Under the pieces are notes generated by a model. That model was given only the letters and a program-made list of their open reading frames with translations. It was not told the origin of the DNA and did not search any database. A program made the translations under genes and the position numbers. A stretch of 63,363 nt of DNA from an uncultured Ignavibacteria bacterium (GTDB lineage Bacteria; Bacteroidota; Ignavibacteria; Ch128b), in assembly GCA_937944105.1 (NCBI GenBank), contig CALDZP010000005.1, positions 1 to 63,363 on the forward strand, written 5' to 3'. Of the stretch, positions 1 to 63,363 are shown piece after piece. Position 1 is the stretch's first letter; every line of letters begins with the position of its first letter.

Positions 1-678
1 GGCGGCAGATTTGAAGATCATCACAAATCATTTGATGGAGATAAATTAGCTCATCGTTATGCTGCATTGCTGAATCTCTATCAGGAAAAAACTGCTTCTA
101 AAAAATACGCTGCAACTGGAAAACATTATTACGGTTATGCAAAGTATATTCCAATTATGAATTATGCTCAGGAATCAGTTGATAAGCTTTCTGATGGATA
201 TGAGTTAAATTTAATAACACATAGAACAATCACTCAAACAAAATCTAGAACAATTGCCGCATATTGGTTACAACCAATTATGCCTGAGAACGGAATTTTG
301 ATTAATCCAAAAGACGCCCAGAGATTAGGTCTGAAAAAAGATGATTTGGTTAGGGTTGTCAGCGCAACTAATAAAGAAGGTGTTTGGAATTTCAGAAATG
401 GAAAAACAAAGGATATAATTGGCAAGGTTATTCCAACCGAAACAATGCGGCCGGGAGTAATATCTTTTGTACTTGGTTTTGGTCATTGGGCAACTGGTGC
501 TGATGATTTTGAGATTGATGGTGAAATAATTAAAGGCGATCCACGCAGAGCAAAAGGTTTACATGCAAACGCAGTAATGTGGACTGACTCATCATTACGA
601 AACAATACTTGTATGATTGATCCAGTTGGTGGAAGTGTTTCGTTTTATGATACGAAAGTAAAATTAGTAAAAGTATAA
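1..678 (+). CDS. Molybdopterin oxidoreductase, C-terminal part (5' truncated by window edge)
   Basis: The reading frame is open from base 1, so this is the last ~225 residues of a longer protein. They match the molybdopterin-dinucleotide-binding domain that closes DMSO-reductase-family catalytic subunits: GILINPKDA, then LGLKKDDLVRV, a glycine-rich GFGHWATGA stretch and a DPVGGSVSFYDTKVKL ending. That ending resembles the polysulfide/thiosulfate/tetrathionate reductase and alternative-complex-III-like branch, but substrate cannot be fixed without the N-terminal Fe-S and Mo-ligand region. No electron-transfer partner follows, so partners should lie upstream of the window. A gene-free repeat region begins directly after the stop. 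Family is fairly sure; the specific enzyme is not. Confidence 0.8.
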   Translation, partial: GGRFEDHHKSFDGDKLAHRYAALLNLYQEKTASKKYAATGKHYYGYAKYIPIMNYAQESVDKLSDGYELNLITHRTITQTKSRTIAAYWLQPIMPENGILINPKDAQRLGLKKDDLVRVVSATNKEGVWNFRNGKTKDIIGKVIPTETMRPGVISFVLGFGHWATGADDFEIDGEIIKGDPRRAKGLHANAVMWTDSSLRNNTCMIDPVGGSVSFYDTKVKLVKV

Positions 679-724
679 TTGTTCTTTTAAATACTTACTC
701 CGAGTTGATAAATCTAAGAAGATT

Positions 725-1008
725 TGATTTTTCTTCGTGAATCTTTGTGATGTCCTTCGTGCTCTTTGTGGTAATAGAAAATTTAACCACGAAAGAACAC
801 AAATAAAAAAACTTTGTGTGTCGTTGTGGTGTACTTAGTGTGCCTTTGTGGTGAGAAAAAATTAACCACGAAGTAACACAAAGGATTACACCAAGGAACA
901 CAAAGAAAAAAAACTTTGTGAACCTTGGTGATGTACTTAGTGCTCTTTGTGGTGAAAGGAATTTTAACCACGAAGGTACACAAAGGATTTCACAAAGGAA
1001 CACAAAGA
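725..1008. repeat. Three tandem inverted-repeat units (CACAAAG / CTTTGTG family)
   Basis: Three consecutive units each have a left arm made of CTTTGTG/CTTAGTG/TTTGTGGT words and a right arm starting TTAACCACGAAG and continuing with ACACAAAG words. The arms lie at about 728-775/782-809, 810-853/862-905 and 913-955/962-1008. Each unit can fold into a long imperfect hairpin. Words recur about every 10-11 bases within arms. The minus-strand open frames here (repetitive Thr-Lys-Ser-Thr-Lys peptides) are by-products of the repeat, not genes. Similar sequences are, from memory, scattered in many environmental bacterial genomes. Confidence 0.85.
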
Positions 1009-1346
1009 AAATAGTGATAAAATTTACTTAAGCAATTGAAAAATTATAACTTATTCTATAAGAATTGATATTTTTGAGTCAAGCAGCTCAAAATCTTCAA
1101 AATTTGTAATTGTACTGGTTTACATTTCACTTTTCAACTATCTGCTATTTTACAGGTGTTTTAAGTTCCTGAGTATAAGTGACAGCTGGTATTTAATAAA
1201 TTCGTTTATAATTATTTCACACAATGTATTTCCTGAATTCTTACAAATTATAATTTAGTAAAAGGTTACTCTCCCTTTTATTAAAATCTTGATGTAAAAT
1301 GAACATTAACCTCACGAATTTATTTGAATTAATTTTTTTTAAGTTT
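1009..1346. other. Gene-free stretch between repeat array and the 3' end of the protease gene
   Basis: No open frame with coding character, tRNA-like cloverleaf or strong terminator is visible. Together with the repeat array it separates two genes that converge from opposite strands. Confidence 0.6.
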
Positions 1347-3770
1347 TCATCGATAAAAGTTATTTATTAAAATTTCATCCGGAATAAAATCACCTGGCAT
1401 TATTATTAAAGGTTTTCCACTTCTTTCCATATTAAATTTTAAAAAATTTATCACCGGTGATAAACCATTGGTAGTTCTTAAAGATAAGGGTAAAAGAGAA
1501 CCCAAATCGATTAATTGAGATTTAGGAAATTCTACAATCTGGTACTCATTCTTATTCAAGTTTGCTTTTATTCTTGCAATTTCAATCGCATCAGATAATC
1601 CACCAAGGACATCCACTAATCCGATTTTAACTGCATCCATACCAGACCAAACTCTACCTTGAGCAACTTTTTCAATATCGTCTTTTGATTTATTTCTTCC
1701 AATCGAAACTTTTGTTGTAAATTCTGAATACATTTCTCTGAACATTTCTTCAATTTTATTTCGTTCTTCATTGGTTAATTTTCTATCAGGTAAAATTATA
1801 TTCAATACTGGTATAATCATTCCGTATCCTAGATCTGCATGTTCACCTCTTTTTACTAAGTCAGTGGAAACACCAACGCTTTCCTTAAAACCTTTGTTAT
1901 AAAACCAGCTACCAATCACACCAATTGAACCTGTAATTGTATTTTTGTTAGCAACAATCGTATCTCCATACATTGATAACCAATAACCACCAGAACCTGC
2001 GACTAAGCCTTGAGAAACAATTACAGGTTTAATCTTTTTTAATTTTTTTATTCCTTCAGCTATAACATCTGATGCCAGTGCATCGCCTCCTGGGGAATCA
2101 ATTCTAAAGACAACTGCTTTAATTGAGTTATCGCTGGAAATTTTCTCTAAATCTTTAATAAGAGTTCTTGCTCGTATTCCTTCGTCCATCGCACAAACAC
2201 CGAGTGCATAAACGATTGCTATTTTTGGTTTTTCGCTCCAGTAGTTATCTTCATTTAATTCTTCTGATTCAATGGTATTATCTTTTACAATTCTTAAGAT
2301 TTCATCCACTTTAGATTTATCAAATAATTTATACCACCGACCAACTGAATCAATTAATCCAATTTCAAGAGCAGATTTTGAATCGAAAATAACATAGTTA
2401 TTAATTAATGAATCTACTGATGCTTTGAGATTCGGTCGTGAGTTTTCTATTTCTTCCTTAATTGTATTGTAGAGATTGTCTACCAATAATTGTCTTTGTT
2501 CCCTATCTGCATCGGACATTTTTTCTCGTGAATAAGTTTCTGCAGCGGATTTATACTTGAAAAATCTAAGTTCATCAAAACCTATGCCTAATTTTTCCAG
2601 AGTTCCTTTATAATAATTACGACCCATCAAAACACCATCAAGAACAATTAAGCCAATTGGATCCATAATTATCTTATCAGCTACAGAAGCAAAATGATAC
2701 AATTTAAGATCAGCGTTGTCTAAAAATATTGTAATTTTTTTATTAGCTTTTTTCAACTCAAGTAATTTATCTCTAAGTTCCCATAGAAAAACGCTTGAGG
2801 ACACAAATCCAGATAAATTAATTTCAACTCGATCAATCTTTTCATCATTTTTAATTTTTTCTAACCTGTCAATTAATTGATAAAAAGATTTTGAATTATC
2901 GAACAATTGAAATTTTTGATATTTAATTTGACCATTTAAATCAATCTGATGAGTTTTTTCTTTAGTGAAAATTTTTGAAAAGATGTTTCTATCATAAGAA
3001 CCAATCCTTAATCCCTGAATGTGATGCTGGAAATCTCCATACCTATTAAAATTAGTTGCTTGAAGAATACTGAAATTTCCAAAACTAAGTTGTACACCAA
3101 ATGTAAAGGATTTTGAATTAAAATATCTTCCAGAAAATTGAATTCCTTCAAATGGTTCAATAACCAATCCAGTACTCCACATTTTACTTTTTGAACCGAA
3201 AAGATTTGAATAAATGTAATCTCCAAATAATGTTATTTTTTCATTTCCAAAAGGTCTTATAGCTAAATCAAGTGCTCCTTCATAGTCCTTATATTCAGGA
3301 TTTGTTGAACCTACAATTCCAAATGAAATAAATTTATTGGGTCGATATAAACTTGATAGTGTAATTAGTTTGTTTATAAATGGAATCTGTGTATTAGATG
3401 TTGCCCATTGATAAGCAAAACCTAATGAAGTTGATTTGTTACCAAGTGAAAATAAAATTTTATAATTATTAATTTTGCCCTGTGAAGGAACATTCTGTAC
3501 ATAATTTGAGAATCCTATATTTTTAAAAGCAACAAATAAACCATAATCATTCAATTTTATATTGTTTTTGTTTTTATTATTCCATAAAAAATAAAAATCA
3601 GGATTTTTAACATAGGTTAAAATTGCAGGATTTTCGAACCCATTCAGTCCAAATCTTAATGCTCCTGGCGAAGTAGAGAAAAGGTTATAATTAACATTAA
3701 AAGGAAAATTATTTTGTGAAAAACCAAGCAATGGAATTAAAAGGACGCTTAAAAACTTAATTAGTTTCAT
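1347..3770 (-). CDS. sppA: SppA-type S49 serine protease with N-terminal barrel-like extension
   Basis: An 807-residue protein with a signal peptide (MKLIKFLSVLLIPLLGFSQ). The second half has two peptidase S49 repeats as in the E. coli 67-kDa signal peptide peptidase. The general-base lysine is K407 in the first repeat (YKSAAE) and the nucleophile is S593 in the second (AGSGGYW), preceded by RIDSPGG. Residues ~25-280 are not part of the usual SppA: they alternate hydrophobic and polar residues with many Gly/Tyr/Phe turns (for example YKILFSLGNKSTSLGFAY), as in outer-membrane beta-strands, so the protein may be anchored in or exposed at the outer membrane rather than the inner one. An AAGGAG ribosome site lies 6-7 bases before the start. 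It is divergent from sixA. Protease identity is firm; the barrel reading is inference. Confidence 0.9.
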   Translation of the reverse strand: MKLIKFLSVLLIPLLGFSQNNFPFNVNYNLFSTSPGALRFGLNGFENPAILTYVKNPDFYFLWNNKNKNNIKLNDYGLFVAFKNIGFSNYVQNVPSQGKINNYKILFSLGNKSTSLGFAYQWATSNTQIPFINKLITLSSLYRPNKFISFGIVGSTNPEYKDYEGALDLAIRPFGNEKITLFGDYIYSNLFGSKSKMWSTGLVIEPFEGIQFSGRYFNSKSFTFGVQLSFGNFSILQATNFNRYGDFQHHIQGLRIGSYDRNIFSKIFTKEKTHQIDLNGQIKYQKFQLFDNSKSFYQLIDRLEKIKNDEKIDRVEINLSGFVSSSVFLWELRDKLLELKKANKKITIFLDNADLKLYHFASVADKIIMDPIGLIVLDGVLMGRNYYKGTLEKLGIGFDELRFFKYKSAAETYSREKMSDADREQRQLLVDNLYNTIKEEIENSRPNLKASVDSLINNYVIFDSKSALEIGLIDSVGRWYKLFDKSKVDEILRIVKDNTIESEELNEDNYWSEKPKIAIVYALGVCAMDEGIRARTLIKDLEKISSDNSIKAVVFRIDSPGGDALASDVIAEGIKKLKKIKPVIVSQGLVAGSGGYWLSMYGDTIVANKNTITGSIGVIGSWFYNKGFKESVGVSTDLVKRGEHADLGYGMIIPVLNIILPDRKLTNEERNKIEEMFREMYSEFTTKVSIGRNKSKDDIEKVAQGRVWSGMDAVKIGLVDVLGGLSDAIEIARIKANLNKNEYQIVEFPKSQLIDLGSLLPLSLRTTNGLSPVINFLKFNMERSGKPLIIMPGDFIPDEILINNFYR

Positions 3771-3918
3771 ATTAAACTCCTTAAACTAATCTTTGAACTA
3801 TTAAATTGTATGTTCTCCGATAAAAATATTGAATGTTACTTTTAGCAAAACTAATTAATATTAACTTGCATCTCAATTAAAAATTTTTAATATAGAAATA
3901 AAGTGAAAGGTGTTTGGA

Positions 3919-4416
3919 ATGAAAAACTTATTATTAATAAGACATGCAAAATCCAGCTGGGATGATCCCGAATTGGAAGATAGAGAGAGACCTTTAACGA
4001 AAAAAGGACAAAATGATGCTGAACTTATAGGAGAGATTCTAAAAAATCATAACATTCATCTTGATAAAATTTTTTGTAGTTCTGCTTTGAGAGCTAGAAT
4101 GACAATTGAAATTATCAGCAAGAGCTTAAATTTTAACCCACAGGAAATTGTTTATTTAAACGAGCTTTATAATGTATCCTTTTATACTCTTCGAGATTTT
4201 TTAAGAGAACTTGATGATAACCTTAATTCTGTGGCGATGGTTGGTCATAATCCTGGATTATCAGAATTGGCACATTTCTTACTTTATGGCTTTAGTCGAG
4301 AGTTACCTACCTGTGCTGCGGTTTTTATTGAACTTAATATTGATAAATGGTCAGACTTAAAAAGTGGAACGGGTATATTAAAATTTGTTGAGTATCCCCA
4401 AAAATACAGATCATAA
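3919..4416 (+). CDS. sixA: SixA-like phosphohistidine phosphatase (histidine phosphatase family)
   Basis: A 165-residue protein starting MKNLLLIRHAKSSW. The RHAKSSW motif carries the catalytic histidine, followed by DRERPLTKKGQ, CSSALRARMT and a second catalytic histidine in MVGHNPGLSELA, the order of the SixA branch. SixA removes phosphate from phosphohistidine in phosphorelay or phosphotransferase proteins in the cytoplasm. A GTG three codons upstream is also possible, but AAAGG at 3906-3910 is well placed for the ATG at 3919. It stands alone, divergent from the protease gene. The substrate cannot be told from context. Confidence 0.88.
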   Translation: MKNLLLIRHAKSSWDDPELEDRERPLTKKGQNDAELIGEILKNHNIHLDKIFCSSALRARMTIEIISKSLNFNPQEIVYLNELYNVSFYTLRDFLRELDDNLNSVAMVGHNPGLSELAHFLLYGFSRELPTCAAVFIELNIDKWSDLKSGTGILKFVEYPQKYRS

Positions 4417-4450
4417 AAATAACTGCTCGTTGTAATTTTTTCATTTTTAC

Positions 4451-4468
4451 ATTTTTACATGTAAAAAT
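4451..4468. promoter_or_regulatory. Perfect 18-bp palindrome upstream of pilin promoter
   Basis: ATTTTTACATGTAAAAAT reads identically on both strands. It lies about 120-140 bases upstream of the predicted start point of the sigma-54-like promoter at 4565, the distance usual for an enhancer site of an NtrC-type activator. Candidate binding site for the response regulator encoded at 12587-13948; an alternative is a weak terminator structure after sixA. Confidence 0.35.
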
Positions 4469-4564
4469 TCCAAAATTAAATTGTGATTTTACCTACCTTT
4501 CAAAAAGATTTACTGTTATTTGAATTTTTTTAAAGAAATTCAATTACGAAGAGTATTTCATACC

Positions 4565-4580
4565 TGGCACAATTTCTGAC
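4565..4580 (+). promoter_or_regulatory. Probable sigma-54 promoter of the pilin-like gene
   Basis: TGGCAC at 4565-4570, five bases, then CTGA at 4576-4579 gives the GG-N10-G spacing of a -24/-12 element; the -12 box is imperfect (GA rather than GC). The predicted start would be about 4591, leaving a ~39-base leader before the ATG at 4630 with an AAGGAG ribosome site. Pilin genes in other bacteria are often sigma-54 dependent, and an NtrC-type regulator lies downstream. Confidence 0.45.
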
Positions 4581-4629
4581 TAAATATTAAGTGATAAAAG
4601 TTGAACTAAAAAAATAAGGAGTAAAAACT

Positions 4630-5013
4630 ATGGGTCAACAACAATTACTCTTAATAGTTATAGGAGTTATTATCGTTGGTATAGCAATAGTAGTTGGCAT
4701 AAATTTAGCCAGTACAAGCGCAAGGAGTGCAAATAGGGATGCAGTTATTGCAGACCTAAACAATATTGGAGCATTTGCCCAACAATATTACCGTAAACCT
4801 ACCGCTCTTGGAGGTGGGGGTAATTCTTTTACTGGTTTTACTATTCCACCATCTCTTGTAACCACGGGTAATGGTACTTACACCGCTACTGTTGGTGCAA
4901 CAGTCGTAACAATAGTTGGTACTGGTACAGAAGTAGGCAACGATGGATCAAACAAAGTTAAATGCACTGCTATTGTTACGCAGGATAATATTACGGTAAC
5001 TATAAACAATTAA
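4630..5013 (+). CDS. Small pilin-like protein
   Basis: A 127-residue protein with an immediate N-terminal hydrophobic helix (MGQQQLLLIVIGVIIVGIAI), then a segment ARSANRDAVIADLNNIGAFAQ resembling the exposed half of a type IV pilin helix, a glycine linker (ALGGGGNSF) and a Thr/Val-rich beta domain. It lacks the usual basic leader and the Phe1/Glu5 of classical prepilins; cleavage after Gly2 would leave Gln-Gln-Gln. A strong AAGGAG ribosome site, a separate promoter and a following hairpin fit a highly expressed structural subunit whose assembly genes follow. No family name can be assigned. Alternatives: a minor pseudopilin or an unrelated anchored protein. Confidence 0.7.
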   Translation: MGQQQLLLIVIGVIIVGIAIVVGINLASTSARSANRDAVIADLNNIGAFAQQYYRKPTALGGGGNSFTGFTIPPSLVTTGNGTYTATVGATVVTIVGTGTEVGNDGSNKVKCTAIVTQDNITVTINN

Positions 5014-5025
5014 AATTATTTGAAG

Positions 5026-5079
5026 GAGAGTAATTCGGAAATAAATTCAGTATTATCTCAATTTTTCTGAATTACTCTC
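5026..5079 (+). promoter_or_regulatory. Long hairpin between the pilin-like gene and the assembly genes
   Basis: GAGAGTAATTC (5026-5036) pairs perfectly with GAATTACTCTC (5069-5079), with further pairing possible inside the loop (GAAA with TTTC). No clean T run follows, so it is more likely an attenuator or 3' mRNA-stabilising structure than a full terminator. It would allow much more pilin message than machinery message. Confidence 0.6.
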
Positions 5080-5108
5080 TTGTAAAATTAAAGTAGGATA
5101 TAAATGTC

Positions 5109-6608
5109 ATGAAAATTTATTGTGGAATTTTTGAAGACGGTCTAGAAATTAAAATTGCATATGTTAAGAAAATGGGTAAAAAGTTATCCATTAAAAAAAT
5201 TGTGTCAGTACCAAGTAACAATTTTGAATTTTCTTATAATTTAAATGCGACAGAAAAAAATAGTAATGAAACTGTTTTAGAATTCAATGAATTTGAAAAT
5301 AATATTCAATCACATACAAATCTAACTGAGATTGTCGAACACTTTCCACTTAAAGATTTAAAATTCATTCCAGTAATTACTGAACCTCAAATTTCATACT
5401 TGGTTTATAATCCTAACTCGACAATAAAAAATTATGATATAAGAAAAGAATTAAAAAAACTTTGGAAAGAAACAACAAATATTGATCATGATGAAAAAAA
5501 GATTGATTTTATTGAATATCGAAACCACTCAATTATTTCTTCTGTTATTCAGGATGAAATTCCTGTTGTGAATGATTTAAAAAGATTGGCTGCCATTTCA
5601 GAAACTAAATCTCTTGACATTCTTTCTTTAAGAAGTGGCGATATCTCTTTTATCAATTATGTTTTGAGATTTTATCATCCCGGAAAAGACGAAACATTTC
5701 TATTGGTTTACATTGGTCTGGATTCAGTCAGATTAATTTTTATTAAGGAAGGTAAAGTTATTCATATAAATAGATATTTAAGTTTGAGTCTAGAACGTCA
5801 AGGCTTGATTAGTTTCCTATCTAGTAAAATAGTATTGGAGATGGAATATGCAGGTATCTCTGAAATTTCAAATATCATTCTCACTGGTGAAGTGAATGAT
5901 GATTTGTTATCATCATTTAAGCAAAATTTTCCATTTATAATGGTTGATTACTTAAATCTTAATTTTTTTAATGTTAATGAATTGAGTGATGATGATAAAC
6001 TAAAACTTCAATCATTTAGTTTTCCATTGCTGGCAGTAATAGATGAAGTCTTTCCTTTTGTTGAGATACGTAAAAATCTTGAAGTACATTCTAAAAGATT
6101 GTCGAAAATTTCCATCATCAAGAAAATCGATTTTGTATCTATAATTCTTTTTATCATTCTTATTGGTTTAATAACCTTTTCAATTGATAACTACCTGAAA
6201 AGAATTAAAAAGTTAGATAACTTAAAAGCACAACTTTTGCACATAGAATCACTTAAGAGTAGCTCTTACGAAGAACTAAAAGAATTAGATATACTCTCAA
6301 AACGTTATGAGACACTAAATAAGTATTTTTTATCTATTAATGAGTTTACTAAAGATAGAATTTGGTGGACAGATGAGTTAATGTCAATTCACTATTTTAA
6401 TCCAAAGAAAAATAAAATGTGGTTAACATCAATTATAATAAATGACCAAAACCCCGCTCAAATTATATTAAAAGGTTTGATGATTGATAGAAAAGTAATT
6501 CCAGATTTTATGAAAATTCTAAAGAATGGAGAATTAAAGAATATATATCTCTATGAAATTAGAGGGAAAAAAATATTTCAATTTGAATTAACAGCAAACA
6601 TTAAATAA
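5109..6608 (+). CDS. PilM-PilN / GspL-like assembly protein (fusion)
   Basis: A 499-residue protein. Residues ~1-330 look like the actin-like cytoplasmic domain of PilM or GspL, with degenerate nucleotide motifs (YCGIFEDGLEIKIAYV near the start; LLVYIGLDSVRLIFI in the middle). One transmembrane helix at about 342-362 (FVSIILFIILIGLITFSI) is followed by a short coiled coil (RIKKLDNLKAQL) and a ~110-residue periplasmic domain, the layout of PilN or the C-terminal part of GspL. It would build the inner-membrane platform linking a motor to a pilus or pseudopilus. It begins a block of six closely packed genes. Assignment rests on architecture and neighbours rather than strong motifs. Confidence 0.65.
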   Translation: MKIYCGIFEDGLEIKIAYVKKMGKKLSIKKIVSVPSNNFEFSYNLNATEKNSNETVLEFNEFENNIQSHTNLTEIVEHFPLKDLKFIPVITEPQISYLVYNPNSTIKNYDIRKELKKLWKETTNIDHDEKKIDFIEYRNHSIISSVIQDEIPVVNDLKRLAAISETKSLDILSLRSGDISFINYVLRFYHPGKDETFLLVYIGLDSVRLIFIKEGKVIHINRYLSLSLERQGLISFLSSKIVLEMEYAGISEISNIILTGEVNDDLLSSFKQNFPFIMVDYLNLNFFNVNELSDDDKLKLQSFSFPLLAVIDEVFPFVEIRKNLEVHSKRLSKISIIKKIDFVSIILFIILIGLITFSIDNYLKRIKKLDNLKAQLLHIESLKSSSYEELKELDILSKRYETLNKYFLSINEFTKDRIWWTDELMSIHYFNPKKNKMWLTSIIINDQNPAQIILKGLMIDRKVIPDFMKILKNGELKNIYLYEIRGKKIFQFELTANIK

Positions 6609-6611
6609 AAA

Positions 6612-7499
6612 ATGAGAAGAAGAAGACGAAGATTTGTTTTATTTGTATTGATTTTTATTACTGCAGCATCGAGCTATTATTTTGTTGAATATTCATATCA
6701 AAAAGAATTGATAGAATTATCAAAAAAATCTGAAAATGAGAACGAAAAATTATTCGATGATAAATCACCAGCGGAATTAATTTCAATACTTCAAGAGAAA
6801 ATAGACTCACTTGAATCAAATATAAAAGTTCAGGAAAAGCGAATTCCCTATTATTCTTCTCCTATTCAGGTTTATGACAGAGTAATTCAAATAATTAATT
6901 TGTTGGATGAAAAATTAGATGTAAATCTCGATAAGCTTTCATCTGAAAATATAAACGATTTTAGAATGGAAAAATTTCAAATTAAAGGGGAAGGAAAATT
7001 TAAATATTTATTCGCACTTATTAACCTTTTCGAAACTTCACCTGAACTTTATAAAATTAACATTAAGGAAATCAAGCAGATTTTTAGTCCTAATAAAGAT
7101 GGTAAAATGGAGGAAAAAGTTTTATTCAATTTTACTTTAGATGCTTTTTATACTCTTAATCCTGAATTCAATTTCGATTCAACTCTATCAAATAAAAATT
7201 TAAGAACTGTTTTTTACATCTCAGATCTTTTTGAGTCATTAATAAAGATGGAAATCCCTTCCAACGAAGAAGGATTATTTGAAGTAGATGGTGCGAAATT
7301 ACTTGCCATTATGCCTGATGCAGTTTATTTGATAGATAAAAAAGGCAACTCATTCACTTTAGCTGAAGGGGATGAAGTATATCTCGGTTATCTTACTAAA
7401 ATTGATTACCAAAACCACTCATGCGAATTTTTACTTAACAAAGGAGGAATTCTGGAAAGAGTATCTTTACAACTTGATGATAAGGAGATCAAAAGATGA
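6612..7499 (+). CDS. PilO-PilP / GspM-GspC-like assembly protein (fusion)
   Basis: A 295-residue protein with a basic start (MRRRRRRF), one membrane helix at ~8-26, a coiled coil at ~30-75 (ELIELSKKSENENEKL, IDSLESNIKVQEK) and a ferredoxin-like region at ~85-180, the PilO plan. The last ~75 residues (VDGAKLLAIMPDAVYLIDKK, then LAEGDEVYLGYLTKID) resemble the small beta domain of PilP or the homology region of GspC, which contacts the secretin. It therefore seems to join inner-membrane alignment and secretin-docking roles in one chain. Three bases separate it from the gene before; it overlaps the secretin gene by four. Confidence 0.6.
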   Translation: MRRRRRRFVLFVLIFITAASSYYFVEYSYQKELIELSKKSENENEKLFDDKSPAELISILQEKIDSLESNIKVQEKRIPYYSSPIQVYDRVIQIINLLDEKLDVNLDKLSSENINDFRMEKFQIKGEGKFKYLFALINLFETSPELYKINIKEIKQIFSPNKDGKMEEKVLFNFTLDAFYTLNPEFNFDSTLSNKNLRTVFYISDLFESLIKMEIPSNEEGLFEVDGAKLLAIMPDAVYLIDKKGNSFTLAEGDEVYLGYLTKIDYQNHSCEFLLNKGGILERVSLQLDDKEIKR

Positions 7500-8710
7500 A
7501 AATAATTTCAATTATAATCTTAACAATCAATTTAATAGTTTTTGGTCAAAGCTATAGAAGTCTCAAAGCTACTTTCTATCCTGACAATGAACATGTAGTT
7601 ACAATCTCAAAAAATGCAAGTGTAAATCAAGCTATAGATATTCTTAGTAAAATTAGTAAACAAACAATCAATAAAATAATTGTTCTCGATCAGGATTTGC
7701 CAGTCCCCGTTGGGATAGAAATTACAAACTTAAATTGGTATAAAGCACTGGAGATTATAGCTAAACTTCACAATTTGGAATTAATTGAAAGAGAGGATTT
7801 TATCAAATTAGTTCCTCAACAAAAATTTTCTGAAATAGAAGTTCCTGATATATTGAAAGGGGTTGATTTTAAGACAAGAGAAGTGACCATCTCAGCGATA
7901 TTTTTTGAACTTGATGTCAATAAAGCAAAAGAAAGGGGAATTAATTGGCGAGCATTATTTTCTAAAGGTGGTGGCAGTGTTGGTATCAGATTTGGTGAAC
8001 CTTCAAGGGATATTTTTGATTGGAATTCATCATCTGATTCAAAATCATTGGATATTGGTGCAACTGGTGATATTAATTTTCTTGGATCAATTGCAAAAGC
8101 CACATCACTATTTAATTTTTTAGAATCTAATCAACTGGGTGAGGTAATTGCAAGTCCACAAATCACTGTAAGGGATAGAGTAAAAGGAGAAATTCAGGTG
8201 GGTTCCGATTTTTCTACAAGGGAAAAAGATTTTGCGGGTAATACAATAGAAAGATTCTACAGTACAGGCACAATAATTAGAGTTACTCCTTATGTTCTTA
8301 AGGAAAATGGTAAAGATTATATTTTGCTGGATTTGAGTGTTGAAAGAAGTTCAGCCATACCGGGACAGATTTCAACTGAGGTTAAAAGAACAAAAGCAAA
8401 TACAAATGTCCTGTTACTCGATGGTGAAGAAACAGTTATTGGGGGATTATTTATAAATGAAGAAAAGAAAGAAAGAACAGGAATACCAGTATTAAAAGAT
8501 TTACCATGGTGGGTTTTTGGAATTAAATATCTCACAGGTAGGGATGTTATTACAAATGCACGAAAAGAATTGATTATTGTGTTGAAAGCAAAATTAAACC
8601 CATCGCTCAACGAGAGAGTTGTTCAAAAAGAAAATATGATCATTGAAAAAAAATTAAATGAATATGATGAGCAAATAGAAAAGTTAAAATTACAATCTAA
8701 GCAGAGATGA
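7496..8710 (+). CDS. Secretin (PilQ/GspD family), short form
   Basis: A 404-residue outer-membrane channel protein with a signal peptide (to about FGQS). Residues ~30-110 hold one short N-terminal domain of STN/N0 type (NQAIDILSKIS, ITNLNWYKALEIIAK). Residues ~125-370 are the secretin core: TREVTISAIFFELDVNKAKE, VIASPQITVRDR, and the family signature TKANTNVLLLDGEETVIGGL followed by GIPVLKDLPWW. The C-terminal ~30 residues are charged and may form a coiled coil. At about 400 residues it lacks the N1-N3 and AMIN domains of most PilQ/GspD proteins. Translationally coupled (ATGA) to both neighbours. The most certain member of the cluster. Confidence 0.92.
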   Translation: MKIISIIILTINLIVFGQSYRSLKATFYPDNEHVVTISKNASVNQAIDILSKISKQTINKIIVLDQDLPVPVGIEITNLNWYKALEIIAKLHNLELIEREDFIKLVPQQKFSEIEVPDILKGVDFKTREVTISAIFFELDVNKAKERGINWRALFSKGGGSVGIRFGEPSRDIFDWNSSSDSKSLDIGATGDINFLGSIAKATSLFNFLESNQLGEVIASPQITVRDRVKGEIQVGSDFSTREKDFAGNTIERFYSTGTIIRVTPYVLKENGKDYILLDLSVERSSAIPGQISTEVKRTKANTNVLLLDGEETVIGGLFINEEKKERTGIPVLKDLPWWVFGIKYLTGRDVITNARKELIIVLKAKLNPSLNERVVQKENMIIEKKLNEYDEQIEKLKLQSKQR

Positions 8711-9189
8711 ACTCGAGTCAATTAATACTACTTTTAGCATCTTTCATAATTTTATCAATGGCGATTTTTATGGTGAATAAGACCACATTAAAATCACGGG
8801 ATGATCGAATTATTGCAGAAAATGAATTGAAGGCAATAACAGAGGCAAAAAATCTTTTTGAGCTTATTAAAAATAAGATCTTCGATGAAAAAATAGTTTC
8901 AATGATTTCATTAAGAAAAGATAGCCTAACAGCTTCTCAAGATTTTGGTCCTGAAAATGAATCCTTTGAGGAATTTGACGATATAGATGATTATCATGGT
9001 TACACAAAGGAAGTGAATCTAGAAAACAATATTAAATACAAGCTAAAAGTGATCGTTTCATATGTAAATGAAAATAATCCTGATATATTAACTTCAGATA
9101 AAACCTTTTATAAATTAGTTCGAATTATTTGTTCAGATAAAAACCAAAATCAAATTTTTGAAATCAAACAAATTTTTTCAGTATGGTGA
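8707..9189 (+). CDS. Pseudopilin-like protein 1
   Basis: A 160-residue protein whose start overlaps the secretin stop (ATGA). It has an N-terminal helix (SSQLILLLASFIILSMAIFM) running into an amphipathic helix (DRIIAENELKAITEAKNLFE) and an acidic soluble domain, the outline of a minor pilin or pseudopilin without a classical prepilin leader. Glu, Asp and Lys are abundant. No family recognised; the role is inferred from topology and position between a secretin and two similar proteins. Confidence 0.55.
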   Translation: MNSSQLILLLASFIILSMAIFMVNKTTLKSRDDRIIAENELKAITEAKNLFELIKNKIFDEKIVSMISLRKDSLTASQDFGPENESFEEFDDIDDYHGYTKEVNLENNIKYKLKVIVSYVNENNPDILTSDKTFYKLVRIICSDKNQNQIFEIKQIFSVW

Positions 9190-9734
9190 TGAATAATCCA
9201 TTATATTTATTGATAAGCGTAATAATAGGAACTTCGATAATTCTTTTGCTGGTAAGAATAAGCACATATGCAAATGAAGAAAACATTGAAGCAATTAAAG
9301 AAGAAATACTTATTAGAGATTTTTATGTTACTCAAGAAATTATTGAACATCACTTAAAAAAAATTGGTTTCAAAATTGGGAATAATTCAATCGTTCAAGC
9401 CGATTCTCAATTGATAAAATTTTTATGTGATGATGACGAGGATGGATTTATTGATACTTTGGAGATCAAATTGGGCAAACCAGCTTTAAATTCTGAAAAT
9501 CCATTAGATTATAACTTATTATTTGTAAAAAATAATGATGAAAAAATAATTACCCCCTCAGGTGTAACAAAATTCAAACTTGAATATTTTGATATAAATG
9601 GAAATCCTGTAAATGAAAATGTTTTTATCAAATCTATACGTGTGATTTTAAGAATGGAATCAGAAGAAAGAATAAATGGTAAATATCTGTATTTCGAAAA
9701 TCATTTTTTAATTAAACCGAAAAATTTAGTTTGA
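9183..9734 (+). CDS. Pseudopilin-like protein 2 (PilW/GspJ-like)
   Basis: A 183-residue protein (181 if the second ATG at 9189, overlapping the previous TGA, is used). The N-terminal membrane helix (PLYLLISVIIGTSIILLLV) continues into EEILIRDFYVTQEIIEHHLKKIGF, then a domain with a DDDEDGFIDTLEIKLG segment and a C-terminal GVTKFKLEYFDINGNPV ... IRVILRME segment. The last part is typical of PilW/GspJ minor pilins, where it forms the core sheet. The DDDEDGFID run could bind calcium, as in some pseudopilins. Supports a tip-complex role. Confidence 0.6.
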   Translation: MVMNNPLYLLISVIIGTSIILLLVRISTYANEENIEAIKEEILIRDFYVTQEIIEHHLKKIGFKIGNNSIVQADSQLIKFLCDDDEDGFIDTLEIKLGKPALNSENPLDYNLLFVKNNDEKIITPSGVTKFKLEYFDINGNPVNENVFIKSIRVILRMESEERINGKYLYFENHFLIKPKNLV

Positions 9735-9743
9735 GGTGATAAC

Positions 9744-10754
9744 ATGGGCAATAAGGTTTTACTTGTTACATTATCAACTTTTTTCATCTTGAGTTCAATC
9801 TTGATGTACATTGGAAAAAAGACAATGGGTATTTCTGATACTCGTAATGATACTTTCAATTCACTTCAAGCTCAATACATCTCAAATTCCGCATTGAATA
9901 TTACTCTAAATAAATTAAGATTTAATAAAAATCTCAGGGGCGAATTTGGTAATATCCCATTGATGGATGGTAAATATTCAGTTATAATCAAAGGTAATGA
10001 TACAGTTACAATTAAAGTAGTAGCAGAATTCTTAAATAAAAAAAGTATTAGTTCTGTGACCACAATTTGGGATAATATAACTATTCCACCAATTAAAGCC
10101 GGTATGTCAATTTCCTCTTCAAACCTTAATTTGAAATTAAACGGGAATATTTTAATTAGTGGTTATGATAAAAATCCAGATGGAACACCTGGTAATGCTC
10201 CAACAGTAAATGGCATTACCGTTGAAAATTATTCAGATAGTATTAGAGTTATTAGTGAAATTCCAAACAATGTTAAACCAAATATTACTGGGTTGGGAGC
10301 ACCTCCGAGTATTGGTGTTAGCCAAAATCCAGCAAATATTTACGAGCTAATAAATCAATATATTCAATCGGCAGATATTATACTTCAATCTGGTACATAT
10401 TCAACTGGCACAGTATTGGGAACACCTGAAAATCCCAAAATTACATACATTGCGGGTAATGCAAATTTTGCAGGTAATGCATCGGGAGCAGGGATTATGG
10501 TAGTTTATGGAGATATGAGCTGTTCAGGAAATTTTACCTATCAAGGTCTTGTTATTGTTTATGGGAATACTGCAATTTCAGCTTCTGCGTCAGGAACTTC
10601 TGCAATTTATGGTTCAATGATTATAATTGGTCCAAGTGTTAATGTTTCAGCCACTGGTTCAGCTGTCATCAACTATTCTTCAAAAGCAATTCAAAATATC
10701 ACTCAAAAGTTAAAAACTTCTAAATTTTTTGTTTCGAATTGGAAAGACTGGTAA
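9744..10754 (+). CDS. Pseudopilin-like protein 3 with repetitive beta domain (PilX-like)
   Basis: A 336-residue protein with an N-terminal membrane helix (LLVTLSTFFILSSILMYIG), a helical stretch (LQAQYISNSALNITLNKLRF), a middle domain and, at ~235-320, a glycine/alanine/serine-rich region with short repeats: AGNANFAGNASGAGIMVVYG, CSGNFTYQGLVIVYG, SASASGTSAIYGSMIIIG. This resembles the right-handed beta-helix seen in bactofilin-like or large PilX-like minor pilins. Being last and largest of the three, it is a candidate tip adhesin or GspK counterpart. Ribosome site GAGGTGA precedes the start. Function not proven. Confidence 0.55.
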   Translation: MGNKVLLVTLSTFFILSSILMYIGKKTMGISDTRNDTFNSLQAQYISNSALNITLNKLRFNKNLRGEFGNIPLMDGKYSVIIKGNDTVTIKVVAEFLNKKSISSVTTIWDNITIPPIKAGMSISSSNLNLKLNGNILISGYDKNPDGTPGNAPTVNGITVENYSDSIRVISEIPNNVKPNITGLGAPPSIGVSQNPANIYELINQYIQSADIILQSGTYSTGTVLGTPENPKITYIAGNANFAGNASGAGIMVVYGDMSCSGNFTYQGLVIVYGNTAISASASGTSAIYGSMIIIGPSVNVSATGSAVINYSSKAIQNITQKLKTSKFFVSNWKDW

Positions 10755-11052
10755 TAAAATTAAATTGCCCCTCCTTTGATATCCATTTTTAACCAATTTA
10801 AACTTAGAAGTTATAAGAATTTATTACTTATATAGTAAATCAACTGGAGTTAAAAGAATTGATTCGAACATAACAATGTTTTTCTTGTTTACTTCAATTT
10901 GACCTGTTTTAATTAAATAATTAATAAACTCAGTTCATAGATTTTATTAAAAAATTTGATTTTAGTTCATATTAATTAGAATTGAGTTTATCACAAGGAT
11001 GAATTAATTTGCAAAAAAATTTTTGAAGAAAAGGAGGGCGAAGGTAAAAATT
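10755..11052. other. Intergenic stretch between pilus-like cluster and regulators
   Basis: No gene and no clear terminator or sigma-54 element. It ends with GGAGGG and AAGG ribosome-like sites before the kinase start. An upstream in-frame TTG at 11023 would lie on top of the GGAGG and is not favoured. Confidence 0.5.
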
Positions 11053-12582
11053 ATGGAAATAAACTTAAATAATAGAATTCTTATCACAGAAGATAAATCA
11101 GACAATGAGCTTCATACTTTTCATATCCCATGTAATTTTTTTGATATTCTTCCTGATATGAGTTTTGTAATTGACTCAAAATGTAATATCCTTCATTGTA
11201 ATAAAGCGGCAAGTGAATTTTTTTCTTTATCAAAGAAAGAATTCATTGGTAAAAATTTTCTTGATTTAATAAGTGATGATAAGAAAGAGGAATTTAAAAC
11301 TAATTTTGAACAGGCAATTAATTACGGTTTAAATCAAAAATTTGAATCAACTTTTATTGCATTTGAACAGAAAAAGTATGTTCAAATTATTTTATCACCA
11401 TTTTTTACAGTAGCGAAGACGAATTTATCGAATCAAGATGATCATCTATGTTTTGTTTTTGCACGAGATATATCTATTCAAAAAGAGAAGGAACTTGATC
11501 TCGTTAGATTCGCAAATGTTGCTGAATATACTGTTAATCCACTTGAAATTACTGATGTAGAAGGAAAAATAATTTATGTTAATCCCGCTTTCGAACGCTC
11601 CAGTGGATATACCCGTGATGAATTGATTGGTAAGAATCCAAATATTTTCAGTTCACATAAACATTCTAAAGACTTTTGGAAAAATATGTGGACGACTATA
11701 AAGCAAGGAAAAGTATGGATTGGAGAAGTAATAAATAAAAGAAAAGATGGGCAATTATTTTATACTGATCTTCTTATATCTCCAATTATTGATAACAATG
11801 GCAAACTAATTGGCTATTTTGGTATTCATCGCGACAAGACTGAGCAGAAGAAGCTCGAACAACAACTTATTCATGCTCAAAAAATGGAAAGTATAGGCTT
11901 GCTTGCTGCAGGACTTGCACATGAAGTGGGTAATCCATTAGCTTCTATTTCATCTCTTGTGCAGGTAATTCAAAGGACAAATAAAGATGAATTCACAAAT
12001 CAGAAACTTGAATTAATTAAAAGTCAAATTAATAGAATTTCAAAAATAATACGTGACCTCGTAAACTTCTCCAGGCAATCGAATTATGAACTACAATCAA
12101 CAGATATTAATAAAGTCTTAAAATCAGCAATTGAGATTGCACGAGTTAGTAAGAAAGCTAAAGGTATTAATTTTGTCGAAGAATATGAACAAGATATTCC
12201 TATCTTATATCTTGTGCCAGATCAATTACAGCAGGTGTTTTTGAATATTTTAATAAATGCAATTGATGCACTGTGTATCGATGCAGATAGTATGAGTTAT
12301 TTTCATCCAAATCCTCAAATAATATCAAAAACATACAAAGACCCCAATCGGGTTTTTATTTCAATTACAGATAATGGCATTGGAATTCCTGAATCTGCAA
12401 TTGAAAAAATTTTTGATCCATTCTATACTACCAAAAAAGTAGGTGAAGGAACAGGTCTCGGATTATGGGTTAGTTACAATATTATTAAAAGTTTTCAAGG
12501 AGAAATTCAGGTGTCTTCAAGTGAAAATGAAGGTACTACTTTTACAATTGTTCTCCCAATTAATTTAGATACAATAGAATAA
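11053..12582 (+). CDS. PAS-PAS sensor histidine kinase (NtrB/PilS-like, soluble)
   Basis: About 510 residues from the ATG at 11053, chosen because AAGG at 11041-11044 is correctly spaced. Two PAS domains (about 25-140 and 155-270, the second ending KDGQLFYTDLL), then HisKA with phosphoacceptor H290 in LAHEVGNPLASIS, and a HATPase with NAIDA, DNGIGIP and GTGLGL boxes. The HEVGNP form of the H-box is typical of NtrB-like kinases that partner NtrC-type regulators. There are no membrane helices, so it should sense an internal cue. Four bases separate it from its evident partner. Likely controls sigma-54 promoters such as that of the pilin-like gene. Confidence 0.9.
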   Translation: MEINLNNRILITEDKSDNELHTFHIPCNFFDILPDMSFVIDSKCNILHCNKAASEFFSLSKKEFIGKNFLDLISDDKKEEFKTNFEQAINYGLNQKFESTFIAFEQKKYVQIILSPFFTVAKTNLSNQDDHLCFVFARDISIQKEKELDLVRFANVAEYTVNPLEITDVEGKIIYVNPAFERSSGYTRDELIGKNPNIFSSHKHSKDFWKNMWTTIKQGKVWIGEVINKRKDGQLFYTDLLISPIIDNNGKLIGYFGIHRDKTEQKKLEQQLIHAQKMESIGLLAAGLAHEVGNPLASISSLVQVIQRTNKDEFTNQKLELIKSQINRISKIIRDLVNFSRQSNYELQSTDINKVLKSAIEIARVSKKAKGINFVEEYEQDIPILYLVPDQLQQVFLNILINAIDALCIDADSMSYFHPNPQIISKTYKDPNRVFISITDNGIGIPESAIEKIFDPFYTTKKVGEGTGLGLWVSYNIIKSFQGEIQVSSSENEGTTFTIVLPINLDTIE

Positions 12583-12586
12583 AACT

Positions 12587-13948
12587 ATGAAAACAAAAAT
12601 TTTACTTGTTGACGACGAAGTAATTTTAAGAGAAAATATTGCCTTAATTTTAAGACAGGAAGGTTATGAAGTTGTCGAAGCTTCTAATGGAGAAGAAGCA
12701 TTTGAAAAGTATTTGAATGATAAGTTTGATATTTTGATTTCTGATATTGAGATGCCAAAAATGAAAGGCATCGAATTATTAGAAAAAATTTCCAGAATAG
12801 ATCCTCATTTGATTTCAATATTTATCACAGCTTATGGTTCTTTGGAGACGGCAATAGCTGCTCTCAGACTTGGAGCGAGTGATTATATTTTAAAACCTAT
12901 TGATTTTGACGAATTGATCTTAAAAGTAAAGAGATTACTTGAATTCAGACAACTGGTAATTGAAAATCAACTTTATCGAAGAGAATTACAAAAGCAATAT
13001 TCTTTCGATAAAATTATTGGTAAAAGCCCTGCAATGCAAAAAGTTTTTGAAATGATTAAATCAGTAGCGGAAACAAATAGCAGCGTTTTGATTACTGGTA
13101 ATAGTGGTACAGGGAAGGAACTGGTAAGTCGAGCAATTCATTATAATGGACCAAGAAGAGATAAACCTTTTGTTGTTGTAAATTGTGGGGCAATTCCTGA
13201 AACATTAATTGAAAGTGAATTATTTGGTCACAAAAAAGGATCATTTACTGGAGCCATAAAGGATAAAGAAGGATATTTTCAAGCTGCCAATGGAGGTACA
13301 CTCTTTCTTGATGAAATCAGTGAGATGCCTTTACAATCCCAGGTTCGTTTATTAAGAGCAATTGAACAAAAAGAAATAATTCCTGTTGGGTCGTCAACTC
13401 CTATTCCTGTTGATGTGAGAATTATTTCTGCAACAAATAAAAATTTATACAAAGAAGTCGAAGAAGGAAGATTTAGAAGTGATCTTTATTATAGATTAAA
13501 TGTTGTTGAAATCCATCTACCATCCTTAAGTGAACGTGTGGAAGATATACCATTATTGGTTGAATATTTTGTTGATAAGTACCGTAAAGAAATGAATAAG
13601 AACATTAAAGGAGTTGATGTTGATGCTATGAAAGCATTGATGAATTATACATGGAGAGGAGAAGTTAGAGAACTTGAAAATGTTATTGAACGAGCAGTAA
13701 TTTTTTGTAAAGGTGAATATATCACCATTAATGAATTACCTTCTTACATCATTTCGGATCGAGTACCTGATTTAAATCTTGCGTCTGAATTCAAATCGCT
13801 TGAAATTGCAGTCAATGAATTTGAGAAAGAATATATTAGAAAAGCTTTAGCACAAAATGATTATGATAAAGAAAAAACTGCACGAATGTTAGGAGTTAGT
13901 ACCGCAACACTTTATAGAAGAATTAAGGAATTAAAAATACTCGCCTGA
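12587..13948 (+). CDS. NtrC-family sigma-54-dependent response regulator
   Basis: 453 residues: receiver domain (phosphoacceptor D53 in ISDIEMPKMKG), AAA+ domain at ~140-380 with Walker A GNSGTGKE, sigma-54 contact loop KGSFTGA (Ser for the usual Ala), Walker B TLFLDEIS, and a Fis-type helix-turn-helix at the end (KTARMLGVSTATLYRRIKEL). The usual WPGNVREL of the sensor-II region reads WRGEVREL here, an odd change. It forms a two-component pair with the kinase upstream. By position it probably activates the pilus-like cluster, comparable to PilR or AtoC/ZraR-like regulators. Confidence 0.92.
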   Translation: MKTKILLVDDEVILRENIALILRQEGYEVVEASNGEEAFEKYLNDKFDILISDIEMPKMKGIELLEKISRIDPHLISIFITAYGSLETAIAALRLGASDYILKPIDFDELILKVKRLLEFRQLVIENQLYRRELQKQYSFDKIIGKSPAMQKVFEMIKSVAETNSSVLITGNSGTGKELVSRAIHYNGPRRDKPFVVVNCGAIPETLIESELFGHKKGSFTGAIKDKEGYFQAANGGTLFLDEISEMPLQSQVRLLRAIEQKEIIPVGSSTPIPVDVRIISATNKNLYKEVEEGRFRSDLYYRLNVVEIHLPSLSERVEDIPLLVEYFVDKYRKEMNKNIKGVDVDAMKALMNYTWRGEVRELENVIERAVIFCKGEYITINELPSYIISDRVPDLNLASEFKSLEIAVNEFEKEYIRKALAQNDYDKEKTARMLGVSTATLYRRIKELKILA

Positions 13949-14143
13949 ATTTCATTTATGAAACGTCATCCATTCTAATTTTTCATTTCTGAGAATTTTA
14001 CATGAATTGGAAATTTAAAATCGAAAATTAAACTCAAAATTTTTTCACATTTCTCAATAAATCAGTAAATAATAATTGATTATATAATGATAGTATAATC
14101 TTTGTCTTTGAATTATTGGCATAAACATTGTTGCATATTTGGT

Positions 14144-14563
14144 ATGGATGAGAAAGTGCAAGTTAATAGAATCGAATCTGGTAACTATCAGAAAAAATAT
14201 AAAAGAATAAAGCTGCTTCTTTTCTCAGAGGATTTCGATTTTGCTCAAAGTTTTAGTTTATATTTTAGAAAGGATTATCAAAAAATAATTACTGTAAATG
14301 ACGAAGAAATTTTACTTCAAATAGTTTCAACAATAAAACCTGAGATTATAATTATTGATAATGTTTTAAATGAATCACTAATAAATTTAATCATACAACT
14401 CAAATTAAAGAGCTCAAGTTCAAAGATTTTTGTTTTCACTTCTTCTTCGATCAATCAGCTAAACGTAGCCAAAAAATTAAATCAAGTTGTAGATAAAATT
14501 TTTTACCAGCCGATTGATTTACTTGATTTTAATCAGTTGTTGAATTACTATACAGGTGATTAA
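14144..14563 (+). CDS. Degenerate single-domain receiver protein
   Basis: About 140 residues from the ATG at 14144. After a ~20-residue basic lead the fold is CheY-like: KLLLFSEDFDFA carries the acidic pair, D72 in IIIIDNVL is the expected phosphoacceptor and VFTSSS the Ser/Thr. The conserved Lys-Pro is Gln-Pro (FYQPIDLLDF), so phosphorylation-dependent switching may be altered. It sits behind the NtrC-type regulator and may be a modulator of that system. An alternative TTG start at 14102 would add 14 residues. No ribosome site is evident. Confidence 0.65.
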   Translation: MDEKVQVNRIESGNYQKKYKRIKLLLFSEDFDFAQSFSLYFRKDYQKIITVNDEEILLQIVSTIKPEIIIIDNVLNESLINLIIQLKLKSSSSKIFVFTSSSINQLNVAKKLNQVVDKIFYQPIDLLDFNQLLNYYTGD

Positions 14564-14797
14564 GAAATTATCTCAAATCTTATCTTAAATTCTCAATTTT
14601 GAAATTAAAATTAAATTTTTTTCTATTTTGAGAGACAAAACTTGATAAATGTTAAATATATTTTACATTTTTTGTCAAAAGAAAACGGCATAATTATTGA
14701 ATTTGAATGTAATTAAATCTAACTTTATTATTAATATCATAAATTTTAGAAAATAAACATTTAAGAATTAAAAATTTTTAATAAAGGAAGGGTAAAA

Positions 14798-17700
14798 ATG
14801 GAAAGAAAAAAAGTTACAATTGATGGAAACGAAGCAGCAGCTTACGTTGCTTATCACACGAATGAAGTAATTGCTATCTATCCAATAACACCTTCATCAC
14901 CAATGGGAGAGTGGTGTGATGCATGGGCGGCTGAAGGAAAGAAAAACATTTGGGGCGATGTTCCAAGTGTTAGTGAATTGCAAAGTGAAGGTGGTGCTTC
15001 TGGTAGTGTTCATGGCGCACTGCAAAGTGGAGCTTTGACAACCACATTCACTGCTTCTCAAGGTTTACTTCTAATGATTCCAAATATGTTTAAAATAGCT
15101 GGGGAATTAACTTCTACTGTATTTCACGTTTCTGCTCGTTCAATTGCAGCGCAAGCTCTCTCAATCTTTGGTGATCATTCTGATGTAATGGCAACTCGTT
15201 CAACTGGTTTTGCTTTATTGGCTTCTAATTCTGTACAAGAAGTAATGGATTTTGCATTGATTGCTCAAGCAGCTACACTTGAGGCGAGAGTACCTTTCAT
15301 TCACTTTTTCGATGGATTTAGAACCTCACACGAAGTGATGAAAGTCGAAGAATTAACTTTAGATGATATGCGATATATGATAGATGATGATCTTGTTATT
15401 GAACATCGAATGCGAGCATTAAATCCTGAAAGACCTTTTATCAGAGGAACGGCTCAAAATCCAGATGTGTATTTTCAGGGTAGAGAGACGGTTAATCCTT
15501 TCTATATAAAGTGTCCTGAGATAGTTCAAAAACAAATGGATAAATTTGCTAAACTAACTGGTCGTCAATATAAATTATTCGATTATTTTGGTGCTCCCGA
15601 TGCTGAAAGAATAATAATATTGATGGGTTCAGGCGCTCAAACTGTTGAAGAAACAGTTGAATATCTTTTAGATAAAGGCGAAAAGGTTGGACTTGTCAAA
15701 GTAAGATTATATCGTCCATTCTCAATTAATCATTTTATTGATGCTTTACCGAAAACTGTAAAGTCGATTGCTGTTTTAGACAGGACTAAAGAACCAGGTT
15801 CAGCTGGTGAGCCACTTTATCTCGATGTCGTTAATGCATTAACTGAAAAATTTAATAACGATGAACTTCCTTTTAGACTTCCAAAAGTAATTGGTGGGCG
15901 ATATGGTTTATCTTCTAAAGAATTTACACCTTCTATGGTAATTTCAATTTTCAAAGAACTTGAAAAATCTAAACCCAAAAATCATTTTACTATTGGAATA
16001 ATTGATGATGTGGCAAATACCAGTCTGGATTTTGATCCTAATTTTAATATTGAATCAAAAGAAACAATTCGATGTAAATTTTATGGACTTGGTGCTGATG
16101 GTACTGTAAGTGCTAATAAGAACTCAATTAAAATAATTGGTGAAGGGACTGATTATTATGCTCAAGGTTATTTTGTATATGATTCTAAAAAGTCTGGTTC
16201 TACTACTATTTCACATTTACGCTTTGGTCCAAAACCAATTAAATCAGAATATCTAATCTCTTCGGCAAATTTTGTTGCATGCCATCAACAAGTATTCTTA
16301 GAAAAATTCGATATGCTTGATGATGCCGTTGAAGGAGCAACATTCCTTTTAAATACTCAGGTTCCACCTGAACAAGTTTGGGATTCTTTGCCTGAAAAAG
16401 TTCAAAGAGATTTGATTAATAAGAAAATGAGATTATTTGTAATTGATGCATATAAAGTTGCTCGTGAAACTGGAATGGGGGTGAGAATTAATACAATAAT
16501 GCAAACATGTTTCTTTGCTATTTCAAATATTTTCCCTAAAGAAAAGGCTATTAGTTTAATTAAAGATGCAATTAAAAAGACTTATGGAGCAAAGGGTGAC
16601 AAAGTTGTACAAATGAATTTTGAAGCAGTAGATAAAACATTAGAAAATCTTTTTGAGGTGCCAATCCCCAATAAAGTTACAAGTACAAAGCAACTTCAAC
16701 CACCTGTAACCGACGATGCACCTGAGTTTGTTAAAGATGTCCTTGCCAGGATAATTGCAGGGAAAGGAGATTACATTCCAGTCAGTAAAATGCCTGTTGA
16801 TGGTACCTTTCCATCTGGTACGGCAAGATATGAAAAACGAAATATTGCTTTAGAAGTTCCTGTTTGGGATCCGGAAGTTTGTATTCAATGTAATAAATGT
16901 GTTATTGTTTGTCCGCATGCAACAATTCGTGCAAAAGTTTATGAAGAAGAATTTATTAAAGATGCACCTCCTACTTTCAAATACACAAAATTCAAATCAA
17001 AAGAATATGGAGAAAATTTACTTTACTCCTTACAGGTAGCAGTAGAAGACTGTACTGGATGTGGTATATGCGTGGATATTTGTCCTGCTAAGAATAAGAA
17101 AGAAACTCGATTAAAAGCAATTAATATGCAACCTCAATTACCTTTACGTGAACAGGAAAGAGTTAATTGGGATTTCTTCTTAAAAATTCCTGAGTTGGAT
17201 CGAAGAATAGTTAAAGTTGAAAATGTAAAAGATTCACAATTCTTAGAACCATTATTTGAATTTTCAGGTGCTTGTGCAGGTTGTGGCGAGACTCCTTATG
17301 TGAAATTAGTTTCTCAATTATTTGGTGATCGTGCGATAATTGCGAATGCTACTGGTTGTTCGTCTATTTATGGTGGAAATTTACCAACAACTCCTTGGAC
17401 TTACAATAAAGAAGGTCGAGGACCAGCATGGTCAAATTCCCTTTTTGAAGATAATGCTGAATTTGGATTTGGATTTCGATTAGCAATTGATAAACATAAT
17501 CAATTTGCAAAATTCCTTTTGAAAAAGATGGCGTCTGAAATTGGGGAACAATTAGTTGATGAAATATTAAATGCTAATCAAAAAGATGAAGCTGGTATTT
17601 ATGAGCAAAGATTAAGAGTTGAAGAACTTAAGAAAAGACTAAAAGACATAAAAAATGTTGATCCCAAGGATGTGAAACATTTACTTGCAGTGGCAGATTA

Positions 17701-18415
17701 TCTTGTTAAAAAATCTGTATGGATAATAGGGGGTGATGGTTGGGCTTATGATATTGGTTACGGTGGTCTTGATCATGTTCTTGCATCAGGTAGAGATGTG
17801 AACATTCTTGTTCTTGATACGGAAGTGTATTCAAATACTGGTGGTCAAATGTCGAAGGCAACACCTAAGGGTGCAGTTGCAAGATTTGCAATGGGTGGCA
17901 AGCCAACTGCTAAAAAGGATTTGGGACTTATGGCATTAACTTATGGTAATGTATATGTTGCTAAAGTTGCAATGGGTGCAAATGATGCTCACACTGTTCG
18001 AGCATTTTTAGAAGCTGAAGCTTATGATGGTCCATCACTTATAATTGCATATAGCCACTGTATCGCACATGGAATTGATATGGAAAAAGGAATGAGACAG
18101 CAAAAACTTGCTGTTGATTCTGGATACTGGCAATTGTATAGATATAATCCTGATTTAATTAAAGAGGGTAAAAATCCTTTCAAATTTGATATGAAAGGAA
18201 TTAAAGTTCCATTTAAAGAATATGCATACAATGAAACAAGATATAAAATGTTAACCAAATCGCATCCTGAAATTGCTGATAGATTAATGCGTGAAGCACA
18301 GAAGGAAATTGAACTAAGATATCGTCAATATGAAGAATTAGCTAATTCAAAAATTTATGAGATTTTTTTCAATTCTCATAACGAGAATAAAGTAGAGAAT
18401 AATAAAGAAATTTAA
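14798..18415 (+). CDS. nifJ: Pyruvate:ferredoxin (flavodoxin) oxidoreductase
   Basis: A 1205-residue single-chain enzyme that oxidises pyruvate with CoA to acetyl-CoA and CO2, reducing ferredoxin. It starts TIDGNEAAAYVAYHTNEV and shows, in order, the pyrimidine-binding domain (YPITPSSPMGEW), the gamma domain, two [4Fe-4S] ferredoxin motifs near residues 694-704 (CIQCNKCVIVCP) and 750-760 (CTGCGICVDICP), the ACAGCGETPY cysteines of the third cluster near 825, and the thiamine diphosphate domain (GGDGWAYDIGYGG near 977, then EVYSNTGGQMSKATP). Length fits NifJ. Ribosome site AAGGAAGGG precedes the ATG. Central to carbon metabolism; it may supply low-potential electrons and works reversibly in some relatives. 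Confidence 0.97.
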   Translation: MERKKVTIDGNEAAAYVAYHTNEVIAIYPITPSSPMGEWCDAWAAEGKKNIWGDVPSVSELQSEGGASGSVHGALQSGALTTTFTASQGLLLMIPNMFKIAGELTSTVFHVSARSIAAQALSIFGDHSDVMATRSTGFALLASNSVQEVMDFALIAQAATLEARVPFIHFFDGFRTSHEVMKVEELTLDDMRYMIDDDLVIEHRMRALNPERPFIRGTAQNPDVYFQGRETVNPFYIKCPEIVQKQMDKFAKLTGRQYKLFDYFGAPDAERIIILMGSGAQTVEETVEYLLDKGEKVGLVKVRLYRPFSINHFIDALPKTVKSIAVLDRTKEPGSAGEPLYLDVVNALTEKFNNDELPFRLPKVIGGRYGLSSKEFTPSMVISIFKELEKSKPKNHFTIGIIDDVANTSLDFDPNFNIESKETIRCKFYGLGADGTVSANKNSIKIIGEGTDYYAQGYFVYDSKKSGSTTISHLRFGPKPIKSEYLISSANFVACHQQVFLEKFDMLDDAVEGATFLLNTQVPPEQVWDSLPEKVQRDLINKKMRLFVIDAYKVARETGMGVRINTIMQTCFFAISNIFPKEKAISLIKDAIKKTYGAKGDKVVQMNFEAVDKTLENLFEVPIPNKVTSTKQLQPPVTDDAPEFVKDVLARIIAGKGDYIPVSKMPVDGTFPSGTARYEKRNIALEVPVWDPEVCIQCNKCVIVCPHATIRAKVYEEEFIKDAPPTFKYTKFKSKEYGENLLYSLQVAVEDCTGCGICVDICPAKNKKETRLKAINMQPQLPLREQERVNWDFFLKIPELDRRIVKVENVKDSQFLEPLFEFSGACAGCGETPYVKLVSQLFGDRAIIANATGCSSIYGGNLPTTPWTYNKEGRGPAWSNSLFEDNAEFGFGFRLAIDKHNQFAKFLLKKMASEIGEQLVDEILNANQKDEAGIYEQRLRVEELKKRLKDIKNVDPKDVKHLLAVADYLVKKSVWIIGGDGWAYDIGYGGLDHVLASGRDVNILVLDTEVYSNTGGQMSKATPKGAVARFAMGGKPTAKKDLGLMALTYGNVYVAKVAMGANDAHTVRAFLEAEAYDGPSLIIAYSHCIAHGIDMEKGMRQQKLAVDSGYWQLYRYNPDLIKEGKNPFKFDMKGIKVPFKEYAYNETRYKMLTKSHPEIADRLMREAQKEIELRYRQYEELANSKIYEIFFNSHNENKVENNKEI

Positions 18416-18429
18416 TTAAATAATTTATT

Positions 18430-18454
18430 GGGATTGTCTTATATGGACAATCCC
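18430..18454 (+). terminator. Hairpin after nifJ
   Basis: GGGATTGTC and GACAATCCC form a perfect 9-bp stem around a 7-base loop. No T run follows, so it may be a weak terminator or an mRNA-processing/stability element between nifJ and the next gene. Confidence 0.5.
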
Positions 18455-18482
18455 GATCATTAATAAATTATGGAGTTTAAAC

Positions 18483-19490
18483 ATGGATTTGTCAACAACA
18501 TATTTAGGAATGAAATTAAAAAATCCTATAATGCCTTCAGCAAGTCCTCTTTCAAAAGATCTTGGTAAAATTAAAAAGCTTGAGGATTCTGGAGCTTCAG
18601 CTATTGTATTGTGGTCTTTATTCGAAGAAGAGATTGAATCTGAACAACTTGAATTACATTACAGAACATCGATACATTCCGAGAGCTATGCAGAAGCATT
18701 GAGCTATTTCCCCGAGTTTTCTGAATATAAAGTGGGACCTGAATTTTATCTTGAACATATACATAAAGTTAAGGAATCCGTCAATATTCCTGTTATTGCA
18801 AGTTTAAATGGTAAATCGATTGGTGGCTGGATTGATTATGCAAAGAAAATCGAGGAAGCTGGTGCAGATGCTCTCGAATTAAATATTTATTTTCTTGCAA
18901 CTGATATTAGTAAGAGCTGTATTGAAATTGACAATCTTTACATTGACATTGTAAAAGAAGTTCGTAAAGCAATTAAAATCCCAATAGCAGTTAAATTAAG
19001 TCCTTATTTTAGTTCAACTGCATGGATTGCAAATGAACTGGTTAAAGCAGGTGCGAATGGCTTAATTCTTTTTAATAGATTTTATCAACCAGATATTGAT
19101 CTCGAAAATTTAGAAGTAGTGCCAAATGTTATATTAAGCACTCCTTTCGCAAATCGTTTACCTCTGCGATGGATTGCTATTTTATATGGCAGAATAACAG
19201 CTGATCTTGCAGCAACTGGTGGTATTTCTTCAGCTGAGGATGTAATAAAAATGATAATGGCAGGAGCAAGTGTGACTCAAATGTTTTCTGCTTTGATAAA
19301 AAACGGTGAAAGTCATATTAAGAAGGTTATAAACGATATTAAAATCTGGATGGAAGAACATGAATATGAATCGATTGAACAAATGAAGGGGAGTATGAGT
19401 CATAAAGCAGTTGAAAATCCTGCTGCTTTCGAAAGAGCAAATTATATGAAAATACTTCAAACTTTTGATCCCGCAAAATTAAAGCACTGA
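18483..19490 (+). CDS. Dihydroorotate dehydrogenase-like flavoprotein
   Basis: A 335-residue TIM-barrel protein of the class I DHOD family: it starts MDLSTTYLGMKLKNPIMPSASPL, has the substrate/flavin-side IPVIASLNG and GADALELNIY strands and the phosphate-binding C-terminal region around AATGGISSAEDVIKMIMAGA. It follows nifJ by 67 bases, an arrangement I recall from other anaerobic Bacteroidota-like genomes, where such proteins are annotated only as DHOD-like. It may not be the pyrimidine enzyme, since no other pyrimidine gene is near; a role tied to ferredoxin metabolism is possible but unproven. Confidence 0.85.
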   Translation: MDLSTTYLGMKLKNPIMPSASPLSKDLGKIKKLEDSGASAIVLWSLFEEEIESEQLELHYRTSIHSESYAEALSYFPEFSEYKVGPEFYLEHIHKVKESVNIPVIASLNGKSIGGWIDYAKKIEEAGADALELNIYFLATDISKSCIEIDNLYIDIVKEVRKAIKIPIAVKLSPYFSSTAWIANELVKAGANGLILFNRFYQPDIDLENLEVVPNVILSTPFANRLPLRWIAILYGRITADLAATGGISSAEDVIKMIMAGASVTQMFSALIKNGESHIKKVINDIKIWMEEHEYESIEQMKGSMSHKAVENPAAFERANYMKILQTFDPAKLKH

Positions 19491-19587
19491 ATTTAATGAC
19501 TACTAATTTTCATGAATGTAAAATATTTATTTTATTGGTTTAATATGATTTAGTACCATTTTGAAAAAAATAATGTCCATTTGTTAA

Positions 19588-20157
19588 ATGAAGGATAAAA
19601 AAAAGACACAAATTTTAATTCAAATTAAAAAAGAAAAGATACTGGATAGTATATTAGTACCAACTGATCTTTCACCACTATCTCTTGTTGCACTTGAGTA
19701 TGCAAACTCAATAGCCGAGACTTATGATTCTAAGGTTTTTCTCGTTTATGTTTGCGAAAATATACCATCAGTTAAAAAACAAAAAAAGAATCCACAGATA
19801 ATTGAGAGCTTTAGAGAATTCAAGAAAAAAGTTAGAGAAGAATTAAAAAAAATAGCTATTGAAAAATTACACCTGGCTGATGAAGTTGAAATAGTTATTT
19901 TGCAAGGTAATCCTTATAAAGAAATTATAAAATTCACAGTCGAAAATAATATTGGATTAATTGTGGTTGCTTCTCATGGCAAAACAGGTTTTTCACATCT
20001 TCTAATGGGAAGTGTTGCTGAAAAAATTGTCAGGTATTCGCCAGTTCCTGTATTAACTGTTAAACCTTCAGAGGTTTCTTCTTCGTTTTTAACAAGAGAG
20101 GATGTTGAAAAAGAATTACACTTAAAATTTAAACCTGACGATTATTTTGAGTTTTAA
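19588..20157 (+). CDS. Universal stress protein (UspA family, ATP-binding type)
   Basis: 189 residues with one Usp domain: SILVPTDLSPLSLVALEYAN at the start and the ATP-binding ASHGKTGFSHLLMGS loop followed by SPVPVLTVKP. The C-terminal ~30 residues (REDVEKELHLKFKPDDYF) extend beyond the domain. Usp proteins bind ATP and respond to energy or redox stress in the cytoplasm. It lies 23 bases before the multihaem cytochrome gene and may be co-transcribed with it. Confidence 0.9.
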   Translation: MKDKKKTQILIQIKKEKILDSILVPTDLSPLSLVALEYANSIAETYDSKVFLVYVCENIPSVKKQKKNPQIIESFREFKKKVREELKKIAIEKLHLADEVEIVILQGNPYKEIIKFTVENNIGLIVVASHGKTGFSHLLMGSVAEKIVRYSPVPVLTVKPSEVSSSFLTREDVEKELHLKFKPDDYFEF

Positions 20158-20180
20158 AAAAGGAAGAGAGGACAAAAAAG

Positions 20181-22337
20181 ATGAGGAAATCACTACTAAT
20201 TTCATTCATTCTTTCCATCTTTATATCAATTTTTTCTGTTAATCTTTTTGCTCAAACAAATGAAGATTGTCTTTCCTGTCACAGTGATACTGACCTTACA
20301 ATGGAAAGGATGGGTAAGACAATTTCTTTATTCGTTGATCAAAATATTTTAAAGAACTCTGTTCACAGAAAAATAAGTTGCGTATCCTGCCATAAAGGAT
20401 TCAATCCAGAAGAAATTCCTCACAAAGAAAAAATAGAACCAGTTAGGTGTTCTAATTGTCATAAAAATGCACCAATTAAACATATTTTCCATCCACAAAT
20501 TTTACAGAGTGGGGAAAAAACTGGCTTAAAAAGTAGTGACTGTAAGGGTTGTCATGGGACTCATAATGTGACATATATAAAAAGAGAAACATCACCTTTT
20601 TATGTCTCAAAATTGACCGAATCGTGTGGGAAGTGTCATAAACAAGTAAAGGATGATTTTCAAAATTCAATACATTATAAATCGCTTATTGAAAATATTC
20701 CACTTTCACCAACTTGTTTATCATGTCATAACTTTAAAATTTCTAAAACTTATGTAAAACAAGACTCATTAAAAGGTAAAATTGCACAAGAAAAATTATG
20801 TTTATCATGTCATCTTGAAAAACCCGAAGTTTCCGACCTTATGGCATCGAAAGTGAGTTTTATAAAGGCATACGAAAATAGCGTTCATGGTCAATCTTTA
20901 TTAAAAGGTAATCCAGGAGCTGCGAATTGTGTTGATTGTCATAGTTCACATCTCGTTATAAAATCTACTGACGAAAAATCTCCGGTTTCTAAATTTAATG
21001 TTGCCAATACATGTGGAAAATGTCATGATCAAATAGTAAAAGAATTTTCAGAAAGTATTCATGGTGTTTCTCTTCAGAAAAGAAATAAAGACGCACCAAC
21101 CTGTACTGATTGCCATGGTGAACATAATATTTTAAGTCATGATGATCCTCGTGCCCCTGTATCAATTAGAAATGTTTCAGTTCAGGTATGTGCTCCTTGT
21201 CATGAGTCAGTAAAATTGTCTCAGAAGTATGGATTGTCATTAAAACAATCACAAACTTATTCCACAAGTTATCATGGTTTGGCTTTGCGAGGTGGCGATA
21301 CCGAAGCAGCTAATTGTGCAAGTTGTCATGGTTATCACAATATAAAACCCTCAAGTGATTCAACATCAACAATTCATAAATCTAATCTTGTTAAAACATG
21401 TGGTAAATGCCATCCAGGTGCTAATGAAAGATTTACCATGGGTAAGATTCATGTGACTGAAAGGGAAGAAGAAGAACCGATACTGTACTGGATTTCAACA
21501 ATTTATATAATTCTTATTTTTTCAATCATTGGTGGAATGCTAATTCATAATATTTTAGATTTTATTAAACGAGCAAAACGTAGAAAGATGATACAGAAGG
21601 GACTAATTCAGCATGAATACCACGGTCATTCATTATATTTAAGGATGACAGTAAATGAAAGAATTCAACATTTCTTACTGATGATAAGCTTCTTTACACT
21701 TGTTGTAACTGGCTTCGCTTTACGATTTCCTGATGCATGGTGGGTTAGGCACTTGAGAGAATTAATACCTGGTTTTTTCGAATTGAGAAGTTTACTACAT
21801 AGAATTGCTGCTGTTGTTATGGTAGCTGATTCAATTTATCATATTCTTTATCTATCATTTACTGAAAGAGGGAGACAATTATTTAAAGATTTATTACCAA
21901 ATGTCAAAGATATAAAAGATGCAATCGGTGTGATGAAATATAATCTTGGGTTCTCGCCTGTCAAACCAAAACTTGATAGATTTAGCTATGCAGAAAAGAT
22001 TGAATATTGGGCTTTAGTCTGGGGAACTATTGTTATGACAATTACCGGAATAATAATGTGGTTTGAAAATACTTTTGTAGGAATCTTTACAAAATTGGGT
22101 TATGATATTGCAAGAACTATTCATTACTTTGAAGCCTGGCTTGCATTTCTAGCAATAGTTGTATGGCATTTTTATTATGTGATATTTAATCCCGATGTTT
22201 ATCCAATGAATCTGGCATGGATCAAAGGTTATTTAACAGAGGAAGAAATGGCTGATGAACATCCCTTAGAATTGGAGAGAATAAAACAACAAAATAATAT
22301 CGAAAAAAATCAAAACGAAAGTGAAAAAAATATTTGA
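20181..22337 (+). CDS. Thirteen-haem cytochrome c fused to a cytochrome b-type membrane domain
   Basis: A 718-residue protein with a signal peptide (to about LFAQ). Residues ~30-425 carry 13 CXXCH haem-binding motifs (for example CLSCH, CVSCH, CSNCH, CKGCH, CGKCH). Five membrane helices follow (about 435-458, 492-512, 535-560, 612-632, 650-675) with histidines in RIQHFLL, LLHRIA, IYHILY, TIHYF and VVWHFYY that can bind b haems, as in formate dehydrogenase or hydrogenase cytochrome b subunits. The design suggests quinol-linked electron transfer to or from a periplasmic multihaem wire. The NapC-like gene follows. The terminal partner is unknown. Confidence 0.88.
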   Translation: MRKSLLISFILSIFISIFSVNLFAQTNEDCLSCHSDTDLTMERMGKTISLFVDQNILKNSVHRKISCVSCHKGFNPEEIPHKEKIEPVRCSNCHKNAPIKHIFHPQILQSGEKTGLKSSDCKGCHGTHNVTYIKRETSPFYVSKLTESCGKCHKQVKDDFQNSIHYKSLIENIPLSPTCLSCHNFKISKTYVKQDSLKGKIAQEKLCLSCHLEKPEVSDLMASKVSFIKAYENSVHGQSLLKGNPGAANCVDCHSSHLVIKSTDEKSPVSKFNVANTCGKCHDQIVKEFSESIHGVSLQKRNKDAPTCTDCHGEHNILSHDDPRAPVSIRNVSVQVCAPCHESVKLSQKYGLSLKQSQTYSTSYHGLALRGGDTEAANCASCHGYHNIKPSSDSTSTIHKSNLVKTCGKCHPGANERFTMGKIHVTEREEEEPILYWISTIYIILIFSIIGGMLIHNILDFIKRAKRRKMIQKGLIQHEYHGHSLYLRMTVNERIQHFLLMISFFTLVVTGFALRFPDAWWVRHLRELIPGFFELRSLLHRIAAVVMVADSIYHILYLSFTERGRQLFKDLLPNVKDIKDAIGVMKYNLGFSPVKPKLDRFSYAEKIEYWALVWGTIVMTITGIIMWFENTFVGIFTKLGYDIARTIHYFEAWLAFLAIVVWHFYYVIFNPDVYPMNLAWIKGYLTEEEMADEHPLELERIKQQNNIEKNQNESEKNI

Positions 22338-22519
22338 AAGGATTATTAATCACTTTGGTTCAAATAAGAAAAATTAAAGATTTAGTAATTGATGATTAAT
22401 TTAAAAACTTTTTGGAGCACAACTTCTCAAAATTATTTATTTAATTAATGTAGAAAATTTTTTTGAATGATAACTTTTGCGAAAACTTTAAAATAAACTT
22501 TAATAAACGAGTACGCTGG

Positions 22520-24058
22520 ATGAAAAAATTTCCAAAATCTTTTTATAATCCTGTTTCAATAGTTGGGCTTACATTAGCTTTTTTAAGTTTTGGTTTAATT
22601 GTGTTCTTGATGATCATTGAAGTTTTAACTGCAGAACACAAACCTTATATGGGTATTATAGCTTTTGTTATTCTCCCTATATTTTTGATACTTGGCATTA
22701 TTGTTTTTATAATAGGATTGATATGGGAAAGGAGAAAATTTAATGAGGGATCAGGAAAAGAATATAGTCTTCCAGTAATAGATTTGAATATCGAAAGTCA
22801 AAGAAGGGTTGTTGTATTCTTTTTGATCTCTGGAATTGTTCTTTTATTTTTTAGCGCATTTGGTAGCTTTAAAGCATATGAATATACCGATTCAGATGAA
22901 TTTTGTGGTGAGCTATGTCATAAAGTAATGTCTCCTGAATATACTGCATATCAAGCTTCACCTCATTCAAGAGTAGGTTGTGTTAAATGTCATATCGGAC
23001 CGGGAGCTGATTGGTTTGTTCGTTCAAAATTATCTGGTGTTTATCAAGTTTATGCAACAATCTTTAATAAATTTCCTCGACCTATTCCTACACCAATTGA
23101 AAATTTGAGACCCGCACAAGAAACTTGTGAACAATGTCATTGGCCCAAACATTTTTATCATGAAAAACAAATTGTAAATAATTATTATGAGAGCGATGAA
23201 AAAAATACCAAATGGAATTTGTATTTATTGATGAAAGTTGGTGGTGGAAATGAAGAAGCTGGTATTACTTCTGGAATTCACTGGCATATGAATATTAAAA
23301 ATAAAGTAACATATTATGCTTTAGATTTTGATCGTCAGATTATTCCATATATAGAAGTAGAAAGGTCTGATGGTTCAAAAAGTGTTTATAGAAGTACTGA
23401 GATAAAATTTTCTAACGATGACTTTGAAAAAGCAATTAAACGAACAATGGATTGCATTGATTGTCATAACAGACCTACTCATATTTATCATCCTCCAGCC
23501 AGATCAATTAATCATGTTCTTTCACTTGGCTGGATTAATCGAAATCTTCCTTACATCAAAAGTGTCGCCATTGAGGCACTCGAAAGAGAATACAGTTCTA
23601 AAAGTAAAGGACTTGATAGCATTAAAGCCTACATCGATGACTTTTATGCATTTAATTTTCCTGAATTATATAAGAAAAATAAAAAAGATATTGAAAAAGC
23701 AATTTTTGAAATTCAAAAAATTTATAGTAGAAATTACTTTCCAGAAATGAAGGTTAGCTGGAAAAGTCATTTCGATAATATTGGACATATGTATTATCCA
23801 GGTTGTTTTCGATGTCACGATGGAAAACATATAAATGAAGAAGGAAAAGTTTTAACTAAAGATTGTAATAACTGTCACACTATTTTATCACAAAGTTTCG
23901 AGAACGAACCAGTTAGATTATCTCTTGATGGACTTGAATATAAGCATCCGGTTGATATTGGCTATGATTGGAAAGAGGTGAATTGTTCTGAATGTCATGG
24001 GAAAGGAAAAGAAATATTAGAATTAAGAGAGCATCCCGAACTATTATATAAGAAATAA
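22520..24058 (+). CDS. NapC/NirT-type heptahaem cytochrome c
   Basis: About 512 residues from the ATG at 22520 (a TTG at 22463 would add 19). Two membrane helices near the N-terminus (VSIVGLTLAFLSFGLIVFL and IILPIFLILGIIVFIIGLI in outline) and a third around VVVFFLISGIVLLFF precede the haem region. The first haem motif is the CX3CH variant CGELCHKVM, followed by CVKCH with HIGPGADWFVRSKLSG, then CEQCH, CIDCH, CFRCH, CNNCH and CSECH, seven in all. NapC/NirT proteins oxidise quinol and pass electrons to periplasmic oxidoreductases. Beside the 13-haem gene it probably belongs to the same respiratory or extracellular electron-transfer route. Confidence 0.88.
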   Translation: MKKFPKSFYNPVSIVGLTLAFLSFGLIVFLMIIEVLTAEHKPYMGIIAFVILPIFLILGIIVFIIGLIWERRKFNEGSGKEYSLPVIDLNIESQRRVVVFFLISGIVLLFFSAFGSFKAYEYTDSDEFCGELCHKVMSPEYTAYQASPHSRVGCVKCHIGPGADWFVRSKLSGVYQVYATIFNKFPRPIPTPIENLRPAQETCEQCHWPKHFYHEKQIVNNYYESDEKNTKWNLYLLMKVGGGNEEAGITSGIHWHMNIKNKVTYYALDFDRQIIPYIEVERSDGSKSVYRSTEIKFSNDDFEKAIKRTMDCIDCHNRPTHIYHPPARSINHVLSLGWINRNLPYIKSVAIEALEREYSSKSKGLDSIKAYIDDFYAFNFPELYKKNKKDIEKAIFEIQKIYSRNYFPEMKVSWKSHFDNIGHMYYPGCFRCHDGKHINEEGKVLTKDCNNCHTILSQSFENEPVRLSLDGLEYKHPVDIGYDWKEVNCSECHGKGKEILELREHPELLYKK

Positions 24059-24473
24059 TAAATTTTTTTGCTTTAATATTATACGATACAATTTAATCAT
24101 TTGAGTGAGTAGGGTAATAGTTTAATAATTTAATAGCTTTAATTGAATTCAATTCAGAAATTTTTGATTAATAAATGTATTAACAAAATCATAGGATACT
24201 TAAAAAGAATTCTCCCGCTTAACTATGACTCGTGAATAATCGATGAAAATAACAGTTATTTTATTTGTAATTGATTTGTTAAAATTTTAATACAATTTTA
24301 TTTTGCACTTGATGGAAAGTAGGAATTTTAATTATTTAAGAGTTTTTTTCTTATCTTTTTCGCAGTTTAACTGCAGGCATCGTAATTACCTTCCTTCTCG
24401 TTACGAAAACGTTTTCTAATTAAAATTTTTCCCTCTTTATATTTTTAATCCTTAAACAAAAAAGGAGATTAAA
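24059..24473. other. Gene-free region upstream of the lysine catabolism genes
   Basis: No gene. Near its end it contains a GCAGTTTAACTGC dyad (24362-24374), a CGTAA/TTACG inverted repeat (24381-24405) and the palindrome listed separately. These cluster in ~60 bases just before the first lysine gene, suggesting a regulated promoter region. I see no lysine-riboswitch core. Confidence 0.5.
24405..24416. promoter_or_regulatory. Candidate operator palindrome before lysine catabolism genes
   Basis: GAAAACGTTTTC is a perfect 12-bp palindrome with a central CG, the layout of LacI/GalR-family operators. It lies 57 bases before the ATG at 24474. No regulator gene of that family is in the window. Confidence 0.35.
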
Positions 24474-25778
24474 ATGATTATTGCTATTCGCAAAGAAGAT
24501 AAAAATGTTTGGGAAAGAAGAACACCACTGATCCCTGAAGATGTTAAATTTCTAATTAAGAATTTCGGTTATAAGGTTATTGTTCAACCATCGGATATAA
24601 GAATTTTTACTGACAAGGAATATGAAGAAGCCGGTGCAATTCTTAAAGATGATTTATCAGAAGCTGAAATAATATTTGGCGTAAAAGAAATTCCACCAGA
24701 AAAAATTTTACCATCGAAAACTTATATCTTTTTTGCTCATGTAATAAAAGGTCAAAAGCACAATATGCCAATGTTGAAAAAATTAATGGACTTAAAATGT
24801 AATTTAATTGATTATGAGAGAATTGTGGATGAACAGGGTAGAAGACTAATATTTTTTGGTAAGTATGCTGGTTATGCTGGTTTGATGGAAACATTTCATG
24901 CTTTCGGTAAAAAATTGAATCTAATGGGTATCGAAAATCCATTTTCTAAAATCAAACAGCCTTATCAATATTCTGGAATTGATGATGCTAAAAATTCTTT
25001 ACAGGAAATAGCAACTATAATTCGGGAAAATGGCATACCAGAAGAGATTTTGCCTTTAACTGTTGGGTTTGCAGGTTATGGAAATGTTTCAAAAGGTGCC
25101 CAGGAATTCTTTAATATTTTACCTCATGAAGAAATAAGTCCAGAAGAATTATTACAACATTATCATAATTTGAAAAATGAAAAGAATAAATTATTTAAAA
25201 TAGTTTTTAAGGAAAAGGATACTGTTAAAAGAATTTCTGGAAATTTCGATTTGAATGAATTTTTTAATCATCCAGAAAATTATGAATCAAGGTTCGAAGA
25301 TTATTTGCCATATTTAAGAGTTTTACTCAATTGTATATTCTGGACTAATAAATACCCACGACTTGTGACGAAAAAATATCTTTTACAAAATCCTGAGATT
25401 AGCAAATCACTTTTAATGATTGGTGATATTAGTTGTGATATTGAAGGTGGAATTGAAATTACTTATAAAGCAACTCAACCAGATTTACCTTGCTTCACTT
25501 ATAACCCATACGAAAATGTGTTTATCGATGATGTTCAAAAAGATGGGATAACGGTAATGGCTGTAGATAATTTGCCGTGCGAATTTTCTCGAGAAGCATC
25601 ATCAGAATTTTCTAAAGTCTTGTTACAATTAATACCAGATATACTAAGTAATGATTTTGATAAAGAATTCTCACAGCTTAAGCTTCCATATCCAATTAAG
25701 AAAGCAATAATTCTTCATAAAGGTCAACTAACAGAAGAATATAAATACATTCAAAATTATTTGGGAGAAAAGAAATGA
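24474..25778 (+). CDS. Lysine-ketoglutarate reductase-type protein (saccharopine-forming)
   Basis: 434 residues matching the N-terminal half of animal AASS: IIAIRKEDKNVWERRTPL, VIVQPSDIRIFTDKEYEEAG, FGVKEIPPEKILPSKTY, FAHVIKGQ and LIDYERIVDEQGRRLIFFG, with a Rossmann segment near residue 195 (VGFAGYGNVSKGAQE). In AASS this domain condenses L-lysine with 2-oxoglutarate to saccharopine using NADPH. The adjacent gene encodes the other half, so the two domains are separate chains here. Strong AAAGGAG ribosome site; overlaps the next gene by four bases. Confidence 0.9.
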   Translation: MIIAIRKEDKNVWERRTPLIPEDVKFLIKNFGYKVIVQPSDIRIFTDKEYEEAGAILKDDLSEAEIIFGVKEIPPEKILPSKTYIFFAHVIKGQKHNMPMLKKLMDLKCNLIDYERIVDEQGRRLIFFGKYAGYAGLMETFHAFGKKLNLMGIENPFSKIKQPYQYSGIDDAKNSLQEIATIIRENGIPEEILPLTVGFAGYGNVSKGAQEFFNILPHEEISPEELLQHYHNLKNEKNKLFKIVFKEKDTVKRISGNFDLNEFFNHPENYESRFEDYLPYLRVLLNCIFWTNKYPRLVTKKYLLQNPEISKSLLMIGDISCDIEGGIEITYKATQPDLPCFTYNPYENVFIDDVQKDGITVMAVDNLPCEFSREASSEFSKVLLQLIPDILSNDFDKEFSQLKLPYPIKKAIILHKGQLTEEYKYIQNYLGEKK

Positions 25779-27103
25779 AAAAAATTTTAGTTTTAGGAGC
25801 AGGACTTGTAAGTCGTCCTGGTGTTCGTTATTTACTTAATCAACCAGAACTTGAAGTTACTGTTGCATCCCGCACACTAAGCAAAGCGGAGGAATTAGTA
25901 AAGGGTTTTCCGAATGGTAAAGCAAAACAAGTGAATGTTGAAGATCATGATGCATTGGCAGCTTTAGTAAAAGAAAATGATATCGTCATAAGTCTTTTAC
26001 CTTGGATTCATCACATGAAAGTTGCCGAACTTTGTATTGAATTTAAAAAGCATATGGTCACTACTTCTTATGTTAGTCCGGCGATGAAAGAATTAGATTC
26101 GAAAGTCAGGGAAAAAGGTCTTTTATTCTTGAATGAGATTGGAGTTGACCCTGGGATTGATCACATGTCAGCAATGAAAATTATTGATGAAGTCGAAAAA
26201 GAAGGAGGTAAAGTTCTTCATTTCTATTCTTATTGTGGCGGGTTGCCTGCTCCGCAGCATAATGACAATCCTTTCGGCTATAAATTTAGCTGGAGTCCGA
26301 GAGGAGTTGTGCTCGCTTCCAGGAATTCTGCAAGATTTTTAGAAAATGGAAAAATTGTTGAAATAGATGGGAAAGATTTATTCAGAAATTATATTGTTGA
26401 AGAAGTTGAAGGACTTGGAAAATTTGAAGTTTATCCAAATCGTGATTCTGTTCCTTATAAAGAACTTTATGGTTTGAAAGATGCTCTAACTGTTAAACGA
26501 GGAACATATAGAAATATTGGATGGTGTGATACATTTTATGTTTTAAATCAACTTGGATTTATTGATGAAACTCCTAGAGATTTTGTTAAAGGAAATACTT
26601 ATAAAAAAATTACTGCAAAAGTTCTTAGTGTAGATTCAGATTCAAATTTGAAAGATGCGATCAAACAAAAGGTTCAAATTGAAAAGATTGATGATGTTAT
26701 TTATAGATTAGAATGGCTTGGATTATTTAGTGATGAAATTGTTGAAAATGCTGATAATCTTCTGGATATGTTAAGCAATAGACTTCAAGAAAAATTAGTT
26801 TATAAGCCAGGCGAAGTAGATATGTTGTTGATGAAACACACTTTCATTGTTGAAAATAAGGATGGTTCTCAGGACAAAATTACTTCCACATTAATTGATT
26901 TCGGAATTCCTTATGGTGACACATCGATGGCTCGCACTGTAAGTTTACCAATGGCGATTGCTGTCAAAATGATTGCTTATGGTGATATCAAAGAAATTGG
27001 TGTAAGAATTCCAAACACAAAAAATATTTATGAACCTGTTATGGCAGAACTGGAAAAATTGAATATCAAAATGGTTGAAAAAAGAGAAAGAATTGGAAAC
27101 TAA
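25775..27103 (+). CDS. Saccharopine dehydrogenase (glutamate-forming)
   Basis: 442 residues beginning KKILVLGAGLVSRPGVRYLL, a Rossmann NAD(P)-binding site, then VTVASRTLSKAEEL, VISLLPWIHHMKVAELCI, and NEIGVDPGIDHMSAM followed by YCGGLPAPQHNDNPFGYKFSWSPRG, all conserved in saccharopine reductases. It oxidises saccharopine to glutamate and 2-aminoadipate semialdehyde. The ATGA overlap with the reductase gene implies coupled translation and a two-subunit equivalent of AASS. A strong terminator follows, separating this pair from the aminotransferase. Confidence 0.93.
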   Translation: MKKILVLGAGLVSRPGVRYLLNQPELEVTVASRTLSKAEELVKGFPNGKAKQVNVEDHDALAALVKENDIVISLLPWIHHMKVAELCIEFKKHMVTTSYVSPAMKELDSKVREKGLLFLNEIGVDPGIDHMSAMKIIDEVEKEGGKVLHFYSYCGGLPAPQHNDNPFGYKFSWSPRGVVLASRNSARFLENGKIVEIDGKDLFRNYIVEEVEGLGKFEVYPNRDSVPYKELYGLKDALTVKRGTYRNIGWCDTFYVLNQLGFIDETPRDFVKGNTYKKITAKVLSVDSDSNLKDAIKQKVQIEKIDDVIYRLEWLGLFSDEIVENADNLLDMLSNRLQEKLVYKPGEVDMLLMKHTFIVENKDGSQDKITSTLIDFGIPYGDTSMARTVSLPMAIAVKMIAYGDIKEIGVRIPNTKNIYEPVMAELEKLNIKMVEKRERIGN

Positions 27104-27110
27104 ATAATTT

Positions 27111-27158
27111 GTCGCGAAGCATTAAATTACTTTTTATTTTTAGCTTCGCGACTTTTTT
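27111..27158 (+). terminator. Rho-independent terminator
   Basis: GTCGCGAAGC (27111-27120) pairs perfectly with GCTTCGCGAC (27143-27152), followed by six Ts. It ends the saccharopine transcript just before the aminotransferase gene. Confidence 0.9.
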
Positions 27159-27184
27159 GTTTTTTAAATTTGGTGAGAATTAAA

Positions 27185-28498
27185 ATGACCTCTGTTTATG
27201 AAATTCATTCTTACTTACAGAATTATTTACAAAAAGCATCTTTTGATTTGATACTCGATCTTGAGAAGAGTACACCGTCCCATATTTATGATAAAAAGCA
27301 TAATAAGTATTTTCTTGATATGTTCACATTTTTTGCCACCATGCCTCTCGGAATGAATCACCCTAAGATCTTTAATGATTTATTTCTTGAAAGACTAAAA
27401 AAAATTGCAATTAATAAACCATCAAACACGGATTTTTTCACCGAAGAATTGTATGCATTTATCGAAACTTTTAATCGAGTTGCATTACCTAAATGGGGAA
27501 AATATCTCTTTTTTATTGAAGGTGGTGCTCTAGCGGTAGAAAATGCTTTAAAAATCGCTTTTGATTGGAAAGTACAAAAGAACTTTAATAAGGGATATAG
27601 AACTGAAAAAGGTCATCAAGTGATTCATTTCCAAGAGGCTTTTCATGGCAGAAGTGGTTATACTCTTTCACTCACAAATACTGATATTAATAAAATAAAA
27701 TACTTCCCTAAATTTAATTGGCCAAGAATTACAAATCCTAAACTTAAATTTCCAATAACTGAGAATATTTTAAACGAAGTAATTAAAAAGGAAAACCAAG
27801 CAATTGATGAAATAAAAAATGCAATTCACAACAACAAAGATGATATTGCATGCTTAATTATTGAACCAATTCAAGGTGAAGGTGGTGATAATCATTTTAG
27901 AAAAGAATTTTTTGTCAAATTAAGAGAAATTTGCGATGAGAATGAAATCCTTTTAATTTTTGACGAAGTTCAAACGGGTGTAGGTTTAACAGGAAAAATG
28001 TGGGCTTTTGAGCACTTTGTAAATCCTGATATCATTGCATTTGGTAAAAAACTGCAAGTCGGGGGTGTAATCTGTAGTAATAGAATTGATGATGTCGAAG
28101 AAAATGTATTCAGAAAAGGTGGAAGAATTAATTCAACCTGGGGTGGTAACTTAACTGATATGTTCAGGGCAAAAAGGTATCTTGAAATAATTGAAGAAGA
28201 AAATCTTGTTAGAAATGCTGAAATTATGGGAGATTATCTTCTTAGTTCATTACAAAATTTACAAAATGAATTTCCAGATTTAGTATCGAATGCTCGTGGT
28301 AAAGGTTTGATGTGTGCCATTGATTTAAAAGATCAAAATTTAAGGAATGAATTTAGAAAAAAACTTTTTGAAAATGGAATGATAATATTAGGTTGTGGTG
28401 AAAAGTCAATTCGGTTTAGACCAAGACTTTCGGTTACAAAAGAAGATATTGATGAAGCAATTGAGATTTTCAAAAAATCCATTTTAGAAATATTATGA
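27185..28498 (+). CDS. lat: L-lysine 6-transaminase
   Basis: 437 residues from the ATG at 27185 (GTG at 27170 possible; GGTGAG lies about 10 bases before the ATG). A class III PLP aminotransferase closest to lysine epsilon-aminotransferase: FLDMFTFFATMPLGMNHP near the start, LIIEPIQGEGGDNHFR, the aspartate in IFDEVQTGVGLTG, PLP lysine K288 in AFGKKLQVGG and the Lat-typical RINSTWGGNLTDM. It moves the epsilon-amino group of lysine to 2-oxoglutarate, giving 2-aminoadipate semialdehyde, the same product as the saccharopine pair upstream. It overlaps rsmI by four bases. Confidence 0.92.
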   Translation: MTSVYEIHSYLQNYLQKASFDLILDLEKSTPSHIYDKKHNKYFLDMFTFFATMPLGMNHPKIFNDLFLERLKKIAINKPSNTDFFTEELYAFIETFNRVALPKWGKYLFFIEGGALAVENALKIAFDWKVQKNFNKGYRTEKGHQVIHFQEAFHGRSGYTLSLTNTDINKIKYFPKFNWPRITNPKLKFPITENILNEVIKKENQAIDEIKNAIHNNKDDIACLIIEPIQGEGGDNHFRKEFFVKLREICDENEILLIFDEVQTGVGLTGKMWAFEHFVNPDIIAFGKKLQVGGVICSNRIDDVEENVFRKGGRINSTWGGNLTDMFRAKRYLEIIEEENLVRNAEIMGDYLLSSLQNLQNEFPDLVSNARGKGLMCAIDLKDQNLRNEFRKKLFENGMIILGCGEKSIRFRPRLSVTKEDIDEAIEIFKKSILEIL

Positions 28499-29163
28499 AT
28501 GGATTATTATACATTATTGCAACACCAATTGGTAATTTAGAAGATATCTCACCAAGAGCTCTAAGAGTACTTGGTGATGTAGATTTTATTCTATGTGAAG
28601 ATACTCGAGAAAGTAGTAAACTCTTAAATCATTATGGTGTAAAAAAACAGCTTGTTAGTTATCATTCTTACAGCGAAGATAAAAGAATTCCATTTATAAT
28701 TGAACAATTAAAAAACGGCAGATCTATTGCTTTAATTTCAGATAGTGGAACTCCGTGTATATCTGATCCAGGTTCAAAACTAGTTCGAGCATGTATTGAA
28801 AATGAAATTAGAGTGATTCCAGTTCCAGGACCAAATTCTTTAATAGCTGCTCTGGTATTAAGTGGTTTTGAAATAAATAGTTTTTATTTCGAAGGTTTCA
28901 TTCCACAAAAAAAAGGAAGAAGGAAAAAATTAGAAGAAATCTCAAGACGAAAGGAGATGACAGTTTTTTTTGAATCACCTTTTAGAATTAAAAAGTTAAT
29001 TGATGAATTATATGAACTCTGTCCAGAAAGAGAAATTGCATTATGTCGTGAGATTACAAAAAAATTTGAGGAGGTAATTAGAGGAGCTGTATCAGATTTA
29101 TATAAGAAATTAGATCAGTTGATCTTTAAAGGTGAGTTTGTAGTTATTATTAATGCAGAATGA
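28495..29163 (+). CDS. rsmI: 16S rRNA 2'-O-ribose C1402 methyltransferase
   Basis: 222 residues with the tetrapyrrole-methylase fold: LYIIATPIGNLEDISPRALR, FILCEDTRES, ALISDSGTPCISDPG and VIPVPGPNSLIAAL, all hallmarks of RsmI. It methylates the ribose of C1402 in 16S rRNA with S-adenosylmethionine. The ATGA overlap with lat implies co-translation, though there is no functional link. Slightly shorter than many RsmI proteins (~280), lacking the usual C-terminal extension. Confidence 0.95.
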   Translation: MNGLLYIIATPIGNLEDISPRALRVLGDVDFILCEDTRESSKLLNHYGVKKQLVSYHSYSEDKRIPFIIEQLKNGRSIALISDSGTPCISDPGSKLVRACIENEIRVIPVPGPNSLIAALVLSGFEINSFYFEGFIPQKKGRRKKLEEISRRKEMTVFFESPFRIKKLIDELYELCPEREIALCREITKKFEEVIRGAVSDLYKKLDQLIFKGEFVVIINAE

Positions 29164-29339
29164 TTAATTTTTAAGTGAAATTACCGATTGATTATTTAGT
29201 TAAATTTTATTTTTAGTATGCTAATATTTTTCATTTTGATACAATAAGATAGATGGTAATTCTTGAGTATTAAATAAACTCAATAATTCTTTTTCCATCA
29301 ATTTCTACATTATAAAAACTTTATTTTAAAGTTACGGCC

Positions 29340-29369
29340 TTCCGCAAATTTATTTATGAAATTCCGCAA
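29340..29369 (+). repeat. Direct repeats upstream of hydrogenase promoter (candidate activator sites)
   Basis: TTCCGCAA occurs at 29340-29347 and 29362-29369, 22 bases apart start to start, close to two helical turns, so both would face the same side. They lie ~50-80 bases upstream of the -24 box at 29420, suitable for a sigma-54 activator. Confidence 0.4.
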
Positions 29370-29419
29370 GTCTTTATCCTCATCTAGAAAGATTTTCATT
29401 CAAATTAAAAAATTTTTAA

Positions 29420-29435
29420 TGGCATCATCTTTGCA
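29420..29435 (+). promoter_or_regulatory. Sigma-54 promoter of the hydrogenase operon
   Basis: TGGCAT at 29420-29425, CATCT, then TTGCA at 29431-29435 matches the -24/-12 consensus with exact GG-N10-GC spacing. The predicted start is near 29446, about three bases before the ATG of the first gene. A sigma-54 activator gene lies downstream of the operon. Confidence 0.8.
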
Positions 29436-29448
29436 AAATTAATTATCG

Positions 29449-29652
29449 ATGAATGTTGAACATAACTTTAACTTACAAGGAAAGGTTCTGGAGATATTAA
29501 AACCTGATGATACATGTTTTATTAAAGTCAGGATAGAACCAATTCTAATTGAGTTACAATGTCCAGAAAATTGTGATTTTCATTTAGAAGATCGAGTAGT
29601 TATAGAGTGCGAAATAATTGTAAAAAAATTAAAACCACTTGAAAAGGTATAG
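29449..29652 (+). CDS. Small hypothetical protein heading the hydrogenase operon
   Basis: 67 residues, alternating beta-type sequence (FNLQGKVLEILKPDDTCFIK, VRIEPILIELQCPENC, LEDRVVIECEIIVKKLKP) that could form a small barrel of OB type. It has four cysteines, two of them in CPENC. It is not HypC, which begins MCLAIPG. No ribosome site is visible, which fits the near-leaderless promoter placement. It ends 31 bases before the small-subunit gene. Possibly a hydrogenase accessory protein or metal-binding factor; no family recognised. Confidence 0.6.
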   Translation: MNVEHNFNLQGKVLEILKPDDTCFIKVRIEPILIELQCPENCDFHLEDRVVIECEIIVKKLKPLEKV

Positions 29653-29683
29653 CAATTAACTTTTAATAAAATTGGAGGATAAA

Positions 29684-30790
29684 ATGAACGAAAAACAACC
29701 TACCTATTGGGAGGTAATGAGAGAGAGAGGATATTCCCGAAGGGATTTCATACGTTTTTGCTCTTGGCTTGCTGCTTTCATTGGTCTTGAATCAACTGGT
29801 ATTACAAAAGTTGTTAAAGCTATGGAAACGAAGCCCAGATTACCAGTTGTGTGGTTTCATTTTCAAGAATGTACCTGTTGCAGTGAGTCTTTCATAAGAA
29901 CGTCGCATCCAATTGTTGCTGATATAATTTTAGATAAAATTTCTCTTGATTATACAGAAACACTTCAAGCAGCTGCTGGCTTTCAAGCTGAAGAGGCACT
30001 TCATAATACTATGAAAAAATACAAAGGTGAATATGTTATGCTTGTTGAAGGTTCTGTTCCAACTAATGATGATGGTGTCTATTGCTGCATAGGTGGTCGT
30101 ACAGCACTTGATATCGTAAAAGAAGCTGCTGAAGGTGCTAAAGCAATAATTGCCTGGGGTAGTTGTGCTTCAAATGGATGCATTCAATCTTCTAAACCAA
30201 ATCCCACTGGAGCAAAACCTGTTCATAAAGTAATTAGTGGTAAACCAATTATAAAAGTTCCTGGGTGCCCACCAATTGGTGAAGTAATGGCAGGTGTTAT
30301 TGTTCATATATTAACTTTCGATCGTATTCCTCAACTTGATGGACTTGGAAGACCTAAAGCTTTTTATTCAAGACGAGTTCACGATACTTGTTATAGAAGA
30401 CCAAATTATGATGCAGGATTATTTGTAGAAACTTTTGATGACGAAAACGCTAAGAGAGGATATTGTTTATATAAAATAGGTTGTAGAGGACCTGTAACTT
30501 ATAATGCTTGTGGTGTTACCAGATGGAATAACGGAGTGAGTTATCCAATTCAGTCCGGTCATCCTTGTATTGGTTGTAGTGAAGAAAGCTTCTGGGATAA
30601 TGGTCCATTCTATCAGCATCTTGCTTCGTTTCCTGGTTTTGGTATTGAAAGTACTGCAGATAAAATTGGCTTTGCATTGGGCGCTGTCACGGTCGCTGGA
30701 ATTGCTGCTCATGCAATTACAACTAATATTAGAAAACGAAAGTTAATTCAGAATCAAATTAACGAAAACAATCAGAAAGGAGGTGAATAA
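29684..30790 (+). CDS. hyaA: [NiFe] hydrogenase small subunit, oxygen-tolerant type (group 1d-like)
   Basis: 368 residues from the ATG at 29684 (GGAGG five bases upstream). Twin-arginine signal SRRDFIRF with a hydrophobic stretch, so folded export to the periplasm; a C-terminal helix (FALGAVTVAGIAAHAIT) anchors it. Proximal-cluster cysteines are C63, C65, C66, C161, C166 and C195 (CTCC, SCASNGC, PGC): six, as in E. coli Hyd-1, instead of four. The extra pair (C65, C166) marks the [4Fe-3S] cluster that gives oxygen tolerance. The distal and medial cluster ligands (RVHDTCYRRP, NACGVTRW, CIGC) are present. Overlaps the large-subunit gene by one base. Confidence 0.95.
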   Translation: MNEKQPTYWEVMRERGYSRRDFIRFCSWLAAFIGLESTGITKVVKAMETKPRLPVVWFHFQECTCCSESFIRTSHPIVADIILDKISLDYTETLQAAAGFQAEEALHNTMKKYKGEYVMLVEGSVPTNDDGVYCCIGGRTALDIVKEAAEGAKAIIAWGSCASNGCIQSSKPNPTGAKPVHKVISGKPIIKVPGCPPIGEVMAGVIVHILTFDRIPQLDGLGRPKAFYSRRVHDTCYRRPNYDAGLFVETFDDENAKRGYCLYKIGCRGPVTYNACGVTRWNNGVSYPIQSGHPCIGCSEESFWDNGPFYQHLASFPGFGIESTADKIGFALGAVTVAGIAAHAITTNIRKRKLIQNQINENNQKGGE

Positions 30791-32505
30791 TGAGTCGTAT
30801 AGTAGTTGATCCAATTACAAGGATAGAGGGTCACCTTCGAATTGAAGTTGAAGTTAAAGATGGTAAAATTGTTGACGCATATTCATCCGGAACAATGGTA
30901 AGGGGATTTGAGATAATCCTTAAAGGTCGTGACCCGAGAGATGCATGGGCATTTACTGAAAGAGCTTGTGGAGTTTGTACAACCGTCCATGCTCTTGCTT
31001 CGGTTAGAACAGTTGAAGATGCTTTGGGAATTAGTGTTCCACCAAATGCAGAATTAATTAGAAATTTAATGTTTTGTGCTCAGTATTTACAAGATCATGT
31101 TGTTCATTTCTATCATTTACATGCACTGGACTGGGTTGATGTAGTTAGTGCTCTTAAAGCTGATCCTGTAAAGACATCTGAAATTGCACAAAAAATTTCC
31201 AATTATCCAAAGAGTTCTCCAAAATATTTCTCTGATTTACAAAAGAGGCTGATTGCTTTTGTGAACAGTGGGCAACTTGGAATTTTTGCAAATGCATATT
31301 GGGGACATCCATCATACAAACTACCACCTGAGGTAAATTTAATAGGTGTTGCTCACTATCTTGAAGCTCTTGAATGGCAAAAGGAAATTGTAAAAATTCA
31401 TACAATATTTGGCGGTAAAAATCCACATCCAAATTATCTTGTCGGTGGTGTACCATGTTCAATTAATTTAGATGAATCGAATGCAATTAACGCTGAAAGA
31501 TTAGCTTATGTTGGAAAATTATTAGATGATGCCCAAACATTTGTTGAACAGGTTTATCTGGCGGATGTTTTTGCCGTTGCTCCTTTTTATCTGGAATGGG
31601 CAAATTATGGTGGAGGATTAACAAATTATCTGTCTTATGGTGACTTACCAACCAATGGTTATAACGATCCATCTAATTTTAAATTTCCGAGGGGAATTGT
31701 TCTTGATAGAAATCTAAATGAGATTCACCCGGTTGATGGAAAAAATCTTGATGAGATTCAAGAATATGTATCTCATTCGTGGTATGAGTACTCAGTAGGT
31801 GATGAGAATCCACTTCATCCATGGAATGGTGAGACAAAATTTAATTATACTGGTCCAAAACCACCATACAAGTATCTAAATGTCGAAGGAAAGTATAGTT
31901 GGTTAAAGACGCCTCGCTGGAAGGGTAAACCTATGGAAGTAGGTCCACTTGCAAGATTATTGGTTGGATATGCTGCGGGTAATAATGACATTAAAGAAGT
32001 TGTGAATGAAGCATTGAAGAAACTAAATGTTCCAGCGACTGTTTTATTTTCTACACTTGGAAGAACAGCTGCACGAGCCCTTGAAACAAGACTAATTGCT
32101 GTCTGGGCAAAAGAATTCTATCAACAACTTTTAAGTAATATTAAGAATGGTGATACAAGAACTTTCAACTCTGAAAAATGGGATCCATCCACATGGCCAG
32201 AAGAAGCCAGAGGAGTTGGAATGACTGAAGCCCCAAGGGGAGCACTTGCTCATTGGATAGTAATTAAAGATAAGAAGATTGAAAATTACCAATTAGTAGT
32301 CCCTTCGACCTGGAATGCTTCTCCAAGAGATGCAATGGGTCAAATGTCTGCTTATGAAGCTTCATTGATTGGAACACCTGTGAAAAACCCTGAACAACCA
32401 CTTGAAATCTTAAGAACTATTCATTCGTTTGATCCATGCATTGCCTGTGCTGTTCATGTGTATGATGAAAAAGGTAGATATATTCATCAGATACAAACTT
32501 TTTAA
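30790..32505 (+). CDS. hyaB: [NiFe] hydrogenase large subunit (group 1)
   Basis: 571 residues. The Ni-Fe ligands are C60 and C63 in RACGVCTTVH and C550 and C553 in DPCIACAVH; a 15-residue tail after H556 (starting VYDEKGR) is the piece removed by the maturation protease encoded downstream. DPITRIEGHLRIEVE is at the N-terminus. It oxidises H2 in the periplasm and is carried out with the small subunit on its twin-arginine signal. The start overlaps the small-subunit stop and its own stop overlaps an ATG of the cytochrome frame. Confidence 0.97.
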   Translation: MSRIVVDPITRIEGHLRIEVEVKDGKIVDAYSSGTMVRGFEIILKGRDPRDAWAFTERACGVCTTVHALASVRTVEDALGISVPPNAELIRNLMFCAQYLQDHVVHFYHLHALDWVDVVSALKADPVKTSEIAQKISNYPKSSPKYFSDLQKRLIAFVNSGQLGIFANAYWGHPSYKLPPEVNLIGVAHYLEALEWQKEIVKIHTIFGGKNPHPNYLVGGVPCSINLDESNAINAERLAYVGKLLDDAQTFVEQVYLADVFAVAPFYLEWANYGGGLTNYLSYGDLPTNGYNDPSNFKFPRGIVLDRNLNEIHPVDGKNLDEIQEYVSHSWYEYSVGDENPLHPWNGETKFNYTGPKPPYKYLNVEGKYSWLKTPRWKGKPMEVGPLARLLVGYAAGNNDIKEVVNEALKKLNVPATVLFSTLGRTAARALETRLIAVWAKEFYQQLLSNIKNGDTRTFNSEKWDPSTWPEEARGVGMTEAPRGALAHWIVIKDKKIENYQLVVPSTWNASPRDAMGQMSAYEASLIGTPVKNPEQPLEILRTIHSFDPCIACAVHVYDEKGRYIHQIQTF

Positions 32506-32516
32506 TGGAGGGTGAG

Positions 32517-33188
32517 ATGAAAGATGAAAAGATTAAGAGAATTTACGTTTGGCAATTACCAGTTCGGTTTTATCATTGGTTAAATTTTTTAGCCATAATA
32601 ACCCTTATTATAACTGGTTATCTGATTGGTTCTCCTTTAGCTATACAGAGCAGCAGTGAGGCTTCGTTTAGTTATTGGTTCGGAACAATTAGATTTTTAC
32701 ATTTTTCTGCTGCTTTCGTTTTTTTCTTTAACTTTTTATTTAGAATTTATTGGGGATTCGTTGGTAATAAATATGCGGATTGGAGAAATTTCATTCCAAC
32801 TCGAAAGGAACAATTCAAAGAAATTCTGGATGTATTAAAGGTTGATATACTTCAAGTGAAAGTTAAACCACTTAGATCGATTGGACACAATGCATTAGCG
32901 GGATTAACTTACTTTCTCACATTTTTAGCTTTTCTTTTTCAAAGTGTTACTGGTTTTGGAATGTATTCAGCAATGAGTGATTCATTTCTTCCAAAGTTAT
33001 TTGCATGGATTGTTCCACTTATGGGCGGTGATTTTGCTGTTCGACAATGGCATCACATTATGATGTGGTTCTTTATAATCTTTGCGATTGTTCATGTATA
33101 TCTTGTGTTTTATCACGATTATGTAGAAGGAAGAGGAGTTACTTCTTCAATGGTTGGTGGCTGGAAATTTATTGAAAAAGAAGATTAG
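32517..33188 (+). CDS. hyaC: Hydrogenase cytochrome b subunit
   Basis: About 223 residues from the ATG at 32517, chosen because GGAGG lies five bases upstream; an ATG at 32505 overlapping the large-subunit stop would add four residues. Four to five membrane helices with histidines in FYHWLNFLA, RFLHFSAA, QWHHIMMWF and AIVHVYLVFYH, the haem ligands of the HyaC/HupZ family. It takes electrons from the small subunit and reduces quinone in the cytoplasmic membrane. A terminator follows. Confidence 0.95.
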   Translation: MKDEKIKRIYVWQLPVRFYHWLNFLAIITLIITGYLIGSPLAIQSSSEASFSYWFGTIRFLHFSAAFVFFFNFLFRIYWGFVGNKYADWRNFIPTRKEQFKEILDVLKVDILQVKVKPLRSIGHNALAGLTYFLTFLAFLFQSVTGFGMYSAMSDSFLPKLFAWIVPLMGGDFAVRQWHHIMMWFFIIFAIVHVYLVFYHDYVEGRGVTSSMVGGWKFIEKED

Positions 33189-33213
33189 CGTATATCTCTA
33201 AAATTACCCTTCC

Positions 33214-33250
33214 AGTGGTGGGAGATAAGTTTTTCTCCCATCACTTTTTT
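33214..33250 (+). terminator. Terminator after the hydrogenase structural genes
   Basis: AGTGGTGGGAGA (33214-33225) pairs with TCTCCCATCACT (33234-33245) through one G-T pair, followed by a T run. It lies between the cytochrome gene and the protease gene, so the latter may get only read-through message. Confidence 0.85.
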
Positions 33251-33260
33251 ATTTTGTAAT

Positions 33261-33728
33261 ATGAAAAACAAAATTTTAGTTCTTGGAATTGGTAATTTGT
33301 TAATGGGCGATGAAGGGATAGGAATTCATATTATTCGTGAGTTTAAATCAATTAATAAATTTAATGATTTCATAGATATTGTCGATGGAGGTACTGGTGG
33401 GTTTCATCTAATTTCTTATTTTCAGGATTATAAAAAAGTTATTATTGTAGATGCTGCCACTGGTGATAAGATTGCTGGGACTATTGAAATAATTAAACCA
33501 AAATATACCTCTGATTTTCCAAGAACTTTAACTGCACATGATATAGGTTTAAAAGATTTAATTGATTCCGCTGCAATTTTAGGCTACCTGCCTGATATTA
33601 CATTATTAATAGTCTATATTGATAATTTTCAGAAAATGGAACTTGAGTTGAGTGATGAGGCAAAAAATGCTATCCCGAAAGCAGTTAATATATTAAATAA
33701 TATGATTTATGATTTTCTTAAAGAGTAA
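33261..33728 (+). CDS. hyaD: Hydrogenase maturation endopeptidase
   Basis: 155 residues starting KILVLGIGNLLMGDEGIGIH, the HyaD/HybD signature with the metal-binding acidic residue, then IVDGGTGGFHLISYF (second acidic ligand) and the histidine in LTAHDIGLKDL. It cuts the C-terminal tail of the large subunit once nickel is inserted. It sits 72 bases after the cytochrome gene, behind a terminator. No hyp genes for cofactor synthesis are in the window. Confidence 0.95.
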   Translation: MKNKILVLGIGNLLMGDEGIGIHIIREFKSINKFNDFIDIVDGGTGGFHLISYFQDYKKVIIVDAATGDKIAGTIEIIKPKYTSDFPRTLTAHDIGLKDLIDSAAILGYLPDITLLIVYIDNFQKMELELSDEAKNAIPKAVNILNNMIYDFLKE

Positions 33729-34041
33729 TGATTATAAACTTCATTAAAATTCCATTACTGTTGTATTTAATATGACGAAAAGTATTATCATAGAAGTATC
33801 GAAAGACTGATTTCTTTGTCTTATAAAAGATTTTGTTCTACATTAATTTATTGATAGTTATTTTCTTGCTTGACCTCATTAAACTATAAATAACCGATAA
33901 TTCAAATAAAAATTATAAACAATTAAAAATTCCCAAATCATAAAATTTACATTAAAATGATTTTTATTATTCAAATGTTTAGATTTGAACAGTTTTAGTT
34001 AGTAGCAAAGAAAAATAAAAATAAATTTAAGCTTTACTTAT
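33729..34041. other. Gene-free stretch upstream of the sigma-54 activator
   Basis: No gene or convincing terminator. No -24/-12 element is seen, so the activator gene is probably expressed from a housekeeping promoter. There is no ribosome site directly before its ATG. Confidence 0.5.
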
Positions 34042-35001
34042 ATGAAGCCATTGATATTACTGACTAAAAATCCATTGATGCAAGAAATTTTAAGTAAACT
34101 TGATCAAGTTATTGATAGTGATACTTCAATTTTATTAATAGGTGAAACAGGGGTTGGCAAAGAGTTGTTTGCCGAGTATATCCATAGAAAAAGTAATAGA
34201 TCATTAAATCCATTTGTTAAAGTGAGTCTTTCAGCAATACCTTCAGAATTGTTAGAAAGTGAATTATTTGGTCATGAGAAAGGTGCATTTACAAGTGCCT
34301 CAAATGAAAGAAAAGGTTTGTTTGAGATTGCAAACACTGGCAGTATTTTTCTTGATGACATTGATGATTTTCCACTTTCACTCCAATCAAAATTATTACG
34401 AGTCCTTGAATCAAAAGAAATAATGAGAATCGGGAGTAGTAAAACAATTCCAATTGATGTTAGATTAATTACTGCATCAAAAATTGATTTGAAAGATCTT
34501 GTTGATGCTGGTAAATTCCGATTGGATCTCTATTATAGAATAAATGTAATCCCGATATACATTCCACCTTTAAGAGAACGTCCAGAAGATGTGCCACTTT
34601 TAATGGAATATTATCTAAAACATTATGCTCCTGAAAAAGAAATAAAAATTTCTGATGATGCTTTAAAACTATTAATTCAATATAATTGGCCAGGAAATGT
34701 GCGTGAATTAAAAAATCTTGCTCAACGACTCGCTATTTTTTCTAATGGAATTATTGAAGCTAAAGACCTACCGCTTGAAATTAGAGTGGAGAATCCAATT
34801 CAATTAATAGTCAAGGCTTGTAAGCATTGTTTTGTAGGTGATGGTATGAATTTTAATCAGGTTGTCAGTTGTCTGGAGATTAATTTAATAAGAGAAGCTT
34901 TGAAGAATTCTAAAGGGAATCAATCTCATGCTGCTAAATTACTTGGGCTTTCGCTTTCTACTTTCCGGGACAAAATGAAAAAATATCAAATTGATATTTG
35001 A
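34042..35001 (+). CDS. Sigma-54 activator lacking an input domain
   Basis: 319 residues. The AAA+ domain begins almost at once (MQEILSKLDQVIDSD; Walker A GETGVGKE), so there is no receiver, GAF or PAS domain. The sigma-54 contact loop reads GAFTSA rather than GAFTGA and Walker B is IFLDDIDD rather than LFLDEI. Arginine-finger (RLDLYYRIN) and sensor-II (WPGNVREL) regions are normal, and a Fis-type helix-turn-helix ends the protein (HAAKLLGLSLSTFRDKMKKY). Its place after the hydrogenase operon with a strong sigma-54 promoter makes it the likely activator. Without an input domain it may be constitutive or held by a separate partner. Confidence 0.9.
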   Translation: MKPLILLTKNPLMQEILSKLDQVIDSDTSILLIGETGVGKELFAEYIHRKSNRSLNPFVKVSLSAIPSELLESELFGHEKGAFTSASNERKGLFEIANTGSIFLDDIDDFPLSLQSKLLRVLESKEIMRIGSSKTIPIDVRLITASKIDLKDLVDAGKFRLDLYYRINVIPIYIPPLRERPEDVPLLMEYYLKHYAPEKEIKISDDALKLLIQYNWPGNVRELKNLAQRLAIFSNGIIEAKDLPLEIRVENPIQLIVKACKHCFVGDGMNFNQVVSCLEINLIREALKNSKGNQSHAAKLLGLSLSTFRDKMKKYQIDI

Positions 35002-35318
35002 AAAATTTACATACCTATTCGTTTAATTTTTAGTTACACTTAAGGATATGAATTAAATATTTTAAGTGTTATCGTTATAAATAATCAAAATCTAATTCTG
35101 TGAAGGTTCCGTTTTAATTTCATTAAGTTTTTATCAATTTAAGATTTGAATAGTTTTTAATAGGAAACTTTAGTGAATAATTAGGATTATTTTTCTATTT
35201 AGTATTTAGTTTTTGAAATACGAATTTGAGAATTTTTTAATTAAGTTATTTAGCTACTGGTAATTACTCTTTCCTGTTGATAATTTTGTATTAAACAAAA
35301 AATAAATAGGAGTTCGGT
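35002..35318. other. Gene-free stretch before the RidA-like gene
   Basis: A+T-rich, no gene, hairpin or promoter element I can support. It ends with an AGGAG ribosome site for the next gene. Confidence 0.5.
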
Positions 35319-35780
35319 ATGAATATTGAAAAAAAAATAGAAGAATTGGGTTATAAACTTTCAATTCCACCAAAACCTCTTGCAGCTTATGTTCCTATAA
35401 TTAAAATAGGTGGATTAATTTTTACTGCTGGACAACTACCAATAGTAAATGGGGAGTTGAAATATTCAGGTAAAATACCTTTAACAATTTCTGAAGAAGA
35501 AGGAATTAAAGCTGCGGAAATCTGTGCGATTAATTGTTTGTCGGCTATAAAAGCTGGAATAGATGATCTCGATAAAATTGTGAGAATAGCAAAAGTAACT
35601 GTCTTTGTAAACTCTACAGAAGATTATACAAAGCATCCTATTATTGCCAATGGTGCATCTGAGTTACTTGTAAAAATTTTTGGTGATAAAGGTAAACACG
35701 CAAGAAGTGCTATCGGAGTTTCTTCACTCCCTTTAAATTCTCCAGTAGAAGTTGAACTGATTGCAGAAATAAAAGAATGA
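35319..35780 (+). CDS. RidA/YjgF-family protein
   Basis: 153 residues of the Rid superfamily: IGGLIFTAGQLPIVNGEL, AAEICAINCLSAIKAGIDDLD, then VTVFVNSTEDY and HARSAIGVSSLPLNSPVEVE. The arginine in ARSAIGV corresponds to the residue that binds the substrate carboxylate in RidA. The ~150-residue length and N-terminal LGYKLSIPPKPLAAY fit the longer Rid subfamily rather than classical ~128-residue RidA. These proteins hydrolyse reactive enamine/imine intermediates of PLP enzymes. Good ribosome site (AGGAG). It stands alone. Confidence 0.9.
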   Translation: MNIEKKIEELGYKLSIPPKPLAAYVPIIKIGGLIFTAGQLPIVNGELKYSGKIPLTISEEEGIKAAEICAINCLSAIKAGIDDLDKIVRIAKVTVFVNSTEDYTKHPIIANGASELLVKIFGDKGKHARSAIGVSSLPLNSPVEVELIAEIKE

Positions 35781-36048
35781 GACTGAATGTTTAGTGAAAA
35801 AATTTTGGTTATTGAAATCTTATATATCAATTTCTTAACATTTGAATAAAAAATATTTTGCAATGTATGGATGGAATAATTCAACCTTATAACAAAACAG
35901 AATACCTATGTTCTTAAATGAAATAACAAATTTTTTCAAAAATTAATGGGTTCATTTAAAAATTAATTTTAAGAAATCCTTGTAACTTCTTGTTTTATAG
36001 TGGAATATGTCTAAAATTCTTATTATAATTCAAAAAAGAGAATTGAAA

Positions 36049-37431
36049 ATGCCATTAAAAAAACTAAAAATTATCTTATTAAATCTGATTCTCCTATTGC
36101 TTTTCAGTTCTTGTGATGATTTTAGAGGTCGATTTCCCAGTGGTCCAATTGAATCTCCATTTGGTTTTGAACCTGGAGCTACAGGAGTTCGATTTATAAA
36201 TGTTTGTGCAAAATCAAAGCAGCTGGATTTTATAGTTGCAACGAAAAAACTTGTAGGTGGTGCAAGTTATAAATTTGCAGGTCAGATTTTTAATGTTGGA
36301 AAAGGAAATAGAACTATTCAAATTAAACCGACTGAAAATCCAAATCAAAACTTAGCAGATTTTTCTTTGGACATTGATCCGGCTAAGATTTATAATATAA
36401 TAGCTTACAATAAAATCGATGATTTCAAATATGTAATTTTGGAAAGTGTTCCGAAAACAGTAAGCGTCGGTAAATCGCAAATTAGATTTTTTCATGGTAC
36501 AAAGGATATTTCTGGAACTGTAGATATTAAAATACAGAACGATGATGAAATAAAAACAATTCAAGGATTAAGTTTTGGTAGTGCTTCAGAATATATTGAA
36601 CTAAAATCTGGTAGAAATAATATTATAATTACGACATCTGGTACAAATCATATTATTTTAACTGTAGTTTCATTTCTCGAGTCTGCAAAAATTTATACTG
36701 CAATTCTTTCAGGTGCCAGAGATGGAGGTGAAACTGAAAAAATTGACTTGAATTTTATAAATGATGGTGATTCAAGAGCTCAGGTTCTTTTCAATTATGG
36801 TGAGGGAGAAGCCACGATAAGATTCTTAAATGGTTCGCCAGATTCACCAAATTTAGATTTTTTAATTGATGACTTTAAATTAGTGACAGATCAATCATTC
36901 AAACTATCTTCAGCTTTATTGAAAGTAAAAGCAGGTTCAAGAAATGTTAAAATTATGGAAGCTGGTGGTATATCACCACTTTTTTCTGGATCATTTAATT
37001 TTGAGCTGGATAAGTCATATATGGTTGTGGCAATAAACAATTTTTTAAATCTTTCTGGTTTGGTATTTGAAACCCCAATAAAAAGTCCTGGCGGTGACAG
37101 AGCTTTTTTAAGAGTTGTTCACATTTCTCCAAATGCACCAACAGTTTATATCAAGTTGACAACAACTCAAGATAGACCACCATCGTATGTTACATTAAGT
37201 TATCGTGGAGTTTCAAATTATCTTGAGTATCCGGCAGGTCCAATTGATGTTGCGATTTATCGGGCAGGTACAACTGATACATTAAAATATGGAAGAATGT
37301 TTTTAGATGGAGGCAAAGTTTATTCTGCATATATTATTGGATTCATATCGGGAACACAGAGCATGCCAATAAGTTTTGATTTGTTGATCGATTCTGAATC
37401 AGGTTCACAAATGTTATTTAACTGGTTTTAA
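36049..37431 (+). CDS. DUF4397 lipoprotein with four alternating repeats
   Basis: About 460 residues from the ATG at 36049 (an upstream ATG at 36007 would put 14 residues before the signal). Lipoprotein signal ending LLLLFSSC with Cys22. The mature part holds four ~100-residue repeats in the order A-B-A-B. A units start like GVRFINVCAKSKQLDF or TIRFLNGSPDSPNLDF and end in a KAGSRNVKI-type strand; B units start QIRFFHGTKDIS or FLRVVHISPNAP. Each looks like an Ig-like beta sandwich. It lies six bases before a 12-repeat relative. Probably surface-exposed or periplasmic; function unknown. Confidence 0.8.
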   Translation: MPLKKLKIILLNLILLLLFSSCDDFRGRFPSGPIESPFGFEPGATGVRFINVCAKSKQLDFIVATKKLVGGASYKFAGQIFNVGKGNRTIQIKPTENPNQNLADFSLDIDPAKIYNIIAYNKIDDFKYVILESVPKTVSVGKSQIRFFHGTKDISGTVDIKIQNDDEIKTIQGLSFGSASEYIELKSGRNNIIITTSGTNHIILTVVSFLESAKIYTAILSGARDGGETEKIDLNFINDGDSRAQVLFNYGEGEATIRFLNGSPDSPNLDFLIDDFKLVTDQSFKLSSALLKVKAGSRNVKIMEAGGISPLFSGSFNFELDKSYMVVAINNFLNLSGLVFETPIKSPGGDRAFLRVVHISPNAPTVYIKLTTTQDRPPSYVTLSYRGVSNYLEYPAGPIDVAIYRAGTTDTLKYGRMFLDGGKVYSAYIIGFISGTQSMPISFDLLIDSESGSQMLFNWF

Positions 37432-37436
37432 ATTTC

Positions 37437-40400
37437 ATGAAAAGATTTAAAATCAAAAATAAAAAGTTCTATTTAGTTCCATTTTTAATTATTCTCTTAA
37501 ATATTTCTTGTGGACCAATACACGAGTGGCCTACCACTCCTGGTAAACCATCTCTAGGTAAAGGGACAAAAATTAGATTCATTAACACTTCTTATCAATT
37601 GCCTCCTTTTGATATCTATCTGGATAATAATAAGATTTTCACATACTTAACCTTTAAACTTGCAACTGCTTACTTTGACATTAGTCCCGGCTTGCATGAA
37701 ATTAAAATTGTAAGGAATTCTGATTCAGAACTTTTAATTAAAGATACTATCAGACTTGATTCAAATAGATTCTATAATGTTCAAATTTCAGGTACTTTTA
37801 CAAAACCTGGGATTAAAACTTTTGATAGACTTAACTTTAATGTAACAGGAGATTATTCACTTGTTAGATTTGTGAATTCATCTCAAGACATTGGAAAGGT
37901 AGATGTAGCAATTTTTAATCAAGTTGATAATTTTTTAATTACTGAGCTGGATTATAATTCGATTTCAGGTTTTATAAAAATTAAATCAGGTAATGCAAAA
38001 ATTAATCTGTTTAAGACAGGGACTGAAAATTTGATTTTTACTTCTTCAGCTAATCTTGAATCAGGTAAAATTTACTCAATATTTTTGACAGGCAATATTG
38101 GTGCTTCTGATAGCACAACTTTAAATGCTTATTTTTTAGATGAAACAAAAGAAAGCGCACAAACATTATTTAATTTTGAGCAAGGAATTACTAAAATTCG
38201 ATTTATTAATGGAATTACAATTTCTACATCAATTCAATTGACAATCGATGGTGTACCATATAGAACATCGTTACCATTTAATCAAGCTACTTCATTTCAG
38301 ACCTTTAAAGCCGGTGCACGAAATATCAAAGTTAGTCTCAGTTCCGGGCAGGGTTATATAGATACCACAGTAGTGTTTGACGAACTAAAATCTTATACGG
38401 TTTATCTAAGTAATGTTGCTAATAGTCTTTCTGTAATAAAAATTGAAAACGAGAATAAAAATGTAACCGGAAACAGGTCGATTTTAAGATTTGTAAATGC
38501 TACCCAAGATTTACAGAATCTTCTAATTAGTATTAATTCGTTGTTAGGTTTAAGTCAAATTGAAATTCAAAATTTTGGTTTATCATCTAATTATTTTGAA
38601 GCGGCTTCTGGTCAAAATGTAATTACCATTAGTTCAAGTGGAAAGCCAAATTTGATGAGCATATCAGCTTTTCTTGAAGGAGGAAGGATTTACACAGCCT
38701 TTGTTAGTGGTTCTTATATTGGTTCAAATCAAAATTCACTTATGATAAGTTTCGTTAAAGATAATGATACACTGGGTCAAAACTTATTTACTTTTGAAAA
38801 GACAAAGTCTCAAGTTCGTTTAATTAATGCATCGCCAGAATTTAATGGACTGGATCTGATTGTAGATAGCACTCAATTAATTTCAAATTTAGCTTATAAG
38901 TTTACATCGAAGTATCAACAGGTTTACACAGGATTTAGAAATGTAAATGTTAAGATAACTAATTCTTCAAACAGTATTTTTCAATCGACAATGAATATTG
39001 AATTCAATAAAAAATATTTATTGATTGGTGTTGGCAGGCTAACCAATTCAGAAGTTCTTGTGCTTGAATCTCCGCAAAGAACTGTTCCTTTAGGTAAGTC
39101 AAGTATAAGATTTATAAACGGAATTTATGATTTACCTGCAATTGATATTAAAATTATTAATTCATCTGGAGCAATTAGTCAAAATCAAAACATTTTCAAG
39201 AATGTTACAAATTATATTGATGTTGATGGTGGTAAAAATCAAATAATTATTACTCAAAGCGGAACACAAAATATTCTCGTTACAGCGGAAGCTGAATTGG
39301 AGGTAGGTATTCAGTATTCAATTATTTTATGTGGTATTAGCTCAGCAGTTGATGATAAAAAATATTCAATTTCATTTCTCAAAGAATCTGAAGATGCTTA
39401 TCAGAAATTAAATGAATTCTCTCCAATAAAAACTAAACTTCGATTTGTAAATGGATTGTATGATAATCCTACTGTTGATTTTTATATTGATGAAAACAAG
39501 TTAGCTTCTAATATTACCTTTAGACTAACAACTGAGGTCTTAAATGTACCTTCAGGAAACAGCAAGAATTTTAAGGTCACAAGGTCAGGCTCTTTAGCTC
39601 AAATCTATAGTAAAGTCCAGAATTTAAGTTACACAAAAGAATATTCATTTATTGTTTGTGGTGAAACAAATTATCCTGACGGCTTTCTTATTGAGAATCC
39701 AATAAAAACAGCACCATCTGGAAAGTCCAGCATCAGATTTGTTCATGCTGTAACTGGTTTAGGTAACATGTCTATAAGTATCGTTAATTCAAGCGGTACA
39801 CAAACCATTTCAAATGTTTTATATAAAACTGCTTCCACTTATTTAGATTTAGTATCTGGTAACAATAAAATAACAATTACCATTTCATCTACAGGTGGAA
39901 ATATTGTTTTGACCTCAGATGCTTACCTTGAAGAGGACAAAGTTTATACAGTTTATGTTTTAGGAAATCCAAATGGAAGTAATGAACAGGCACTTGATAT
40001 TAATTTTCTTGTTGAGTCGAATCCTGGTGCTCAACAACTCTTTAAGTTTGCACCAATTAAGAGCAAGCTAAGGTTTGTTAATGGTTCTACGGATAACCCT
40101 ATTCTTGAATTGAGCGTGGATAACGAATTTATTGCAACAAATGTTACTTATAAGCTTGCTACTGCTGTATTAAATGTAAACTCAGGTGTTAATAAGCGTG
40201 TAAAAATTTTTGAATTTGGTTCAACTACGCCACTTGTAAATCAAGATTTTACTTTTAATCATACAAAATCATATTCATTACTTGTAACGAATAAAAAGTC
40301 AAATTTAGAATATATTCTATTTGAAAATCCTCAGAAAATTGTTCCAACAGGAAAAGTTAGCGTCAGAGTAGTTCACGGGGCTTATGATTTATCACAGGTT

Positions 40401-41285
40401 GATATTACTTTCAATAATTATTTATCTAAAACTAAAATTACAGGATTAAATTATAAAAGCACTTCAAATTATATTGACTTGCCAGCTGGATTTAATGAAA
40501 TTATTGTTACAAAAACATCTTCACCGAGCCAGCTAATACTGGCGATTGATGCAACAATGGATGAAGGAAAACTATACACAATTTATTTGCTTGGTAATAG
40601 TAGCGGTAACCTTGGAGAAGAGTATTCGCTTAATTTTCTTGATGAAACAAATCTAAATGGACAGTTCTTATTCACATATACTTCAAGTCAGATTTCAAGA
40701 ATTAGAGTAATAAATGCTTCTCCAAATTCAGCTGGACTTGATGTTATACTTGATCAGAGTAAATTTGCTCAGAATATTAGTTTTGGTAATTCATCTGGAT
40801 ATTTGTTTACAAGAAGTGGTTTAAGAGAAGTGAAAGTCACACCTGGTGGTAGCTCAGTACCAATATTGCTAAGTTTTAATTTTCAATTTGAAACGAACAA
40901 ACTTTATTCATTTTTGTTAATGGATTCTGTTTCAAATCTTACACCTATTTTAGTTGAAGATATGAATTTTACAATGGAAGAAGGTAAAGCATATGTTCGC
41001 TTTATAAATGCATCGCCAAATTCTCCACCTTTTGATATAAAAATTGGAAATCCTTCTGGTACTATTAAACATAGTTATTTTACTTATTCCCAGATAACAA
41101 GTTATGAACCCTACGATCCGCAAATACTTAGCTTTATTTTTACACGAACAAATTCAAATGAAGAATTGATCAGTCTGAGAGGATTTTCACTTATTTCGGG
41201 GAAAGTCTATACAATAGTTGTTATGGGATTCTATCAAGGACAGACAGGTCAACAATTGCAGATTAAATGGTTTCAAGATAATTAA
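37437..41285 (+). CDS. Large DUF4397 lipoprotein with twelve alternating repeats
   Basis: 1282 residues: a signal peptide with a probable lipidated Cys25 (LLNISC), a short linker rich in Pro/Gly, then twelve ~103-residue DUF4397-like repeats. Their first strands begin near residues 45, 142 and 252 and about every 100 thereafter (KIRFINTSYQLPPFDIYL, LVRFVNSSQDIGKVDV, KIRFINGI and so on). Odd repeats (A) have a -NGxxxxPxxDxxID- form ending GxxxxVKV; even repeats (B) have -VHGxxDL- with xTxYIDLxxGxNxIxIT. The last repeat ends the protein, with no sorting domain. It looks like a long, rod-like surface protein, perhaps an adhesin or matrix component. Confidence 0.82.
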   Translation: MKRFKIKNKKFYLVPFLIILLNISCGPIHEWPTTPGKPSLGKGTKIRFINTSYQLPPFDIYLDNNKIFTYLTFKLATAYFDISPGLHEIKIVRNSDSELLIKDTIRLDSNRFYNVQISGTFTKPGIKTFDRLNFNVTGDYSLVRFVNSSQDIGKVDVAIFNQVDNFLITELDYNSISGFIKIKSGNAKINLFKTGTENLIFTSSANLESGKIYSIFLTGNIGASDSTTLNAYFLDETKESAQTLFNFEQGITKIRFINGITISTSIQLTIDGVPYRTSLPFNQATSFQTFKAGARNIKVSLSSGQGYIDTTVVFDELKSYTVYLSNVANSLSVIKIENENKNVTGNRSILRFVNATQDLQNLLISINSLLGLSQIEIQNFGLSSNYFEAASGQNVITISSSGKPNLMSISAFLEGGRIYTAFVSGSYIGSNQNSLMISFVKDNDTLGQNLFTFEKTKSQVRLINASPEFNGLDLIVDSTQLISNLAYKFTSKYQQVYTGFRNVNVKITNSSNSIFQSTMNIEFNKKYLLIGVGRLTNSEVLVLESPQRTVPLGKSSIRFINGIYDLPAIDIKIINSSGAISQNQNIFKNVTNYIDVDGGKNQIIITQSGTQNILVTAEAELEVGIQYSIILCGISSAVDDKKYSISFLKESEDAYQKLNEFSPIKTKLRFVNGLYDNPTVDFYIDENKLASNITFRLTTEVLNVPSGNSKNFKVTRSGSLAQIYSKVQNLSYTKEYSFIVCGETNYPDGFLIENPIKTAPSGKSSIRFVHAVTGLGNMSISIVNSSGTQTISNVLYKTASTYLDLVSGNNKITITISSTGGNIVLTSDAYLEEDKVYTVYVLGNPNGSNEQALDINFLVESNPGAQQLFKFAPIKSKLRFVNGSTDNPILELSVDNEFIATNVTYKLATAVLNVNSGVNKRVKIFEFGSTTPLVNQDFTFNHTKSYSLLVTNKKSNLEYILFENPQKIVPTGKVSVRVVHGAYDLSQVDITFNNYLSKTKITGLNYKSTSNYIDLPAGFNEIIVTKTSSPSQLILAIDATMDEGKLYTIYLLGNSSGNLGEEYSLNFLDETNLNGQFLFTYTSSQISRIRVINASPNSAGLDVILDQSKFAQNISFGNSSGYLFTRSGLREVKVTPGGSSVPILLSFNFQFETNKLYSFLLMDSVSNLTPILVEDMNFTMEEGKAYVRFINASPNSPPFDIKIGNPSGTIKHSYFTYSQITSYEPYDPQILSFIFTRTNSNEELISLRGFSLISGKVYTIVVMGFYQGQTGQQLQIKWFQDN

Positions 41286-41299
41286 TTGGGCAGTTATAA

Positions 41300-42088
41300 A
41301 TGAGTGATAAAGAATTTAAGGAAATCAAAGAATTTATAGAGATTGTCAGACTTTTGAGAAAAGAATGTCCCTGGGATAAAATTCAAACAAACGATTCAAT
41401 AAAAGAGGCAACTCTGGAAGAAGCTTATGAAGTTGTTGAAGCAATAGATGAAAAAAATTATGATGAATTAAAAAGAGAACTTGGCGATTTGTTGCTTCAT
41501 GTGATTTTTCATTCGGTTATTGCTGAAGATGAAAATAAATTTACTCTTAGTGAGGTGATTGAATTAGAAAAAGAAAAATTAATTCGTCGTCATCCTCATA
41601 TTTTTGGTGAGGTAAAAGTAGATGATCATAATCAAGTGAAGCAAAACTGGGAAAAAATTAAACTATCGGAAGGGAGAAAATCGGTAGTTGATGGAATTCC
41701 AAAAGAACTACCCGCTTTATTGAGTGCTTATAGAATTCAAGAAAAAGTAGCTAAAGTAGGTTTTGAATGGACAACGAAAGAAGAAGCTTTTAATAAAATC
41801 GAAGAAGAGTTAAAGGAATTGAAAAATTCAATTGAGAACAAGCCAATAGACGAAATAGAAAATGAATTTGGTGATTTGTTATTTTCAATTGTTAATTTTG
41901 CTCGACTTTATCATATAAATGCTGAGACATCACTCAGAAAAGCAAATAAAAAGTTTATCCAGAGATTTAAAACTGTTGAAAAGATTTTAAAAACCAAAAA
42001 TCAAAACATTTCTGATCTTTCAAAAGATGAATTAATTTCCTTGTGGCAATTGTCCAAAAGTTTGTTAGAAAATCATAAAAAATTATAA
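41300..42088 (+). CDS. mazG: Nucleoside triphosphate pyrophosphohydrolase
   Basis: 262 residues with two MazG domains: LRKECPWDKIQTNDSIKEA, TLEEAYEVVEAID and ELGDLLLHVIFH in the first (the EExxE and ExxD metal motifs), then RRHPHIFGEV, and a second domain with YRIQEKVAKVGFEW and EFGDLLFSIVNFAR. MazG removes pyrophosphate from non-canonical or excess NTPs in the cytoplasm. It begins 14 bases after the DUF4397 gene but shares no obvious function with it. Confidence 0.95.
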   Translation: MSDKEFKEIKEFIEIVRLLRKECPWDKIQTNDSIKEATLEEAYEVVEAIDEKNYDELKRELGDLLLHVIFHSVIAEDENKFTLSEVIELEKEKLIRRHPHIFGEVKVDDHNQVKQNWEKIKLSEGRKSVVDGIPKELPALLSAYRIQEKVAKVGFEWTTKEEAFNKIEEELKELKNSIENKPIDEIENEFGDLLFSIVNFARLYHINAETSLRKANKKFIQRFKTVEKILKTKNQNISDLSKDELISLWQLSKSLLENHKKL

Positions 42089-42145
42089 AAAATTATTGAA
42101 TGTGAATTTAATACATTGTAAATTAAGTTTATTAATGGAGATTTT

Positions 42146-42595
42146 ATGAGAAGAATTCCTTTAAAAATTATATTTCCTGTTCTTTTACTGGTTTTATTAA
42201 ATTCATCCATTTTTGGTCAGCAGAAATCAATTTACAAGTACAAAGTTATAGTCGATCTGGGTTCAGATTACACTGATCCTCTTTTTACTAATTTTACTTT
42301 GATCGATTATATTAAAGAAAGAATGTCTCAAAGATTGCCAGAATTCGGCTACACTGATTTTGAAGATGCTAATGTTGTTTTAAAACTTACACTTTTAACG
42401 CAAACAGGAAGTGATATTAATAATAATTATGCGTCTGCTTTGAATTTATTAATTACGAGTCCTTTTCATAACCCATTAAATTGGAATGTATTACTCATTG
42501 AATCAAAAGAGGAATTCGCAAAAGCAAGGATTAGAGATTTAATCGATAGATGGGTTCTCGAATACTCAGCATTCATTTACAAATCAACCAAATAA
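42146..42595 (+). CDS. Small secreted hypothetical protein
   Basis: 149 residues with a clear signal peptide (MRRIPLKIIFPVLLLVLLNSSIFG). The mature part (KYKVIVDLGSDYTDPLFTNF, DANVVLKLTLLTQTGSD, LIDRWVLEYSAFIYK) is mixed alpha/beta with no motif I recognise and no cysteine pair. It lies between mazG and the HU gene on the same strand. Probably periplasmic. Confidence 0.7.
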   Translation: MRRIPLKIIFPVLLLVLLNSSIFGQQKSIYKYKVIVDLGSDYTDPLFTNFTLIDYIKERMSQRLPEFGYTDFEDANVVLKLTLLTQTGSDINNNYASALNLLITSPFHNPLNWNVLLIESKEEFAKARIRDLIDRWVLEYSAFIYKSTK

Positions 42596-42625
42596 ATATT
42601 AACAAAAAAAAGAAGGACTTAACAA

Positions 42626-42913
42626 ATGGGTAAAACACTTACTAAAACTGAAATAATTTCAAAACTTGCTGAAAAAAATGGTCTGAGTAAAAAACAAGTT
42701 AAACAATTACTTGAAGACCTCGCAGCCCTTGCCTATGAAGAAGCAAAAAATTCTTTTACATTACCGGGACTTGGTAAATTGGTTTTAGTAGAAAGAAAAG
42801 CTCGCTTGGCTCGAAATCCAAGAACTGGTGAAATGGTTGAAGTTCCTGCAAAGAAAGTTGTCAAATTTAAAGTTGCAAAAGTATGTAAAGAAGCTGTGCT
42901 TGGTAATAAATAA
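42626..42913 (+). CDS. HU/IHF-family DNA-binding protein
   Basis: 95 residues: KTLTKTEIISKLAEKNGLSKK, a core FTLPGLGKLVLVERKARLAR, the DNA-contacting arm ARNPRTGEMVEVPAKK and a C-terminal helix. This is the full HU length. It bends and compacts DNA. An AGAAGGA ribosome site precedes it and a strong terminator follows, fitting a highly expressed single gene. Confidence 0.96.
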   Translation: MGKTLTKTEIISKLAEKNGLSKKQVKQLLEDLAALAYEEAKNSFTLPGLGKLVLVERKARLARNPRTGEMVEVPAKKVVKFKVAKVCKEAVLGNK

Positions 42914-42986
42914 CGACAATTTATTAGTAATCGCAACAAGAATCTAATCCACCAAATAATTGCAATTAATATTTTTAATTGTTTTG

Positions 42987-43028
42987 CCCCTCATTTTATA
43001 AAAAGCTTAAATGAGGGGTAATTTTTTT
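42987..43028 (+). terminator. Rho-independent terminator after HU
   Basis: CCCCTCATTT (42987-42996) and AAATGAGGGG (43009-43018) form a perfect 10-bp stem followed by TAATTTTTTT. The T run is on the plus strand only, so it serves HU and not the converging aldehyde dehydrogenase gene. Confidence 0.93.
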
Positions 43029-43120
43029 ACATAAAAGTGTTTGAAAGTTGGAATCTCGATTTGATTAGAGATACTTCATGGTCTATTAAAATTTATATTG
43101 ATTACTAAAAGTTTATTTAT

Positions 43121-44647
43121 TCAATATCTTCGGAACATTTCTGGTATGACTTTTATTCCAGCAATAATCTTTTTGATCAATTTTGAATCAAATAAAAATT
43201 CTGTTGCTTCTTTTATTTTCTTCGTTGAATAGTTATTGTAATTAAACCACCATAATTTTTTTTGCCAGGTGAGTCTATCGTAGTTATAATATTTCTCGTA
43301 GACCATTTCCATCATTCCACTTCTGCTGTGTACTCTTCCTGTTCCACTCATTTTTATTCCACCTACAATTGCTTCACCAGCACCAAAATAACTTATACAA
43401 TCGTTAATAATAACTGAACCAGCTTGAATTTTTTTTGCAATGGATTTTCCGAACGAGATATTTTTTGTCCAGATAGAAGCCGAAAGCCCATACTTACAAT
43501 CGTTTGCAAATTGAATTGCTTCTTCTATGGAATTGAATTTCATTATTGGAATAACTGGACCGAAGGTTTCTTCTTGCATTACTTTCATATTGTGATTAAC
43601 ATCAATTAAAATAGTAGGCTCAACAAAATTTCCATCGATTCTACCACCATAAAAAATCTTTGCTCCTTTTGAAATTGCATCGTCTATGTGTTCTCGAATT
43701 AAATCAACTTGTTTTTGGAGTTTGATCCTTGAGTAATCATAATATGGAGAATTATTAAATGGTTGAAGTTTAGAAATATACTCAACTAATTTTTTCAAAA
43801 AGGAATCATAAATATTTTTTTGAACATAGACTCTTTCTATAGAGACGCAAGTTTGACCTGCATTCATTATTGCTCCCCAGGTTATTCCCATTGCTGCCCT
43901 TTCCAGATCCGCATCATTAAGAACAATTGCGGGATCTTTTCCACCTAATTCGAGAGATATTGGCAATAATTTTTCAGCTGCTTCTTTAGAAATTATTTTT
44001 CCAACAATTGTACTGCCAGTAAAAAATAATTTATCAATATTGCTCTTAACCAGAGCACTTCCTATAACTGAATCGCCGTAGATAGTTTGAAATATGTTTT
44101 CTGGTAAATTTACTTCTTTGAAAATATCATCAATCATTTTTCCGGTTAATGGGGTCCATTCTGAAGGTTTGAAAATAACGGCATTACCAGCAATTAATCC
44201 GGGAATTATCTGTCCCATTGGCAAAAATAGCGGATAATTCCATGGACTTATGATTCCAATAACTCCATATGGTTCATATTCAATCCAGCTTTTTTTGTGT
44301 ATCATTACAGGGAGTTTAATTCTTTCATAATGTGGCTTAAGGAATTTTTTTGACTTCTTAAGATAATAATCAATAATATTCAATGTCGGTATTATTTCAG
44401 TTGAATAACTTTCAAAAATTGGTTTACCATTTTCTTGTGATATAATCTGAGCCAGATGTTCTCTTTGACTATAGATTATTTTTTTTACTTTTTTAATGTA
44501 ATTTAACCTTTCAACAAGTTTAAGTTCTTTCCATTTTATCTGAGCTTCCTTTGCTTTTTCAACAAGGACATATATTTCATCAACATTTGTGGTTGTAATT
44601 TCTCCAATTACTTCTTTAGTATTAGGATTCGTTGAAACAATTTTCAT
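43121..44647 (-). CDS. NAD(P)-dependent aldehyde dehydrogenase
   Basis: 508 residues of the ALDH superfamily: cofactor-site GIISPWNYPL and FKPSEWTPLTG, catalytic E233 in LELGGKDPA and nucleophile C267 in NAGQTCVSIERVYV, then EETFGPVIPIMKF. The start codon directly follows the stop of the exonuclease gene, with its GGAGG ribosome site inside that gene's last codons, so translation is coupled. The C-terminal ~50 residues are basic and amphipathic, as in long-chain ALDHs. Substrate is not evident; it could oxidise 2-aminoadipate semialdehyde or a fatty aldehyde. Confidence 0.93.
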   Translation of the reverse strand: MKIVSTNPNTKEVIGEITTTNVDEIYVLVEKAKEAQIKWKELKLVERLNYIKKVKKIIYSQREHLAQIISQENGKPIFESYSTEIIPTLNIIDYYLKKSKKFLKPHYERIKLPVMIHKKSWIEYEPYGVIGIISPWNYPLFLPMGQIIPGLIAGNAVIFKPSEWTPLTGKMIDDIFKEVNLPENIFQTIYGDSVIGSALVKSNIDKLFFTGSTIVGKIISKEAAEKLLPISLELGGKDPAIVLNDADLERAAMGITWGAIMNAGQTCVSIERVYVQKNIYDSFLKKLVEYISKLQPFNNSPYYDYSRIKLQKQVDLIREHIDDAISKGAKIFYGGRIDGNFVEPTILIDVNHNMKVMQEETFGPVIPIMKFNSIEEAIQFANDCKYGLSASIWTKNISFGKSIAKKIQAGSVIINDCISYFGAGEAIVGGIKMSGTGRVHSRSGMMEMVYEKYYNYDRLTWQKKLWWFNYNNYSTKKIKEATEFLFDSKLIKKIIAGIKVIPEMFRRY

Positions 44648-46288
44648 TTAAACCTCCATAAGGCTTATCTGCAATTTCTGGAAAAGTTGTTTGGAGTCTA
44701 ACCCTGTTGTATAAATAATTTTATAATGAGCTTTTTTATTTACAAGAAAATTTGCAATGATTTTGATTTTCTCAATATTCACTGATTGGTCAAAATCTAA
44801 TTCGTAATCTGAATTGTATGATTCTACTAATTCATATAAAAAATTCTTTTCATTCTCATACTTTTTAATAAAAATTAAAATTCCATTTTTTAATCCAAGA
44901 AATTCAATTGGTTTATTTCCTTCGAAGATTATTATAATTGCATTAAGAGAATTTATTGGTTCTTTTAATACTTTAATTCTTCCAATATTGTTAATGATAG
45001 TTCTGATAGAATCTCGAATTTGAGCAGCCTCTTCAAACTTTTCTCTTGTGGAATATTCTTTCATTTTTTCGATTAATCTATTCAAAATACTCAGGTTATC
45101 ACCGGTTAGAAATGCTTTTACTACTTCTATTTCTTTTTCGTACTCTGAATGAACTGACGGATTAAAACACGGACCGAGACATCTTTTAATGTCAAATAGA
45201 TAGCATGGTCGATTTTTTTGAAAGTCATCATCGTCGCATTCCCGTAATAAAGTTGATTTAGAAATTACATCCAAAACCAGTTCGGCAGTTTCTCTTCTAT
45301 GAAAAGGACCAAAAAATAAAGCATTGCTTCCATTTAATCTTGTAGTGACTTCAAGTTTTGGGAATGGATGTTCATTTAGAAGGCTGATAAAAGAATATCT
45401 TCTAATTATTTTTAATGCTTTGTTATGTCGGGGTTTATGTTTCTTTATTAATTCTGATTCAAGTAAAAAAGCTGAGAGTTCGCTTCCAGTTTCAACAAAT
45501 TCGAGATAATGTGCCGACCTTATAATTTTTTTGACTCGTTCCTCATCTGAACGAAAATAACTTAAGACTCTACTTTTTAAATTCTTTGCTTTACCAATGT
45601 AAACAATTTCATTGTTTTTGTTCTTAAAAATATAAATTCCTGGTTTTTGAGGTAACCTGGAAATCTGTTCCGATATACTTTTTTTTATTTTTATTGTCGT
45701 TAAACTTTTAACTGGCTGAAATTGAAGAGAAAGTAAACTATCAATGTTATTTATTTGAAAATTATTTTCTCCCTCTTCAATAAGTTTTATTAAAAGATGC
45801 GAAGTAGCTAATGCATCACCATAAGCCCGATGTTGATGAATGTTTTTAATTTTGAAAAAGTTTGTAAGAGAATGTAATCCGTAACTCGTGAGTCCCGGAA
45901 TAATTCTTCGAGCTAATAATTTTGTACACAAAACCGGATTACTTGGAGGACTAAAATTTTCCCTTAAAAAACTGTGAATTAAAAATTTGTAATCAAACGA
46001 TGCGTTGTGAGCAACAAAAACTGAATCTTTAAGAAACTTTGTGATTTCATTTATTATGTCTGAAAATCTAGGTGCTGTGAAGACATCTTCATTTCGAATT
46101 CCTGTTAATTGAGTGATAAATGGTGGAATAAAAATCTCAGGATTGATAAGGGTTGTAAATTTGTCGGTGATTTTAAAGTTTTCAATTTTTATCAGTGCTA
46201 TTTCAATAATTCTGTTTGTGACAGGATTTAAACCTGTTGTTTCAACATCGCAGACAACAAAGGAAATATTTTCTAATGAAGTGTTCAT
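44648..46288 (-). CDS. DEDDh exonuclease fused to UvrC-like GIY-YIG nuclease
   Basis: 546 residues. Residues ~5-175 are a DnaQ-type 3'-5' exonuclease (VVCDVETTGL, FVAHNASFDYKFL, HRAYGDALATSHLL). Residues ~215-300 are a GIY-YIG endonuclease (QKPGIYIFKNKNNEIVYIGK, SRVLSYF). Then comes a UvrC-type cysteine set (REC, RPC, KRC, GPC) spaced 11, 8 and 4, as in the Fe-S cluster of UvrC, and a UVR-like helix pair (EKFEEAAQIRDSI). The RNase H-like C-terminal nuclease of UvrC is missing. Related DnaQ/Cho-type fusions occur in other bacteria. Likely an auxiliary DNA-repair nuclease. Confidence 0.9.
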   Translation of the reverse strand: MNTSLENISFVVCDVETTGLNPVTNRIIEIALIKIENFKITDKFTTLINPEIFIPPFITQLTGIRNEDVFTAPRFSDIINEITKFLKDSVFVAHNASFDYKFLIHSFLRENFSPPSNPVLCTKLLARRIIPGLTSYGLHSLTNFFKIKNIHQHRAYGDALATSHLLIKLIEEGENNFQINNIDSLLSLQFQPVKSLTTIKIKKSISEQISRLPQKPGIYIFKNKNNEIVYIGKAKNLKSRVLSYFRSDEERVKKIIRSAHYLEFVETGSELSAFLLESELIKKHKPRHNKALKIIRRYSFISLLNEHPFPKLEVTTRLNGSNALFFGPFHRRETAELVLDVISKSTLLRECDDDDFQKNRPCYLFDIKRCLGPCFNPSVHSEYEKEIEVVKAFLTGDNLSILNRLIEKMKEYSTREKFEEAAQIRDSIRTIINNIGRIKVLKEPINSLNAIIIIFEGNKPIEFLGLKNGILIFIKKYENEKNFLYELVESYNSDYELDFDQSVNIEKIKIIANFLVNKKAHYKIIYTTGLDSKQLFQKLQISLMEV

Positions 46289-46463
46289 AATTCAAATTAA
46301 ATCTTATTCATCTTTTAGTCAAAAAACCTACTTTAAAATGGGAATAATATTTTTTAGGATTTAATAAATAAAATTTTAATAAAATCAAAATGAAATTAAA
46401 ATTTTGTTCATTGTTTAAAACATACAGTCTAGATAAATTTGTAAAAATTAAGGAGTATATTTT

Positions 46464-47630
46464 ATGAAATTTGAAGGCGTTGATTACTATCATATTGATG
46501 AACTTCTCTCTGATGAAGAGAAACTAATCAGGCAAACAATTCGAGAGTTTGTTGATGATAAAGTAATTCCAGTAATTGAGAAGCATTATCGAGAGGGGAC
46601 ATTTCCAATGCACCTTATTCCAGAAATGGCAGAGCTTGGAATCTTTGGTGCAACACTTCCAGAAAAATACGGATGTGCAAATCTTAATAATGTTGCCTAT
46701 GGCTTAATGATGCAGGAATTAGAAAGGGGCGATAGTGGTATTAGAAGTTTTGCCTCTGTTCAGAGTGCGCTTGTTATGTATCCCATTTATACTTTTGGTA
46801 GTGATGAACAAAAAGATTACTGGTTACCAAAACTTGCAAAAGCTGAAAAGATTGGTTGTTTTGGTTTAACTGAACCTGATTTTGGCTCTAATCCAGGGGG
46901 TATGTTAACGAGAGCAGAGAAAGTTGATGGAGGTTTTGTTTTAAATGGAACTAAGATGTGGATAACAAATGGAACAATTGCAGATGTTGCTGTTGTATGG
47001 GCAAAGTGGAATGGTGTAGTTCATGGATTTTTAGTTGAGAAAAATTTCAAAGGTTTTTCTGCACCAGAAATGAAAAATAAACATTCTCTTAGAGCATCAG
47101 TGACATCGGAACTTGTTCTTGATAATGTTTTTGTACCAGATTCTCATTGGTTGCCAAACACACAGGGATTAAAATCAGCATTAATGTGTTTGAGCCAGGC
47201 AAGATATGGAATTGCATGGGGAGTAATTGGTTCCATGATGGTAGCTTATACCACTGCTCTAGATTATGCAAAATCAAGGGTTCAATTTTCTAAACCGATT
47301 GCAGCTTACCAATTAACACAAGCTAAATTAGTCTGGATGTTAACTGAAATTACCAAAGCTCAATTGCTTGTTCTTCAACTTGGAAGATTAAAAGATCAAG
47401 GGAAAGCAAGATTTACTCATATTTCACTTGCAAAAAGAAATAATTGTGAAGTTGCTTTAGATATTTGTCGTGTAGCTCGAGAAATCTTAGGTGCCAACGG
47501 TATTCTAGATGAGTATCCAATTATGCGTCATATGAATAATCTTGAATCTGTTAAAACTTATGAAGGGACTCATGAAATGCACACTTTAATTGTTGGTGAA
47601 GATATTACTGGATTTTCTGCTTTTGAATAA
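46464..47630 (+). CDS. Glutaryl-CoA dehydrogenase-like acyl-CoA dehydrogenase
   Basis: 388 residues with the acyl-CoA dehydrogenase fold: FGLTEPDFGSNPGGM and TKMWITNGTIADVAVVWA flavin-binding stretches and catalytic base E367 in TYEGTHEMH. The sequence GIRSFASVQSALVMYPIYTFGS and the position of the base close to the C-terminus match glutaryl-CoA dehydrogenase rather than short- or medium-chain enzymes. That enzyme turns glutaryl-CoA into crotonyl-CoA and CO2, the late step of lysine breakdown, whose early steps are encoded at 24474-28498. AAGGAG ribosome site. Alone in its transcript as far as can be seen. Confidence 0.88.
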   Translation: MKFEGVDYYHIDELLSDEEKLIRQTIREFVDDKVIPVIEKHYREGTFPMHLIPEMAELGIFGATLPEKYGCANLNNVAYGLMMQELERGDSGIRSFASVQSALVMYPIYTFGSDEQKDYWLPKLAKAEKIGCFGLTEPDFGSNPGGMLTRAEKVDGGFVLNGTKMWITNGTIADVAVVWAKWNGVVHGFLVEKNFKGFSAPEMKNKHSLRASVTSELVLDNVFVPDSHWLPNTQGLKSALMCLSQARYGIAWGVIGSMMVAYTTALDYAKSRVQFSKPIAAYQLTQAKLVWMLTEITKAQLLVLQLGRLKDQGKARFTHISLAKRNNCEVALDICRVAREILGANGILDEYPIMRHMNNLESVKTYEGTHEMHTLIVGEDITGFSAFE

Positions 47631-47686
47631 ACTGCTTTTAAATCATCAGAGTTTGAAAATTTGATTTAATTAATTTCTATCAATAA

Positions 47687-49171
<1,485 letters not shown>

Positions 49172-49178
49172 CACACTC

Positions 49179-50252
49179 ATGAAAAATTATTTCAGCAATA
49201 GAATTTCATTATTGAGGGATAAACTATCTCTTCAAAATGGTGAAGCATTTTTTACTTCAACGAGAGAAGATGTTTTGTATCTAACGAATTTTAATTCAAC
49301 AAATTCTAATTTAATTATCACAAAAAATTTAGCAAGAATTTTTACAGATAGAAGATACTCTCAACAGGTAAAGGACATAGTTCAAGTTGCTGATTATGAA
49401 TTTATCGAAAAAAATTTGCAAACCTCTTTGAAGAATTTTTGTAATGAGTTTAAAATTCACACAATATATTTTGAACCTTCGAAGTTAAATGCCGGGAAAT
49501 TATTTGAGTTAAGAAAAGAAAGTAAAATAAAATTTAAGCCTTTAAAAAAATTTATTGCCGATATTTTTGCTTATCAAGATGAATTTTCGATAATTCAAAC
49601 AAAGAAAGCAGTTAGAATTACTGAAAAAATTTTTAATGATTTGCTGAAAGAAATTAAAGAAGGTATATCTGAAAGAGAACTTAAAGCTCAGCTTAAATAT
49701 CTAATAACAAAACTCTCAGATGGCGAAACTTTTGATCCAATTGTTTTATTTGGAAAAAATACTTCATTCCCACACGGAATGTCTTCAAATTTAAAATTGA
49801 AAAAAAATTTGCCTGTATTGATAGATTTCGGTGTAAATATAAGGGGATACAATTCAGATTTTACTCGAATGATTTATTTTGGTAACCCACCAGTTGAGTT
49901 CATCAAACATTATAATATAGTTAAAGATGCATTGCATATAGCTATAGAGAAAATTGAAGTTAACAAAAAAGCAAAAGAAATAGCCGAGAGCGTAATAAAT
50001 TATTTTTCAAAATTTGGTCTTGAAAAATATTTTACTCACAGTCTGGGTCATGGTTTAGGAGTTTATCTTCATAATTTTCCATCACTTTCTATGAATTCAA
50101 AACAAACAATCCCGGATAATGTTGTATTAGCGATTGAACCAGCACTTTACTTCGAAAATAAATTTGGAATAAGAATTGAACAGAACATTTTACTCTACCA
50201 AAACAAGAAGATAATTCTAAACAAAATAAAGGACGAATTAATCGTTATATGA
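49179..50252 (+). CDS. Xaa-Pro peptidase (M24 family)
   Basis: 357 residues: a creatinase-like N-terminal domain (SLQNGEAFFTSTREDVLYLTN in outline) and a pita-bread metallopeptidase domain with all five metal ligands visible: Asp in LIDFGVN, Asp in NSDFTRM, His in SLGHGLGVYLH, Glu in AIEPALYF and Glu in RIEQNIL. Cytoplasmic enzymes of this type remove residues next to proline. Tightly packed between guaB and a glycosyltransferase (overlap of four bases), with no metabolic link to either. Confidence 0.93.
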   Translation: MKNYFSNRISLLRDKLSLQNGEAFFTSTREDVLYLTNFNSTNSNLIITKNLARIFTDRRYSQQVKDIVQVADYEFIEKNLQTSLKNFCNEFKIHTIYFEPSKLNAGKLFELRKESKIKFKPLKKFIADIFAYQDEFSIIQTKKAVRITEKIFNDLLKEIKEGISERELKAQLKYLITKLSDGETFDPIVLFGKNTSFPHGMSSNLKLKKNLPVLIDFGVNIRGYNSDFTRMIYFGNPPVEFIKHYNIVKDALHIAIEKIEVNKKAKEIAESVINYFSKFGLEKYFTHSLGHGLGVYLHNFPSLSMNSKQTIPDNVVLAIEPALYFENKFGIRIEQNILLYQNKKIILNKIKDELIVI

Positions 50253-51532
50253 AAAGAAAAGTTCTTGTCATTTCTTATTACTTTCCGCCAATGGGATATA
50301 GTGGTGTACAGAGAATTTCAAAGTTTGTAAAATATATGGTTGACTTTAATTGGGAACCGGTAGTTTTAACAATTCAACCAAAGGCTTATTACGCATTTGA
50401 TGATTATCTCTTAAAAGAACTTGAAGAAAGAAATATAAGAATTATAAGAACCGGCTCATATGATCCAACTCAAAAAATTTTCAATCAAAGAAAAATTAGA
50501 AGTGAAATTTTTCGAAAAATTTTGAACCGGATTAGCCAGACTTTCTTTCTTCCTGATAATAAAAAATTCTGGATGAGATCGGCTTTGAAAGTTGCCAGAA
50601 AATTACTGAGTCAAGAAAAATTCGATATAATTTTTGCAACAGCACCACCATATACAACTTTCAGAATAGGTTCAATTCTCAAAAAAGAATTTGATGTTCC
50701 CCTTGTTCTTGATTATCGAGATGCCTGGCTGGATGATGGGCTTTCTTTTTATCCTACTCCTTTTCACCGCTGGATTGTAAAATCAATGGAAAGAAAAGTT
50801 CTTCATTCAAGTGATAAAATAATCACTTATACCCGGCAGATAAAAGAACATCTAATAAAAAATTATCCATTCCTTAAATTAGATGAAATAATAATAATCC
50901 CACACGGTTATGATGAAGAAGATTTTAATATAAATTTTCAATCAACAAAGCATGGTAATAAAATCCGGATTACCTACAGCGGTGCTTTTTATGATGAAAG
51001 AACTCCAAAATTTTTTTTGAAAGCAGTTGAAAAAGTTTTTTATGAAAGACCGGATATAGAAAATCAAATTGAATTTATGTTTATTGGTAACTTTCCTAAA
51101 TTTTACTACAAAAAAATTCAAAAAAGTAAATTCAAAAGTGCTTTTGTATTTACAGGATATGTTGATCATATTACCAACATAAAATATTTACTTGATTCTG
51201 ATGTTTTATGGTTAATGATTCGTCACTCTAAAAATCCCCATCTCTATGCAACTGGTAAATTGTTCGAATATATTGGAACAGGTAAACCTATTCTCGGTCT
51301 GGTTCCAGGAAATGGTGCTGCAGCACAAATTCTGAAAGATTATAAAGCTGGATTTATTGTTGAACCAGATGATATTGATGGAATTAAAAATGCTTTGATT
51401 GAAATTTTTGAATTATTTAAGGAAGGAAATATTCCTCAACCGAATAGAGAACTAATTCAATCTTTTGAGAGAAAAAAATTAACTCAGGAGCTTGTAAAAA
51501 TATTTCAATTTGTGATGAGAGATGAATCTTAA
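50249..51532 (+). CDS. Glycosyltransferase, GT4-like (group 1)
   Basis: 427 residues with two Rossmann-like halves: VLVISYYFPPMGYSGVQR and FDIIFATAPPYTTFRIG in the N-terminal half, and FVFTGYVDHITNIKYLL, MIRHSKNPHLYATGKLFEYIG and GKPILGLVPG in the C-terminal half. The glutamate of the K-x-F-E-Y stretch is the usual nucleotide-sugar contact. Likely acts on envelope or exopolysaccharide. The start overlaps the peptidase gene (ATGA) and its end overlaps purD by 11 bases. Confidence 0.88.
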   Translation: MKRKVLVISYYFPPMGYSGVQRISKFVKYMVDFNWEPVVLTIQPKAYYAFDDYLLKELEERNIRIIRTGSYDPTQKIFNQRKIRSEIFRKILNRISQTFFLPDNKKFWMRSALKVARKLLSQEKFDIIFATAPPYTTFRIGSILKKEFDVPLVLDYRDAWLDDGLSFYPTPFHRWIVKSMERKVLHSSDKIITYTRQIKEHLIKNYPFLKLDEIIIIPHGYDEEDFNINFQSTKHGNKIRITYSGAFYDERTPKFFLKAVEKVFYERPDIENQIEFMFIGNFPKFYYKKIQKSKFKSAFVFTGYVDHITNIKYLLDSDVLWLMIRHSKNPHLYATGKLFEYIGTGKPILGLVPGNGAAAQILKDYKAGFIVEPDDIDGIKNALIEIFELFKEGNIPQPNRELIQSFERKKLTQELVKIFQFVMRDES

Positions 51533-52826
51533 TGTATTAGTAATTGGTTCCGGTGGAAGGGAAGATGCTCTGTGCTGGAAAATCTCACAGAGTAATTTGT
51601 TAGGTGAACTCTATTGTATACCCGGCAACCCCGGCACGGGAAGATGGGCAAAGAATTTTTTGATATCGATAAATGATTTTGAATCTATTAAAAATTTTTG
51701 CATTGAGAAAAAAGTTGACCTTGTAGTTGTTGGACCAGAACTTCCACTTGTTACCGGGATTGAAGATTATTTATCACAATTTGGGATTAAAATTTTTGGT
51801 CCTTCAAAGTCAGCAGCTATGATAGAGGGAAGTAAATCGTTTGCTAAAGAATTAATGATCAAGAAAAATGTTCCAACTGCTAAGTTCAAAAAATTTAGTA
51901 TTGATGAAATTGAAGATGCAAAAAAGTTTTTACTTAATGCTAATTATCCTATTGTCTTAAAAGTAGATGGACTCGCTGGTGGCAAAGGAGTTACAATTTG
52001 TGATAACTACAACTCATCAATTAAAGTTCTTGAGGAAATCTTCATTAATAAAAAATTTGGTGACTCAGGAAATATAATTGTTGTAGAAGAATTTCTTGAT
52101 GGGGAAGAATTCTCAGTCTTCGCTGTTACAGATGGATTTAATTATGTATTACTTACACCAGCACAAGACTATAAAAGAATTGGTGATAATGATACTGGTA
52201 AAAATACGGGTGGTATGGGATCATACGCATTTAATAATTTATTAAATCAAACTCAAATTGAAGAAATCAAGAAAAATATAATTGAACCAACACTTGAAGG
52301 TTTAAGAGAAATTAATTCCCCATATAAAGGCGTTTTGTATTGTGGGTTGATTCAAACGATAAATGGCATTAAAGTAATCGAGTTTAATTGTAGATTTGGT
52401 GATCCGGAAACTCAATCAGTTTTAACTACCCTTAATTCTGATTTTCTGGATTTACTCTGGAAAACTGTAAATGGTGATTTATCTGAGGTCAAACTTGAAA
52501 TTGATGGGAAGGCTATTTGTCTGGTTCTTGCATCCGAAGGTTATCCTGATGAATTTGAAAAAGGTTTTGAAATTACTGGAATTTATGATTTAGAAAACAA
52601 AGATGATCTTATAATTTTTCATGCTGGGACAATTTTTAAAGACAATAAACTATTAACGAATGGCGGAAGAGTTTTAAATGTTGTTTCTTATTCTCGTGAA
52701 AAAAATTTTTCTGACTTGATAAAAAATGTTTACGATGCAGCTGAAAAAATTAACTTCAAAAATAAATACTATAGAAAAGATATCGGATTAAAAGCTCTGA
52801 GGAAAATAGATTCTCAATTGTTTTAA
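51522..52826 (+). CDS. purD: Phosphoribosylamine-glycine ligase
   Basis: 434 residues starting NVLVIGSGGREDALCWKI, with the ATP-grasp motifs YPIVLKVDGLAGGKGV, VVEEFLDGEEFSVFAV, KNTGGMGSYAF and EFNCRFGDPETQ. It makes glycinamide ribonucleotide in purine synthesis. Last gene of the guaB run, overlapping the glycosyltransferase by 11 bases. The gene beyond is convergent. Confidence 0.98.
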   Translation: MNLNVLVIGSGGREDALCWKISQSNLLGELYCIPGNPGTGRWAKNFLISINDFESIKNFCIEKKVDLVVVGPELPLVTGIEDYLSQFGIKIFGPSKSAAMIEGSKSFAKELMIKKNVPTAKFKKFSIDEIEDAKKFLLNANYPIVLKVDGLAGGKGVTICDNYNSSIKVLEEIFINKKFGDSGNIIVVEEFLDGEEFSVFAVTDGFNYVLLTPAQDYKRIGDNDTGKNTGGMGSYAFNNLLNQTQIEEIKKNIIEPTLEGLREINSPYKGVLYCGLIQTINGIKVIEFNCRFGDPETQSVLTTLNSDFLDLLWKTVNGDLSEVKLEIDGKAICLVLASEGYPDEFEKGFEITGIYDLENKDDLIIFHAGTIFKDNKLLTNGGRVLNVVSYSREKNFSDLIKNVYDAAEKINFKNKYYRKDIGLKALRKIDSQLF

Positions 52827-52961
52827 AGAAATATTTTCATCTATTTTTTAAAATGCTTTTCAAAATTTTTATTACTGTTGGAAATCACAAAGCTAAATCT
52901 TGTTCTGAGTTTTTTCTGGCATCATTTAATTTTTACAATTTTTTTTATTCTTATTTTAGAA

Positions 52962-53987
52962 TTAGTTTTTTATTCCAAGAAATTTCAAAACACTATCAAA
53001 TATTGTATCAGCATTTACTCCACTATCACCTTCATATCTACAAATTTTTGGATTTCCAGGACAATAGTTTTTGCAATATTCTTCTTTCGGTAAAATTACA
53101 ACTGATTTATTACCCAGAGGACCCCAAAGTTTTGGTGAACAAGCAGGTAAAGGACAAAATACTGAAATTGTCGGTACTTTAAGTGCTGAACAAATATGCA
53201 TTGGACCAGTACTTGAGGAAATTAATACATCAAGAGCTGAAAACTTTACAATAGATTCTCTTAATGTGTCTTTTGTCATTGGATAGGAGACTTCAGGAAT
53301 ATTTTTAATTTCATTTGGAGGAACTAAATCTGTTATAACAACTTTTAGTGTTTTAATTGAAGCAAGTTTTTGTATTAATTTCCGATATTCATCAATTGAA
53401 AGATTAGGTGATGAATTGCCACTTGTGGAGTTAACACCAACTAAAAATTTATGATTACCCAAAATATCATTTCTAAATATTTCTGCATATTTTTTCTCAT
53501 CATTACTTAAATGAATTTCTGGTTCTATGGATTCTACATCGATGCCTATTTTTCTTAACATATCAAGTGAGTAATCAGCTTCATGTCTTAATGGAATGTA
53601 TTTTTTTCTATCTACGAATTTTGTAAAAGTAAGAAATTGATATAACTTGTGTCCCACACCAATACGTGTTTTAATTCCTGATAGAAATAGCATGTAATTT
53701 AGTCTCTCATCTGGAAGAAGCATAAAGGCGTGTGTAAATTTATAGGCAGTGATTTCTCGAACTTGGTTAATGAATGACTTAAAGTCTTTTTCTTCGTTAT
53801 AAATTATTATTTTATCGACATAAGGATTATTCCAGTAAATTGCCTCTGTATATTTACGAACTAATACAGCGACAAACGAATCAGGAAATTTTTTCTTGAT
53901 TTCACGTGGAAGAGGAGTGGAAAGAACAACATCACCAATTCTATCAATTCGGCAGATTAAAAATCTTTTTTGATTACCTTTCTTCAT
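52962..53987 (-). CDS. Heptosyltransferase-like glycosyltransferase (GT9)
   Basis: 341 residues: FLICRIDRIGDVVLSTPLPREI, VDKIIIYNEE, FLVGVNSTSGNSSPNLSIDEY and SSSTGPMHICSALKVPTISVF, the pattern of ADP-heptose:LPS heptosyltransferases. A cysteine cluster near the end (CPLPACSP, EYCKNYCPGNPKICRYEG) resembles that of many GT9 proteins. It would extend the LPS inner core or a related heteropolysaccharide on the cytoplasmic side. The start overlaps the upstream GT2 gene by 14 bases. Confidence 0.92.
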   Translation of the reverse strand: MKKGNQKRFLICRIDRIGDVVLSTPLPREIKKKFPDSFVAVLVRKYTEAIYWNNPYVDKIIIYNEEKDFKSFINQVREITAYKFTHAFMLLPDERLNYMLFLSGIKTRIGVGHKLYQFLTFTKFVDRKKYIPLRHEADYSLDMLRKIGIDVESIEPEIHLSNDEKKYAEIFRNDILGNHKFLVGVNSTSGNSSPNLSIDEYRKLIQKLASIKTLKVVITDLVPPNEIKNIPEVSYPMTKDTLRESIVKFSALDVLISSSTGPMHICSALKVPTISVFCPLPACSPKLWGPLGNKSVVILPKEEYCKNYCPGNPKICRYEGDSGVNADTIFDSVLKFLGIKN

Positions 53988-54744
53988 AGGTTTTGTGTTG
54001 AAGTTCCCAGATTTTAATTTGAACTAACATTTTCGTTAACGCATGAAAAAATGAAACTAAAAAGCCATGAACTCCATCAATAAATCCATATCGTAATATA
54101 AAATGTTGTATAAAATAAACTGGAGGATAAAAAATTACTTTTAATATGCTTGCTTTATTCTTCGTACTTTTCTCCAAAGCTTCAAGTGATGAATAATAAT
54201 TTATTTTCTTAATCACCTCATCAATACTTCGGTAACTCATGTGAATAATTGGTTCGTTTATTTTTACAGTTCTGCCACTTACTTCGAATCCTTCATGAAC
54301 TAACCTCTCTGTAACTTTTGCTTTAGATTTTTTGAAAAGTCTCAATTGAAAATCTTTATTCCACCCGCAACCTTTTATTTTTTTTCCAAGGAAAAAATTA
54401 TCTCTTTTAATAGAGTAACCATCAAAGGCTTCTAACTCTTCTTTATGTTCGAGAAGATATAAAAGTTTTTGTTTTAATGAATGACTAACTCTTTCATCAG
54501 CATCCAGACTTAATATCCATTCATAAGAGGCAAGCTTTAGGGAAAATTGTTTCTGCTCTGCAAAACCAGTCCATTCTCTTTGAAAAATTTTATTTGTGTA
54601 ATTTTTGGCAATTTCAATTGTCTTATCTTCACTGAAAGCATCGACTAAAATTATCTCATCAGCCCATTTAACGGATTCAAGACATTCCTTTATATTTTTT
54701 TCTTCATTTTTAGTAATAATAATTACGCTTAATTTCTCTCTCAT
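53974..54744 (-). CDS. LPS core glycosyltransferase (GT2, WaaE/KdtX-like)
   Basis: About 256 residues from the ATG at 54744, where the family normally starts (REKLSVIIITKNEE); an ATG at 54816 would add 24 basic/hydrophobic residues. GT2 motifs: NIKECLESVKWADEIILVDAFS with the first aspartate, QREWTGFAEQKQFSLKLAS, the DxD-like LSLDADERVS and RLVHEGFEVSG. WaaE-type enzymes add glucose to the LPS inner core. Coupled to the GT9 gene, so an envelope saccharide pair. Confidence 0.9.
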   Translation of the reverse strand: MREKLSVIIITKNEEKNIKECLESVKWADEIILVDAFSEDKTIEIAKNYTNKIFQREWTGFAEQKQFSLKLASYEWILSLDADERVSHSLKQKLLYLLEHKEELEAFDGYSIKRDNFFLGKKIKGCGWNKDFQLRLFKKSKAKVTERLVHEGFEVSGRTVKINEPIIHMSYRSIDEVIKKINYYSSLEALEKSTKNKASILKVIFYPPVYFIQHFILRYGFIDGVHGFLVSFFHALTKMLVQIKIWELQHKTYEER

Positions 54745-54904
54745 TCTTACTTTAATTTTTTTGAATTTAAAAATATTTAATGAGAGTTTATACATAAATC
54801 GGGTAGTCTCTATCAATTAAAGAGAGTTTTCAAGATTGAATGACAATCACTGGAATGATCAAAAATGTATATTAATTTTTTTCTAATTTAAATTTTGAAA
54901 TAAC

Positions 54905-55050
54905 TTCAGGATGATTTTTTGAATTTAGATACTGCAACAATCTCAGTATGTTGTTTGATATGCATTGACTTCTTGAGGAATTTAAATTCCAGAACAAGTT
55001 CGGAAGGGCATTTTATGTCAATTTAGGTCCTCAAAGGAGTTCAGAATGAC
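54905..55050. repeat. Degenerate dispersed repeats (TTCAG-ATGAC type)
   Basis: TTCAGGATGA (54905-54914) and TTCAGAATGAC (55040-55050), with AACAAGTTCGGAAGGGCATT and an AGGAATTTAAATTCC dyad between them. Related words occur at 63001-63145, so this looks like a decayed interspersed element family. Confidence 0.5.
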
Positions 55051-55087
55051 TTTTTTAAACTTTATTATTCCTTTGTAGGGTATAAAT

Positions 55088-55210
55088 ATGTCTATTAATA
55101 TTGAACTCCTTTTAGGTTCCTTTTATGGTGAGTTTATTGCATATGGGTTTTACCCATGGTTATTTGTGTTGAACTCAATTGTTATTTTTTTGTGTTTTTG
55201 GATGTATTGA
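55088..55210 (+). CDS. Possible 40-residue hydrophobic peptide
   Basis: An intact 41-codon frame (MSINIELLLGSFYGEF..., ending FLCFWMY) with TAGGG about seven bases before the ATG. The peptide would be one or two membrane segments. It overlaps the hairpin and lies next to repeat remnants, so it may only be a chance frame in a mobile-element fossil. Confidence 0.25.
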   Translation: MSINIELLLGSFYGEFIAYGFYPWLFVLNSIVIFLCFWMY

Positions 55211-55389
55211 TGTTGAAAGATTCGAATACTTAATTTAATTATTCTTTTGTGGGGAATTATTTCATTGAGCCAGAAATTGAATTGATATTATAGATTAAAA
55301 ATACTTCGATAAAAATTTTACGAAATGGAAAATTTCAAAACTTTGATTGGTATTAAAATAAAGCGTTGCTTTTAATTAATTTTGTAAAG

Positions 55390-56562
55390 ATGTGGAGCTG
55401 GAAAAGTAATCTGTTTATAATCTGGATTGGTCAATTTATTGCAATGATGGGAATGAGTATGGTTGTTCCATTTCTTCCTCTTTATATTCGTGAACTTGGT
55501 TTAAATGATCATCAACAAATAGCCCGATGGAGTGGATTCGTTTTTTCAGGTCCTTTTTTGTTTTCATTTGTTCTTGTTCCAGTTTGGGGTTTTCTTGGTG
55601 ATCGCTATGGAAGAAAATTAATGGTCATTAGAGCTTTATTTGGACTTGCAATTGCACAAATACTTATTGGTCTCTCCCAAAATGTTTATCATCTTTTGTT
55701 TGGCAGGATTATTCAGGGAATGGTAAGTGGATTCATTCCCGCCTCAATGGTTCTTGTTTCATCGACAACACCAAAGGAAAAAACGGGTTACGCTTTGGGT
55801 TTGCTCCAAACGGCTACATCTGGGGGAACAGTTCTTGGTCCTTTTGTTGGTGGTTTTCTCTCTGATCACATTGGCATTCGACCAATTTTCTTTATAACTG
55901 CTTCACTTTGCTTTATCAGTGCTTTGCTTGTCATTTTCAAAGTTTATGAAAAAAGAGAAATTAAAACCGAAAGCGATACTAAATTAAAAGATAATTATAA
56001 ATATGTATTGAAATCTCAAAAGTTGAGATTAATATTTTTATTGATTGTTCTTGTTCAGATTTCTATTGCAGTCAATCAACCACTTTTTGCTTTATATGTA
56101 GAGACACTTAGCATTGATAGAAGATTTATTGGATCAATAGCGGGTTTACTATATGGAATAATGGGAGTTTTTACAATGATTGGCTCCCCAATGTGGGGTA
56201 AATTAAATGAAAAATATGAGGCTAATCATTCGCTTGCAATTGCAGCCAGTGTTGCTGGAATAAGTTATTTCTTCCACTTTTTTATTTATAATCCTTTTTT
56301 ACTTGGATTTGTAAGAGCAATTCTTGGTCTGGCACTTGGTGGACTTTTACCAGTACTTTATACTCTGGTGAGTTTAAATTCTCCTATTGAGAGGAGAGGG
56401 GGAATAATGGGCATTGCAAGTAGTGCACAGATACTGGGCAATATGCTTGGACCTTCGTTAAGCGGAATGTTAGCTTCGCAATTTGGTATTAGACCTGTAT
56501 TTTTTATTTCAGGGATTATTCTTCTAATCATTGCAAATGTAAGTCAGAAAAAGATTAAATAA
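55390..56562 (+). CDS. MFS drug/metabolite exporter (DHA1-like)
   Basis: About 390 residues from the ATG at 55390 (an upstream TTG at 55366 is not favoured). Twelve membrane helices by eye. Between helices 2 and 3 is the MFS motif GFLGDRYGRKLMV, and in helix 5 the antiporter motif-C-like TSGGTVLGPFVGGFLSD. These mark a proton-coupled exporter of the TetA/MdtG kind. Second-half repeat: GSPMWGKLNEKYE. Substrate unknown. Confidence 0.92.
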   Translation: MWSWKSNLFIIWIGQFIAMMGMSMVVPFLPLYIRELGLNDHQQIARWSGFVFSGPFLFSFVLVPVWGFLGDRYGRKLMVIRALFGLAIAQILIGLSQNVYHLLFGRIIQGMVSGFIPASMVLVSSTTPKEKTGYALGLLQTATSGGTVLGPFVGGFLSDHIGIRPIFFITASLCFISALLVIFKVYEKREIKTESDTKLKDNYKYVLKSQKLRLIFLLIVLVQISIAVNQPLFALYVETLSIDRRFIGSIAGLLYGIMGVFTMIGSPMWGKLNEKYEANHSLAIAASVAGISYFFHFFIYNPFLLGFVRAILGLALGGLLPVLYTLVSLNSPIERRGGIMGIASSAQILGNMLGPSLSGMLASQFGIRPVFFISGIILLIIANVSQKKIK

Positions 56563-56637
56563 TTAAGTAAGAATTTTTTTGAGTTGTACTTTAAAAATCT
56601 TTTTTGATTTTTCTGAGTTTGTAAGTGAATTTTTGTT

Positions 56638-58326
56638 TTATTTGACTCGAGTCAGAAGAATTGTTAAATCATCAAGCGAATTCGAATTATTTGAATATGT
56701 TATAACTTCTTCAATTAATTTGTTGGCTATAATATCCAGTGGTAAATTTTTGCTCTCAATTAGTTTCTGAATAAATTTTTCTTCACCGAATTCTTTTTCA
56801 TTTTCATCAATTGCTTCAATAAATCCATCTGTGAAAAGACATATTAAATCTTTTGAATTCAATTCAATTTTTTCAGATTTATAATCTTGATTTAATTCTA
56901 AAACCCCAATCAATATTCCACCTTCATCAAGTCTAAAAATTTCATTTTCCCTAATTAAAATTGGTGGATTATGCCCGGCATTTATATATTCAAGTGTTTT
57001 TTCCTTTTCGTCAAGGATACCCCAGAACAAAGTTATGAAATTACCTGAACTCAAGTTTTGCTTCATTAGATTGTTTAATTCTTTGGTTATCTGAGCTAAA
57101 TTAAAATTTAATCTTGTTAAAGCTTTAACAGTTGCCTGAAGATTGGACATAACAAGAGATGCTGAGATTCCTTTACCAACAGCATCTGCAATTAAAATCA
57201 AAATTTGATTATCATTTAGTCGAAAAACATCAAAGTAATCACCGCCAACAAGTTTAGAAGGTTCATTTAAACCAAAAAATTCGAATAATTTCGATTCAGG
57301 TAGTTTAGATGGTAAAAGATTTCTTTGAATTTCCTGAGCTATTCTTATGTCTTCTTCAATTCTCTGTTTTTCAATTGTTTCATGAAATAATCGAATATTC
57401 TCAAGTGAAATGGCAGCAATGCTCCCAATTGATTGGATAAATTCAATTTCGTCTTGTGAGAAATGAGAGTTATTCAATTTATTACCACATAAAATTAAAC
57501 CGATCAACTTATTCTTAATCTCAAGTGGGATGATTAAAGAAATTTGATATCGATCGAATAACAAAGATTTAAGAAAGTTTTCTGACGATATAGATAAATC
57601 TATTGGATTAACAATTTTATTAAAATCAATTTTATCTAATTCATCTTTTAAGTTTTCATCGAATGAAGAGCCTATGATTCTTTTAGAATTAATTTCATTT
57701 TTAACTAAAGCTATTTTATTAACGAGGAAATTTCCCATAATTGTATAACTTAAGAATTTGTAAACATCATCTTCACTAAGAAGCAATGAAAATTCTTTAC
57801 TTAATTCGAAAAGTGAACGGGCATGTGAAATCTTAATTTGAAGTTTTCTATTTAATTCATTCAAATTGTTAATAAAAATGAAATTTTCAATTGCTATCGT
57901 TGAAATTCTTATTAAACTTTCAAATAAAATTTTTTCATCATCATTTAATGTATCTTTTTTAGAATGGAAGGAATACAATATTACGCCAGATAGTTTATCT
58001 TCACTTGTTAACATTACGAAATGATTAAAAATATCATTCTCGATGAATTTTTTCTGAATTAAGTTTTTTAGTTCTTTAAAGTCACTAAAATTCATCTCTT
58101 CGAATTTTTGCTCAATTCCTTTTGAAGAAATGAATCTTAGTGAATTATTGAAATTAATAAATAAAGCACATCGATTAATCAAAAATTTTCCCATTAAGGT
58201 AAGTATCAGAAAATTTGAAAGGTCATTTAAGGTTCTGAATGAATGAATTGTATTTGAAAATTCAGTTAAAGTTAAGAAGTGATGTTTATTAAATAAATTT
58301 TTGTTCGCTTGATTACTATTTTTCAT
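56638..58326 (-). CDS. SpoIIE/RsbU-type serine phosphatase with GAF domains
   Basis: 562 residues, soluble. Two GAF-like sensor regions at ~25-150 and ~170-320, a linker helix (EEDIRIAQEIQRNLLP) and a PP2C-type SpoIIE domain at ~350-560 with metal aspartates in GGDYFDVF and ADAVGKGIS and in LFTDGFIEAID. It should dephosphorylate the STAS protein encoded two genes upstream. It is the last gene of the partner-switching group and overlaps the anti-sigma-type kinase gene by 11 bases. Confidence 0.92.
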   Translation of the reverse strand: MKNSNQANKNLFNKHHFLTLTEFSNTIHSFRTLNDLSNFLILTLMGKFLINRCALFINFNNSLRFISSKGIEQKFEEMNFSDFKELKNLIQKKFIENDIFNHFVMLTSEDKLSGVILYSFHSKKDTLNDDEKILFESLIRISTIAIENFIFINNLNELNRKLQIKISHARSLFELSKEFSLLLSEDDVYKFLSYTIMGNFLVNKIALVKNEINSKRIIGSSFDENLKDELDKIDFNKIVNPIDLSISSENFLKSLLFDRYQISLIIPLEIKNKLIGLILCGNKLNNSHFSQDEIEFIQSIGSIAAISLENIRLFHETIEKQRIEEDIRIAQEIQRNLLPSKLPESKLFEFFGLNEPSKLVGGDYFDVFRLNDNQILILIADAVGKGISASLVMSNLQATVKALTRLNFNLAQITKELNNLMKQNLSSGNFITLFWGILDEKEKTLEYINAGHNPPILIRENEIFRLDEGGILIGVLELNQDYKSEKIELNSKDLICLFTDGFIEAIDENEKEFGEEKFIQKLIESKNLPLDIIANKLIEEVITYSNNSNSLDDLTILLTRVK

Positions 58327-58750
58327 TATTTACAAATTGAATTTTTTTCATCAGAATGATTTTATTTTCCCCTTCATCTAAAAATTTATATTCTACTACA
58401 TCCATAAGTTGATTCATAAGATAAATTCCAAAGCCGCCTTTTTTCTGGGATTTGTAATTCTCCTGGATATTTGGAATTTGAATTTTTTCAGGTTCAAATT
58501 TTTCACCCCAATCAGAAATTTCCGCCTTAAAGATTTCGTCTTTTAACTCAAGGGATATTAATATATCACCATCAGGATTATATTTATAGGCATGTTTTAT
58601 TTTATTTGTACATGCTTCATCAATTGCAAGTATAATTTTTTCTATATCTTCTCTTGAAGCTTTATTTGAACTCAGAAAATTTTGTATGTATTCTCTGATA
58701 TCTTTTAAGTTTTTAGTTCTACTCTTAAATGTTCTTTCAATTGATTTCAA
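58316..58750 (-). CDS. Anti-sigma-factor-type serine kinase (RsbW/SpoIIAB-like)
   Basis: 144 residues of the HATPase_c_2 family: N-box KIILAIDEACTNKIKHAYKY, G1 box EISDWGEKFEP and G2 box KGGFGIYLMNQLMD. Such proteins phosphorylate a STAS antagonist and bind a sigma factor or other target. Eight bases separate it from the STAS gene upstream. No sigma-factor gene is nearby, so the output may not be a sigma factor. Confidence 0.92.
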   Translation of the reverse strand: MKSIERTFKSRTKNLKDIREYIQNFLSSNKASREDIEKIILAIDEACTNKIKHAYKYNPDGDILISLELKDEIFKAEISDWGEKFEPEKIQIPNIQENYKSQKKGGFGIYLMNQLMDVVEYKFLDEGENKIILMKKIQFVNNEK

Positions 58751-58758
58751 ATCTGTAC

Positions 58759-59109
58759 CTAAATCGATTTAAATTTATTAATAGCTTCTTCATCGGAGTT
58801 ATAGAATTCGTAGATAAGTGGAAATCCAATTAGATCGAAAATATTATAAATCTTCTGACTCATTGAAGAGAACTTGATATCTCCACCGTTTGTTCTGACA
58901 TTTTCGATGAAACCCATAAAAACACCAAGACCTGCACTGCTTATGTAGTTCAGGTCAGAAAAATTAACAACAATCTTAAATCTGCTTTCCTTTAATAAAT
59001 TTGAAATAGCTTCTTCCAGTTTTGGTGCAGTATGTGCATCAAGATATCCTGTTAATTTGATTATACTTATGTCCCCCTGTGTTTTAATACTTAAATTAAA
59101 CTCATTCAT
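58759..59109 (-). CDS. STAS-domain anti-anti-sigma factor
   Basis: 116 residues: VSIIKLTGYLDAHTAPKLEE-type start, VVNFSDLNYISSAGLGVFMG with Ser57/Ser58 at the phosphorylation site (Ser58 aligns with the RsbV site), and a C-terminal FDLIGFPLIYEFYNSDEEA. It is the switch piece: phosphorylated by the RsbW-like kinase, released by a SpoIIE phosphatase. It overlaps the upstream phosphatase gene by eight bases. Confidence 0.93.
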   Translation of the reverse strand: MNEFNLSIKTQGDISIIKLTGYLDAHTAPKLEEAISNLLKESRFKIVVNFSDLNYISSAGLGVFMGFIENVRTNGGDIKFSSMSQKIYNIFDLIGFPLIYEFYNSDEEAINKFKSI

Positions 59110-61165
59110 ATTTTACTCCTTTGTATTTTATTGCAAGCATTGTAATATCGTCGTGTTGTGGAAAATCTTGTGAAAAGAGAGAAATATTTTTTATTAAATT
59201 TTGTAAAATTTCTCCACTTGATAGGTGATGATGTTTAATTAAAATTTCGTTTAATCTTTCAGTCCCAAATTCTTCAAGATTTTTATTGCGTGCTTCTGTA
59301 ACTCCATCTGTATAAAGGATTAATAAATCATTTCTATCAAATTTTAAATGTACTTCCTCTAGATTGTTTTCAAACAATTCATTACAGTTAAAACCAAGTG
59401 CAATTCCAGAAGGTCGTAAATAATTAATCAAACCATTTTTTAAAAGAACAATTGGGCAATGGCCACCACGAGCAATTTTAACTATGCCTGTTCGAACATT
59501 AAAATTTGCAAATACAACACTTACAAAATTTTTTTTATCAAAACTTTTACATAAAATTTTATTAGCCTGGATTAATATTTCTTTTGGACTAGATATTATT
59601 TTTGAAATAGATTCAAAAATTCCTTTTATCTCGGCCATATAAAAAGCAGCAGAAATTCCTTTACCACTTACATCTGCAATTACGAAACCCAATTCATCAT
59701 TATTAATTGGAAACAAGTCATAATAATCACCACCAACTTCAAAGGCAGGAATAAACAAAGCAGCAATATCAAGTTCAGGAAAATTAAACGGTTCTTCAGG
59801 CAATAATTTTTTTTGAATATCTCTTGCAACTTCAAGTTCCTTTTCAAGTCTTTCTTTTTCGATTGATTCTTTAATTAATCGGGAATTTTGAATTGCTATA
59901 ACTGAATATTCACCAATACTTTTTAGTGTGCTAAAATCATCTAATTCCAGTTGTGTTGTTTTGTCGAAGCCAATAAAAATATATCCAAAAAGTTCTTTAC
60001 TGTAAATTAGAGGTATGTAGACAATTTTATTAATTGTTGAATTAGAATTTGTTTGTAAGTTCTCTGCTTCTAAATTGACTATATTAATTTCGCCTTTTAA
60101 AGAATCAGGATTTAATATTTTATTTTTTACTTTTTCAATATCAAAGTTTAAACTTTTATCTTTTGTATAGAAAGTGCAATGATCTTTATCATCAAATAGG
60201 CATAACCATACATAATTCGAATTAGAAATTTTTACAATAGTTTCGGTAATAAAAGAGGTAAGTTCATCAATGTCCAGCACTTTTGAAATCATTTGAGATA
60301 AATTTTGTAGCGATTCAATTTCAAAAGTTTTCTTTTCAATAACTTCGGTTGCAGGTAATTGAAAAAATGTTAAAATGAGTAAAATTATTGAATAAACGAA
60401 TGCCATCCCAAATATTAAATTGTAAGCGGTAATGACTGAAGTTGAGAACAAAGAAATTAGTTCTTCCAGTTGTTCTTTTGAACCACTTTTTATCATTGCA
60501 AAGATGATTATTGCTAATAAAATGTTACAAAGACCAATAACTTTTAATTTATCTTTTCTCTTTAAATAAACAACCCATTTGTTCAAGTATGTCAAAATTA
60601 TGAAGAAAATAATTGTTAGAGTTCCAAAGGTATATTTGATCCATAGAATGTCAAAATGTTTTTCAAAATTTGAACCTAAAGACGATAAAACAAAGTAAAC
60701 CATTGTAATGACATAGTAATTCTTTATAGTCTTCTTCTGTCTGCTAAAAAATAAAATTGTTAAAATGCTCAGGATTATCGAAATAAAGAAGATATAAGCA
60801 ACAGAAAATAATCCTGAAATTATTCCTATAAAGATAGTAGGTTTAATTACCAGTGATTTTAAACTTTTAAGAGTGGGTCCTAAAAAATAAAGTGATGTTT
60901 CTGAGAATAAAATAAAAATTATCTCCAGTATTATAAATCTAAAAAGTAGTTGTATTTGAGTAAATGCCCTTTTTTGCTGGTAATCAATTAATTTCTTTAC
61001 AACTAAAATTACAACAGGAACTGAAATTAAATCGCTTAAGATGGAAATAAAAAAATCAGCCTTAAATAGAAAAAATAATTTCACCAGAAGGAAAATTGAC
61101 AACAAGATTGGAATATTAAATCGGGAATTTAAAAATTTATTATATAGGTTTTTTATCATCTTCAA
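59102..61165 (-). CDS. Membrane SpoIIE/RsbU-type serine phosphatase
   Basis: 687 residues. About eight membrane helices occupy residues ~12-270, a GAF domain lies at ~285-430, then a linker helix (ELEVARDIQKKLLPEEP) and the SpoIIE domain at ~465-685 with GGDYYDLF, IADVSGKGISAAF and LYTDGVTEARN carrying the metal aspartates. It is a membrane-linked input to the same switch as the soluble phosphatase at 56638. The start overlaps the MATE gene end by 26 bases; MIKNL, two codons in, is an equally good start. Confidence 0.92.
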   Translation of the reverse strand: MKMIKNLYNKFLNSRFNIPILLSIFLLVKLFFLFKADFFISILSDLISVPVVILVVKKLIDYQQKRAFTQIQLLFRFIILEIIFILFSETSLYFLGPTLKSLKSLVIKPTIFIGIISGLFSVAYIFFISIILSILTILFFSRQKKTIKNYYVITMVYFVLSSLGSNFEKHFDILWIKYTFGTLTIIFFIILTYLNKWVVYLKRKDKLKVIGLCNILLAIIIFAMIKSGSKEQLEELISLFSTSVITAYNLIFGMAFVYSIILLILTFFQLPATEVIEKKTFEIESLQNLSQMISKVLDIDELTSFITETIVKISNSNYVWLCLFDDKDHCTFYTKDKSLNFDIEKVKNKILNPDSLKGEINIVNLEAENLQTNSNSTINKIVYIPLIYSKELFGYIFIGFDKTTQLELDDFSTLKSIGEYSVIAIQNSRLIKESIEKERLEKELEVARDIQKKLLPEEPFNFPELDIAALFIPAFEVGGDYYDLFPINNDELGFVIADVSGKGISAAFYMAEIKGIFESISKIISSPKEILIQANKILCKSFDKKNFVSVVFANFNVRTGIVKIARGGHCPIVLLKNGLINYLRPSGIALGFNCNELFENNLEEVHLKFDRNDLLILYTDGVTEARNKNLEEFGTERLNEILIKHHHLSSGEILQNLIKNISLFSQDFPQHDDITMLAIKYKGVKYE

Positions 61166-62507
61166 AGCTCAGTTTCCATTTACCACTTAAGAATCGTTTC
61201 ATTAAAATTAATGCGTAAATGAAAATATAAACTGGCAAACTGATCCATGTTACAACAAATCCTAATTTAAAGACAACACTCGATAAAAAGGCAAGTGGTA
61301 AAAAAATTAACCAGTTTGTAAATACTTCTGCTTTCATAACAAAAAATGATAAACCTGCTGATTGCAAAATATAAGCTAAAACTATCGCTATGCCGTAAAA
61401 AATTTGAGCAATACCAGCTATTTGTAAGATTATTTTAGAGGTTGAAATAATGATTGGATCATTTGTGATTAAATATAAAAGTAATTTGGGAGTTATGATG
61501 AAAATCAAAGCAAGTGAAAATGAGAATATCAAAATCAACTTTAAAGACTCTAGCCCATATTTTTCTGCGAGGTCATAATCTTTAATTCCAAGATTGTTTC
61601 CAACTAATGTTTGAGCGGCAATACCAAATGCAAAACAAGGTAATAGGGCAATAAATATTATTGAAATTACAACCTGACTTGCTGCTTGATAAAGAGTACC
61701 AATAAATCCAATCAATGCAAGAAAAATTAAAAAGCCGATTAAAATAAAAATATTTTGGAATGAAACTGGTAAAGATAATTTTATTATGGATTGCATAATG
61801 TTTAGACTGAATGTAAACATTTTCTTTGTTCTATACTTTTTTCGATAAAATTTGAGAAATGTTACATATAAATAAAAGAAGAAATCTACAATCGTTGCTA
61901 CTGAAGAAGCAAGTGCTGCACCTTTAAGTCCAAGCTTTGGTGCACCCAGATTCCCAAAAATTAAAACCCAATTCAGAAAAATATTTACAATATTCAATAT
62001 GATACCTGAAATCATAAAAATTTTTGAATGACCAATTCCAAAGAAAAACCCTCTGAATGCGACAATCATTAAAAAGAATGGTAAACTTAAAAATCTGAAT
62101 GAGATATATTCGCTGGTTAATTTTTCAACCACCTTATCTTTTGCTATTAACCAGGAAAAATGAGGAGCAAGTAAATAAATTAAAAGTCCAAATAAAAGAC
62201 CAACAAAAAAACCAAAAATTAAAGATGTATTTAAAACTTTTTTACACTCTTCATAATTACCTTTACCTTCTTCTCTTGCAACTAAAATGTGAGTTCCAGT
62301 GCTGAAACTTGAAAAAAAACTTACAATTGCCCATGTAGCCAGAACACCAAGTCCCATAGCAGCAAGATTCTCTTTTGCATTTTCAAGTCTACCAACCATT
62401 GCTGTATCAACTAAAGAAATAAGTATATGACTTGAAAGACCGGCAATTGCGGGTAATGCTATTTCAAGAATTTTTGTTGCAAATTTCTTCTCAGGTAAAA
62501 TACTCAT
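61140..62507 (-). CDS. MATE-family efflux transporter
   Basis: 455 residues with about twelve membrane helices in two halves. MATE hallmarks: ALPAIAGLSSHILISLVDTAMVGRL at the start (in outline), LGVLATWAIV, FLNWVLIFGNLGAPKLGLKGAALASS and AAQTLVGNNLGIKD in the second half. It exports cationic or other compounds with Na+ or H+. First gene of the minus-strand run whose other members form a partner-switching module; overlap suggests co-transcription. Confidence 0.93.
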   Translation of the reverse strand: MSILPEKKFATKILEIALPAIAGLSSHILISLVDTAMVGRLENAKENLAAMGLGVLATWAIVSFFSSFSTGTHILVAREEGKGNYEECKKVLNTSLIFGFFVGLLFGLLIYLLAPHFSWLIAKDKVVEKLTSEYISFRFLSLPFFLMIVAFRGFFFGIGHSKIFMISGIILNIVNIFLNWVLIFGNLGAPKLGLKGAALASSVATIVDFFFYLYVTFLKFYRKKYRTKKMFTFSLNIMQSIIKLSLPVSFQNIFILIGFLIFLALIGFIGTLYQAASQVVISIIFIALLPCFAFGIAAQTLVGNNLGIKDYDLAEKYGLESLKLILIFSFSLALIFIITPKLLLYLITNDPIIISTSKIILQIAGIAQIFYGIAIVLAYILQSAGLSFFVMKAEVFTNWLIFLPLAFLSSVVFKLGFVVTWISLPVYIFIYALILMKRFLSGKWKLSFEDDKKPI

Positions 62508-63227
62508 AATTCAAAACAAATTAACCATGATGATTCTCAAACTCAAGTAAATCAATTTTTTAATAATTGATAATTATACAAACATTCAATTAATATAAAT
62601 TCAAAAATTTGTTAAGTAAAATATCACATGCTAACATATCAACCAGTTGTAAAAAATATTCCACTGAAATTATTTAATTAAAGTTTTGATTTAATGAGGA
62701 TTTGATTACTCTCATCAAGAAAAGATGAAAATTTAATGTAGGCTTTGTTACTATTAAATGAATAAAGTAAAAAAATAAAATTTTCATATTATTGTCTTTC
62801 CTCAATTTCAAGGTGAATTTTCATTTATTAAAGTTAATAAAAAAATTATTAGGCAAATACAGATTAAAAGCTCTTTCCAAAAAATTATTCTTTTGTTAGC
62901 CTGTCCCAATTATCGGACTCAGCTTCTAATATCAAAAAAGAATCCCTAAATAAAATTAAAATGGCGGTTTTATTAGAAATAAGTTCTTATACATTCGATA
63001 GTCACCCTGAACTTGTTTCAAGATCTCTTAACAAATAAAAAAGAATGCTCGAATAAATTCATGATGACTTTTTATTATAGATGTTGAAACGAATTCAGGA
63101 TGACTTTTAGGGTCACATTAAATTTTGAAACAAATTCGGAATGACATTTACCAGAAAGCCCCTAAATATCTGTAGCGCTTTTCTTTTTTTTATAAAAAAA
63201 AATTAACAAATAAAAAAGGGATTAAAA
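62508..63227. other. Gene-free region with repeat remnants near its end
   Basis: No gene, tRNA or terminator that I can support. Repeats are listed at 63001-63145. An AAGGG ribosome site for the terminal frame lies at 63216-63220. Confidence 0.6.
63001..63145. repeat. Dispersed-repeat remnants (GAAC-TTGTTTCA / TTCAGGATGAC type)
   Basis: GTCACCCTGAACTTGTTTCA (63001-63020), TTCATGATGAC near 63058, TTCAGGATGAC (63094-63104) and TTCGGAATGAC (63135-63145), partly in opposite orientation. Same word family as at 54905-55050. Confidence 0.55.
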
Positions 63228-63363
63228 ATGCCTTCCCAAAACATATCAGCAAAATTAAAACCTGTTATCTAAAAATGAAATATTAAATCTTCTAACACAA
63301 ATTTTTGAACGACTACCATTTATAATTAATCTAACTCCTGAGGAAAGACTCTCATTACCAAAG
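63228..63363 (+). pseudogene. Frameshifted 5' end of a gene, cut by window edge
   Basis: An ATG at 63228 with AAGGG seven bases upstream opens MPSQNISAKLKPVI then stops. The next frame resumes at once with KNEILNLLTQ, FERLPFIINLTPEERLSLPK to the window end. Joined, they read as one protein start, and the second part resembles a conserved hypothetical family I recall with an LPF..LTPEER..LPK motif. The break lies at about 63262-63273. Either a true frameshift, a sequencing error or a rare CTG start at 63262. Confidence 0.55.

What the first reader, a model, noticed from the sequence alone, without database searches (positions are those of the whole stretch)
4630..10754. Unusual type IV pilus / type II secretion-like assembly cluster with fused platform proteins
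Seen: a pilin-like gene, then six tightly packed genes with one clear secretin, two single-pass proteins and three pseudopilin-like proteins. The first platform protein looks like PilM and PilN in one chain, the second like PilO plus PilP. Known: in classical T4P these are four genes (pilM, N, O, P); in T2SS, GspL, M and C. Inference: a streamlined system intermediate between T4P and T2SS. No motor ATPase, polytopic core protein or prepilin peptidase is present here, so these must be elsewhere or replaced.
Basis: partly seen in the sequence, partly recalled or inferred. Interest (0 to 1): 0.75.

Follow-up and report, generated by a model that had tools for sequence, protein, structure and literature searches.

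The report
Leaderless type IV pilus, second copy
This is a second set of parts for a type IV pilus (a retractable protein thread on the cell surface) from a bacterium whose pilus proteins lack the removable leader, and whose genome lacks the cutting enzyme, that type IV pili have been thought to require.

Summary
The seven-gene cluster is real and at the stated coordinates. The first platform protein is PilM+PilN in one chain (Foldseek E=2.7e-14 to PilM; profile E=8.3e-10 to PilN). The second contains PilO (E=7.9e-5); its PilP half stays unproven. The motors are elsewhere: one contig (C51) carries pilin-PilC-PilB-PilT-PilMN-PilOP-PilQ, the only PilC, PilB and PilT in the genome. The window cluster is a family-specific, fast-diverging duplicate of pilin-PilMN-PilOP-PilQ-minor pilins without motors. 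Its pilin is still 91% identical to the C51 pilin, while PilMN is 27% identical.

No A24 peptidase was found in this 99.4%-complete genome, nor in 119 of 131 class members and 115 of 130 phylum members carrying the fused system. The major pilins start at MG-QQQ-LLLIV, mostly behind Shine-Dalgarno sites and with in-frame stops just upstream: there is no leader to cut. The minor pilins are leaderless too. All 12 class genomes that have A24 also have canonical leader-bearing prepilins. Best reading: a clade-wide type IV pilus that dispenses with prepilin processing.

The parts
4565..4580 (+). candidate sigma-54 (-24/-12) promoter TGGCACAATTTCTGAC
   Evidence: TGGCA(C/T) element at -65 to -70 before the pilin in all four orthologous second clusters (window, L008, L009, L069); the -12 GC is imperfect
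4616..4621 (+). Shine-Dalgarno AAGGAG, 8 bases before the pilin ATG
   Evidence: read in the sequence; such sites precede most pilin genes of the clade
4630..5013 (+). major pilin, 127 aa, leaderless (MGQQQLLLIVIGVIIVGIAIVVGIN); long N-terminal helix 2-55 plus four-stranded sheet
   Evidence: 91% identical to the C51 pilin
5109..6608 (+). PilM-PilN fusion, 499 aa: PilM-like (about residues 1-330), membrane helix/coiled coil (342-430), PilN-like periplasmic domain
   Evidence: fold: PilM 5eox E=2.7e-14, PilM-PilN 2ych E=4.3e-11, GspL/EpsL 1yf5 E=8.3e-7; profile: PilN of 3jc8 E=8.3e-10
6612..7499 (+). PilO-containing platform protein, 295 aa, with a C-terminal domain that is PilP/GspC-like by appearance only
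   Evidence: profile: PilO of 3jc8 E=7.9e-5 over positions 19-165; C-terminal part no significant match
7496..8710 (+). secretin, PilQ/GspD type, 404 aa
   Evidence: PF00263 E=2.8e-24; scores nearly equal for the GspD and PilQ models, both below cut-off
8707..9189 (+). minor pilin 1, leaderless (MNSSQLILL...), invariant M1 and Q5
9183..9734 (+). minor pilin 2, leaderless (MVMNNPLYLL...)
9744..10754 (+). minor pilin 3, 336 aa, leaderless (MGNKVLLVT...), large Gly-rich C-terminal part
11023..12582 (+). PAS histidine kinase, candidate PilS-like sensor
   Evidence: Pfam PAS, HisKA, HATPase_c; neighbour conserved in L008, L009, L069 and L071
12587..13948 (+). NtrC-type sigma-54 activator, candidate PilR-like regulator
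   Evidence: Pfam Response_reg, Sigma54_activat E=9.4e-74, HTH_8

Best explanation
The cluster encodes a second pilus-assembly module (platform, secretin, pilin, minor pilins) of a type IV pilus lineage whose pilins are made without a class III leader and which works without a prepilin peptidase. Proposed working: (1) the pilin and three minor pilins are inserted in the inner membrane directly by their N-terminal helix; the initiator Met (or Gly2 after Met removal) takes the place of the residue that PilD would expose, and Gln5 stands where Glu5 stands in classical pilins. (2) The PilM-PilN fusion and the PilO protein link the cytoplasmic motor to the secretin. (3) The only PilB, PilC and PilT of the genome, encoded on C51, drive both this module and the C51 module. 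(4) The second module, with its own minor pilins and secretin and a neighbouring PAS kinase/NtrC regulator, makes an alternative version of the same pilus, probably with a different tip. Shown: gene content, homologies, no A24 peptidase found, leaderless starts, single motor set, duplication. Inferred: assembly without processing, motor sharing, different tip, sigma-54 control.
For: No Peptidase_A24 (PF01478) or A24_N (PF06750) in the own genome, and no PF01478 in the five other family members searched, one of them about 100% complete in about 10 contigs. In 245 class genomes, 131 carry the PilMN fusion and only 12 carry A24 over the cut-off. In 395 phylum genomes, 130 carry it and 15 of those have A24. 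Pilins: nearly all of the roughly 130 major-pilin reads begin at MG(Q/N/T/S)QQ with no alternative start upstream, and most have a Shine-Dalgarno site. The minor pilins likewise have no upstream start for a leader. Positive control: in A24-bearing genomes of the same phylum, canonical prepilins (e.g. GFSLTELMVVLVIIG) lie in the same stretch as the peptidase gene in all ten loci read; 12 of 12 A24 genomes of the class have the N_methyl motif against 6 of 233 others, Fisher p=2.5e-16, not corrected for kinship. Motor genes: one PilC, one PilB and one PilT, all on C51. Duplication inside family f1: both copies in one clade with 100/99 support. [quoted passage not shown]
Against: No protein N-terminus or filament has been measured. 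An unrelated peptidase could remove Met-Gly or more. The uncharged N-terminus gives a weak positive-inside signal, so the N-in topology is assumed. The pilin model (pLDDT 86) found no significant structural neighbour by Foldseek (best type IV pilus hit E=1.5), so its pilin identity rests on architecture, synteny and the long helix. The PilP half is unproven. Motor sharing rests on gene counts in draft genomes.
Confidence: 0.75

Rival explanations
1. The pilins are still processed, by a peptidase outside the A24 family, which removes the two residues Met-Gly (a minimal leader ending in the usual Gly) and exposes Gln.
For: Gly2 is invariant in the major pilins aligned, as Gly-1 is in classical prepilins. 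A review notes that the leader can be shortened in some systems while the Gly is critical (PMC4471445).
Against: No conserved Gly at this place in minor pilins 1 and 2 (MNSSQ, MHSNQ, MNHPI, MAYWL), which by homology belong to the same filament. No gene with obvious peptidase features was seen within the clusters read (not searched systematically). Classical leaders are 6-26 residues (PMC4471445).
Confidence: 0.15
2. The window cluster is a T2SS-like secretion system (pseudopilus) rather than a pilus module.
For: Secretin scores the same for GspD and PilQ. PilM+PilN in one chain is the GspL arrangement. Three minor pilins of about 160, 183 and 336 residues follow each other like GspI-J-K.
Against: Fold search puts PilM above GspL by seven orders of magnitude in E-value. 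PilN and PilO profiles match Myxococcus type IVa pilus proteins. The motor locus has a PilT-family gene, 317 bits against a cut-off of 319, and T2SS have no retraction ATPase. No GspC or significant GspM match was found.
Confidence: 0.12
3. The second cluster is a decaying duplicate without function.
For: Long branch and lower identity than the C51 copy (PilMN 39-60% among copies of this module against 59-85% for the other in the same species).
Against: All reading frames are intact and tightly packed in several species. Gene order, regulators and a TGGCA element are conserved. The pilin is 91% identical to the C51 one.
Confidence: 0.05
4. A24 peptidase genes are present but missed because genomes are incomplete or the family diverged beyond the model.
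For: Most genomes are drafts. Six class genomes have an N_methyl prepilin but no A24 hit.
Against: The model rings in 12 of 14 control genomes including archaea, and in scattered class members together with canonical prepilins. Seven single-contig class genomes with the system have no hit over the cut-off. The pilins offer nothing to cut.
Confidence: 0.08

Closest known systems
Type IVa pilus (Myxococcus/Pseudomonas type)
   Same: PilB and PilC, a PilT-family ATPase, PilM, PilN and PilO homologues, secretin, long-helix pilin and minor pilins, PilS/PilR-like regulators
   Different: PilM and PilN fused; PilO in a longer protein; no prepilin peptidase found; no class III leader on any pilin; Gln5 instead of Glu5; a second motor-less module in this family
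Type II secretion system
   Same: platform protein with actin-like cytoplasmic and PilN-like periplasmic domains in one chain, as in GspL; secretin; pseudopilin-like minor proteins
   Different: a PilT-family gene is present; no GspC and no significant GspM match; no GspO; fold closer to PilM than to GspL
MSHA pilus loci (Denise et al. 2019, PMC6668835)
   Same: loci lack a prepilin peptidase gene
   Different: MSHA genomes always hold another system whose peptidase can be borrowed; here no A24 gene was found in the genome
Nanoarchaeota type IV filament genes (PMC4471445)
   Different: archaeal; the passages read do not describe leaderless pilins there

Membership tests
Type IVa pilus | assembly ATPase PilB | tested here: met
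   on C51: T2SSE PF00437 E=5.3e-104 over cut-off; PilB model E=1.1e-130, 437 bits, best of all models but below its curated cut-off of 675; none in the window cluster
Type IVa pilus | retraction ATPase PilT | tested here: inconclusive
   on C51, pilT_fam E=1.2e-94, 317 bits against a cut-off of 319
Type IVa pilus | platform protein PilC/GspF | tested here: met
   on C51, PF00482 two domains over cut-off
Type IVa pilus | PilM, PilN, PilO, PilP | tested here: inconclusive
   PilM by fold, PilN and PilO by profile; PilP no significant match
Type IVa pilus | secretin PilQ | tested here: met
   PF00263 over cut-off, two copies in the genome
Type IVa pilus | pilins with class III leader ending in Gly, and Glu5 | tested here: not met
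   no start codon for a leader upstream of MGQQQ; Gln at position 5 counted from Met1; no N_methyl motif in the genome
Type IVa pilus | A24 prepilin peptidase PilD | tested here: not met
   none in the genome or in five other genomes of the family
Type IVa pilus | surface filament, twitching or retraction | not testable with these tools
   needs microscopy
Type II secretion system | GspC, GspM and GspO | tested here: not met
   no Pfam match at cut-off; T2SSM only E=0.026 at best in 3 of 30 members; E. coli GspC and GspM no match; no A24
Type II secretion system | secreted folded substrates | not testable with these tools
   needs secretome

The most novel reading that the evidence does not exclude
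A whole branch of type IV pili in the Ignavibacteria and other classes of the phylum is assembled from leaderless, unprocessed pilins with no prepilin peptidase, contradicting the view that class III leader cleavage is a universal requirement; in one family a duplicated platform/secretin/tip module shares a single motor set.
Probability: 0.7. Interest if true: 0.85.

Novelty: new variant of a known kind. Interest (0 to 1): 0.78.

Why it matters
Cleavage of the class III leader by the prepilin peptidase is a textbook defining step of type IV filaments and the basis of tools that find pilins. A large clade that lacks both enzyme and leader would show the step to be dispensable, explain why these pilins were overlooked (pilA 'not found' in Melioribacter), and give a natural system to test what the new N-terminus and Glu5 are for. 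The second module would be a natural case of two platforms sharing or competing for one motor.

Tried and rejected
Longer leader by wrong start choice: rejected, in-frame stops lie 0-14 codons upstream for almost all major pilins with no start codon between. Peptidase of a second system used in common: rejected for this genome, no A24 gene found at all. PilP/GspC identity of the C-terminal half of 6612-7499: profile search, Pfam and comparison with E. coli HofP and GspC gave nothing significant; left open. The comparison with E. coli single sequences was insensitive in general: it also missed HofM and GspL against the PilM part, so its negatives weigh little. Pilin fold search against PDB: no significant hit. 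Literature: two searches for leaderless pilins or pili without prepilin peptidase found no description.

Full report
Observation. The window holds the seven genes at the stated coordinates. Only the secretin is recognised outright by Pfam (PF00263, E=2.8e-24). With an alignment of 29 relatives, the first platform protein was folded (AlphaFold2, mean pLDDT 80). Its best solved neighbours are Pseudomonas PilM (E=2.7e-14), Myxococcus PilM and the Thermus PilM-PilN complex (E=4.3e-11), with GspL/EpsL at E=8.3e-7. Its C-terminal part matches Myxococcus PilN by profile (E=8.3e-10). So PilM and PilN are one chain. The second protein matches PilO (E=7.9e-5) over its first 165 residues. Its C-terminal 100 residues, which by eye resemble a PilP/GspC homology region, matched nothing significantly.

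Where the motors are. The genome (2.74 Mb, 96 contigs, 99.4% complete) has one PilC, one PilB and one PilT-like ATPase, all on contig C51, in the order pilin-PilC-PilB-PilT-PilMN-PilOP-PilQ plus response regulators. PilB and PilC score well below the curated NCBIfam cut-offs and PilT just below, so they are divergent members. Two such loci also occur in the near relatives (L008/L013, L009/L012, L010/L011, L068/L069, L070/L071). A tree of PilMN puts both copies of this family in one clade (100/99) with the window copy on a long branch, so it is a family-specific duplicate. PilMN of the two copies is 27% identical and PilOP 34%, but the pilins are 91% identical. The second copy holds pilin, PilMN, PilOP, secretin and three minor pilins but no motor. 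In relatives the motor locus has its own minor pilins too (L068, L070); in the window's genome contig C51 ends just beyond the pilin. Inference: both modules use the C51 motor and a nearly common subunit.

No prepilin peptidase. Searches for PF01478 and PF06750 found nothing in the own genome, while the PF01478 model rings in 12 of 14 control genomes. Over 245 genomes of the class, 131 carry the PilMN fusion and 12 carry A24 over the cut-off. All six members of the window's family carry PilMN and PilC and none has A24. Seven single-contig genomes of the class with the system have no hit over the cut-off either. Over 395 genomes of the phylum, 130 carry the fusion (E<=1e-10) and 115 of these lack A24 over the cut-off. 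The pilin family itself was found in 76 of 218 phylum genomes.

No leader. The aligned major pilins begin MG(Q/N)QQ-LLLIV; Met1, Gly2, Gln4 and Gln5 are invariant among 33 sequences. Of 91 further pilin reads, some of one gene seen in two loci, 84 begin at MG(Q/N)QQ with no possible start upstream, six begin MGTQQ or MGSQQ, and one has an upstream extension. In-frame stops lie a few codons upstream and most genes have a Shine-Dalgarno sequence shortly before the ATG, including the window gene (AAGGAG). The three minor pilins are also leaderless in the relatives of the class that were read; minor pilin 1 has invariant Met1 and Gln5. If Met1 is counted as residue 1, QLLLIV lies over the classical ELLIV and Gln5 over Glu5. 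This numbering is an inference. AlphaFold2 predicts a 54-residue N-terminal helix and a four-stranded sheet (pLDDT 86), the architecture of type IV pilins, although Foldseek gave no significant neighbour.

Positive control. Stretches around A24 genes were read in ten genomes that have one (eight of the class, two of other classes): all ten hold a GxGD peptidase and at least one canonical prepilin such as MKTLHKKFALQLGFSLTELMVVLVIIGVLVLLALPKLL, in most of them within 1.5 kb of each other. N_methyl prepilins occur in all 12 A24 genomes of the class and in 6 of the other 233 (Fisher p=2.5e-16, not corrected for kinship). Thus leader and peptidase travel together as a separate, canonical system, and the leaderless system exists without them.

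Regulation. Next to the window module lie a PAS histidine kinase and an NtrC-type sigma-54 activator, and a TGGCA(C/T) element stands 65-70 bases before the pilin start in all four orthologous modules. This suggests PilS/PilR-like sigma-54 control; the -12 element is imperfect.

Literature. [quoted passage not shown]). Denise et al. note MSHA loci without the gene but always in genomes with another system, and so-called T2SS of Bacteroidetes grouping with type IVa pili (PMC6668835). The Melioribacter genome paper reports pilT, pilQ, pilB and pilC but not pilA or pilD (PMC3534657), which agrees with the present result and would be explained by it. Two searches found no paper describing leaderless type IV pilins; subscription papers and preprints were not searched.

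Limits. All evidence is from sequence. The maturation state, topology, piliation and motor sharing are untested.

Noticed in passing
L007:12153-13541 and relatives: PilC of this lineage has about 115 residues before its first T2SSF domain and is longer (about 460 aa) than the PilC/GspF models; by eye it contains a repeated N-terminal motif.
   Followed up: no
window:1347-3770: SppA-type S49 peptidase with a long N-terminal extension that looks like an outer-membrane barrel; same neighbour in L008 and L069.
   Followed up: no
window:695-1003 (-): Non-conserved ORF whose translation repeats itself (LSTSPRFTKFFFF / LSTPQRHTKFFY), probably a short intergenic DNA repeat rather than a gene.
   Followed up: no
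L119-L122, L132, L137, L138: In other classes of the phylum the same leaderless pilus locus carries an extra conserved gene of about 167 aa (KFLKEPPLLLKNFHYEDVLEFL) between PilB and PilT.
   Followed up: no
G179:C1:2518637-2519617: A canonical-looking PilC/GspF gene (T2SSF 95 bits) with a stop codon inside one domain, in a genome without A24 over the cut-off: perhaps a lost canonical system.
   Followed up: no
window 4630-5013 and L007:13759-14142: Pilin genes of the two modules stay 91% identical at the protein level while their platform proteins are 27-34% identical: gene conversion or strong joint constraint.
   Followed up: partly
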